From the NCBI GenBank assembly GCA_018882635.1, contig VERN01000005.1:1-37089 (forward strand): DNA of 37,089 bases, written 5' to 3'. Each line of letters begins with the position of its first letter. Position 1 is the first letter of the stretch. Positions 1 through 37,089 of the stretch are shown piece by piece. This DNA comes from Beijerinckiaceae bacterium. GTDB lineage: Bacteria > Pseudomonadota > Alphaproteobacteria > Rhizobiales > Beijerinckiaceae. The notes beneath the pieces are model-generated. The model was not told the DNA's origin and made no database searches. It was given only the letters and a program-made list of their open reading frames with translations. The position numbers were made by a program, and so were the translations under genes.

Positions 1-372
1 TGCGCCACTGAGACCGCCTGAATCATCCGCTGTCGCCATGCTGCCGGGCACAAGAACCGTCTTGCCGACAAAGCCCATCGCGGTCGCGATACGATTTTCA
101 GAAATCTGCGTCGCCATATTTTTGACGGTACTGTTCAACTCAGCAATACCGGAAACTGTCGAAAATTGAGCCATCTGTGCAATCATCTGATCGTTCGACT
201 GCGGCGCAAATGGATCCTGATTGGATAGCTGTGCTGTCATCAGCTTCAGGAAATCTTCCTGGCCCAATTGGGTCTTGCGCGTCGTATTCGCTGTCGAACT
301 CGCCTTGGTGACACCGATCTTTGACAGAAGGGCGTCAAGCGATTGTTGGGCGGAGGCGTTGATATCAGCCAT
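1..372 (-). CDS. flgD: Flagellar hook-capping protein FlgD (partial, N-terminal part)
   Basis: This is the first 124 residues of FlgD, cut by the left edge of the window. FlgD sits at the tip of the growing hook and guides polymerisation of hook subunits, then is discarded. Reading the minus strand from the ATG at 372 gives the family hallmark GQEDFLKLMTAQLSNQDPF near residues 38-56, followed by a typical segment of small and polar residues and ISENRIATAMGFVGKTV. It lies 10 bases after the flgC stop, so it is the third gene of a flgB-flgC-flgD operon. Identification by motif is firm; the C-terminal Ig-like and tudor-like parts lie outside the window. Confidence 0.95.
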   Translation of the reverse strand, partial: MADINASAQQSLDALLSKIGVTKASSTANTTRKTQLGQEDFLKLMTAQLSNQDPFAPQSNDQMIAQMAQFSTVSGIAELNSTVKNMATQISENRIATAMGFVGKTVLVPGSMATADDSGGLSGA

Positions 373-382
373 GATCGAACTC

Positions 383-799
383 TTACTTTCCGACGCTCAG
401 GGTTTTTAGGATAAGGTTTTTTGCTGTCGCGATGACTTCAATGTTATTTTGATATTGTCGCGAGGCTTCCATCATATCGACCATCTCTTCATTGACGTCG
501 ACGTTGGTTGCATAAACAAAGCCGTCTGCATCCGCGAGCGGATGACCAGGCATATGACGACGCTCGGGATCACGCGAAGAGCGTTGCACATCAACCGTGT
601 CAACGGTAGAAACACCCGCACCTTGCTGAAAGGCTGGATATTGAGTTTCAAAAACAGGACGCAGCGCCCGATAAGCATTGTCTTTCGAGTCAGCAATCGA
701 GCCTGAGTTGGCGATGTTACTTGCCACGGTATTCAGCCGCACCTTCTGTGCTGCCATACCACGCCCGGCAATATCGAAAACAGTCAGCGGTTTCATCAT
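383..799 (-). CDS. flgC: Flagellar proximal rod protein FlgC
   Basis: FlgC is a proximal rod subunit in the periplasmic drive shaft. The 138-residue product has the rod N-terminus (FDIAGRGMAAQKVRLNTVASNIAN) and the conserved C-terminal helix with NVDVNEEMVDMMEASRQYQ, both typical of axial proteins that form the helical D0 core. Length matches the family (about 130-140). The ATG overlaps the flgB stop as ATGA, so translation is coupled. Two adjacent ATG codons open the gene (799 and 796); the first gives the overlap and is preferred. Confidence 0.97.
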   Translation of the reverse strand: MMKPLTVFDIAGRGMAAQKVRLNTVASNIANSGSIADSKDNAYRALRPVFETQYPAFQQGAGVSTVDTVDVQRSSRDPERRHMPGHPLADADGFVYATNVDVNEEMVDMMEASRQYQNNIEVIATAKNLILKTLSVGK

Positions 800-1182
800 T
801 CACCCTTGAGCGCTTTGCGCAGGCCGTTGATCCGGTCGCTGAGGAAATTGAGAGACGCTTCGTAGCGCATCGCGTTTTCTGCGAATTGCAATTGTTCGAC
901 ATGCAGTTCGACCGTGTTGCCATCGAGCGATGTCGACATAGGCGTCCGATAACGAAGCTCGGCTGGACCTCCGCCCGCATGAGGCATGTGCAGAGGATTG
1001 GTTGTCTCAAGCGCGCCCGTGCCGGTCACCGCATTCCGATAGGCGCTTGCGAAATCGATATCCTGCGCCTTGAAATTAGGTGTCGCCGCATTGGCAATGT
1101 TGGAGCTCAACATTTCCATGCGCTTCTGGCGCAGCTGGAGTGCTGCACCGTGCGGTTGGAGAAATTTGTCGAGAACGTTCAT
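796..1182 (-). CDS. flgB: Flagellar proximal rod protein FlgB
   Basis: FlgB is the other proximal rod subunit, acting next to FliE and FlgC. The 128-residue product contains LRQKRMEMLSSNIANAATPNFKA, the axial-protein N-terminal signature with the ANAxTPxxKA motif, and a C-terminal amphipathic helix. It is the first gene of flgBCD: a textbook sigma-54 promoter lies 40 bases upstream (1222-1236), which fits early, class II expression. Length matches the family. Confidence 0.96.
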   Translation of the reverse strand: MNVLDKFLQPHGAALQLRQKRMEMLSSNIANAATPNFKAQDIDFASAYRNAVTGTGALETTNPLHMPHAGGGPAELRYRTPMSTSLDGNTVELHVEQLQFAENAMRYEASLNFLSDRINGLRKALKGE

Positions 1183-1221
1183 CGCTGCCTTTCCGTCCTG
1201 AGGTTGGACAGCGATACATCA

Positions 1222-1236
1222 GCAATTTGCGTGCCA
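1222..1236 (-). promoter_or_regulatory. Sigma-54 promoter of flgBCD
   Basis: Minus strand reads TGGCACGCAAATTGC, an exact match to the TGGCACG-N4-TTGC consensus of RpoN promoters. The predicted start site is about 1210, leaving a leader of roughly 28 bases before flgB. It sits in the 81-base gap after the FliL-like gene, so flgBCD can be transcribed independently of the genes upstream. Confidence 0.85.
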
Positions 1237-1263
1237 GCCTTAATAGGCTGATTTTTCAATAAC

Positions 1264-1812
1264 TTATTGGATGAAAAGGTGAGTGATCAAAACGTCTTCA
1301 ACCGGGCTAATGCCCAGATCGGCGCGAAGCGTTTGGTTGAGACCATTTTTCAAATGCTCGCTAAGAAGACGTGAGCCGTCCTCACTGACAGCTTGATCAT
1401 AAGAAAAAACCGACAAAAGCGCGTCGACGCGGGCACGAAGCGGGATCACACGCGCCCGCAGGCTGTCTTCCGCCTTTTTGCCCTTTCGGGTCACCACCGT
1501 CACTTCGACGATCAGGACGCGCTTTTTTTCGCGGAAATTGGTGGTGAATTCTTCACCCAGCGGGATGTAGCGCGGCATCCATGGATCGGGGCCATCTTCC
1601 GGCTGCGGTACTTTGACAGGGATATGGGCCTTTGCCGCCTTCTCAGCCGCGGCCTTGGCCTCAGCGGCCTTCTGGCGCTCGATGGCATCCTGCCTTTTGG
1701 CAAAGAAAAAGCCGCCAGCGGCTGCCCCGGCCATCATCAGGACGAGCCCCAAAGCAATCGAAAAGGGGCTTTTGATTGCGGCGATCAGGCCGGCGATGAT
1801 TTTGCCAACCAT
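1264..1812 (-). CDS. FliL-like stator-associated membrane protein (paralogue 1)
   Basis: FliL proteins are single-pass inner-membrane proteins that surround or support the stator units. The 182-residue product has one transmembrane segment at about residues 17-36 (FSIALGLVLMMAGAAAGGFFF), an Ala/Lys-rich linker, then a periplasmic FliL-type domain with EEFTTNFREKKRVLIVEVTVVT and a C-terminal EDVLITHLFIQ, comparable with the VEDVYITGLVMQ-type end of the second FliL at 19916-20521. It overlaps the preceding small gene by one base (TAATG). A separate FliL is encoded in the fliKLMN operon, so this is a second paralogue, sited close to the PomA/PomB-like stator genes. The FliL family call is fairly firm; its specific partner is inference. 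Confidence 0.75.
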   Translation of the reverse strand: MVGKIIAGLIAAIKSPFSIALGLVLMMAGAAAGGFFFAKRQDAIERQKAAEAKAAAEKAAKAHIPVKVPQPEDGPDPWMPRYIPLGEEFTTNFREKKRVLIVEVTVVTRKGKKAEDSLRARVIPLRARVDALLSVFSYDQAVSEDGSRLLSEHLKNGLNQTLRADLGISPVEDVLITHLFIQ

Positions 1813-2018
1813 TAGACCCAGCCGCCGCCCCGTTTACGGGGATCGGGTTCCATAATGCCGCGGAAAGCCATGGCGATGGCCTGATGGCTTTCGTTCTGGC
1901 CTTTGCGGTCGCGCTTGCGCAGGACAATATCGCCATGGCGATCAGGGCCACGCAGGTCGTAACCTTCGTATTGGCTCAGAATCTTGCGTAAAGCGGCGAG
2001 AAATTGCTCTTCATTCAT
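1812..2018 (-). CDS. Small uncharacterised protein in flagellar operon
   Basis: A 68-residue soluble, charged protein that I do not recognise. It begins MNEEQFLAALRKILSQYEGYDLRG and ends in a basic, glycine-rich tail (DPRKRGGGWV). No signal peptide or membrane segment is visible. An AAGGA ribosome site precedes the ATG by about 10 bases, and the stop overlaps the start of the FliL-like gene by one base, so it is translated as part of this operon. Tight packing between flagellar genes suggests a flagellar role, but no function can be assigned. Confidence 0.6.
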   Translation of the reverse strand: MNEEQFLAALRKILSQYEGYDLRGPDRHGDIVLRKRDRKGQNESHQAIAMAFRGIMEPDPRKRGGGWV

Positions 2019-2039
2019 AGCGAAAGGGTCCTTGGCCGG

Positions 2040-2483
2040 TCAGGCCAGCACTTCGCCCAGAGCGCGGCGCTCGGTCAGAGTCATTGGCATGCGCGAGACA
2101 AAAGCGTAACGTGACGCTGCGTAATGATGGACGTAGACCGGTTCCATCGCGATGCGGGCATCGAGCCGCGCTTGGGCCGGAACCGCTTCCAGCGGCACAC
2201 CTTTGGGCGCGTAGAGCGCGCGCGGTTGCGACCATGCGCCAGGATCGTCCGCCATCGGCGGTCGGCCAGTAACGACTGGAACGGGCAATTGGGCGCGCTG
2301 CCCTTGCGGGCGCAACAGCACCGAATCTTGAATTTCCGTCGGTATTCCCGAAGTCAGCGTATCGTCCGGCAGGGCGATAGCCCTTGGGTCGCGCTCCGTC
2401 ATGCCCTGCGGCATCGCCCGCTGGGAGGTAAAAAGGCCGGGTGACAGAGACTGCCCCAGCATCGGAAGCGCTTCGATCGCCAT
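2040..2483 (-). CDS. Uncharacterised protein in flagellar operon
   Basis: A 147-residue product with no recognised domain, rich in Pro and Ala. The ATG at 2483 is chosen; an in-frame TTG 18 bases upstream is an alternative. It contains no signal peptide or transmembrane helix. It ends 21 bases before the next small gene and lies downstream of a hook/rod gene, so it is probably co-transcribed from the sigma-54 promoter at 3511-3525. The 147-base stretch between it and the upstream gene may encode a lost or frameshifted N-terminus (see findings). Function unknown. Confidence 0.55.
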   Translation of the reverse strand: MAIEALPMLGQSLSPGLFTSQRAMPQGMTERDPRAIALPDDTLTSGIPTEIQDSVLLRPQGQRAQLPVPVVTGRPPMADDPGAWSQPRALYAPKGVPLEAVPAQARLDARIAMEPVYVHHYAASRYAFVSRMPMTLTERRALGEVLA

Positions 2484-2546
2484 AAAAAACGACCTGCCCA
2501 AACCGTCCTAACCATTGTCCGGACGTCTGCGCATAGCTTAGCGCAT

Positions 2547-2604
2547 CCATGGGCGTTACGCCATGGAGTAGTTTGAGCACGCGTCCACACGCCTCACGTG
2601 TGGA
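2547..2604. repeat. Two inverted repeats in the gap upstream of the 2040-2483 gene
   Basis: The gap 2502-2648 holds a perfect 8-base inverted repeat with a 5-base loop at 2584-2604 (TCCACACG/CGTGTGGA), and a second, slightly imperfect one at about 2547-2567 (CCATGGgCG/CGCCATGG). Neither is followed by a T tract on either strand, so they are not classic terminators. They could be mRNA-processing or stabilising hairpins within the operon. Confidence 0.4.
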
Positions 2605-2648
2605 ACCAGGCGCGTCCCTTTCCGTTAGGAGAGCCGCGCTCAACATGA

Positions 2649-3482
2649 TCAGCCACGCGTTAAGGTTTCGACGGCCGAGCGCAGCATTTCCGAGCCCGTC
2701 TGAAGCGCGCGCGCATTGCCGTTATAGGCCTGCTGCGCCTGGATCATCCGCAGCATTTCTGCCGATATATCGACATTGGCCTCTTCGATCGCACCCTGCT
2801 TGATCTCACCCATCCCATCGCGTGTTGGCTGATGATAGGTGGCCAGACCCGAATGATCGGTGACTTTCAACTTGGCGCCGCCAGCATTGGCGAGACCGGT
2901 TTCATTCGTGAAGCTGGCAACGGCGACAGCGCCGACAGGCACGAGCGTTCCTGTATTGGTCGCAATCGTCATCACGCCATTGGCGCCAATGGTAATGTTA
3001 CGAATTTTCGAAGCGTCACCGCCGACAGCTGACAAAACGTTCAGCGGCTTCGGCTGGTCATTGACCATCGCGCTGGTGCCAGTGCCGACAAGCGAAAAGC
3101 CAAGAAGCTGAGCGCCACCACCGTCAACGACATCGCCGGACGCATTGATGGTGAGACGACCCGCCCGTGAATAACTTACCTCCGGAACACCTTCCGGGGT
3201 CGGCTGTTGGAATGCGAAAAGGCCGGCACCTGCAATAGCAAGGTCAAGCGAACCGCCGGTATCAGTCAGCGTGCCCTGTCCAGTCGAGCGACGAATATCT
3301 GTCGTCATCGCGCCCTGGCCCGCTTCCGTGCCCGGTCGTGCTTCTGGCGAGGCGCCAATCACATCCGTGAATTGTGCCACCGAGCGCTTGAAGCCAACGG
3401 TCTTCGCATTGGCGAGGTTGTTCGACACAACGCTCAAATCGCGCGACGCACCGACGAGGCCAGTCAGCGAGGTTCTCATCAT
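2649..3482 (-). CDS. Flagellar hook/rod protein of the FlgE/FlgF/FlgG family
   Basis: An axial protein of 277 residues. The N-terminus (TSLTGLVGASRDLSVVSNNLANAKTVGFKRS) and C-terminus (NVDISAEMLRMIQAQQAYNGNARAL) form the paired D0 helices of the FlgE/F/G superfamily; SLDLAIAGAGLFAF is the conserved central motif. The length is nearer rod proteins FlgF/FlgG (250-260) than most hook proteins (400 or more), whereas the N-terminal third (VAQFTDVIG, STGQGTLTDTGGSLDLAI) looks hook-like. I therefore give no symbol. The start at 3482 has AAGGAG 8 bases upstream; a longer reading frame to 3578 would run through the sigma-54 promoter and is rejected. Confidence 0.88.
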   Translation of the reverse strand: MMRTSLTGLVGASRDLSVVSNNLANAKTVGFKRSVAQFTDVIGASPEARPGTEAGQGAMTTDIRRSTGQGTLTDTGGSLDLAIAGAGLFAFQQPTPEGVPEVSYSRAGRLTINASGDVVDGGGAQLLGFSLVGTGTSAMVNDQPKPLNVLSAVGGDASKIRNITIGANGVMTIATNTGTLVPVGAVAVASFTNETGLANAGGAKLKVTDHSGLATYHQPTRDGMGEIKQGAIEEANVDISAEMLRMIQAQQAYNGNARALQTGSEMLRSAVETLTRG

Positions 3483-3510
3483 GGGACAGACTCCTTCTGT
3501 CGAGAAATCA

Positions 3511-3525
3511 GCAATCTTTGTGCCA
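3511..3525 (-). promoter_or_regulatory. Sigma-54 promoter of the hook/rod-protein operon
   Basis: Minus strand reads TGGCACAAAGATTGC, matching TGGCAC-N5-TTGC. The expected start site is about 3499, 17 bases before the ATG at 3482. This fixes the gene start, since the longer in-frame start at 3578 lies upstream of the promoter. Confidence 0.8.
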
Positions 3526-3616
3526 CAATTTATGCCGTTCCTATGAGGCCGCGCATCGCGATCGCTGAAAAGAGACAAATCATTGAATTACATATTGAAA
3601 TTCATGCATCTGCGAC

Positions 3617-3631
3617 TGGCCCTGTTCTTGC
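3617..3631 (+). promoter_or_regulatory. Probable sigma-54 promoter of the PomA/PomB-like pair
   Basis: Plus strand reads TGGCCCTGTTCTTGC. It keeps the invariant GG and GC at the right spacing and the full TTGC -12 element; positions 5 and 7 of the -24 element differ from consensus. The predicted start is about 3643, just before the AAAGGG ribosome site of the gene at 3665. It is divergent from the promoter at 3511-3525. Confidence 0.65.
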
Positions 3632-3664
3632 TGATTACACCGCGCAATTATAAAGGGCGCGCGC

Positions 3665-4465
3665 ATGGTTCCGTCATCTCGGCCGAAGTTTAAATGGTCA
3701 ATGCTTGTCATTCCCGCCACGATCGCCGGATTGGCGGCGATACTTTGGTGGATGCCACCGGCCGCACCCGTGTCTGCTTTGCTTGACCCGGTTTCGTTTG
3801 CGCTTGTTGCTGGTGGCACATTGATCGTTGCTATGCTGCGTTCAGGACCTGAGGCATTTGCCTACTCTCTGGCAGCATTGAAACAGCGCATGGAACCGGC
3901 CGCGGAACGTCAGGATCGGCTTGCCGCCGAATTCACGGCGATGGCCGCGATCGCACGGCGCTCCGGCCTCGTGGCCCTCGAATTCCATCCCGTCGAAGAT
4001 CCGTTCACCGAACGCTGCCTCGCCCATCTTGTCGATGGCGCCGATGAAGAGCGGCTCACGGCCATTCTCGATCGTGAATTGATGAATCTTGATGAAGCCA
4101 ACACACGTGCAATCGATGCGTGGCAGGGCGTGATTGATCTCGCACCCGCGATTGGACTGATTGGCACGCTCATCGGCCTTGTGGGGCTTCTGGGTCAATT
4201 GAACGATCCGCATGCGATCGCGCCCGCGCTGGCCGTGGCATTGTTGACCACTCTTTATGGCGCGATGATTTCTAATCTGATCGGTATTCCGATTTTAGCG
4301 CGCCTGCGCCACCGCGTGATCGCTGATTTCGATCATAAATTGCTGATAGCAGAAGGGTTAAAAGCCCTTGCACGCGGAGAAGGGCCACGGCGTATGCGTG
4401 AAACGCTGATGCCGCTTGCTCCCACAACGCCAACTCTGACACTCGTTTCCAATTCAGTATCATGA
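3665..4465 (+). CDS. PomA-like flagellar stator protein (MotA/PomA family)
   Basis: Inner-membrane stator subunit that, with its MotB/PomB partner, conducts ions and pushes on FliG. The 266-residue product has four predicted membrane segments: two near the N-terminus (about 12-30 and 40-57) and two at about 160-180 and 190-212. The stretch APAIGLIGTLIGLVGLLGQL, followed by NDP and AVALLTTLYGAMISNLIGIP, is close to the Vibrio PomA sequence and unlike the E. coli-type MotA encoded at 32482. The cytoplasmic loop contains ARRSGLVALE, also PomA-like. It overlaps the partner gene by 4 bases (ATGA). Sodium use is inference; the family call is firm. Confidence 0.9.
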   Translation: MVPSSRPKFKWSMLVIPATIAGLAAILWWMPPAAPVSALLDPVSFALVAGGTLIVAMLRSGPEAFAYSLAALKQRMEPAAERQDRLAAEFTAMAAIARRSGLVALEFHPVEDPFTERCLAHLVDGADEERLTAILDRELMNLDEANTRAIDAWQGVIDLAPAIGLIGTLIGLVGLLGQLNDPHAIAPALAVALLTTLYGAMISNLIGIPILARLRHRVIADFDHKLLIAEGLKALARGEGPRRMRETLMPLAPTTPTLTLVSNSVS

Positions 4466-5229
4466 ATATTCCTGCCACCATCGCTGACCGTGGCGCACGC
4501 CGCTATCTTACGGCGCGCAATGGTTCCTCATGGCTGATCACTTTTGCCGATATGGCGATTTTGATGGTCGCCTTTTTCGCGGTGATTATTTCCTTTACCG
4601 AGATTAATCCGCAGAAATTCGACACGCTGACAGGCGCCATGGGCGACCGCTTTGGCACTGGCAAGCGGCAAGGCAATGCGCTTGTTGCCATCCTTCCAGA
4701 AGTACAGAACTTACCTCCTGTCACAGCGCTTGATCTGCCGCCTGAACCACCTCCCCTTGTCGAAGCACCGGCTGATCCCGACACCCGCGAAGCCGTTCTC
4801 GTCGACCTTGCAAAACAATTTGATCCGCTTCTCGCCAATGCTGCGATCCAGATGCAGCAAACGCCGCAGCGGATCGTCATCTCGCTCGGCGCCACTGGTT
4901 TCTTTCAATCAGGATCCGCCGATCTCGATCCAAAAGCGCTTGAATCGCTGACACGCATTGGCCGGATCGCGGGCACCGCACCTGTCGAATTGACGATTGA
5001 GGGGCACGCCGATTCAAAACCAGTTTTAGGCGGACGTTTGAAAGATAATTGGGAATTAGCCGCTGCACGCGCAGCCGCTGTACTCAATGTGCTGGTCGAG
5101 ACATCGGGATTGCCGCCATCATCATTTAAGGTGGTGAGCTATGGCGCTTCACGCCCAACCGCTTTGGAGACGGACCCCATTGCACAGGCTCGCAATCGTC
5201 GCGTCGATATCGAAATCACTTACAAATAA
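4462..5229 (+). CDS. PomB-like flagellar stator protein with OmpA domain
   Basis: Partner of the preceding PomA-like protein. The 255-residue product has a single membrane helix at about residues 22-45, SSWLITFADMAILMVAFFAV, with the ion-binding Asp at residue 30, followed by the SFTEINPQKFDTLTGAM plug-type region that recalls PomB. The C-terminal half is an OmpA-like peptidoglycan-binding domain (TIEGHADSKPV, NWELAAARAAAVLNVLV, YGASRP, RNRRVDIEI). The pair is the only plus-strand operon among flanking minus-strand flagellar operons. It differs from the second MotB (33349-34389), which has the proton-type signature. Confidence 0.9.
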   Translation: MNIPATIADRGARRYLTARNGSSWLITFADMAILMVAFFAVIISFTEINPQKFDTLTGAMGDRFGTGKRQGNALVAILPEVQNLPPVTALDLPPEPPPLVEAPADPDTREAVLVDLAKQFDPLLANAAIQMQQTPQRIVISLGATGFFQSGSADLDPKALESLTRIGRIAGTAPVELTIEGHADSKPVLGGRLKDNWELAAARAAAVLNVLVETSGLPPSSFKVVSYGASRPTALETDPIAQARNRRVDIEITYK

Positions 5230-5242
5230 TTGAAGGTATAAG

Positions 5243-5263
5243 AGCGAGCGTCTCACGCTCGCT
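5243..5263. terminator. Bidirectional terminator-like hairpin between pomB-like and fliA
   Basis: AGCGAGCGT and ACGCTCGCT form a perfect 9-base stem around a CTC loop, 14 bases after the stator stop codon. No long T run follows. A second inverted repeat lies at 5327-5346 (TTGCGCG/CGCGCAA, 6-base loop), just beyond the end of fliA. Together they lie in the 128-base gap between convergent operons, the expected place for terminators. Confidence 0.55.
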
Positions 5264-5326
5264 TGGCTGCGCATTGTGATGATGCACACGCTGCAGAAGG
5301 TTAGCTCGAAACCCTCTTAAGACGTC

Positions 5327-5346
5327 TTGCGCGCAGTGACGCGCAA
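5327..5346. terminator. Hairpin downstream of fliA
   Basis: TTGCGCG and CGCGCAA pair around a 6-base loop, 11 bases past the fliA stop (fliA is on the minus strand). There is no U tract, so it may be a weak or Rho-assisted terminator, or a 3-prime stabilising hairpin, for the flhA-flhF-flhG-fliA transcript. Confidence 0.4.
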
Positions 5347-5357
5347 GCCATGGACGA

Positions 5358-6074
5358 TCAATCGTCCTGGAGCCATTCCCTCAGCTGTGCGAGGGCGGCT
5401 TTTTTCAACTGCGAGACACGGCCCACTGTGACATCGAGGACTTCAGCAATCTCTTCGAGGTTGAGTTCTTCGACGTAATAGAGCTGCAACACCATAGCGT
5501 CGCGCTCTTTCAACCGTTTAAGATTGGCCATGAGGCGAGACTTTAAATCGTCAGCCTGCAGCGCGCTTTCGGGCGTATGCCCCTGATCGGCAAACCAGGC
5601 AGAGTGATCGTCATAGACCTCGTCGAGCGATTTGTCGGGGGCCACGCTAATCTGATTACGCCATGTCACCAATTCCGTCGCAGTGATGCCGAGTTTGGCG
5701 GCGACGAGCTTGGGATCCTTGGCATCACCACCTTCAGCAATGATCTCTTTTTCCGCCGCTGCAATCTTATCGCGGCGTTGGACTGCATTGCGTGAAAGGC
5801 TGAGATTGTTACGGACGTGATCGATCAGCGTGCCGCGAATGCGCATCATGGCATAGCTGCCAAAGGTCGCTTCGCCACGATCTTCGAAACGTTGGGCGGC
5901 TTCCACAAGGGCAAGCATCGCCATCTGGATCATGTCTTCAATGTCGAAGAGATCCCGCGCACGGCCGTGGACCTGCCATGCCAGTTTGCGCGCGAGCGGC
6001 ATATGAGAGCGAACGCGCTCTGAGATGATGATCTGATCGCTCGCTTGGGCGTTGTAGGCGCGAAGACCTGACAT
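5358..6074 (-). CDS. fliA: Flagellar sigma factor FliA (sigma-28)
   Basis: RNA polymerase sigma factor for late flagellar genes. The 238-residue protein has sigma region 2 (residues about 20-90: HMPLARKLAWQVHGRARDLFDIEDMIQMA, YAMMRIRGTLIDHVR), region 3, and region 4 with a helix-turn-helix at the C-terminus (LNLEEIAEVLDVTVGRVSQLKKAAL). The RGTLIDHVR segment is characteristic of the FliA/WhiG group. It is the last gene of flhA-flhF-flhG-fliA, with its ATG sharing one base with the flhG stop (TAATG). Its anti-sigma partner FlgM is encoded at 12666-12962. FliA is absent from many Hyphomicrobiales, so its presence points to a fla1-type system. Confidence 0.96.
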   Translation of the reverse strand: MSGLRAYNAQASDQIIISERVRSHMPLARKLAWQVHGRARDLFDIEDMIQMAMLALVEAAQRFEDRGEATFGSYAMMRIRGTLIDHVRNNLSLSRNAVQRRDKIAAAEKEIIAEGGDAKDPKLVAAKLGITATELVTWRNQISVAPDKSLDEVYDDHSAWFADQGHTPESALQADDLKSRLMANLKRLKERDAMVLQLYYVEELNLEEIAEVLDVTVGRVSQLKKAALAQLREWLQDD

Positions 6075-6895
6075 TAGACGCCTTCCTTCTTGATGCCGAC
6101 GAACATTTCCGCAGCCCCTTCATCAACCGGGGTCGCATGGGGGCCGGTGATGCGCTGGGCCAAGGATTCGATGGCCTTTGCAGAGCGGGATTGCGGCGCA
6201 GAGAGCACGACCGGACTGCACGCGCCAATGCTTTTGAGCATTTGCGCATCTTCCGGGATGCTTGCCACATGATACAAATTACAAGAGAGAAATTTAGCCG
6301 CAATTGCTTGAAAGCGGCGGAATACATCGACGCCATGCGCATCATCACGCACGCGATTGACGACAATATCGAAATGATTGACGCCAGCACTCTGGTGCAA
6401 GACCTTGATGCACGCATAGGCATCGATAAAAGCCGCCGGCTCACCCACGACAACGATAAGCTTGCGTTGTGCGGGGCTCACAAAATCGACAACGTTTGAT
6501 TCAATGCCTGCCGGCGTATCAATGATGAGATAATCAGCCACCGATTCAAGCTCATCAAACGATGAGACAATCTGGTGGCGCACCTCATGCGACATATCCA
6601 TCAGCTCAGCAAGGCCATTGCCGCCCGCGATTAATTTGACGCCGAGCGGCCCTTCTGTTGCGATGTCCGCCAAATTGGACTGATCGCCGAGTGCGTCGAC
6701 AACCGTCTTTTTCGGTTGCGCGCCCATCACAATATGGGCATTGGCCAATGCAAGATCGGCATCAAACAGCGCCACTTTCTTGCCTTGCCTCTGCAAGGCC
6801 AGTGCGAGGTTGACCGATATATTGGTTTTGCCAACGCCACCCTTGCCGCTGGTTACGGCAATACGATAGGGGCGTTGTGACGAAGCGCCGGTCAA
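6074..6895 (-). CDS. flhG: Flagellar number regulator FlhG (MinD-like ATPase, FleN/YlxH)
   Basis: ParA/MinD-family ATPase that limits flagellar number and placement, usually together with FlhF, and in Pseudomonas-type systems also restrains the sigma-54 activator FleQ. The 273-residue protein has the deviant Walker A TSGKGGVGKTNISVNLA at about 15-31, DADLALANAHIVMG at about 45-58 (switch I), and the Walker B region DYLIIDTPAGI at about 119-129. Only about 13 residues precede the Walker A strand, so I do not see the N-terminal DQAxxLR helix that activates FlhF in some bacteria. It overlaps flhF by 4 bases. Confidence 0.95.
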   Translation of the reverse strand: MTGASSQRPYRIAVTSGKGGVGKTNISVNLALALQRQGKKVALFDADLALANAHIVMGAQPKKTVVDALGDQSNLADIATEGPLGVKLIAGGNGLAELMDMSHEVRHQIVSSFDELESVADYLIIDTPAGIESNVVDFVSPAQRKLIVVVGEPAAFIDAYACIKVLHQSAGVNHFDIVVNRVRDDAHGVDVFRRFQAIAAKFLSCNLYHVASIPEDAQMLKSIGACSPVVLSAPQSRSAKAIESLAQRITGPHATPVDEGAAEMFVGIKKEGV

Positions 6896-8046
6896 TTCAG
6901 GCTCTCCTTAGCTGCGCCTGGGAGGCTGCCACGAATAAGGCGCTCAAGCGTTTCGAGATCTGGTTCGACAACGCCTTTCAACAAATGTGAGCTGGACGAG
7001 AGAAAGGCAACCGGCGTGCTACGCAAGGCCAAAAGACTGACCGTTGAGAGCGTCAAGCGCATCTCATTGAGTTTGGTCAGCGCCACCGCATCAATCGAAG
7101 GATAACGATCAAGCAGATCTTCGACGGCTTCGGTGCTCAGATTGGACGGGATCACGCCGCAACGGGTCAAAGGGGCCATTTCGGCAGCGTTATCGTTGAG
7201 AACATCAAGCAGATCAGACGCCTGCTCAAAATCGCTCGGCATATTGACGAAAATCGACACCTGACGACCGGTCGACCGCGCAAACTCAGTCAATGTCGCC
7301 GGACGTTCGATATCGATCACCGGCACGTCAAGAATGCGTGCAAAGCTCCGCATCTGCTCAGATGAGGCCAAACGATCATTGTCAGCATTGACGAAGGTGA
7401 TCCGCTCTTCCGGATTAGTCATACGCAAGCGTGCGGCCAATTGTGCCAACAAAGTTGTCTTTCCAGAGCCCGAAGGGCCCAGCGTGACAACAACACGCCC
7501 GCCTTCATCAGCCAAAAGAGGCTCAGGGGACTGCATGCGCTTGGCGAGGAAAGCAGCGAATTTCTGATCCGAATTCTCGCCACCGACAGCGCCTGCCTGC
7601 GCGAGGAAAACAGAAATCAGTGCCGGCGATGCACCTGCGGAGCGAAGCCCGTTCACCATCAAATCGGACGACAGCATGGATTTGATTTCAGACAGTGACT
7701 TTTCGAGATTTTCGATCCGTGGATCAACAATCGGCGCAGCAGCAGGCTTAGGCGGTTGCTTCGGCTGTTGTGTTGAGGCTTGCGCGGCCTGACGGGGCTT
7801 CGGCTGCATTGTCGCGTTGCGCTTCTGCTCGAGGAGAGCCGCGAATTCTTCTGCGCGGGTCTTGCCCGGATTGCGCATGGCTCCTGCTTCCACTTCGTTC
7901 ACCGCTTCGCCGCGGCTCGCGATGATTTCGATACCCTCGCGCACCTGCCGCGTTGAAAGAATGACCGCATCCGCGCCGAGTTCGCGCGTGACTTTGGCCA
8001 TGGCCTCGACACTGTCTTCACCGATAATTCGGACACAATGCATCAT
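6892..8046 (-). CDS. flhF: Flagellar placement protein FlhF (SRP-type GTPase, motifs degenerate)
   Basis: FlhF is an SRP-like GTPase that marks the site of flagellar assembly. The 384-residue protein has an N-terminal B domain, a Gln/Pro-rich linker (about 80-105), and an NG domain with P-loop TLGPSGSGKTTLLAQLAARL (about 188-207). Other GTPase motifs are altered: the usual DTYRxxAxEQ is NADNDRLASSEQ (220-231), the DTAGR motif is replaced by IFVNMPSD (265-272), and TKLDE is TKLNE (324-328). It may bind nucleotide without normal hydrolysis. It lies between flhA and flhG, the standard order. Confidence 0.93.
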   Translation of the reverse strand: MMHCVRIIGEDSVEAMAKVTRELGADAVILSTRQVREGIEIIASRGEAVNEVEAGAMRNPGKTRAEEFAALLEQKRNATMQPKPRQAAQASTQQPKQPPKPAAAPIVDPRIENLEKSLSEIKSMLSSDLMVNGLRSAGASPALISVFLAQAGAVGGENSDQKFAAFLAKRMQSPEPLLADEGGRVVVTLGPSGSGKTTLLAQLAARLRMTNPEERITFVNADNDRLASSEQMRSFARILDVPVIDIERPATLTEFARSTGRQVSIFVNMPSDFEQASDLLDVLNDNAAEMAPLTRCGVIPSNLSTEAVEDLLDRYPSIDAVALTKLNEMRLTLSTVSLLALRSTPVAFLSSSSHLLKGVVEPDLETLERLIRGSLPGAAKESLN

Positions 8047-8056
8047 GACACTTCAC

Positions 8057-10162
8057 TCACTGCTCGGTTGCGCCAATCACGGCGGCGACGTTGATACGTT
8101 TGGATTCAGGAATTTCACGATAGGATAGAACGAGAGCATCGGGGATCGCTTGACGCACCAACGCGGCAAGATCGCGGCGCAGGATCGGTGCGGTGACAAC
8201 CACAAGCGTCTTGCCCTGATCGGCGAAGACGCGGCTCTGTTCTTGGAACGATTCGACGAGCTTGCGACCAAGTCCCGGCTCAATCATGCCGGAATCACGG
8301 CCACCGGCGCGCGCATTCTGCACAATGATTTGCTCAAGACCCGAGTCGAGCGTGACGACATTGAGTGCTTCTTTAGGATTGGAGACACGCTGGACAATAA
8401 CAGGCGCCAAAGCAATGCGCGCTGCTTCAACCAAATCGTCAGGCTCGCGCCCCTTCGATCCGGCAAGCGCTTCGAGAATACGTTGCAGATCGGTGATCGG
8501 AATTTGATCTGACACGAGGGATTTCAGAACCTGGGTCAAGAGTGCCAGCGAAACCGTCTTTGGAACGAGGCCAGAGACCAAGTTAGGCGATGTTTTAGCA
8601 ACGTGATCGAGCAAGGCCTGCACATCATCTTGGCCCAGCAAATCACTGGCGTGACGCATCAACAATTGATTGAGATGAGTCGCGATAACGGTGGACGGAT
8701 CAACCACGGTATAGCCAGCGGCTTGTGCACGGGCGCGATCATTCTTGTCGATCCAGACTGCATCAAGGCCGAAGGTCGGATCCTTCACCTGCTCGCCCGG
8801 CAACACGACATTGCTAGAACCGCCCTGAATGGCAAGCATGCGGCCAGTGACAACTTCGTCGTCAGCAACAATCACGCCTGCAATGGTGATGCGGTAAGCA
8901 TTCGGTTGCAACGACAGATTGTCACGAATGCGCACGGCCGGAATAATAAAGCCGAGATCACGCGAAGCTTGTTTACGAATACCAGTGATACGGCCGACGA
9001 GTGCGCTCTTGCCATCATCTTCAACCAAGGGGATAAGGCCATACCCGACTTCAAGCATCAAAGGCGCGCGCATCGACACGTCTTCGATTGTGATATTCTC
9101 GTCGTTCTCTTCGGTTTCACCTTCGGCCAACGGAGCGGCCTTGGCTTCTTCGCGCTGCTCTTCAGATGCTTTGAACTTATTGCCATAATAACCGACAGCC
9201 GCGGCCACGCCGCCTGCGGTCAAGAACAGCATTGTCGGCATGCCCGGAATGATGCCGAAGAGCGCGATGATACCAGCGACCGGATACCAAGCACGACCAT
9301 TGCCGAGCTGGAGCATCAAACGATCAGTAAGATCATGCGCTGATGAATCACGTGTGACGATGATGGCGGTTGCAAGCGACAGCAACAGCGAGGGGATCTG
9401 TGCAACAAGGCCGTCACCAATTGTCAGGGTGACATAAACCTGCGCCGCTTTGCCGATAGGCATGTTGTATTTCAGCATGCCGATGATGAGGCCACCGATA
9501 ATGTTAATGCCCAGAATGAGAAGTCCGGCGATCGCGTCGCCCTTCACGAATTTTGTCGCACCATCCATCGAGCCGTAGAAATCGGATTCGCGCGATACTT
9601 CTTCGCGGCGCTTTTTGGCTTCTTCAGGCGTCAACAGGCCGGCATTCAATTCGGCGTCGATGGCCATCTGCTTACCGGGCATCGCATCGAGGGTGAAGCG
9701 CGCTGAGACTTCAGAGACGCGGCCCGTGCCTTTCACGATGACGGCTAAGTTGATGATGATCAGGATCAAGAAGACTAAGATCCCGATCACAAAATTGCCG
9801 CCGATGATGAACTCACCGAAGGACTTGATGACCTGCCCGGCGGCATCCGTGCCTTTATGACCTTCGGTGAGAACCACACGGGTCGAGGCGACGTTGAGCG
9901 ACAGGCGCAAAATGGTGGCGAAGAGCAGGATCGTCGGGAAGGACGAGAACTCGAGCGGCCGATAGGTGTTCAGGCTCACCATGAGGATGACGAGGCCGAG
10001 CACGATATTAAAAGTGAAGAAGACATCGAGCATGGTGGGCGGAACCGGCACCACCATCATCAGGATGAGCGCAATCAACGCGACCGGCATCATCAGGGCG
10101 CGTGAATTCGCCCCAAAGCCACCCTGTCGAGAAACCGCCGCCGTATCAGACACGCTCTTCAT
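8057..10162 (-). CDS. flhA: Flagellar type III export gate protein FlhA
   Basis: FlhA is the main membrane component of the flagellar export gate, forming a nonameric ring that uses the proton motive force and docks chaperone-substrate complexes. The product from the ATG at 10162 is 701 residues, the usual family length. About eight membrane segments fill the first 330 residues, starting ALMMPVALIALILMMVVPV, with the FHIPEP-family signature LRLSLNVASTRVVLTEG; the cytoplasmic domain follows. A longer frame to 10603 would run through the promoter and into the flgP region and is rejected. The gene heads a flhA-flhF-flhG-fliA operon driven by the sigma-54 site at 10250-10264. Confidence 0.97.
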   Translation of the reverse strand: MKSVSDTAAVSRQGGFGANSRALMMPVALIALILMMVVPVPPTMLDVFFTFNIVLGLVILMVSLNTYRPLEFSSFPTILLFATILRLSLNVASTRVVLTEGHKGTDAAGQVIKSFGEFIIGGNFVIGILVFLILIIINLAVIVKGTGRVSEVSARFTLDAMPGKQMAIDAELNAGLLTPEEAKKRREEVSRESDFYGSMDGATKFVKGDAIAGLLILGINIIGGLIIGMLKYNMPIGKAAQVYVTLTIGDGLVAQIPSLLLSLATAIIVTRDSSAHDLTDRLMLQLGNGRAWYPVAGIIALFGIIPGMPTMLFLTAGGVAAAVGYYGNKFKASEEQREEAKAAPLAEGETEENDENITIEDVSMRAPLMLEVGYGLIPLVEDDGKSALVGRITGIRKQASRDLGFIIPAVRIRDNLSLQPNAYRITIAGVIVADDEVVTGRMLAIQGGSSNVVLPGEQVKDPTFGLDAVWIDKNDRARAQAAGYTVVDPSTVIATHLNQLLMRHASDLLGQDDVQALLDHVAKTSPNLVSGLVPKTVSLALLTQVLKSLVSDQIPITDLQRILEALAGSKGREPDDLVEAARIALAPVIVQRVSNPKEALNVVTLDSGLEQIIVQNARAGGRDSGMIEPGLGRKLVESFQEQSRVFADQGKTLVVVTAPILRRDLAALVRQAIPDALVLSYREIPESKRINVAAVIGATEQ

Positions 10163-10249
10163 CTCCCTGTCGGAATTTCGTCGGAACCCCCTCTTGCCGT
10201 CTGTTTTTCGACGGAAAAGGGCCGGAAACCCCTGTTCGGAAAGGGCTTT

Positions 10250-10264
10250 GCAATGAGCGTGCCA
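10250..10264 (-). promoter_or_regulatory. Sigma-54 promoter of flhA-flhF-flhG-fliA
   Basis: Minus strand reads TGGCACGCTCATTGC, an exact consensus match. The predicted start is near 10238, giving a leader of about 76 bases to flhA. It is back to back with the flgP promoter at 10278-10292, so one activator-binding region could serve both operons. Confidence 0.85.
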
Positions 10265-10277
10265 GCGATTTTCGTCG

Positions 10278-10292
10278 CGGCACGGTTTTTGC
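10278..10292 (+). promoter_or_regulatory. Sigma-54 promoter of the flgP-flgT-flgA-flgM operon
   Basis: Plus strand reads CGGCACGGTTTTTGC, differing from the consensus TGGCACG-N4-TTGC only at the first base. The predicted start is about 10304. This lies downstream of the ATG at 10253, so that upstream start cannot be used from this promoter. Confidence 0.8.
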
Positions 10293-10330
10293 CAGATGGT
10301 TCGGGACGAATGTTCGAAAGGATTTTTCCC

Positions 10331-10759
10331 TTGCGTAAGTTTGGTCCCGTTCTGGCTCTTTCGCTGCTCGCGAGCGGCTGTGTCGCCGTGGGCGGCCCTG
10401 TGCCGGTCGATGCAGAGGGCAATCCCGTTCCGTTGAGAGGCACTGGTTATGCCACCATCTCGGTGCAGCCGGGTCGCTCCACCGCGCAAAAGCAAATCGT
10501 GGCGATCCGTGCCGCGAAGATCAGCGCCATGCGCGATCTGGCGGAAAAGATTTACGGTGCCCAGATCGATGCCGCCTCCTCCTCTGTGATTGGGCGGATG
10601 CAAGGCGATTATGTGCGGGCCAACATTGAGGGCATCGTGCGCGGAGCCCGGACCGTGAAGATCGGTCTGATCCGTAAGGATGTGTATGAGGTTGTCCTGG
10701 AAGTGGACCCGCAGGACGTGGCGGCGATGCGGCTTAATCCGCGCCCGACCTATCGGTGA
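10331..10759 (+). CDS. flgP: FlgP-like outer-membrane lipoprotein (LPP20 family)
   Basis: Predicted lipoprotein of 142 residues. The start chosen is TTG at 10331, with AAAGGA 8 bases upstream; it gives a compact signal peptide RKFGPVLALSLLASGC with the lipobox LASGC (Cys17). An ATG at 10310 is in frame but only about 6 bases past the predicted transcript start. The mature part has the LPP20/FlgP pattern: AAKISAMRDLAEKIYGAQID, then a RANIEGIVRGARTV segment and a VYEVVLEVD strand. In Vibrio, FlgP is an outer-membrane lipoprotein of the flagellar basal disk, encoded near flgT, flgA, flgM and flgN; the same neighbours are seen here. Confidence 0.75.
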   Translation: MRKFGPVLALSLLASGCVAVGGPVPVDAEGNPVPLRGTGYATISVQPGRSTAQKQIVAIRAAKISAMRDLAEKIYGAQIDAASSSVIGRMQGDYVRANIEGIVRGARTVKIGLIRKDVYEVVLEVDPQDVAAMRLNPRPTYR

Positions 10760-10767
10760 GGTCAGCC

Positions 10768-11865
10768 ATGAAGCGGCCCCTGCTATCGTTTTTGGTTATC
10801 GCCCTTACCCTGATTGCCGGGCCGGCTCTGGCCGGGCTTCGCGTGGTGCAAGGTGAAGGTTTCGCGCCCATTCAGGGCAAAGGCACAGCCGCCGCGCGCG
10901 AACGCGCCCTCGCTGCTGCCCTTTACGATGCTGCCAGCCGGCTCCAATCGAAGGTCCGCGGCGCCAGCCAGCTCGACATTAATGGCCGGCTTACCGAAGA
11001 AATGACGACCACGGTTGCGGCGCAATTGCGCGGCTATGAGATCATCAAGGACGGCCAGATGGGCTCGAACTGGATGATCGTCGTCGAAGCCATCGGCGAG
11101 GGTGAAAACGAAGGTTCTTGCGATCCCAACCGCCGGGTCGACCTCGATATGAGGCATGTTTCGATCCGCGTGGCTCCGGGCATTCAGGGCCATGCCAATG
11201 CGGCGATGTATGAGGGCCTGGCCCGCGGCGTCGAGGCGCTCGCCACCGGCGGCACCTATGTCGTGGCCGACCAACGTTATCTGCCGCCGCTACGTGGGGC
11301 CGAACGCAATCACGCCTCCCGGCTTGATTATGCCATGCAGGTCTCCGGCGATGTGCCGAGCCCATCGGGCTATTCGCTGTCGGGCACAATCATCGCCGAG
11401 ATTGACCGGAACGATTATTACATCGCCCAGAGCAAGGCGATTACGGTGTCTATCTCTCTGAAATTACGCGATAATTTCAATGGCGTGACAATCGCCAATA
11501 TCCAAGAGCAACAGGTCATCCCGGGCTCGACCAAGGTGTATGGCTTCCCGAGCAGCGGCTTTGACAATATGCCAAAGGTCAATCTCGCGCCCCTCTTTGA
11601 CAAGGTCGAAGGCGCGCTGAATGCGGTTCTAGCCTGTAAGCCCCTGCGGGCTGTGGTGCTCTCCCATCAGGGCAACAAGCTCGTGCTCTCGGCAGGCCTC
11701 AACAATGGCGTGAACCCGGGCGATTACTTCCTTGTGAATGGGAAAGGCCGCGAAAGCTGGCAGATCTTGAAGATCGAGGATGCATCAGCCGGCCGTGCCA
11801 TTGCCCGTCCGATCCGACCCGGCCGTCCTGTGCCGGTCAATTCTCTCGTTGAGATGCTTCTTTAG
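10768..11865 (+). CDS. flgT: FlgT-like flagellar H-ring protein
   Basis: Periplasmic protein of 365 residues with a cleavable signal peptide (KRPLLSFLVIALTLIAGPALA). It resembles Vibrio FlgT, which builds the H ring around the LP ring and helps recruit stator elements. An N-terminal domain has the pattern GKGTAAARERALAAALYDAASRL, seen in FlgT_N, a middle domain follows, and the C-terminal domain carries LVLSAGLNNGVNPGDYFLV, typical of the small beta barrel of FlgT_C. The ATG at 10768 has GAGG 6 bases upstream; a GTG at 10756 overlapping the flgP stop is an alternative. Family assignment is by pattern and context and is likely but not certain. Confidence 0.72.
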   Translation: MKRPLLSFLVIALTLIAGPALAGLRVVQGEGFAPIQGKGTAAARERALAAALYDAASRLQSKVRGASQLDINGRLTEEMTTTVAAQLRGYEIIKDGQMGSNWMIVVEAIGEGENEGSCDPNRRVDLDMRHVSIRVAPGIQGHANAAMYEGLARGVEALATGGTYVVADQRYLPPLRGAERNHASRLDYAMQVSGDVPSPSGYSLSGTIIAEIDRNDYYIAQSKAITVSISLKLRDNFNGVTIANIQEQQVIPGSTKVYGFPSSGFDNMPKVNLAPLFDKVEGALNAVLACKPLRAVVLSHQGNKLVLSAGLNNGVNPGDYFLVNGKGRESWQILKIEDASAGRAIARPIRPGRPVPVNSLVEMLL

Positions 11866-11876
11866 GATTTAACACC

Positions 11877-12587
11877 ATGAAACGTCTCTTTCTGACCCTT
11901 TTGATGGCGGTTTTAGCCGCTCCCTCCTTGGCCAACACCGATAAGTGGGGTCCGGATGATCTGCGCCGGGTGCTTGCCAATTGGCTGGAACAGCAGGGAA
12001 CGAATGTTCCTTCGATGGCTGCCATTGGGCCACTCGACCCGCGCTTGCTGATCACACCGTGCGATATGCCGGAGATTTCGGTACGGAGTTCGGCGTCCAC
12101 CTCTTACGTGTTGAAGTGCAAATCGCCGGAAAATTGGCAATATGTGCTGCGTTTAGACGGTGATCAGCGCGCTGCGACGCCTGAACAGCGGGAAAAACAG
12201 CAATTTGGCACAATCGTTGTGCCGAAAACGATGATCCCGACCGGCACCATTCTGAAAGCCGACATGCTTGAGGAACGGCCCGCCTCCGGATCCCCGCCCA
12301 TGCAAGCCTTTCGCTCGGTTTCCGAAGCGGTTGGGCTGCGCACGACCGGCAATGTGCAACCGGGCCTCGCCCTCACCATGCGGCATGTCGCTAAGGCTCC
12401 CTCTGTTCTTAAGGGCGAGATGGTGACCGTGTTGGCGGGTGGCAGCGGCTTTCAGATCGCAATGCCCGGCCGCGCTGAACAGGATGCCTATGAAGGTGAC
12501 GTCATTACCGTACGGAATCCCAGTAGCGGCAAGACCGTGACAGGACGCCTCGAACCAGGGAAAACAGTTCATGTTCGCCAATTCTGA
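11877..12587 (+). CDS. flgA: Flagellar P-ring assembly chaperone FlgA
   Basis: FlgA is a periplasmic chaperone needed for FlgI polymerisation into the P ring. The 236-residue product has a signal peptide (KRLFLTLLMAVLAAPSLA) and a C-terminal SAF-type domain: KTMIPTGTILKADMLEE, GLRTTGNVQPGLALTMRHV, VLKGEMVTVLAGGSGFQI, followed by GRLEPGKTVHVRQF at the end. Length is close to E. coli FlgA (219). It sits 11 bases after the FlgT-like gene and before flgM, an arrangement like the flgA-flgM-flgN clusters of gammaproteobacteria. Confidence 0.93.
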   Translation: MKRLFLTLLMAVLAAPSLANTDKWGPDDLRRVLANWLEQQGTNVPSMAAIGPLDPRLLITPCDMPEISVRSSASTSYVLKCKSPENWQYVLRLDGDQRAATPEQREKQQFGTIVVPKTMIPTGTILKADMLEERPASGSPPMQAFRSVSEAVGLRTTGNVQPGLALTMRHVAKAPSVLKGEMVTVLAGGSGFQIAMPGRAEQDAYEGDVITVRNPSSGKTVTGRLEPGKTVHVRQF

Positions 12588-12630
12588 GGCTGTGCAGAAC
12601 TGCTTTCTGCCGTTAAAGAAATGGAAGCTA

Positions 12631-12647
12631 GACCCGTCTTACGGGTC
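12631..12647 (+). promoter_or_regulatory. Hairpin in the flgM leader, with a possible weak sigma-28 site
   Basis: GACCCG and CGGGTC form a perfect 6-base stem around TCTTA, ending 18 bases before the flgM ATG. A TAAAGAAA element at 12614-12621 resembles a sigma-28 -35 box, but the -10 region 11 bases on (CCCGTCTT) matches the consensus poorly. The hairpin could be a processing or attenuation element separating flgA from flgM. Confidence 0.35.
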
Positions 12648-12665
12648 AGAGAAGGGAATAATCCG

Positions 12666-12962
12666 ATGATCGACGGGATTCGCCAGAACCTGACCTACCT
12701 GGATCCATCCAACCGCAAAAGCGGTAAGGCGGAAGCCGGTGGCGCGTCTGCGCCGCGCTCTTCCTCTACAGGGTCGAGCCAAGGTACAAAGCTCGTTGAA
12801 ATCAGCGCTTCCGCGCTAGACGGTGCCGCTGGTGCACCGATCGACAAATCCCGGATCGAGCAAATCCGCGACGCTATTCGCCGGAATGCTTACCCGCTGG
12901 ATTTCGGAAAGCTCGCTGAGCGCATGATCGAATCCGATTTGGGATTGTCCCCGGGGAAGTGA
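12666..12962 (+). CDS. flgM: Anti-sigma-28 factor FlgM
   Basis: FlgM binds and inhibits FliA until the hook-basal body is finished, when it is exported. The 98-residue product has a disordered, Ser/Gly-rich N-terminal half and the conserved C-terminal FliA-binding helices: IDKSRIEQIRDAIRRNAYPL then DFGKLAERMIESDLGL, the classic VxxIrxAIxxGxYxxDxxkiAexml pattern. The ATG at 12666 follows AAGGGA by about 10 bases; an upstream in-frame ATG at 12621 would place the leader hairpin inside the gene and is less likely. The next gene starts directly at its stop codon. Confidence 0.93.
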   Translation: MIDGIRQNLTYLDPSNRKSGKAEAGGASAPRSSSTGSSQGTKLVEISASALDGAAGAPIDKSRIEQIRDAIRRNAYPLDFGKLAERMIESDLGLSPGK

Positions 12963-13247
12963 ATGACGGAAGGTCCGGTTCGGGATCTCACCCAACTTCG
13001 TGACCAATTCACAACGTTGCGTAACGCACTCGCTGTCAATGATGTGGCCGCGGTGGAGGCAGCGACAGCATCGCTGCGCTCAACGCTAGAAACCTTTACA
13101 CCTGAAAACGCTTTAACGGCTGATGCGCAAGCGCTCGCGCGCGAGGTCACCGCATTAAGCGGCCAGGTCGCGGAGACATTGGCAGCGCGGCTCAACGCGT
13201 TTGATCTCGTGATCGAAGCCCTCCGGAACGAAGAAAGCACACGCTGA
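12963..13247 (+). CDS. flgN: FlgN-like export chaperone
   Basis: A 94-residue, mostly helical acidic protein immediately after flgM (no intervening base). FlgN-type chaperones protect the hook-associated proteins FlgK and FlgL before export and usually follow flgM. The sequence LTQLRDQFTTLRNALAVNDVAAVEAATASL fits the N-terminal helix hairpin of the family, but the protein is shorter than most FlgN (about 140) and sequence similarity is weak, so the assignment relies heavily on position. Confidence 0.55.
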   Translation: MTEGPVRDLTQLRDQFTTLRNALAVNDVAAVEAATASLRSTLETFTPENALTADAQALAREVTALSGQVAETLAARLNAFDLVIEALRNEESTR

Positions 13248-13666
13248 TGACGCTCTCGCTCGAACTCCTTGTCGGGCTTGTAGCCGGCATTGTTATCGCG
13301 GTCATCGGGCTTTTGATCCTCCGCAAGCGCCCGGCCTTGCCGAAAATCAAAGGTGCTAGCACGGCAGCAAATGCCGACATGCGGATTGAGCAACTCGCTA
13401 CCCGCATCGGCATGGTCGAAAAGCAAATGCAACTCACACGGACCGATCTCGAAGCGGCCATCAATCAGGCCGTGGAATCAATGCGGGCCGATGTGAAACT
13501 TATTCAGATGCAGACGCAATCTGTGCGCAGCGGCGCTGAAACTGACATTGTCGATCTTGCCGTGCGGCTGGCACGCGAAGGTGTTGAAGCCGAAGACATC
13601 GCACGGCGCACAGGCCTGCCGCAGGATCTGATCGAGTCGATCCGCGTCCTACACAAAATCAGCTAA
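13247..13666 (+). CDS. Membrane-anchored coiled-coil protein, DUF2802-like
   Basis: A 139-residue protein with one N-terminal membrane helix (about 4-24, LELLVGLVAGIVIAVIGLLIL), a central coiled-coil (about 42-90) and a C-terminal motif VDLAVRLAREGVEAEDIARRTGLPQDLIESIRVLH. That motif resembles the short helix-turn-helix-like end of DUF2802/YlxL-type proteins that occur in flagellar and chemotaxis clusters. The ATG overlaps the stop of the FlgN-like gene by one base. It ends directly against the convergent gene at 13667. Function unknown. Confidence 0.65.
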   Translation: MTLSLELLVGLVAGIVIAVIGLLILRKRPALPKIKGASTAANADMRIEQLATRIGMVEKQMQLTRTDLEAAINQAVESMRADVKLIQMQTQSVRSGAETDIVDLAVRLAREGVEAEDIARRTGLPQDLIESIRVLHKIS

Positions 13667-14368
13667 TCAGATTTGATCCATCGCCGCTTCCACCTTCGGC
13701 GGCGGGAGAGGCGCCTTGCGGGCTGCGCGATTGCGTTTTGTGGTTTCAATCTCAAGTGCCGCAGCATCACTGCTATTGGCTACCATGACATCGCCGCGCT
13801 TGGCGTAGCCCTGCTTTTCAGCCGCACTGCGTATGAGGTAAGCGCCCGAGGTCAGAACCGGGAGCGATGTGACGACATAGGTGAGGATGAAAGGCACAAG
13901 CCCCATCATCGCTGCGATGCCATAGACCAGAAAGGCGCCTGTCAACATTTGCCATAGGCGGTAGCGTGTATAGAGCATCACCGGCACAATGGACCAAAGA
14001 GGTGAAATACGTTCTGGCATTAAAAGTAAAATGCCGTCAGCTTGCGTGCCACACGAGTAATGCAGCCATTTCCCGTCATCGACGGGAACACTGACCTGAT
14101 CAAGCGCCGTGGTCGCCTCGAATGTTGCGCCTATCAAACCGTCACGCGGCTGCAATTTGAAATAGACATCGCCACGCATGATCGTGAGCCAATCTTTGGC
14201 ACCGATACTCTGCACAAGCTCAGGATCTTCTTTCAGCTCCGAGGTTTTACGCGCACCAAACGACAGAATGAGATCACCCGGGACAAGGCCGCTGCGCTCA
14301 GCCGGCGTGTAACGCAAAACGGCTGACACAAGAACGGGATCATCAAAGCTGCGCATTTCCATCGGCAT
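13667..14368 (-). CDS. PDZ-like membrane protein downstream of flhB
   Basis: A 233-residue protein with no named family that I recognise. The N-terminal 75 residues look like a PDZ domain: VLVSAVLRYTPAERSGLVPGDLILSFG is the usual carboxylate-binding loop and GDLI strand. A middle domain (about 76-120) precedes two membrane segments at about 140-160 and 162-182, then a basic, Pro-rich tail ending EAAMDQI. It lies 13 bases after the coiled-coil gene, last in the flhB-led string. No catalytic protease residues are visible. It could scaffold or regulate the export gate or another envelope structure; this is inference. Confidence 0.65.
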   Translation of the reverse strand: MPMEMRSFDDPVLVSAVLRYTPAERSGLVPGDLILSFGARKTSELKEDPELVQSIGAKDWLTIMRGDVYFKLQPRDGLIGATFEATTALDQVSVPVDDGKWLHYSCGTQADGILLLMPERISPLWSIVPVMLYTRYRLWQMLTGAFLVYGIAAMMGLVPFILTYVVTSLPVLTSGAYLIRSAAEKQGYAKRGDVMVANSSDAAALEIETTKRNRAARKAPLPPPKVEAAMDQI

Positions 14369-14381
14369 TGGTGGGTCCTGC

Positions 14382-15242
14382 TTATGGATAGCTGATTGGT
14401 GGTTCGGTCCGACGCGGCGGGACCGAACCTGTCGTCTTCGGATTGCGGACTGTTGCCTGCGGAATGATCACCGGCTTAGGAGGCTGCGCTGCAGCGGGCG
14501 CAGCTGCATTATTCTTCAAGCCGTTGAGCTGGCCAACCACTTCACTCAGCCGCGTCGTCAGGCTTTTTTGCGCTGTTTGCAATTCGTCAACGCCCTGTTT
14601 GATGGCATTGATCGTCTTGTCCGTATTAGCAGCCAATGTCACCTTGGCGCTCATCGCATTCTGCGACACTTGCAAGGTCTGCATCTGTTTTTTCAATTCT
14701 TCGGCATTGGCCGAGACATTTGCCAATGCCTGCATTGTCGCCTTTGACGTCTCCGTCATCTGCTTAGATGTGGCGATCAAAGCATTGATTTCGCCCGCAA
14801 AGGCGAGAAGGCCATCACGATTGGTTTTAGCCATCATCTCGAATTCATTCAGCGAACGCTTATAGAAAACGAGAGCACCAAACACACCAACACCACCCAT
14901 CACGAGAATGAGCAGTGTGGTATAAAACAAAATCATATTGTTGCGGCGGTTGCGATTGATGAATGTGCTCACCTCTCCGCGCAGGCGCTGAATTTCCTGG
15001 GCTGAATCGACGGCCGTCCCGGCTGCGGCCAGCGCAAGTTCAATCGCCTCATCGAGCCGCGGCTTCCCGCCTTCCGCTTTTGCTTCGGATTTGGCTGCCT
15101 TGACCTTTTCGCCAATCGCATCAGCCTTCACCTCAGCCGCAGACGCCTTGCCCTCACCCGTCGCTTCGGGCGCGGTTTCGGTTTTGGGAGCCGCCTTGGC
15201 GGCCTCATCCTTCTTGGCAGGCTTTTTCGGTGCTTCGCTCAT
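14382..15242 (-). CDS. Single-pass coiled-coil membrane protein, unknown function
   Basis: A 286-residue protein with an Ala/Lys/Glu-rich disordered N-terminal third (about 1-65), a membrane helix at about 102-127 (ILFYTTLLILVMGGVGVFGALVF), a long coiled-coil (about 130-240), and a Pro-rich tail. The topology (cytoplasmic low-complexity tail, periplasmic coiled-coil) recalls TolA-like or spacer proteins, but I see no specific family. Its ATG overlaps the stop of the small Cys protein by 4 bases. With that gene and the PDZ-like gene it forms a coupled set behind flhB. Confidence 0.7.
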   Translation of the reverse strand: MSEAPKKPAKKDEAAKAAPKTETAPEATGEGKASAAEVKADAIGEKVKAAKSEAKAEGGKPRLDEAIELALAAAGTAVDSAQEIQRLRGEVSTFINRNRRNNMILFYTTLLILVMGGVGVFGALVFYKRSLNEFEMMAKTNRDGLLAFAGEINALIATSKQMTETSKATMQALANVSANAEELKKQMQTLQVSQNAMSAKVTLAANTDKTINAIKQGVDELQTAQKSLTTRLSEVVGQLNGLKNNAAAPAAAQPPKPVIIPQATVRNPKTTGSVPPRRTEPPISYP

Positions 15243-15433
15243 CTCTGCCTTCCATTCTGGGCGACCCTAGCACGCGGCTCATGACGGCGGCATATGTCAC
15301 CCGAACTTGCTCTGACTTCGAGCGCCGGCAAACGGCGCGCTACAAAATTAAAGGCGCGGCAGCCATAAGGCCGCTGCGGATCATAGGTCACCATCATGTG
15401 GCGGCAACCAAAGCAGTTGGGATTGTTACTCAT
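15239..15433 (-). CDS. Small conserved Cys-motif protein coupled to flhB
   Basis: A 64-residue protein with CFGCRHMMVTYDPQRPYGC near the start, then AFNF, a V...SSGDIC stretch and RHEP. The C-x2-C ... TYDP-x-RPYGC ... SSG-x2-C spacing suggests a small zinc-binding fold. I recall similar orphan 60-70 residue proteins in other proteobacteria, some wrongly labelled as uracil-DNA glycosylase. Its ATG overlaps the flhB stop (ATGA) and its stop overlaps the next ATG, so it is translated in a tight chain with flhB. Both the conserved motif and the spacing argue that it is real. Function unknown. Confidence 0.7.
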   Translation of the reverse strand: MSNNPNCFGCRHMMVTYDPQRPYGCRAFNFVARRLPALEVRASSGDICRRHEPRARVAQNGRQR

Positions 15434-16563
15434 GCCGCCTTCTCCAGACGACGGCCATTCGTATCAAACTTCATCGCATCAGGGATGTCGACGTCGGGAA
15501 TTTCACCTTCGGCTCCCGCTTGGAAGACAAAAGAGAGAACGGTCGCAACCGCGCGGTACAGATCGCCATGGATCTCGCCACCAATTTCGGAAGTGTAATA
15601 GAGCGCACGCGCGAGAGGCGGAATGCTCAAAACGGGCACATTATTCTTCGACGCTTCTTCTTTGAGACGCGCCGCAACGGCATCCGTCCCCTTGGCGACA
15701 ACGGTTGGTGCCGAGCCATCTTTGAAATCATAATGCAGCGCGACGGCAAAATGCGTCGGGTTGGTGATTACCACCTGCGCTTCACCAATATTAGCAACAG
15801 AGCCACGCTCAGCCGCTTCACGCTGCAATTGGCGGATCCGCTGCTTCACCTCAGGCGAACCTTCGGTCTGCTTGTGCTCGTCCTTCATTTCTTGGCGGGA
15901 CATCAGCATTTTTTGATTGTGCTGGCGCCATTGGATCAAGGCATCAAGCGCACCGATTACGGCAATGCCCCCGATCAACAAAAGCAGGGTCGAAATAAAG
16001 AGAGCGCCCACACGCTCAGCCGCTGTCTCGATGGGAACAGCCGATAGCTCCATCAATTCCGGCAGGATGCTGATCAAGAACACAAAACCGACGACGCCCA
16101 GCGCCACAACTTTCAGAATTGATTTGCCAAGTTCGATCAGGGCCTGCATGCCAAACATGCGCGACAGGCCTGTTGCTGGCGAAAGGCGGTTGAATTTGAA
16201 GCCAATATTCTTGATGACGAAATGAAATCCGCCTAACGCCACTTGCGAGCCAATGGCCGCCAAAATCAAAGGAATACTGAACAAAACAATCAGCACTAAG
16301 GGCGATGAAAACCGATCAATCAGAATAGTGAAAAGTGATGAATCGTTTTTAAGCGGATCGATGATATCAAGGCCATTTCTGAATTCAGCACTCACATCCA
16401 AATAAAGTTTGCGGCCGGTCATGGCGAATTGCAATGCGGCCACGAGCAAGACAGCGCCCATAACCATGTCTTTTGAGGTCAAGATCTGACCTTCTTCGAT
16501 GGCTTGTTGTTTTCGCCGCTCGGTAGGTTGTTCTGTCTTTTCCTGACCTTCTTCCTCCGCCAT
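15430..16563 (-). CDS. flhB: Flagellar export switch protein FlhB
   Basis: FlhB is the gate component whose self-cleavage switches export from rod/hook proteins to filament-type proteins. The 377-residue product has four membrane segments (about 36-50, 88-110, 148-168, 185-210), the sequence GFKFNRLSPATGLSRMF in between, and a cytoplasmic domain containing the autocleavage motif NPTH at 268-271. The N-terminus EKTEQPTERRKQQAIEEGQ is typical. It lies 2 bases after fliR, the last of the fliKLMNOPQR run. Confidence 0.97.
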   Translation of the reverse strand: MAEEEGQEKTEQPTERRKQQAIEEGQILTSKDMVMGAVLLVAALQFAMTGRKLYLDVSAEFRNGLDIIDPLKNDSSLFTILIDRFSSPLVLIVLFSIPLILAAIGSQVALGGFHFVIKNIGFKFNRLSPATGLSRMFGMQALIELGKSILKVVALGVVGFVFLISILPELMELSAVPIETAAERVGALFISTLLLLIGGIAVIGALDALIQWRQHNQKMLMSRQEMKDEHKQTEGSPEVKQRIRQLQREAAERGSVANIGEAQVVITNPTHFAVALHYDFKDGSAPTVVAKGTDAVAARLKEEASKNNVPVLSIPPLARALYYTSEIGGEIHGDLYRAVATVLSFVFQAGAEGEIPDVDIPDAMKFDTNGRRLEKAA

Positions 16564-16565
16564 GG

Positions 16566-17351
16566 TTACCTCCCGGTTCCGGCGAGGATAACGTCACGCG
16601 TGACCTGAGAGATCACGCCGAGGAGTGAGGCAATTGAACGGCTCATCGACGGCAGCGCGACAGCGAGAAGGACCATGCCAACAAAGATTGTCAGCGGAAA
16701 GCCAACCGAGAAGATGTTCATTTGCGGCGCGACACGCGTCAGCAGGCCGATAATGATGTTAACGAAAAAAAGTGCAGCGATCAGCGGCAGTCCAATCACA
16801 AAAGCCGCCGAGAAAACCAGGCTGGCAGCACGCACAATATCCAGAAACATCTTGGGATCGAGAAAATCACCGCCAACAGGCAACACACTATAGCTGGCGA
16901 CAATATGGCGAAGCAGAATGTGGTGACCTTCCAATACAAGGAAGATAAGCAGCAACATCACAGACATAAACTGGGTGATAACGGGGGATTGTGATCCGGT
17001 CTGCGGATCAACCATCGAGGCGAAGCCGAGCCCCATCGAAAACGCAATCTGCTCACCCGCCATTGAAACTGCTGCGAAGGCCAATTGCACCGTCAGGCCG
17101 ATGGCCGTGCCGATGATGATTTCTTGCGCCACCAGAATGATACCCTTGACGGAAAAAAGGTCGAAGGGCGGAACTTGAATGCCTGAGACTGCAACGATGG
17201 CAAAGCACATCGCAAACGCTACACGCATCGGCACGGTCAGCGCCGACGCGGAGAAAAACGGTGCAGCGACAAACATAGCAGACAGACGGACTGTGAGCAG
17301 GAAGAACGCCGCGAGATGCTGAAACAGGGTGGTATCTTCAAGAACGATCAT
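16566..17351 (-). CDS. fliR: Flagellar export gate protein FliR
   Basis: FliR forms the core export channel with FliP and FliQ. The 261-residue product is almost all hydrophobic, with about six membrane segments and typical motifs such as LTVRLSAMFVAAPFFS near residues 20-35 and GEQIAFSMGLGFASMVDPQTG near 98-118. Length matches the family (about 260). The ATG overlaps the fliQ stop by 4 bases. Confidence 0.97.
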   Translation of the reverse strand: MIVLEDTTLFQHLAAFFLLTVRLSAMFVAAPFFSASALTVPMRVAFAMCFAIVAVSGIQVPPFDLFSVKGIILVAQEIIIGTAIGLTVQLAFAAVSMAGEQIAFSMGLGFASMVDPQTGSQSPVITQFMSVMLLLIFLVLEGHHILLRHIVASYSVLPVGGDFLDPKMFLDIVRAASLVFSAAFVIGLPLIAALFFVNIIIGLLTRVAPQMNIFSVGFPLTIFVGMVLLAVALPSMSRSIASLLGVISQVTRDVILAGTGR

Positions 17352-17623
17352 CGGCCAACCCGCCCGATTTCGTTGAAGATAAGCTGAAAGAAACCACCGA
17401 TCGTGCCAATCATGAACGGGGCGGATAGGGCAAGAATGCCAAGCACAATCACCAGTTTCGGTACGAAAGTGAGGGTCGCTTCGTTGATCGAGGTTGCTGC
17501 TTGGAACACGCCGATAATCAGGCCGATCACCAAAGCGGCCATTAAGGCCGGCCCAATCGTGAAGAGCACGCTTGTGAGTGTTTCTCGGCCAATGACAACG
17601 AAGTTCTGATAATCCATGATCAA
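17348..17623 (-). CDS. fliQ: Flagellar export gate protein FliQ
   Basis: FliQ wraps around the FliP-FliR core of the export channel in four copies. The 91-residue product (family usual 89-90) is a two-helix hairpin: PALMAALVIGLIIGVFQAAT, then INEATLTFVPKL, and a second helix LGILALSAPFMIGTIGGFF. It overlaps fliP and fliR by 4 bases each, so the three gate subunits are translationally coupled. Confidence 0.97.
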   Translation of the reverse strand: MIMDYQNFVVIGRETLTSVLFTIGPALMAALVIGLIIGVFQAATSINEATLTFVPKLVIVLGILALSAPFMIGTIGGFFQLIFNEIGRVGR

Positions 17624-18378
17624 AGCGCCTTGTTAAAGCTTTCGACCAAAGACGACATCGTCATTGCCCATCCATCGACAGCAACGAAGAGAAAGAGCTT
17701 GAAGGGCAGAGATATCAAGGTGGGCGATAGCATCATCATGCCGAGCGACATGAGAATGCTCGCGACTACAATATCGATCACGAGAAAGGGAAGAAACAGA
17801 AGGAAGCCAATCGTAAAGGCTGTGCGCAATTCGGACAGAATATAGGCGGGCACAATCGTCGTCACCGGAATTTCTTCCGGCGTGTTGTAACGTTCGCCCC
17901 CTTGCATTTCAGCCATTAACAGCAAATCAGATTGCCGTGTCTGCCGGAGCATGAAGCCCTTCATCACGCCAATCGTGCGCTCACCGGCCTGCTCAATCGT
18001 GATCTGACCGGCATTGTAGGGCGCGAAAGCCTGATTATTGATTTCTTTGAAAGTTGGCGCCATCACAAAGATGGTCATAAACAAAGCCAAGCCAACGAGA
18101 ACTTGGTTAGGTGGCGTCTGCTGCGTGCCAAGCGCCTGGCGCAAGATCGACAGCGTAATGATGATCCGTGTGAAGCTCGTCGTCACGAGCACCAATGATG
18201 GTAGCAATGTCAATGCTGACATCAACAAGAGCGCTTGGAGAGACAAAGATAATGTTTGTCCCCCACCCGCCTGTGATTGCAATTTCAAAACGGGAAGATC
18301 GAAGGATGATCCCGTCTGCGCCAAAGCAGCACCTGAGAGAAGTGTCAGCGCCAAGACCGTGAGAGCAACGCGCTTCAT
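17620..18378 (-). CDS. fliP: Flagellar export gate protein FliP
   Basis: FliP forms the pentameric core of the export channel. The 252-residue product has a cleavable signal peptide (KRVALTVLALTLLSGAALA), as is usual for FliP, then motifs such as LLPSLVLVTTSFTRIIITLS and LRQALGTQQTPPNQVLVGLALFMT, and the C-terminal DIVVASILMSLGMMMLSP. Length matches the family. It overlaps the FliO gene and fliQ by 4 bases each. Confidence 0.97.
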   Translation of the reverse strand: MKRVALTVLALTLLSGAALAQTGSSFDLPVLKLQSQAGGGQTLSLSLQALLLMSALTLLPSLVLVTTSFTRIIITLSILRQALGTQQTPPNQVLVGLALFMTIFVMAPTFKEINNQAFAPYNAGQITIEQAGERTIGVMKGFMLRQTRQSDLLLMAEMQGGERYNTPEEIPVTTIVPAYILSELRTAFTIGFLLFLPFLVIDIVVASILMSLGMMMLSPTLISLPFKLFLFVAVDGWAMTMSSLVESFNKAL

Positions 18379-18638
18379 GAGGGCTGCTCCGGTGTGCGGC
18401 TGACGATTTCAAGCGCCGTAATGCCGTCGCGGCCCAAGCCGCACAGCACTTTCATGCCGTCAATTTCCACAAGCGCAAGACGCGCCTGAGGTGCGATCTG
18501 AACAATTTGCCTGACAGCACCCTGCATCCCGAATTTCATCTGCAGCCGGTCGCGATAACGCATGAGAAAAAATGCGACCACGGCCAAGCCGCCGACAAAA
18601 ACGCCGGTTGACAGAAGATATGTCAGGCTCTGGTTCAC
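18375..18638 (-). CDS. fliO: Flagellar export accessory protein FliO
   Basis: FliO is a small membrane protein that helps assemble the FliP ring. This 87-residue product has one membrane helix (about 8-27, LLSTGVFVGGLAVVAFFLM) and a short cytoplasmic domain with IVQIAPQARLALVEIDGMKVLCGLGRDGITAL, the usual FliO pattern. It is at the short end for the family. Its position between fliN and fliP supports the call. Confidence 0.88.
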   Translation of the reverse strand: MNQSLTYLLSTGVFVGGLAVVAFFLMRYRDRLQMKFGMQGAVRQIVQIAPQARLALVEIDGMKVLCGLGRDGITALEIVSRTPEQPS

Positions 18639-18940
18639 AGGCTGCGCACCCGTTGCTCAGGTGAAACAATCTCTGTGAAGCGAATTCCAAGCCGCTCGCC
18701 CACAAGAACGACCTCACCTTTTGCGAGCAATGTTCCATTCACGAGAATATCGAGATGTTCACCGGCGATACGATCGAGCTCGACCACGGAACCGTCATTC
18801 AGCTTCAACAAATCGCGGATGGAAATCTTGGTTCCGCCGACTTCGACAGTCAGCTGAACTTCGATATTTTCGAGCAATTTCAAATTGTGGGCCGACGCCA
18901 TTGGAACGTCGGATGGATCCTGATCTTCAGTGACGCTCAT
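18635..18940 (-). CDS. fliN: Flagellar motor switch protein FliN
   Basis: FliN forms the bottom of the C ring with FliM and helps switching and export. The 101-residue product is essentially a SpoA domain: LLENIEVQLTVEVGGTKIS, IRDLLKLNDGSVVELDRIAG, HLDILVNGTLLAKGEVVLVG, with the expected final ERLGIRFTEIVSP. The N-terminal extension is short. It is 12 bases after fliM and overlaps the fliO start by 4 bases. Confidence 0.96.
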   Translation of the reverse strand: MSVTEDQDPSDVPMASAHNLKLLENIEVQLTVEVGGTKISIRDLLKLNDGSVVELDRIAGEHLDILVNGTLLAKGEVVLVGERLGIRFTEIVSPEQRVRSL

Positions 18941-18952
18941 GTTTCGGTTCCT

Positions 18953-19912
18953 TTATTCAGTCAGGCAGACGGCCATCTTGCCGTCACGTTCGCCAATTGT
19001 GCCGGTGAAGAGATCCTGACCTTCGACAAGAACCTTCACTTTTTCAAAAGCCGGAATTTCAACAACCATGTTTTCGCGCAGGCGCAGCAATTCACTGAGG
19101 CTGATTTTGGGTTCAGCGATGCGCGGCACAAAGCTCAATTCGAGATTGAGCATAGCATCCTGCAGTTTACGCTCCCAATTAAGGTCACGATCTGCACCGA
19201 CGCGCTGAATCTTGCTACGCAGAATAGTGGCAATCTGCTTCAGTGATTGGCGCGGATAGAGAATATCGATTGTCACGGGGTCAGCAAAAGGAAGCTGAAC
19301 AACGAAGGAACAGACGATCACCAATTCCTGCGCTTCCACAAAAAAGGTGAAGGCTGGATTGGTTTCGCTGCCCGAAAAATCTAGATCAATCGGATAGACT
19401 TCGCGCCAGCATTCCTCAAGCGTCCGAAGGCCGCCATCGACGACATTCTGAATGATACGCTCTTCGGTTGGCGTAAACTCATTAGCGCGTGTGACGTTAC
19501 TGTCACCGCGACCGCCAAAAAAACTATTGACCAGAATGCTGATCAACCGCGGCGGCATCGTGATCAAGATATTGCCCTTAAGGGCATCAACCCGCGCAAT
19601 CGAAAGGCTCAAAAAGGAATCGAGGCCTTTCTGATAATCTTCATAGCGGCGCGTTTCCGGCGGCAAGGTCGAAATACGCGGCGCAAAGCGGAGCATCGGC
19701 AACAGAATGTTGCGGAACTGACGTGCAAAACGCTCATTGATGAGACGAAGCGTATGGAGATCGCCGAGAAGGTTGGTGTCCTCGGCGCCGAATGCGAAAG
19801 GCTTATACTCGATCGGCTCGGACGCGCCGGGCGTCGAATCGAGTGAGCCGTCCTTCAGCCCTTCGATAAGAGCTGAGACTTCTTCGTTGCTGAGTTTACG
19901 CGTGCTCGACAT
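18953..19912 (-). CDS. fliM: Flagellar motor switch protein FliM
   Basis: FliM is the C-ring subunit that binds phospho-CheY and links FliG to FliN. The 319-residue product starts with the CheY-binding element LSNEEVSALIEGL (residues 6-18, a variant of LSQxEIDALL), then a middle CheC-like domain and a C-terminal SpoA domain (LSFVPRIAEPKISLSELLRL, KVLVEGQDLFTGTIGERDG). Retention of the N-terminal element suggests chemotactic control, although no che genes are in the window. It starts 3 bases after fliL. Confidence 0.97.
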   Translation of the reverse strand: MSSTRKLSNEEVSALIEGLKDGSLDSTPGASEPIEYKPFAFGAEDTNLLGDLHTLRLINERFARQFRNILLPMLRFAPRISTLPPETRRYEDYQKGLDSFLSLSIARVDALKGNILITMPPRLISILVNSFFGGRGDSNVTRANEFTPTEERIIQNVVDGGLRTLEECWREVYPIDLDFSGSETNPAFTFFVEAQELVIVCSFVVQLPFADPVTIDILYPRQSLKQIATILRSKIQRVGADRDLNWERKLQDAMLNLELSFVPRIAEPKISLSELLRLRENMVVEIPAFEKVKVLVEGQDLFTGTIGERDGKMAVCLTE

Positions 19913-19915
19913 GGC

Positions 19916-20521
19916 TTATTGCATCACGAGTCCGGTAATATAGACGTCTTCAATGCCGCCGAACTCAGTTCTGTCGGTCAGCACCTTATTGATCGCATCT
20001 TTCAAGAGGCCCTGGATGCGCTTGCGGTTCTCAATACCCACCACATCGCCTTCTGTCTGCTCGCCTAAGACGCCCAGCACTTCGGCGCGGATAGCGACCT
20101 CGTGCTTTTGAACGTTTTCAATGACTTTCTTGTCATATTGGGTGGCAAGACCAATGCTGATCTGCACAAAGCGCCGTGAGCCTTTGAGGTTCGTGGTAAA
20201 ATTGCCCGGAAATTCGAAATAGCTGGTGACGAATTTTTCCTTCGACGGGACAGGCTTGCCAGCAGGCTCGGCCGGCTTTTGATCCTTGCCGTCCTTACCA
20301 TCCTTGCCTTTCGCATCTGCCGCTTTGGCGTCGCCGCCTTCGGGCTTGCGCTCCACGACAATAGCCAGCGGATTTTCTTCCGGCGGCTTTGTCAGTTTGG
20401 CATACAGCAAGCCGCCGCCAGCACCGATGCCGATCATGACCAGCGCACCGACAACCATCAGCAAAATCTTGACGATCGGCTTTTTCTTTTTCTCTTGCGG
20501 TTCTTCAGCTGCCTCGGCCAC
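19916..20521 (-). CDS. fliL: Flagellar basal body-associated protein FliL (paralogue 2)
   Basis: Single-pass membrane protein linked to stator function. The 201-residue product has a membrane helix at about 15-37 (IVKILLMVVGALVMIGIGAGGGLLYA), a Lys/Asp/Gly-rich charged linker (about 60-90), and the periplasmic FliL domain with NFTTNLKGSRRFVQISIGLATQY and the terminal EDVYITGLVMQ. Its location between fliK and fliM is the standard one for fliL, so this is the orthologue; the protein at 1264-1812 is the extra copy. Confidence 0.93.
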   Translation of the reverse strand: MAEAAEEPQEKKKKPIVKILLMVVGALVMIGIGAGGGLLYAKLTKPPEENPLAIVVERKPEGGDAKAADAKGKDGKDGKDQKPAEPAGKPVPSKEKFVTSYFEFPGNFTTNLKGSRRFVQISIGLATQYDKKVIENVQKHEVAIRAEVLGVLGEQTEGDVVGIENRKRIQGLLKDAINKVLTDRTEFGGIEDVYITGLVMQ

Positions 20522-20534
20522 GGCGCGGCTCCTC

Positions 20535-22706
20535 TCAGGCTGTCATATCAACGGAGAAGGCTTCACCTTCGGCCGTTGCATGGTTCATCGTTGTGGCTGG
20601 TTCCACCTGTTGGCGAGAATTCCGGCCCTTGTTGTCGTCGTCATGAACATCAAAGCTGGCGAGCGCAAAGCCATCGCGGGACAATGCGTCACGCAAGCCC
20701 GTTTCGGCTTGGACGAGCGCGTCGGCTGCTTCAGTTGATGCGGCTTTCATAGACAGGCGAAGTTTACCGCCGTCCATGGCAATGCGGATCAGGATTTGGC
20801 CGAGGCCCGGCGGATAAAGCTGCATCCGCACTTCTTGCTGGCCTGCGCGCAAAGCCGCCGTCACCTGATTTTTGATTTGGCGTTCACGAATTTCGGCATC
20901 ACGCTGTGTATCGCGCCGACCATCCGCAACCACGGCTGACACCAGCGGCGCATCGCGCGAGACTGTTGCAATCGTCGGCATTTGCGGCGCTGCATTGATT
21001 GCAGCAAGTGTTGCGGCCGATGATGATGCGATTTGATCGTCAGCGGCACCACCCGAAACCGTGACGCCATGGATCATGGCCGTCAACTTCGGATCAAGCG
21101 GATTAGCGTCAACCGCACTCGTCGCCACCGTGTTGCGCAGCGTATCGCTGGGCAGCTTTTCACCTGCGATACGGTCAACTGGCAGATCGAGACGACGCGC
21201 TTCATCACGTGCTGCGAGAGCGCGCGCTTCAGGTAGTCGCTGCTCCGGCGTGAAGGACGATGTTTCGATCGCCATAAAAGCAGAATTGGTTGTGGCCACA
21301 GGCGCCGTGCTGCGAATTTCAGATTTGCCGCGCGGTTGCGACATGGCCGCCATGGTCTGGAGCAGCGCGGCATCGCGCTGGGGCATCGCCGTAAGATCCT
21401 CTGCCCGTGGCGCAAGCGGAGCCACGGGTGGCAAGACATTGCGCGGCGCTGATGTGACATCATCGATCGCGGGATCAGATGGCTGCTGCGTTAGGTTCGC
21501 TTGCGATGGCGCCGCGGTCAGGAATGGATTGACGTTAGCTGGCATCATCGCTGCAAGATCAGGAAGAGCCGGCACATCCATCTCGTGCGCGTGCTCATCA
21601 TTTGGTGCGCCATCATGATGCGAAGCGTCGCGATGCACTGCGCCCTGCACAAGGCCGTCAGCTGAGGCGATAAGGCTTATCTCATCCTGTGCCGCGCGCG
21701 CTGTTGGCGCCTCTGCGGGCTTCACCGCGGCCAGCTTTGTAGCCGCATGAACCGCCATCATGTCGCGTTCGGCCGTCGACACCATCACCCGCGACGGGGT
21801 GGGCATAAATGCATCGGCTTGCGCGAAGCTGGGTGCCATAGATGAAACTAAGGGTTGCTCGTATTCGGATGATTCTTCTTCGCGTTGTAGCAAGGCCTCA
21901 GCATCCGGCAAGACATCTTCCGCGACGGGCACCATCGGCGCGTCCTGTATCGCTTCCATTTCCAGCGCATCAGCGCCGAGGGGCGATTGGGCCGGAAGGT
22001 CGGTGACGATGTTTTCATCGACCCGCTCATCGGCACGATGGAGATCATCCATGCGGTACTCAGGGTCGAGATCAGCCACCTCAACGCTGATTGCGCCATC
22101 CACCATCACGGCATCAGCCGAAGCTGCTTGCCAATCAGACGGGCGCATGGGGCCAATAAACTCAGGATCAATCATGGCATTCGCCATGTCGAATTCCTGC
22201 GGCCTTGCGGCGGCGCCCGAGGGCACCGCCGCATCGGCCGTCAGAACTGAAGGCTTAACCGGCCCGATGAAGTCTTCGGGCGGAATATCGGAAACGGCAG
22301 GAACAAGAGGCACCTGCGGCGCCGGCGCGCGGGCTGTGATACCCCGACCAGCCAAAGCCGTGGCGGCTAACAGGGCATCGAGGCCAGCCTCGTCGGCGGG
22401 GGCAGTGGCGTTAACCAATTGGGGCGAAACCATCGCAACTGCCGCAACGGGCGGGGTCGCACCTGCCGAAAAAGCCGGGAAAACGGTCGGGATTCCGTCG
22501 GCCGAAACCGGTTGAACGGGGGTCAGGCCATTGGATGGCACCGCGCTTGGCGTGGCCGAGGGGTCGACGGAAATCTGGGTCATGAGCGCCATTACCGCGT
22601 CAAAGGGCGCAGCAGGAGCGGAAGAAGTCGCTGAAATACCAGCGCTTTCGCTTCCGGCGACGGTCGTCGTAGTGACGGGAGTTCCCACGGTCTGCACTGC
22701 GCACAC
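20535..22706 (-). CDS. fliK: Flagellar hook-length control protein FliK
   Basis: FliK is the exported ruler that sets hook length and triggers the FlhB switch. At 723 residues it is long, with a disordered Ala/Pro/Asp-rich body. The conserved C-terminal domain is near the end: VTAALRAGQQEVRMQLYPPGLGQILIRIAMDGGKLRLSMKA, the Flg_hook pattern of L.P..LG.v.v.i. The start is uncertain: GTG codons at 22706, 22697 and 22688 are all possible. It is the first gene of fliKLMNOPQR-flhB, with its own sigma-54 promoter at 22761-22775. Confidence 0.92.
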   Translation of the reverse strand: MCAVQTVGTPVTTTTVAGSESAGISATSSAPAAPFDAVMALMTQISVDPSATPSAVPSNGLTPVQPVSADGIPTVFPAFSAGATPPVAAVAMVSPQLVNATAPADEAGLDALLAATALAGRGITARAPAPQVPLVPAVSDIPPEDFIGPVKPSVLTADAAVPSGAAARPQEFDMANAMIDPEFIGPMRPSDWQAASADAVMVDGAISVEVADLDPEYRMDDLHRADERVDENIVTDLPAQSPLGADALEMEAIQDAPMVPVAEDVLPDAEALLQREEESSEYEQPLVSSMAPSFAQADAFMPTPSRVMVSTAERDMMAVHAATKLAAVKPAEAPTARAAQDEISLIASADGLVQGAVHRDASHHDGAPNDEHAHEMDVPALPDLAAMMPANVNPFLTAAPSQANLTQQPSDPAIDDVTSAPRNVLPPVAPLAPRAEDLTAMPQRDAALLQTMAAMSQPRGKSEIRSTAPVATTNSAFMAIETSSFTPEQRLPEARALAARDEARRLDLPVDRIAGEKLPSDTLRNTVATSAVDANPLDPKLTAMIHGVTVSGGAADDQIASSSAATLAAINAAPQMPTIATVSRDAPLVSAVVADGRRDTQRDAEIRERQIKNQVTAALRAGQQEVRMQLYPPGLGQILIRIAMDGGKLRLSMKAASTEAADALVQAETGLRDALSRDGFALASFDVHDDDNKGRNSRQQVEPATTMNHATAEGEAFSVDMTA

Positions 22707-22726
22707 GCCTCAACTGACTGTCAAAA

Positions 22727-22744
22727 AGCCGTCAGGAGACGGCT
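22727..22744 (-). terminator. Terminator-like hairpin in the fliK leader
   Basis: On the minus strand AGCCGTC and GACGGCT pair around TCCT and run into TTTTT. This is the shape of a Rho-independent terminator. It lies after the fliJ gene, and also just downstream of the predicted fliK transcript start (about 22749), so it could end the fliEFGHIJ message or act as an attenuator within the fliK leader. Confidence 0.6.
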
Positions 22745-22760
22745 CACCACACTCAGCTTC

Positions 22761-22775
22761 GCAAGTCGCATGCCA
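22761..22775 (-). promoter_or_regulatory. Sigma-54 promoter of the fliK operon
   Basis: Minus strand reads TGGCATGCGACTTGC, one base from the consensus -24 element with a perfect TTGC. It begins right at the fliJ stop codon and would start transcription near 22749, about 43 bases before fliK. Confidence 0.75.
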
Positions 22776-23186
22776 TTAGATGCGGCGCAGCGGCATCAAG
22801 GCCTCGCGGCGGGCTTCCTTCTCGGCCCTTTCGGCCCGGCGCGCCGCCTGCTCTTCTTCTTCGAGCTTGTCGATCTGTCGTTTCTTCTCGGCCAGCATGC
22901 CAGCGAGACGCACCCGTTCCGTTTCAAGGATCTCACGCCGCGCGCCATCGACGTCACGGCGCTCATTCAGGCGGTTGAGGATCTGCACGGTTGAGCGGAG
23001 CTCGGTCGGGCTTAAACCGGGCAAGGCAAGATGGTCTTTATAGGCGGATTGGAGGTCGGCCACCTGGGTGAGACGGGTATCGAGGCGCTCGATTTCCTCA
23101 GCAAGGCGGAATGCTTCACGTTTAATTTCGTTGAGCGCGATCTTGCGCTTCAGCGCAACGATGGCGAGCGCGCGGGGACGGATCAC
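22776..23186 (-). CDS. fliJ: Flagellar export chaperone/stalk protein FliJ
   Basis: FliJ is a coiled-coil protein that fits into the FliI hexamer like an F1 gamma subunit and contacts FlhA. The 136-residue product is almost entirely helical and charged with long heptad stretches (AEEIERLDTRLTQVADLQSAY; RLAGMLAEKKRQIDKLEEEE). Length fits (about 147). It overlaps fliI by 4 bases, the standard order. Confidence 0.85.
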   Translation of the reverse strand: MIRPRALAIVALKRKIALNEIKREAFRLAEEIERLDTRLTQVADLQSAYKDHLALPGLSPTELRSTVQILNRLNERRDVDGARREILETERVRLAGMLAEKKRQIDKLEEEEQAARRAERAEKEARREALMPLRRI

Positions 23187-24511
23187 GGCAACATCGCCTG
23201 CAATCTGGCCTCGGTCTCAACAAGGTTGGAACGCTCCTGCATGCCTTGGCTGATAAATCCGACCAATTGCGGATAAATCTGGAACGCCATATCAAGCTCA
23301 GGATCCTGACCGGTTTGATAGCCGCCGAGCAACATCAGGTCGCGGTTCTGTTCCCATAGCGAGAGATAACGGCGGAAGCGGCGCGCGCGCTGCATGTGCT
23401 GCGGCGAGACACAATCGGTCATCGTTCGACTGATCGATGCATTCACATCGATGGCCGGGAAAATGCCCTGCTCCGCCTGCTTACGCGATAGCACGATGTG
23501 CCCATCGAGAATCGCGCGCGAGGCATCGACGATAGGATCATTGGTGGTGTCGTCGCCATCGGCGAGCACCGTATAAATGCCGGTGACAGAGCCACCCGTC
23601 TGGCCATCAAGACCTGAACGCTCAAGAACAGAGCCGAGCAGCGAGATCACAGACGGCGGATAGCCCTTGGTTGTGGGATGCTCGCCGAGGGCTAGACCCA
23701 ATTCACGCTGCGCATGGGCCACGCGTGTGAGCGAATCGATCATCAGCAACACATTCTTGCCACGCGAGCGGAAATATTCGGCATAGGCCGTGGCACGATG
23801 AACGCCACGAATACGCAGAACCGGCGATTGATCGGCCGGAACCGCAACCATGACCGTGTGCGCGAAAGAGGGATGCTGCGACAATTCTTCGACGAAGCCC
23901 GCCACTTCACGGCCGCGCTCGCCGATCAGTCCAATCACGACGACATCCGCTGTCGTGAAACGGGCAATGCAGGACAGCAAAGACGATTTGCCGACACCTG
24001 AGCCAGCGACGATGCCAACCTTTTGACCGCGACCAACTGTGAGCAGGCCATTGATCGCGCGCACGCCCGTATCAAGCGATTCACGAACGGGACGCCGCCG
24101 TAATGGATTCACTTTTTCGCCGCGCAGCGGCCATGAGGCTTCGAGATGCGGTGTGCCATGGCCATCAAGCGGATTGCCCGCGCCATCAAACACGCGGCCC
24201 AACAGGCCATCACCAACAGGCACGACATCCGCACGCGTCGTTGTCTCAACACGCGCACCAGCGAGCAACGGTGCATTGCCGCCCGTGAGAACCATCACAG
24301 TATAATCATCAAGAAAACCGATGACTTCTGCTTCAGCCCATTGATTGTTTTCGCATGCAATCCGGCATTGATTGCCGACCGAAACCGGGAACGCGCTCGC
24401 ATGCACGATTTGGCCATCGTAACGGCGCACACGCCCCGCTGCATTGACGCGACGACCCGCATTGATTGATGACAGTTTACGCTCGAGAACAGCAGATGCG
24501 TCGGCGATCAT
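23183..24511 (-). CDS. fliI: Flagellum-specific ATPase FliI
   Basis: FliI is the cytoplasmic ATPase that energises delivery of export substrates. The 442-residue product has the Walker A GSGVGKSS at 170-177 after TVGRGQKVGIVA, a Walker B region LLMIDSLTRVAHAQRELGLA, and the GEHPTTKGYPPSVISLLGSVLERSG segment typical of FliI/YscN. Length matches the family. It overlaps both fliH and fliJ by 4 bases. Confidence 0.97.
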   Translation of the reverse strand: MIADASAVLERKLSSINAGRRVNAAGRVRRYDGQIVHASAFPVSVGNQCRIACENNQWAEAEVIGFLDDYTVMVLTGGNAPLLAGARVETTTRADVVPVGDGLLGRVFDGAGNPLDGHGTPHLEASWPLRGEKVNPLRRRPVRESLDTGVRAINGLLTVGRGQKVGIVAGSGVGKSSLLSCIARFTTADVVVIGLIGERGREVAGFVEELSQHPSFAHTVMVAVPADQSPVLRIRGVHRATAYAEYFRSRGKNVLLMIDSLTRVAHAQRELGLALGEHPTTKGYPPSVISLLGSVLERSGLDGQTGGSVTGIYTVLADGDDTTNDPIVDASRAILDGHIVLSRKQAEQGIFPAIDVNASISRTMTDCVSPQHMQRARRFRRYLSLWEQNRDLMLLGGYQTGQDPELDMAFQIYPQLVGFISQGMQERSNLVETEARLQAMLP

Positions 24512-25278
24512 GCCTGGCCGTCCATTTCCGGAATGTCTTCATAATCGAGATCACGCGATGACATGCGGAAGGCGCCCATCGGCAATTCATCATCTTCCAT
24601 CATACGCACCTGCGCAAAGACCGGCTCTTTACCAAGTGCTGCCTGCAAGGTCGCAATATCACGCGGATTCAGAAACAGCGTAAAATCAGTGCTTGATTTG
24701 GTGAACATGTCGGCGGCATTGCGAATGCGCTCAACGAATGTATCCGGCATTTGTGCGAAGGTCGCACCGAAAAGTTCCTGCGCAAGGCGGCGGACATGCT
24801 GCGCCAAGGCGGTCGCGTTCCGATCATAGGCGTCGGCCGCAAGGATTGTCATTTCTGATTCAAGCTTACGCACGAGCGCAAGTGCTTCGCCAAATTCACG
24901 CTTTGCAGCATCAAGACCCTGCTGATAGCCAATCGCACGACCGTCTTCGCGGGCCTGCTCAATCGCAGCAACAATGGCCTGCGGATCGGGCGCTTCCTCA
25001 ACCAATTCAGGCGGAGGGGGTGGCGTCAAATCATCGGCCGCCTGCATCGCATCTTCGGCAACAACCTCAGCGGAAGCCTCTTCCGCATCAGCGTCCGCTT
25101 GCGGCGCAGGTTCTGGAGCGGGCACGAACTCGTCGATCACCCGAAAATTCTGCTTACCCCACGGCTTGAAGGAGGGATCAGGTGTCCGCTCAAAGCGCGT
25201 ATCCTGAACGAAATTGCCGTCCTTCTTAAGGAGTTGCTTGACGTCCTCAAAATTGAGGACACGTTCCGCGTTAGACAT
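24508..25278 (-). CDS. fliH: Flagellar export ATPase regulator FliH
   Basis: FliH holds FliI and anchors it to the C ring. The 256-residue product has a Pro/Ala/Glu-rich N-terminal part (about 45-105), a central helical region with small-residue repeats (AIEQAREDGRAIGYQQGLDAAKREFGEAL) and a C-terminal globular domain ending DEDLDYED-like acidic residues (SSRDLDYEDIPEMDGQA). Sequence similarity in this family is low, but position between fliG and fliI, coupled by overlaps of 8 and 4 bases, is decisive. Confidence 0.88.
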   Translation of the reverse strand: MSNAERVLNFEDVKQLLKKDGNFVQDTRFERTPDPSFKPWGKQNFRVIDEFVPAPEPAPQADADAEEASAEVVAEDAMQAADDLTPPPPPELVEEAPDPQAIVAAIEQAREDGRAIGYQQGLDAAKREFGEALALVRKLESEMTILAADAYDRNATALAQHVRRLAQELFGATFAQMPDTFVERIRNAADMFTKSSTDFTLFLNPRDIATLQAALGKEPVFAQVRMMEDDELPMGAFRMSSRDLDYEDIPEMDGQA

Positions 25279-26320
25279 AATCGTCTCCGCGTCCCGCTAG
25301 GACCATCGTGCCTGCATCCGACAGCTTGCGGGCTGTGGCAATGATCTTCTTTTGCGCTTCCTGCACTTCGGACACGCGCATCGGACCCTTGGCTTCCATT
25401 TCGTCGATGATCGACGCGGCGGCGCGTTGCGACATACAACCCAGGATCTTGTCGCGCAGACGCTCGTCGGCACCCTTGAGTGCGATGGCCAGATTTTCTG
25501 GTTCGACATTGCGTAGCAGAACGCCCAGCGACTTGTCGTCGACGGCGATGAGGTTTTCGAAGACGAACATGTTTTCCTGAATGCTCGTCATCAAATCCTT
25601 GTCGGCCTTCAACAGATCGCGGGTGATGCGCTGTTCGTTCGCCGTCTGCGTGAAGTTCATGATCTTCGCAGCTGCCTTGATGCCGCCGATCTTCGATGCA
25701 CGCAACGAGGTATTGGCTTGGAACTGCAGCTGCATGACCTGTTCAAGTTGGGCGATGGCTTCAGGCTGAACTGAATCGATCGTCGCAACGCGGCGGAGCA
25801 CTTCCGCCTGCAGGTTTTCTGGCAAGAGGCTCAGTACGTCAGCCGCTACCGCATAATCAAGGTGAGCGATAATCGTGCCGATGATTTGCGGATGTTCGTT
25901 TTCGATCATTTCAGCGATCGAGCGTGCATCCATCCACTCAAGGATTTCGATTCCCTTGGTGCTGGATGACGGCGTAATACGCGTCAGGATCGAACCGGCC
26001 TTATCTTCGCCAAGAGCCTTGACGAGGGTGCGACGGATATAGCTGTCGGCCGACAAACCAATGCTTGTCTGGGCTTTGATGATCGCCAAAAACTCATCGA
26101 GAACGAGATTGACCGTCTTCTGGTCGACGTCAGCCACCGAATACATGGCACTGCCGAGCTGCTGGACTTCGCGCGGCGAGAGATTTTTCAAAATCTCGGC
26201 GGCTTCGTCCTCACCCAGAAGCAGCATCAGGATGGCGCATTTCTGCGTGCCTGATAACAGCTGGTAGAGGCCATCATCGTCAGGCGTCTGGACTTGGGTT
26301 TCAACAGCGGTCTCAGCCAT
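25271..26320 (-). CDS. fliG: Flagellar motor switch protein FliG
   Basis: FliG is the rotor protein on which stators push. The 349-residue product has three ARM-like domains: LSGTQKCAILMLLLGEDEAAEILKNLSPREVQQLG at the N-terminus, the EHPQIIGTIIAHLDYAVAADVLSLLP motif in the middle, and the C-terminal torque domain with FEDLIAV-like segment (MFVFENLIAVDDKSLGVLLRNV) and charged residues in GADERLRDKILGCMSQRAA. Length is normal. It follows fliF by 9 bases. Confidence 0.97.
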   Translation of the reverse strand: MAETAVETQVQTPDDDGLYQLLSGTQKCAILMLLLGEDEAAEILKNLSPREVQQLGSAMYSVADVDQKTVNLVLDEFLAIIKAQTSIGLSADSYIRRTLVKALGEDKAGSILTRITPSSSTKGIEILEWMDARSIAEMIENEHPQIIGTIIAHLDYAVAADVLSLLPENLQAEVLRRVATIDSVQPEAIAQLEQVMQLQFQANTSLRASKIGGIKAAAKIMNFTQTANEQRITRDLLKADKDLMTSIQENMFVFENLIAVDDKSLGVLLRNVEPENLAIALKGADERLRDKILGCMSQRAAASIIDEMEAKGPMRVSEVQEAQKKIIATARKLSDAGTMVLAGRGDDYV

Positions 26321-26329
26321 GGCTAACTC

Positions 26330-28042
26330 TTACGGCAGGTCGCGTTTGATCAAGGACTTCAGAACCGCAGTAACACGGCCGGCATCGTCGCCGACGAGCA
26401 TGCGGATGAGAGTGACCTTATCATCATAGGTGTTGGCCGTATCAAGCAGTTCTGCCGAGATTGCCGACTTCTTCGGCTTGAGACGGGCCTTAATGTCTTC
26501 GAGGGTTTCACCTTCGCGGACTTCGATCGATTCCCCTTCGCCGATGATCGGCTCGTCAACACGGGCGGTAGCGATCATCGCACCATCCATGAGGCGGTTG
26601 AGGAAGGGCTTGAGGGCGCCAAGGACGATGACGGCGAGGATCAGGAGAATGACGACCTGCTTGATCGCATCTTCCAGCCAGGGGGCATCATACCAGCTCT
26701 TGGTCGGCATTTTCACTTCGTCGGCAAAATTCGACGAGATGATCGTGACCTTGTCGCCACGGGCCGAGTCAAAACCCACCGCATCCTGGAGCAAGGAGGT
26801 CAGGCGTTCTTTTTCCTGATCGGAGATCGGCTTTTCAACTGTGCGGCCTTCGGCATCGGTCGTGGTGCCGGCACGCAGAAGGACAGCCACTGAGATCCGC
26901 TTGATGTCACCCATGGCCGGGCGCACCGAGCGCACTTCACGGCTGACTTCAAAGTTACGGACCGAGGTGCTCGACTTATTCTGCGTTGCATTGCTGTTGG
27001 CAGCACCGGCCTGCGGCGGCTGGGCGGCCAATTGCGGCGTCGTCGGCGGCTGGTTCGACGTCGCACCCGGTACGCCACGCGCCCGCTGATCAGCCGATTC
27101 CTGAATGGTTTCCTGCTGGCTGCGAACAGCCTGGTTCTGCGGGTCGTAGATTTCGCGGGTCTGTTCCTGGCGCGTGAAATCCATGTCGACATTGACTTCG
27201 GAATTCGCGTTGCCGGGACCAACGATCGGCGTGAGCAAATTCGAGATGCGCTCACGGAGCAGACGTTCGACGCGGAGCTTATGTTCGAGTTGTTGCGCGG
27301 TGAGGCCGAGCTCGCTGTCACGCTGCGGCGTCGTGAGCAGTGTTCCAAACTGATCCACAACCGTCACGTTAGCGACCGGCAGGAATGGAACGCTCGATGA
27401 AACGAGATGGGTGATCGACTGGATCTGACCCTGCGCGAGACTGCGGCCAGGCGAGAGTTTCAGGAAAACGGATGCGGAAGGCGGTGCCTGATCGCGGACA
27501 AACGCGGTCCGTTCCGGGATCGCCAAATGGACCCGCGCGCCTTCGACGTCGCGGATCTCCATGATAGAGCGGGCCAGTTCAGCTTCTTGTGCCTGTTTCA
27601 GTTTTGCCTGCTCGACAGAGCGGCTCACACCGAGCGGCATTTGCGTTAGCATTTCGTAGCCAGAGGCTGCTGCCTTTGGCAATCCGTTGGCCGCAAGAAC
27701 CATCTTGGCGCGATGGAATTCAGCGCGCGGGACGGCAACCTGACCTGTCGAACCTTCGAGCTTCGCCTTAATGCCCTGCGCTTCCAGCAATTGCATGATC
27801 TGCGCCTTATCCTCGTCGCCGAGTTTCGGGAACAGCGTCACCATAGCCGGTTCACGCAGAAGATAGATTAAAGCCAAGCCAGCAATGATGACGAGGCTGA
27901 CGAGGATCATTGGAGCGGCACGCACAAAGGCGGGCTGACGCATGAAGCCCTGAAGTGATGAAAAACCTTCCATCATCTTACCGCGCAGCGGTTCCATCCC
28001 GCCCGCCGGTGCCGTCATTGCAATCGATTTTGTCTCAGCCAC
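26330..28042 (-). CDS. fliF: Flagellar MS-ring protein FliF
   Basis: FliF forms the MS ring in the inner membrane, the base for rod and C ring. The 570-residue product has a first membrane helix at about 45-63 (MILVSLVIIAGLALIYLL), periplasmic ring-building domains (TLFPKLGDEDKAQIMQLLE; YEMLTQMPLGVSRSVEQAKLKQ; ARVHLAIPERT), a low-complexity Gln/Ala/Pro loop, and a second membrane helix at about 470-488 followed by a cytoplasmic FliG-binding tail (TLIRMLVGDDAGRVTAVLKSLI). Length matches the family. Confidence 0.97.
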   Translation of the reverse strand: MAETKSIAMTAPAGGMEPLRGKMMEGFSSLQGFMRQPAFVRAAPMILVSLVIIAGLALIYLLREPAMVTLFPKLGDEDKAQIMQLLEAQGIKAKLEGSTGQVAVPRAEFHRAKMVLAANGLPKAAASGYEMLTQMPLGVSRSVEQAKLKQAQEAELARSIMEIRDVEGARVHLAIPERTAFVRDQAPPSASVFLKLSPGRSLAQGQIQSITHLVSSSVPFLPVANVTVVDQFGTLLTTPQRDSELGLTAQQLEHKLRVERLLRERISNLLTPIVGPGNANSEVNVDMDFTRQEQTREIYDPQNQAVRSQQETIQESADQRARGVPGATSNQPPTTPQLAAQPPQAGAANSNATQNKSSTSVRNFEVSREVRSVRPAMGDIKRISVAVLLRAGTTTDAEGRTVEKPISDQEKERLTSLLQDAVGFDSARGDKVTIISSNFADEVKMPTKSWYDAPWLEDAIKQVVILLILAVIVLGALKPFLNRLMDGAMIATARVDEPIIGEGESIEVREGETLEDIKARLKPKKSAISAELLDTANTYDDKVTLIRMLVGDDAGRVTAVLKSLIKRDLP

Positions 28043-28086
28043 AGCCCCGTCTCCAAAATTTCAACCATTCCCTCGCTGATCGTTGA

Positions 28087-28389
28087 TCAGACCGGCATGG
28101 AGACAATGTCCTTATAGGCGCTCAGAAGTTTATTGCGGACCTGCATGGTCGCTTCGAAAGCGAGCGATGATTTTTCGCGCGCCAGCATCACTTTCGTGAC
28201 ATCGACTTCGTCGCCTGCTTCATAAGCCTGTGTGACGGCTGAGGACTGGGCCTGCAGCGCCGAGACTTGTGTCAAGGCGGTTTTGAGATGATCGCCGAAA
28301 TCGGTTTTGTTCTGGCTGCCTTGCGGCTTCAGAACCTGGCTGGCATTGGCGAGAATATCTTTTGACAGGCTGACAGATGAAACGGTCAT
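28087..28389 (-). CDS. fliE: Flagellar hook-basal body adapter FliE
   Basis: FliE joins the MS ring to the proximal rod. The 100-residue product has the family pattern: FGDHLKTALTQVSALQAQSSAV, the GDEVDVTKVMLAREKSSLAFEATMQVRNKLLSAYKDI core and a final SMPV. The ATG at 28389 has GAGG about 9 bases upstream. A GTG at 28404 overlapping the activator stop (GTGA) is in frame and could also be used. It directly follows the sigma-54 activator gene. Confidence 0.95.
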   Translation of the reverse strand: MTVSSVSLSKDILANASQVLKPQGSQNKTDFGDHLKTALTQVSALQAQSSAVTQAYEAGDEVDVTKVMLAREKSSLAFEATMQVRNKLLSAYKDIVSMPV

Positions 28390-28400
28390 TGCTGTAATCC

Positions 28401-29564
28401 TCACTCTGCGGCCATCAAAGCGCGCTCAAGCGGCACTTCGACAGGACGGAACATTTCACCAAGATCAAGCATCAGATGCTCGCCTTCGATACGCTTGCCG
28501 CCGGAGAGAACGAGCGCGCGCTGCAACACGTTTTCGAGCTCGCGCACATTGCCGGGCCAAGCGTAGGTTTCGAGCTTCTCGATCGCTTCTTCCGTGACTT
28601 CTGGCAGCTTCGGGAAGCCACCTGCATGCTTGGCGAGGAGCGTCACGGCGATGGGCAGGATATCGCCGGGACGATCAGCCAGAGCTTGCGTCGCCAAGGG
28701 GAAGACGTTGAGACGATAGTAAAGGTCTTCGCGGAAACGACCGGCCTTCACTTCTTCGAGCATGTAACGATTCGATGTTGCGATGACGCGCACATCAACC
28801 GGAACCGGCTTGGCGCTGCCAAGCGGTGTGACTTCTTTTTCTTGCAGAACGCGCAGGAGTTTCGCCTGGAGTGGGAGCGCCATCTCAGACACTTCGTCGA
28901 GCAACAGCGTGCCGCCATCGGCAGCGCGGAAAATGCCCTTGTTGGGATGATGCGCACCGGTAAAAGCGCCGCGCTCATAGCCGAAGAGAACGGCTTCAAG
29001 CATTGTGTCTGGCAGAGCCGCGCAGTTGATAGCAATAAAAGGCTCGCGATTCCGTTTGGAGGAATTGTGGAGGTATCGCGAGAAGACTTCCTTGCCGGTG
29101 CCTGTCGGACCGACGAGCATGACTGTCACATCGCTCGCCGCTACACGGCGCGCCAGACGCAACAGGTTGAATGTTGAGGGATCGCCCACCGCCACGCCCT
29201 GCTCCTCATCGAGGAAGCGCGAGACGACTTCGGCGGTGAAACGCCAATTGTCGGCCGATGGCGTAATACGAAGCGACGACCCATTGAACTCGCCCTTCAG
29301 CGCAAAGGCTTCGCCCGGTTCGTCGAGCATCACGATGCGCTCGGCTTTCAACTGGCGGCAAATCTGGGCAAAGCCAGCTGCATCGCGTGCGAGCTTCTTC
29401 AGAACAGATGAGGCCAGCAGGAGGCCGCACCGGGTCCATTCGGGTTTGAGACCAGCCAGCGACGCGATCGTCGCGGTGTTCGTCTCATGGCCGCGTCGAT
29501 GAAGATGGGTCAGCCAAGCTTCGCCATCCACCATGCCGTCGGTAATGCACAACACTGCAGTCAC
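28401..29564 (-). CDS. fleT: Sigma-54 activator lacking a DNA-binding domain (FleT-like)
   Basis: AAA+ bacterial enhancer-binding protein of 387 residues from a GTG at 29564 with GGAG 6-7 bases upstream. It has an N-terminal domain of about 120 residues that is not a typical receiver, then the central domain: Walker A GPTGTGKE (152-159), the sigma-54 contact loop GAFTGA (199-204), Walker B LLLDEVSEM, and the WPGNVRELENVL segment. It ends about 30 residues after the AAA+ domain and has no helix-turn-helix. Rhodobacter sphaeroides FleT has this same architecture and lies just before fliE. A frame extending to 29651 would include the promoter and is rejected. Confidence 0.82.
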   Translation of the reverse strand: MTAVLCITDGMVDGEAWLTHLHRRGHETNTATIASLAGLKPEWTRCGLLLASSVLKKLARDAAGFAQICRQLKAERIVMLDEPGEAFALKGEFNGSSLRITPSADNWRFTAEVVSRFLDEEQGVAVGDPSTFNLLRLARRVAASDVTVMLVGPTGTGKEVFSRYLHNSSKRNREPFIAINCAALPDTMLEAVLFGYERGAFTGAHHPNKGIFRAADGGTLLLDEVSEMALPLQAKLLRVLQEKEVTPLGSAKPVPVDVRVIATSNRYMLEEVKAGRFREDLYYRLNVFPLATQALADRPGDILPIAVTLLAKHAGGFPKLPEVTEEAIEKLETYAWPGNVRELENVLQRALVLSGGKRIEGEHLMLDLGEMFRPVEVPLERALMAAE

Positions 29565-29601
29565 GACACTCTCCACTGGTCGCTTCGTCGGAGAGGCTAG
29601 A

Positions 29602-29616
29602 GCAACAGGCGTGCCA
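29602..29616 (-). promoter_or_regulatory. Sigma-54 promoter of fleT-fliEFGHIJ
   Basis: Minus strand reads TGGCACGCCTGTTGC, an exact consensus match. The predicted start is near 29590, 26 bases before the GTG at 29564. The site lies inside a longer in-frame extension of the activator gene, which is therefore unlikely to be translated. Confidence 0.85.
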
Positions 29617-29707
29617 GCAGCTTGAGCGCGGCTCCCGTCTATCCCTGTCAATTTCGGCTAAGTGTAAGATTTTATTAATAAATAAATTCAACTTGAGATC
29701 CCAACCC

Positions 29708-29726
29708 ATGCCCCGTTTTGGGGCAT
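29708..29726. promoter_or_regulatory. Inverted repeat between the two activator genes, possible operator
   Basis: ATGCCCC and GGGGCAT form a perfect 7-base dyad around GTTTT, in the region between the divergent activator genes. It lies about 95 bases upstream of the fleT -24 element and about 120 bases before the fleQ-like start. No T tract follows, so it is more likely a protein-binding site than a terminator. Confidence 0.4.
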
Positions 29727-29847
29727 TAAGACGCGCTTTTGGGCCTTCTTTCGGCAATGTTGCGCGGAATCTCGACGGTTCGCCTTGTATGCAACTATAG
29801 CTTTTGTCAAAAATCCGACAGCAACTCTAGGGTGGGTCTTCGCCGTC

Positions 29848-30981
29848 GTGACCAAAGACGATGTAATGCGTTATCTGGACCTGCCCAGCACATCGATGCG
29901 GGAGGTTTTGCACCTCATCACGCGGGTGGCTCCCCTTTCGACGACCGTTTTCATCAATGGACCGTCCGGCAGCGGCAAGGAGTTTGTTGCCCGCGCGATT
30001 CATCTTCTCTCCACGCGCGAAGAAGGCCCCTTCATTGCCCTCAATTGCGGTGCCGTGCCGCGGGATCTGATTGAAGGCGAGCTCTTTGGCAGTGAAAAAG
30101 GCGCCTATACGGGATCGGTGAAGACCCGCGCGGGCCTGATCGAGATGGCCGCCGGCGGCACGCTGTTCCTCGACGAAATCGGCGACATGCCGCACGACAT
30201 GCAGGTTAAGCTCCTGCGTGTGCTCGAAGAACGCGTTTACACGCGGCTCGGGGGCTCGCAACCCCTCAAGGCTGATGTCCGGATCGTTTGCGCAACCCAC
30301 CGCAATCTTCAGGATCTGATCGACGATCGGCAATTCCGCGAGGATTTGTTCTACCGGATCAATGTCTTCCCGATCATGCTCGATGGTCTTGACCGGCGGC
30401 GGGCTGATATTCCTCGGCTGGTCGAATTGATTGCCGAGCGGTTCAAGGATCAAGGCATTGGCCCGATGCCGGTTTTCACCGCCGAGGCCGTCAAAACGCT
30501 GCAGGGCGCCGAATGGCCCGGCAATGTCCGCCAGTTACGCAACACGCTTGAGCGCGCCGGTGTTCTCTATGGCGGCGACACCGTCGATGGCGAGCGGATG
30601 CAGCAGCTGGTGGGCCCACGCAAAAACATTGATCGTGATGAAGAGGCCCATGCCCTCTGGGACGCGGTTGGCGATCTCGGCCTCTTGGCCGATGCCGCCC
30701 TGCCCGATCTTGGGCTCGGAGCACCGGTCTCGGCTGTATTGATGGGCGATGAAGCGGATCCGGCCGGATCTTCTCTAGCGGCTGATCCCCGCATGGTCCT
30801 GAAGGCTGCCAGCGAGTTTAACTTGAAGGATCATTTGGCCGAAATCGAGATCGCGTTCATCAAGGCCGCCTTGGCCGAGGCGGGCAATTCAGTGTCGAGC
30901 GCCGCGCGGATCCTCGGCTATCAGCGCACGACCCTGATTGAACGGATGCGTAAGTTCTCGGTGCAGCGCGAAGACGCCTAG
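29848..30981 (+). CDS. fleQ: Sigma-54 activator with C-terminal HTH (FleQ-like)
   Basis: AAA+ enhancer-binding protein of about 377 residues with no N-terminal receiver domain. Walker A is GPSGSGKE (about 38-45), Walker [11 protein letters not shown], and the arginine-finger region [12 protein letters not shown] is present. The sigma-54 contact loop is GAYTGS (85-90), with the last Ala of GAFTGA changed to Ser. A Fis-type helix-turn-helix closes the protein ([24 protein letters not shown]). The start is uncertain: GTG 29848, ATG 29866 or ATG 29785; none has a strong ribosome site. It is divergent from the FleT-like gene, which lacks an HTH, and the two probably cooperate as the master flagellar activators. 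Confidence 0.82.
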
Positions 30982-30988
30982 GCTCAAA

Positions 30989-31378
30989 TCACTCGGCGCG
31001 GTTTGCGATCGACCGCCAAGCGTCGGCGATATCGGCCACCGCCTTGCGCACGGTTTCCAAACGCTCGGCCGATGCGACGCGGCTCGCTTCAATCACGTTC
31101 ACCCGGGCCCATTCGTAGAATTGGCCCAAAGAGACCGCCACCTCGCCGCCCTTTTCGAAATCAAGGCTCGAGCCGAGCACATAGATGATGGTCAGAGCGC
31201 GGGTGACTTCCTGGGCGCGGAGGGCGTAGTCCTTTGCCGCGATGGCTGCTTCGGCACGCTCTAGAGCGGATATCAGTTCACGATAAAGGATCTCGACGAG
31301 ACCATGGGCATCAGCCCCATCAACGAAGAAATCCTGCTCGGCTTGCTGGTAGGCGCGGATGGCGTTGCGGTGAAGCAT
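30989..31378 (-). CDS. fliS: Flagellin export chaperone FliS
   Basis: FliS binds the C-terminus of flagellin in the cytoplasm to stop premature polymerisation. The 129-residue product matches the family pattern along its length: AYQQAEQDF, then HGLVEILYRELISALERAEAAI, DYALRAQEVTRALTIIYVLGSSLDFEKGGEVAVSLGQFYEWA, and a final AWRSI. The N-terminal start has AI-RAYQQ, as usual. It is convergent with the fleQ-like gene, with 7 bases between stops, and has a candidate FliA promoter upstream. The flagellin gene itself is not in the window. Confidence 0.88.
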   Translation of the reverse strand: MLHRNAIRAYQQAEQDFFVDGADAHGLVEILYRELISALERAEAAIAAKDYALRAQEVTRALTIIYVLGSSLDFEKGGEVAVSLGQFYEWARVNVIEASRVASAERLETVRKAVADIADAWRSIANRAE

Positions 31379-31409
31379 GGGGGCACCCCGAATGGTATGG
31401 ACAATGCAG

Positions 31410-31436
31410 ATAACGGTTGCCCGACCGGAATATTTA
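31410..31436 (-). promoter_or_regulatory. Candidate sigma-28 (FliA) promoter of fliS
   Basis: On the minus strand TAAATATT, 11 bases, then ACCGTTAT. This fits the FliA consensus TAAAGTTT-N11-GCCGATAA in the TAAA, CCG and TA positions, with correct spacing. It starts about 32 bases before the fliS ATG. FliS is a late gene, so control by FliA is expected. Confidence 0.45.
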
Positions 31437-31486
31437 GCGTCTTGCCGCTACGGCATTATGACCAGCTCTCCCCACCCACTCATTAC

Positions 31487-31501
31487 TGGCACAGGACTTG
31501 C
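31487..31501 (+). promoter_or_regulatory. Sigma-54 promoter of the second hook/rod-protein gene
   Basis: Plus strand reads TGGCACAGGACTTGC, matching TGGCAC-N5-TTGC. The start would be about 31513, leaving a leader of about 57 bases to the ATG at 31570. It may also serve the downstream motA-motB genes. Confidence 0.82.
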
Positions 31502-31569
31502 TGATTAGGGCTCCGAGAAGGCGATTTCGATCGCTTCATCAACGGTTTCCAAGGAGCAGGAGAGAAACC

Positions 31570-32415
31570 ATGCTGTCGATTATCATGTCCGGGCTGAATG
31601 TGGCCCAGAAAGATCTGGCCGTTACGGCCAATAATTTGGCCAACGCCAATACCGCCGGCTATAAGAAGTCGAGCGCCAATTTCGTGGACGTGTTTGCGAA
31701 TGACCCGTCCGCTAACCCGAAGACGGCGATTGGCGCCGGCGCGATGACCGACATTGTGGCGCGCGACACCAGCCAAGGTGCCATGAGCTCGACCGGTCGC
31801 GTCACCGACCTTGCGATCGCCGGTCAGGGCTATTTTGTTCTCAACGCAGCTCCGGGAGCAGACAATCCGAACTTTGTGTTCAGCCGCGCCGGTTCCTTCG
31901 GTATGGATTCGGAAGGCTTCTTGGTCACCTCGTCGGGTGCCCGCGTTCAGGTTGTTGGTGGCGCCGGTCCTGCCGATGAAGCGCCCGAGTCTCCCGCCAG
32001 TGCGAGCGGCTCTGAAGCGCAGACGGACGACGCCCAGATCAAGACGACGCTCGAGGGCGGCGCTACCCTTCAGGGTATCACGATCAACCCGAAGGGCCTG
32101 ATCGCCGCGACTTACTCTGACAATTCGGTCAAGTATTACGGCTATGTCGCCGTGGCCAACTTCCCGAACGCTTCGGGCCTGAAGCCGATTGGCAACAGCA
32201 ACTTCGTCGCCAGCGGTGATAGTGGCGTTCCGGGCATTTCGGCTGGTGGCGCTCCGAACGCGGGCGACATCATGTCCGCCACGATCGAACAGTCGAATGT
32301 CGACATCACGCAGGAATTGATGAAGATGCTGCGTGCGCAACAGCTCTACAATGGCAATGCGCGCATGTTGCAAACGGCTGTCGAAGTCTCGTCGCGTCTG
32401 ACCGACAAGATCTGA
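31570..32415 (+). CDS. Flagellar hook/rod protein of the FlgE/FlgF/FlgG family (second copy)
   Basis: A 281-residue axial protein. The N-terminus IIMSGLNVAQKDLAVTANNLANANTAGYKKSSANFVDVF and C-terminus VDITQELMKMLRAQQLYNGNARMLQTAVEV are the paired D0 helices of the FlgE/F/G superfamily, with a central VTDLAIAGQGYFVLN motif. It is similar in overall design to the protein at 2649-3482. Length suits a rod protein, the N-terminus suits a hook protein, so I leave the symbol blank. The start at 31570 has AGGAG 7 bases upstream and lies in a leader behind a sigma-54 site. Confidence 0.88.
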   Translation: MLSIIMSGLNVAQKDLAVTANNLANANTAGYKKSSANFVDVFANDPSANPKTAIGAGAMTDIVARDTSQGAMSSTGRVTDLAIAGQGYFVLNAAPGADNPNFVFSRAGSFGMDSEGFLVTSSGARVQVVGGAGPADEAPESPASASGSEAQTDDAQIKTTLEGGATLQGITINPKGLIAATYSDNSVKYYGYVAVANFPNASGLKPIGNSNFVASGDSGVPGISAGGAPNAGDIMSATIEQSNVDITQELMKMLRAQQLYNGNARMLQTAVEVSSRLTDKI

Positions 32416-32433
32416 CGACACATTTTATCGCTC

Positions 32434-32455
32434 GTCCGCCTAATATGAGGCGGAC
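32434..32455 (+). terminator. Hairpin between the hook/rod gene and motA
   Basis: GTCCGCCT and AGGCGGAC pair perfectly over 8 bases around AATATG, 18 bases after the hook/rod stop codon. There is no T tract, so it may be a partial terminator or an mRNA-stability hairpin that sets different levels for the hook/rod protein and MotA/MotB. I see no separate promoter for motA in the 66-base gap. Confidence 0.45.
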
Positions 32456-32481
32456 GGTGGCGACCTATCGGGAGCGTAAGT

Positions 32482-33345
32482 ATGTTCGCTGCAATCGGCT
32501 TTGTCCTGCTTTTCGTCTTCGTGTTCGGTGTTTATATCGTGCACGGTGGCGATATGGGCCCGATCATCAAAGCCGCCCCGTTCGAAGTCGCCACAATTCT
32601 GGGTGCCGGCATCGCGGCCATGCTCATCGGCAATGATATCGGCACGATCAAAGGGGTCGCGGGCGGCTTCGGCAAGGTGTTCGGTGGACCGAAATGGAAG
32701 AAGCAGGATTTTCTTGACGTTATCTTTCTTGTGTCGCGTCTGATGAAAATTCTCCGCGTCGACGGCCCGGTAGCGCTTGAAGCGCATGTCGAAAGCCCGG
32801 AATCGAGCGCCATTTTCAGTGAATATCCACGGATCCTCGCGGATCATCATGTGCTCCATCTTATTACGGACACGATCCGTTTGATGGTCATTTCGTCGGG
32901 CAATCTGAATGCCTATGCGGTTGAAGAAGTGATGGACACCGCGATCAAGGAACATGTGCATCACGCGAACCATCCGGCGCATGCGCTGGCTGCACTTGCC
33001 GGCGCGCTGCCGGCGCTCGGCATCGTCGCGTGCGTGTTGGGCGTGGTGAAAACCATGGGCGCGATCGATCAACCGCCGATCATTCTCGGCGGCCTCATCG
33101 GTTCGGCGCTCGTCGGCACCTTCTTGGGCGTGTTCATGGCCTATGGCATCGTGGAACCCATGGCTCAACGTCTTGCCGCTGTCGTGAAGGAAGAAGCGCA
33201 GATCTATCACGTTGTGAAGCAGATCATCGTTGCCTCGCTGCATGGTCACCCGCAGCCGCTCGTCATTGAAGCGGCCCGCGTGGCGATCAGCCATCACAAT
33301 CAGCCGAGCTTCGGCGAAGTGTTCGACGGCTTGAGAGGCAAGTAA
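32482..33345 (+). CDS. motA: Flagellar stator protein MotA (proton type)
   Basis: MotA and MotB form the proton channel that drives rotation. The 287-residue product (E. coli MotA is 295) has four membrane segments: two at the N-terminus (about 2-20 and 35-50), and two later at about 170-190 and 200-222. The cytoplasmic loop has SRLMKILRVDGPVALEAHVESPESS and FSEYPRILADHH, containing the expected charged residues. The third and fourth helices contain ALAALAGALPALGIVACVLGVVKTMG and IGSALVGTFLGVFMAYG, typical E. coli-type MotA and unlike the PomA-like copy. It precedes motB by 3 bases. Confidence 0.95.
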   Translation: MFAAIGFVLLFVFVFGVYIVHGGDMGPIIKAAPFEVATILGAGIAAMLIGNDIGTIKGVAGGFGKVFGGPKWKKQDFLDVIFLVSRLMKILRVDGPVALEAHVESPESSAIFSEYPRILADHHVLHLITDTIRLMVISSGNLNAYAVEEVMDTAIKEHVHHANHPAHALAALAGALPALGIVACVLGVVKTMGAIDQPPIILGGLIGSALVGTFLGVFMAYGIVEPMAQRLAAVVKEEAQIYHVVKQIIVASLHGHPQPLVIEAARVAISHHNQPSFGEVFDGLRGK

Positions 33346-33348
33346 TCA

Positions 33349-34389
33349 ATGGCCGAAGCCAAAAAGGCGGACAGCAAAAAGGGCGGCGAGGCTGAAAAGC
33401 CCGTTGCCCCGATTATCATCAAGAAAATCCAGGGCGAAGAAGCTGCTGGACACGGTGGCGCTTGGAAAATCGCGCTCGCCGACATGATGACCGCCATGAT
33501 GGCGTTCTTCCTTTTGATGTGGCTCTTGGGCGCAACAACGGAAGCGCAACGCAAATCGATTGCCGATTATTTCAAGCCAACGCCGAAGAGCCGCATTCAG
33601 ATGGGCCAACTCGCTGGTTCAAACGGTGTTCTCGGTGGACGGTCTGTGCTTGATCCGGAAGGCTTGCCGAACGCCGCGATGCAGACATCGCTGCTTGATT
33701 TGCAACAACCTGAAGATACCGAAGGCGGCAGGGATCGTACCAAGGGTGGCGAGACCGGCGAAAATGACGCGCGTATGCCCGGCACCGATCCCAACGCTGA
33801 AAATACCGGCGGCACGAAGGGCAAGGACAAGGATTCGGCCGAGAGTGGTGGCGGCAAGGGACAAGACAAGGATCTGAACGAAAATCAGAAGCAACAAATC
33901 GCTGCTGAAGTCGAACAGAAATCCTTCGAGCAATTGGAAAAAGAATTAAAAGAAAAGCTGAAGAGCGACACTGCGCTCCAGCAACTTGAAGGTCAGGTCC
34001 GTTTCATCCGCGACAAGGAAGGCCTGCGCATCGAAATCATCGACAAGGCTGATTTCTCGATGTTCGGCGTTGGCACTAATCGCCTTTTGCCGCGCGCGCA
34101 GCAATTGATCGATGAAATCGCAAAATCTGTTTCAACCATGCCGAACAAGGTGACAGTGCGCGGCCATACGGACAGCTTGCCCTTTGCTAATCCCGAACAG
34201 AAGAACAATTGGACGCTTTCTGCTGAACGTGCTGAGACAACGCGCCAATTGCTCGAACGCCGCGGCGTGCCGCCAGAACGTTTTTCCAAGATCGAGGGCG
34301 TCGCGGATACCGATCCATTCAATTCCGCCGATCCGCGCGATCCCCGAAACCGCCGCATCTCGATCACACTGAAATATCCCGACCAATAA
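33349..34389 (+). CDS. motB: Flagellar stator protein MotB (proton type)
   Basis: Stator partner of MotA that anchors the channel to peptidoglycan. The 346-residue product has a charged N-terminus, a single membrane helix (about 38-60) with the proton-type motif AWKIALADMMTAMMAFFLLM in which Asp45 is the ion-binding residue, a long Gly/Asp/Lys linker (about 110-190), and a C-terminal OmpA-like domain (RGHTDSLPF, NWTLSAERAETTRQLLERRG, DPRNRRISITL). The linker is longer than usual. Its signature differs clearly from the PomB-like copy at 4462-5229. Confidence 0.95.
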   Translation: MAEAKKADSKKGGEAEKPVAPIIIKKIQGEEAAGHGGAWKIALADMMTAMMAFFLLMWLLGATTEAQRKSIADYFKPTPKSRIQMGQLAGSNGVLGGRSVLDPEGLPNAAMQTSLLDLQQPEDTEGGRDRTKGGETGENDARMPGTDPNAENTGGTKGKDKDSAESGGGKGQDKDLNENQKQQIAAEVEQKSFEQLEKELKEKLKSDTALQQLEGQVRFIRDKEGLRIEIIDKADFSMFGVGTNRLLPRAQQLIDEIAKSVSTMPNKVTVRGHTDSLPFANPEQKNNWTLSAERAETTRQLLERRGVPPERFSKIEGVADTDPFNSADPRDPRNRRISITLKYPDQ

Positions 34390-34396
34390 GGCCGAT

Positions 34397-34411
34397 TGGC
34401 CCACAACTTGC
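34397..34411 (+). promoter_or_regulatory. Probable sigma-54 promoter of the 79-residue ORF
   Basis: Plus strand reads TGGCCCACAACTTGC, with the invariant GG and GC at the right spacing and a full TTGC. It has the same TGGCCC variant of the -24 element as the PomA-like promoter. It begins 8 bases after the motB stop; the start would be near 34423, 40 bases before the ORF at 34463. Confidence 0.65.
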
Positions 34412-34462
34412 AGAAATCACACCCTAAGGGTTCCGACGACGGATTTCTGACGGAGACGTTTC

Positions 34463-34702
34463 ATGGTGCTGGACCGCCTTAAAGGCCTGCTTTTCGGTTC
34501 AATCCGCAAGATCGACATTCATTGTGGCTCGGCTTCGGTCGGAACTATGATGAAATCGGGCATCGTTGCCTCCTTGGCTGGTTTTCAAGTCTCTGTGCCG
34601 ATTTCGGTGAAGCCGCCGGAGCGGAACGTCGAGTTCGTGACGGTTTACTACAATGCCGGGCTTTTCCGTCCGGCCCATGCCGATGTGATGGTTTTGCAGT
34701 AA
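34463..34702 (+). CDS. Small uncharacterised protein, likely flagellar regulon member
   Basis: A 79-residue protein that I do not recognise. It has no signal peptide; residues about 28-45 (MMKSGIVASLAGFQVSVPIS) are mildly hydrophobic, then NVEFVTVYYNAG and a C-terminal ADVMVLQ. The ATG follows GGAG by 7 bases. A probable sigma-54 promoter 52 bases upstream suggests it is co-regulated with the flagellar genes. The reading frame is short, and no homologue is known to me, so its coding status is likely but not certain. Confidence 0.5.
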   Translation: MVLDRLKGLLFGSIRKIDIHCGSASVGTMMKSGIVASLAGFQVSVPISVKPPERNVEFVTVYYNAGLFRPAHADVMVLQ

Positions 34703-34791
34703 TCCAGTTAGGTCTCATCAACCCCGTTCCGTATTCTACCGGCGCGGAATGGGTTTCATGGATTGCGCACCAGAATTGGCTGTGGCAAGGT

Positions 34792-34813
34792 AAAGGACCT
34801 TCGGGACCCTTTT
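34792..34813 (+). terminator. Possible terminator after the 79-residue ORF
   Basis: AAAGG and CCTTT outer arms enclose a CC-TTCG-GG tetraloop stem with small internal mismatches, and the 3-prime arm ends in TTTT. It lies about 90 bases beyond the stop of the small ORF and 14 bases before the next ATG. The pairing is imperfect, so confidence is low. The rest of the 124-base gap 34703-34826 shows nothing else that I can identify. Confidence 0.35.
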
Positions 34814-34826
34814 CCTTCGCGCCGCC

Positions 34827-35219
34827 ATGTCCGAATCTCATCCCGCGTCGAATTTGCCCGCCTTGGTTGGACCTCGTTCCGGCCAGGTTGAGGTTTATCG
34901 TCCGGGTCATGACGAGTTTGAGCGTGAGCCACCGATCGAAGTCGTTATCGACGCCGATCAGATCAAGGAAAAGATCATCGACTATCTCGGCGCGGTTCTG
35001 GCGCGCTGCTGGGTCGAACGTGACCTGCTGGACGCCATTGAGGCTGACCCGCACCGCACGTTACGTCACCTCGGCATTCTTCTACCGTCCGAGATCGACA
35101 TTAAGGTGGAGCGCCCCGGTAAGACCCGGCCTCGTCTCGTGATTTACGAGTATAATCAAAGCCGTAGCTTCCGCCGTCGCATCTGCTATCTGCAGTTGAT
35201 TATGATGGCTGGTCAGTAA
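34827..35219 (+). CDS. Protein with an NHLP (nitrile-hydratase-like leader peptide)-like region
   Basis: A 130-residue protein with an acidic, Pro-rich first 45 residues. The middle, residues about 48-108, has the pattern VLARCWVERDLLDAIEADPH, then LRHLGILLPSEIDIKV and RPRLVIYEY. This resembles the nitrile-hydratase alpha/NHLP leader fold (W..., LLaDP...aL.elGi.lP..v.v.V......lvl). The tail (NQSRSFRRRICYLQL) contains one Cys and several Ser. No natural-product maturation gene is near. I see no clear ribosome site before the ATG. It ends 20 bases inside the 3-prime end of the convergent gene. Whether it is a precursor peptide, a stand-alone protein or a nitrile-hydratase relative is open. Confidence 0.5.
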   Translation: MSESHPASNLPALVGPRSGQVEVYRPGHDEFEREPPIEVVIDADQIKEKIIDYLGAVLARCWVERDLLDAIEADPHRTLRHLGILLPSEIDIKVERPGKTRPRLVIYEYNQSRSFRRRICYLQLIMMAGQ

Positions 35220-35907
35220 GCCGCGCCCGCGTTCCACCAATTCCCATCTCAACCAGATGAAGACGCTCCGGCGCAAACCGCCAGGGCACGATGTCACGCG
35301 GGACCGTTTTCGGCAGTGCCGCACCAGCGCCATGATCCAGCCATTGGCCCGAGAGCCCTAATTGGCGCAAAAGCGCCTCGCCAAGAGGAGCGCCCGCCAG
35401 AGACAGGGCGCGCGGGGTGAGCTCTGTCTCACCCGAGAAAACCTCGTGAAAACTAGCCCAAGGGTAGCCGTCTAATAGACTTGGTAGGGATTTCAGGCGG
35501 TCAGCGATCACCGCCTCTTCAAAGCCTGCAAAGCGCAACTGGCCGAGCACATTGCAAAAGAGAACGGCTGCATCAGGCTCCTTGGCGAGGAGATCAGGTG
35601 CTTCGACGAAAAAATCGCCGCGGATCCATTCGGCCAACTGGGCGTCCGGATGCAGGCGCCGGAATAATAAACGGGCCCATCCATCAGGGTCGACGGCGAT
35701 GATGCGATCAAACCGGCGCAGGAATGCGTCCGGAAGGCACCAACCAGCACTTGGCCCGACCAAAATCAGGCTGCGCGAGGAGGGCTGCCAGCGCTCAAGG
35801 AATGTGGAAAGCGCGTTCCGAAAAGGTGCCCAGAGTGTCCTGTGACGGAGAAAGGCCCGACCATGCCACCGCAGACCACCGCTGCGGCCGGGCGTCACGC
35901 GGCTCAA
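35200..35907 (-). CDS. Putative SAM-dependent methyltransferase-like protein
   Basis: A 235-residue protein from a TTG at 35907, preceded by GAAGGG 6 bases upstream; a GTG at 35898 is an alternative. It shows a Rossmann-like beginning SLILVGPSAGWCLPDAFLRRFDRIIAVDPDGWARLLFRR, in which GPSAG would be a glycine-rich nucleotide loop and VDPD the acidic residue at the end of strand 2. The later AVLFCNVLGQL would be strand 4. No substrate-specific motif is seen. It overlaps the secreted-protein gene upstream by 4 bases, so these two may be co-expressed. Function assignment is tentative. Confidence 0.5.
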   Translation of the reverse strand: MSRVTPGRSGGLRWHGRAFLRHRTLWAPFRNALSTFLERWQPSSRSLILVGPSAGWCLPDAFLRRFDRIIAVDPDGWARLLFRRLHPDAQLAEWIRGDFFVEAPDLLAKEPDAAVLFCNVLGQLRFAGFEEAVIADRLKSLPSLLDGYPWASFHEVFSGETELTPRALSLAGAPLGEALLRQLGLSGQWLDHGAGAALPKTVPRDIVPWRFAPERLHLVEMGIGGTRARLTDQPS

Positions 35908-36275
35908 TGGCCGCCCTTCTTCTTGTCAGCAACCGGGGGCGCGGGCGGCGCGCCATCTTCCGGATAGCATTCGCTGGCGCTGCGAGATCCCGATTTCGAG
36001 GTCATGCCCTCTGGGCAAGCGATGGGATAGACCGCACCCGAGGGGGCATAAAAACCCGGCACGGCCGGTTTGCAGATATTGCCAGCGGCAAAGGTCCCAG
36101 CCTCGCATTTAGGGAGTGCGTTGCCTGTCAGGGATGACGGCTTGGTCGGCTTCGGTTTGGGCGGATCTGCCGGTGGCTTGGGCTCGGACGCTAAAGCGGT
36201 ATGGCCTCCCAACACCAAGGCGGCGGCGACCAAAAGCGGCTTCATACGGGAAAGGGATAGCGAACGCGCAACCAT
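35904..36275 (-). CDS. Secreted Cys-repeat protein (Eph-receptor/GCC2-GCC3-like motif)
   Basis: A 123-residue exported protein. The signal peptide (MKPLLVAAALVLGGHTALA) begins at an in-frame ATG at 36245; the ATG at 36275 adds ten residues. After a Pro/Lys-rich spacer (SEPKPPADPPKPKPTK) comes a short Cys-containing repeat: PKCEAGTFAAGNIC, GFYAPSGAVYPIACPEGM and TSKSGSRSASECYP. The CxxGTFxxxxxC and CPxGMxSxxGSxxxSxC pattern resembles the ephrin-receptor/GCC2-GCC3 module found in many secreted proteins. The tail is Pro/Lys-rich. It could be a surface or envelope protein; role unknown. Confidence 0.6.
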   Translation of the reverse strand: MVARSLSLSRMKPLLVAAALVLGGHTALASEPKPPADPPKPKPTKPSSLTGNALPKCEAGTFAAGNICKPAVPGFYAPSGAVYPIACPEGMTSKSGSRSASECYPEDGAPPAPPVADKKKGGH

Positions 36276-36390
36276 GCGACGATGAGCCTGATCCGCGGGC
36301 GTCCTGTCAAGCTCTGCGGCTGAGGCATTGCGCCCCGGGGACCCGGGCGGTAACAGACAGGCAGGTTTTACGCCCCGGGATCCCGCTATC
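36276..36390. other. Intergenic region with repeated GC-rich motif
   Basis: This 115-base gap between the secreted-protein gene (minus) and the DUF2948 gene (plus) holds two copies of CGCCCCGGG (36332-36340 and 36371-36379) and a CCCGGG-GA-CCCGGG arrangement. It should contain divergent promoters, but I see no clear -35/-10 boxes or sigma-54 site. Confidence 0.3.
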
Positions 36391-36783
36391 ATGTCGTCAC
36401 TCAAACTCGTTGCCTTCGACGCCGAAGATCTGGCTGTGGTCTCGGCGCATCTCGAAGAATCGACGCTGACACGCGCCGACATGGCGTTTCTGCCGAAAGC
36501 CCAGCGCTTTGCCCTCGTCGTCAAACGGCGCGACCGAGAGGATGCCACCGCCCCCCATCATTTGACGGGGCTGCATTTCGAACGGGTGACCCGCGTACAG
36601 ACGCTCGGCATGTCCCATGACGAACACGCAGCTTTGACGCTGATCGGCCTCGGCTTCACGCTGAAGGATGATCCAGCGGGGCAGGTTTCACTTCTGTTTG
36701 ATGGCGGCATTGTGATCAAACTTGATGTCGAATGTCTCGAAGCGCAGATGGCCGATCTCGCCGATCTGGAGACCGGGCCATGA
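36391..36783 (+). CDS. DUF2948 family protein
   Basis: A 130-residue conserved alphaproteobacterial protein of unknown function, recognisable from SLKLVAFDAEDLAVVSAHLEE at the start, the FLPKAQRFALVVKRRDRED region, and the GLHFERV and GGIVIKLDVECLEAQMADL segments. In many Hyphomicrobiales the gene is found beside hisD (and often murA), as here. Its stop codon overlaps the hisD ATG (ATGA). No catalytic motif is seen. Confidence 0.85.
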   Translation: MSSLKLVAFDAEDLAVVSAHLEESTLTRADMAFLPKAQRFALVVKRRDREDATAPHHLTGLHFERVTRVQTLGMSHDEHAALTLIGLGFTLKDDPAGQVSLLFDGGIVIKLDVECLEAQMADLADLETGP

Positions 36784-37089
36784 CAATGCGGCTCGATGCC
36801 CGCGCCAGTGATTTCGAGACGAGCTTTCGCGCGCTTCTCGCGATGAAGCGAGAAGTGTCGGAGGACGTTGACCGTGCTGCAAAAGAGATTATCGACGCGG
36901 TGATTGCGCGTGGCGATGAAGCCGTCATCGCCTTCACGGAAAAGTTCGACGGGCTCGCACTTACGCCCGCGACGCTGCGGATTACAAACGCAGAAATCGA
37001 TGCCGCGATGGCGCAATGCGCGCTCGAACAAAGTGACGCACTCAAACTCGCGCGCGACCGGATCGAAGCGTATCACCTCCAGCAGAAAC
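36780..37089 (+). CDS. hisD: Histidinol dehydrogenase HisD (partial, N-terminal part)
   Basis: The first 103 residues of HisD, cut by the right edge. HisD oxidises L-histidinol to L-histidine in two NAD-dependent steps and needs a zinc ion. The visible N-terminus, DVDRAAKEIIDAVIARGDEA and VIAFTEKFDGL, is the standard start of the family and ends in DRIEAYHLQQK. The catalytic and zinc-binding parts lie outside the window. It overlaps DUF2948 by 4 bases, so the two are translationally coupled. This pair marks the boundary of the flagellar region. Confidence 0.92.
   Translation, partial: MTMRLDARASDFETSFRALLAMKREVSEDVDRAAKEIIDAVIARGDEAVIAFTEKFDGLALTPATLRITNAEIDAAMAQCALEQSDALKLARDRIEAYHLQQK

Follow-up and report, generated by a model that had tools for sequence, protein, structure and literature searches.

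Positions 10331-12587 of the window, the 37,089-nucleotide stretch (contig VERN01000005.1) of a freshwater Beijerinckiaceae bacterium related to the rhizobia, hold three consecutive plus-strand genes, flgP, flgT and flgA (Table 1). They are followed by flgM, an flgN-like ORF and a membrane-anchored DUF2802-like ORF, the last of which is conserved downstream in alphaproteobacterial clusters. This is the flgA-flgM-flgN-like neighborhood described in the initial annotation, and that description holds, with the flgN-like gene recognized by position and size only: it gave no convincing family match among Pfam and TIGRFAM-type models. The surroundings of the pair comprise flhF-flhG-fliA, a fliE-to-flhB series, two sigma-54 activators, fliS, two fliL genes and two stator pairs.

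Two divergent sigma-54 promoters serve the flgP and flhA sides of the locus. The site directed toward flhA is present at all 41 loci compared, and the one directed toward flgP (plus strand) at 32 of these 41, as against 59 of 912 background tiles. A scan for sigma-70 promoters found nothing. The promoter also bears on the start of flgP. An earlier ATG at 10253 lies upstream of the sigma-54 site; because that site falls between the two candidate starts, the TTG is favored and the ATG is unlikely to be used. The divergent order flhA/flgP-flgT-flgA-flgM is the rule in Hyphomicrobiales and recurs in full on an Octadecabacter arcticus plasmid, while flhA/flgP-flgT is also found in clusters of other alphaproteobacterial families. 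By their gene context and predicted promoters, flgP and flgT belong to a polar-type flagellar cluster under sigma-54 control. Across the window, exact TGGCAC-N5-TTGC promoters number five (1222-1236, 3511-3525, 10250-10264, 29602-29616 on the minus strand and 31487-31501 on the plus strand).

Table 1. Features of the flagellar cluster, numbered from the first letter of the window
Feature	Positions	Strand	Description
motA1	3665-4465	+	PomA-like stator A subunit; top PDB match Vibrio PomA, 1.2e-37
motB1	4462-5229	+	PomB/MotB-like stator B subunit; MotB_plug 9.2e-12, OmpA 5.8e-17
flhA coding core	8057-10069	-	FHIPEP 2.3e-244; ORF extends upstream beyond this core; of gammaproteobacterial type, used as marker to place the cluster in trees
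Sigma-54 promoter of flhA-flhF-flhG-fliA (divergent)	10250-10264	-	TGGCACGCTCATTGC, exact
Sigma-54 promoter of flgP-flgT	10278-10292	+	CGGCACGGTTTTTGC, one mismatch
flgP	10331-10759	+	LPP20/FlgP-family outer-membrane lipoprotein; TTG start; lipobox LLASGC
flgT	10768-11865	+	H-ring protein homologue of 365 aa, secreted to the periplasm; ATG at 10768
flgA	11877-12587	+	P-ring formation chaperone; ChapFlgA 9.4e-21, TIGR03170 1.7e-26
flgM	12621-12962	+	Anti-sigma-28 factor; PF04316 1.8e-6 (above cut-off), TIGR03824 1.4e-8 (below cut-off)
flgN-like ORF	12963-13247	+	Named by position and size only; syntenic in relatives
DUF2802-like ORF	13247-13666	+	Membrane-anchored; PF10975 2.6e-4 (below cut-off)
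MotF-like candidate	14382-15242	-	One TM helix and a coiled coil in the periplasm; gene follows flhB directly
fliL, first copy	19916-20521	-	Stator-associated; PF03748 1.7e-18
Two sigma-54 activator genes	28401-29651, 29785-30981

Identity of FlgP and FlgT

The product of flgP is, judged by its sequence matches, a true FlgP homologue, as the initial annotation had held in assigning it to the LPP20/FlgP type. Among PDB sequences, the window protein alone matches Vibrio FlgP with an E value of 6.8e-14 (phmmer), and a profile of its family does so at 5.8e-22. It begins with a lipoprotein signal and lipobox, MRKFGPVLALSLLASGC, and the lipobox is retained in nearly all relatives. The protein is 47% identical to its counterpart on the Octadecabacter arcticus plasmid pOA238_118, and its dN/dS against two congeners is 0.07. 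Its predicted structure is of low confidence and matched Lpp20 and Tip-alpha alone, both weakly; it was therefore set aside as evidence.

The product of flgT is likewise, on sequence and modeled structure, a true and full-length FlgT homologue. Its N-terminus, MKRPLLSFLVIALTLIAGPALA, reads directly as a Sec signal peptide without a lipobox; an alternative GTG start at 10756 overlaps the flgP stop. A profile built from 33 relatives and searched against 177,635 PDB sequences has Vibrio FlgT as its top match, end to end (residues 3-316, E 2.4e-5), and two family-invariant cysteines align with cysteines of the Vibrio protein. Within 24 kb around flgP of Aeromonas caviae, the same Hyphomicrobiales profile picks a single ORF over its whole length (profile positions 8-325), and this ORF carries FlgT_N, FlgT_M and FlgT_C. 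Selection on flgT is purifying (dN/dS 0.08-0.10 against the two congeners).

Structure prediction against Vibrio FlgT, proposed in the initial annotation as a check, favors the same assignment. The AlphaFold2 model of the window protein (pLDDT 80, pTM 0.68) has the Vibrio FlgT structure 3w1e as its best Foldseek match (E 1.1e-18, 382 columns, TM 0.51), followed by the Vibrio FlgT chain of the LPHT-ring structure 8z5n (6e-18), and is predicted to adopt the three-domain fold of 3w1e.

Domain models gave a divided answer. The initial annotation had looked to FlgT_N/M/C and LPP20, and it is the relatives that match: FlgT_N was found in 33 of 33 FlgT proteins (best 2.2e-11), FlgT_C in seven and FlgT_M in none, and LPP20 in all six FlgP relatives of alignment A1 (best E 2.2e-5). 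As single sequences against Pfam, the window proteins fall below the cut-offs. FlgT_N, the only FlgT domain matched in window FlgT, reaches 20.5 bits (E 7e-4) where 28.8 is required, and LPP20 reaches 17.2 bits (E 0.0099) in window FlgP where the curated cut-off is 25.9. We attribute both shortfalls to the sensitivity of the models, so that homology and fold carry the FlgT assignment. A genome-wide FlgT_C search returned no match and is set aside as evidence, since this model also missed most true relatives. Similarly, tblastn with window FlgT against plasmids returned nothing, though an Octadecabacter plasmid carries a homologue, which is too diverged for a single-sequence search.

These low domain scores leave some room for a different identity, that of a periplasmic protein unrelated to motor rings but sharing the fold superfamily of Lpp20, HpaA, CsgG and PelC. 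The fold is indeed common to HpaA, CsgG and PelC. However, Foldseek places Vibrio FlgT ahead of the next fold (1.3e-6) by 12 orders of magnitude, Vibrio FlgT is also the best match in the whole-length profile search, and across the relatives flgT and flgP stand side by side within flagellar clusters. We consider such an identity hardly credible.

Stator genes, origin and distribution of the cluster

FlgO (PF17680) and MotY (MotY_N, PF18393), which the initial annotation had not seen, are absent from the window genome and a congener (G000 and G001), with Aeromonas caviae controls at 2.4e-39 and 1.5e-48, respectively. On the Octadecabacter plasmid, a SEL1-repeat protein gene (locus L060, 23558-24151, minus strand) adjoins the FlgP/FlgT operon; it gained no support as a possible MotX, its best PDB matches being generic Sel1 proteins.

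The window retains a PomA-like stator. MotA1 keeps the equivalents of PomA T158, T185 and T186. Vibrio PomA requires all three of these residues, and it depends on T158 and T186 to bind Na+ (PMC6677748). MotB1 keeps the TFAD aspartate and does not retain the equivalent of PomB S27. For C. sphaeroides Fla1, the coupling ion is H+ (PMC7277832). A second stator pair, consisting of an MotA_N-type MotA and a 346-aa MotB, lies at 32482-34389 (plus strand). There are also two fliL paralogues, at 1264-1812 and 19916-20521 (minus strand). A paralogue of FliL in Sinorhizobium, which also bears the name MotF, influences the activity of the stators.

The gene directly after flhB encodes a MotF-like candidate, a name taken from position and topology. 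A homologue occupies the equivalent position on the Octadecabacter plasmid (E 1.5e-12), and 26 of 27 family members have one TM segment, the topology of R. sphaeroides MotF (PMC7277832). On this sequence evidence, a wider range of MotF is possible. The conserved series after flhB also includes a gene for a PDZ-domain membrane protein (13667-14368, minus strand), with a positional counterpart on the Octadecabacter plasmid.

The FlhA trees place the cluster apart from the alphaproteobacterial type. Window FlhA falls in a clade (support 100/100) that unites Sphingomonadales with the Hyphomicrobiales loci and with other alphaproteobacteria that carry FlgP/T, Octadecabacter among them; Rhodobacterales are represented by G590 and Octadecabacter, without a C. 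sphaeroides sequence. The clade excludes gammaproteobacteria and adjoins the polar gammaproteobacterial FlhA of Aeromonas and Pseudomonas. An ancient gammaproteobacterial acquisition would fit this position. Vertical inheritance as an alphaproteobacterial operon is ruled out by the trees, and the initial label of an alphaproteobacterial flagellar operon was to that extent misleading: the cluster is of gammaproteobacterial type, far from the second FlhA of the same genome, which groups with Azospirillum. That second flhA is of alphaproteobacterial type and belongs to a gene set (contig C44, 1-6675; L059) with a flbD-like regulator, fliN, a fliH-like gene, fliG and a fliF fragment. Dual flagellar systems are likely in the window genome. 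Two FlhA occur in each of the three genomes of the genus, and two other Beijerinckiaceae with FlgP/T (G029 and G031) have a single FlhA, adjoining flgP. Three Sphingomonadales-type clusters of the window FlhA clade (L092, L093 and L112) have no flgP or flgT beside flhA or flgA, which suggests loss there or gain in the other lineages.

Relatives of the pair were drawn from whole genomes and a species-genome collection. The collection gave 33 loci (L008-L040), most of them in freshwater MAGs that belong to Beijerinckiaceae or elsewhere in Hyphomicrobiales, with one isolate, TNE-4 (L009). The distribution is patchy: FlgP/T occur in 7 of 100 relatives, and a sample of 385 alphaproteobacterial genomes gave FlgT in 13, with weak matches among these. 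In 397 other sampled genomes of the window's order, no full-length FlgT was found and there was one short, weak match only. In the Rhodobacterales-like genome G590, flgT ends early (L091, 11977-12882) and is followed by IS21 istB-like sequence and then the contig end, which suggests an IS21 insertion into the gene. Because of this arrangement we draw from G590 no conclusion on the length of Rhodobacterales FlgT.

Proposed role and comparison with known systems

We consider it probable that these are a true FlgP and FlgT of a Fla1-like, sigma-54-controlled cluster, and that they would build an H-ring and a basal disk acting as a stator hub. FlgT, exported by Sec, would most likely form the H-ring around the L/P rings, and lipoprotein FlgP the basal disk beneath the outer membrane, to which it would be attached. 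The ring outside the LP ring envisaged in the initial annotation is thus supported as likely. Together, H-ring and basal disk would brace the outer-membrane opening. The FlgT ring would also be a hub that gathers FliL, the MotF-like membrane protein and the MotA1/MotB1 stators, as has been proposed for C. sphaeroides. It is the absence of FlgO and MotY that points to the FlgT ring itself as hub. Since the cluster combines FlgT, FlgP, FliL, a MotF-like protein and MotAB without FlgO or MotY, the mechanism most likely resembles that of C. sphaeroides, with H-ring and basal disk probably serving the stators of the window cluster without a T-ring.

It is useful to set this proposal against a simpler role, in which the FlgP and FlgT rings serve assembly, in outer-membrane penetration and as a bushing, and the stators are kept in place by FliL and by MotB binding to peptidoglycan alone. 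Loss of FlgT in Vibrio leaves mostly periplasmic flagella, and loss of FlgP abolishes the external hook and filament (PMC7990780). FlgP of C. sphaeroides, an outer-membrane lipoprotein, is likewise essential for assembly (PMC7277832), and MotY, which together with MotX links the Vibrio H-ring to the stators, was not found in the window genome. However, the C. sphaeroides flgT mutant assembles a flagellum that does not rotate, and its FlgT, seen by EM as an H-ring, interacts with FlgH, FliL, MotF and MotB (PMC7277832). The retention in the window of FliL, the MotF-like protein and the PomA-like stator also speaks for a stator function. We therefore regard a role restricted to assembly as unlikely, though a serious competitor. 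A very improbable alternative is that the acquired cluster is decaying or unexpressed and that its rings are not built. The second, alphaproteobacterial-type FlhA with fliF, fliG and fliN elsewhere in the genome would allow this, as would the patchy occurrence of FlgP/T and the want of full-length matches in the other genomes of the order. Yet the frames are open, dN/dS is low for both genes, the promoters are conserved, and two relatives possess only the FlhA on the FlgP/T side.

The preferred reading, that of rings acting as a stator hub, has a precedent. C. sphaeroides Fla1 has FlgT and FlgP without MotX or MotY (PMC7277832), and a 2026 review names this species as the single alphaproteobacterium with H-ring homologues (PMC13023049). 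Given this precedent, the window pair is a further case of a known type of ring genes. The expectation that such a ring would be unusual in an alphaproteobacterium does not stand, in view of Fla1, the sampled genomes with FlgT and the Octadecabacter plasmid. Relative to the open-access literature, the new elements are the order Hyphomicrobiales, the large set of relatives and the conserved divergent sigma-54 arrangement. H-ring homologues are thereby extended beyond C. sphaeroides to 33 further loci, nearly all in Hyphomicrobiales and with a fixed gene order. These are natural H-ring gene sets without FlgO and MotY and can be used to test whether FlgT alone scaffolds stators. More broadly, and tentatively, with the balance leaning slightly the other way, FlgP/FlgT rings may mark an old alphaproteobacterial flagellar lineage, spanning Hyphomicrobiales, Rhodobacterales and further families and lost in Sphingomonadales, in which FlgT and a MotF-like protein replace the MotX/MotY T-ring as scaffold. 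In that case the motors of Hyphomicrobiales would represent a new kind of ringed motor, driven by PomA-like stators and without a T-ring.

Cereibacter (Rhodobacter) sphaeroides Fla1, of the "fla3" type in Rhodobacterales, is among the known systems nearest to that of the window: both have an alphaproteobacterial FlgT and FlgP, lack MotY and have FliL together with a bitopic MotF, or in the window a MotF-like candidate. Both are also of gammaproteobacterial-type origin and accompanied by a second flagellar system in the genome (PMC7277832, PMC11974857). They differ in order, the window belonging to Hyphomicrobiales, and the window MotF-like protein, likened to R. sphaeroides MotF by the description of its topology, is longer in its N-terminal part. 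C. sphaeroides FlgT has been termed a distant homologue (PMC7277832). Its H-ring is experimental, whereas that of the window cluster is predicted. The cluster on Octadecabacter arcticus pOA238_118 shares with the window the divergence of flhA from flgP-flgT-flgA-flgM, the divergent sigma-54 sites and the MotF-like gene after flhB; unlike the window cluster, it is plasmid-borne, with rpoN and the SEL1-repeat gene nearby.

The H-/T-ring system of Vibrio and Aeromonas resembles the window in its FlgP and FlgT homologues, the FlgT fold, the flgA-M-N neighborhood and the PomA-like stator A subunit. That system comprises FlgO, FlgP, FlgT, MotX and MotY, whereas the window is without FlgO and MotY, and in Aeromonas flgT diverges from flgO-flgP, whereas flgP and flgT form one operon in the window. 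Finally, the flagellar systems described for Rhizobiales are subpolar and lateral (PMC6406911). They belong to the same order as the window, and the genome's second FlhA cluster resembles their fliF-G-H-N-flbD-flhA type. The window cluster, in contrast, is distant from them in FlhA and bears FlgP and FlgT. It is a third flagellar type in Hyphomicrobiales, added to the two described for Rhizobiales.
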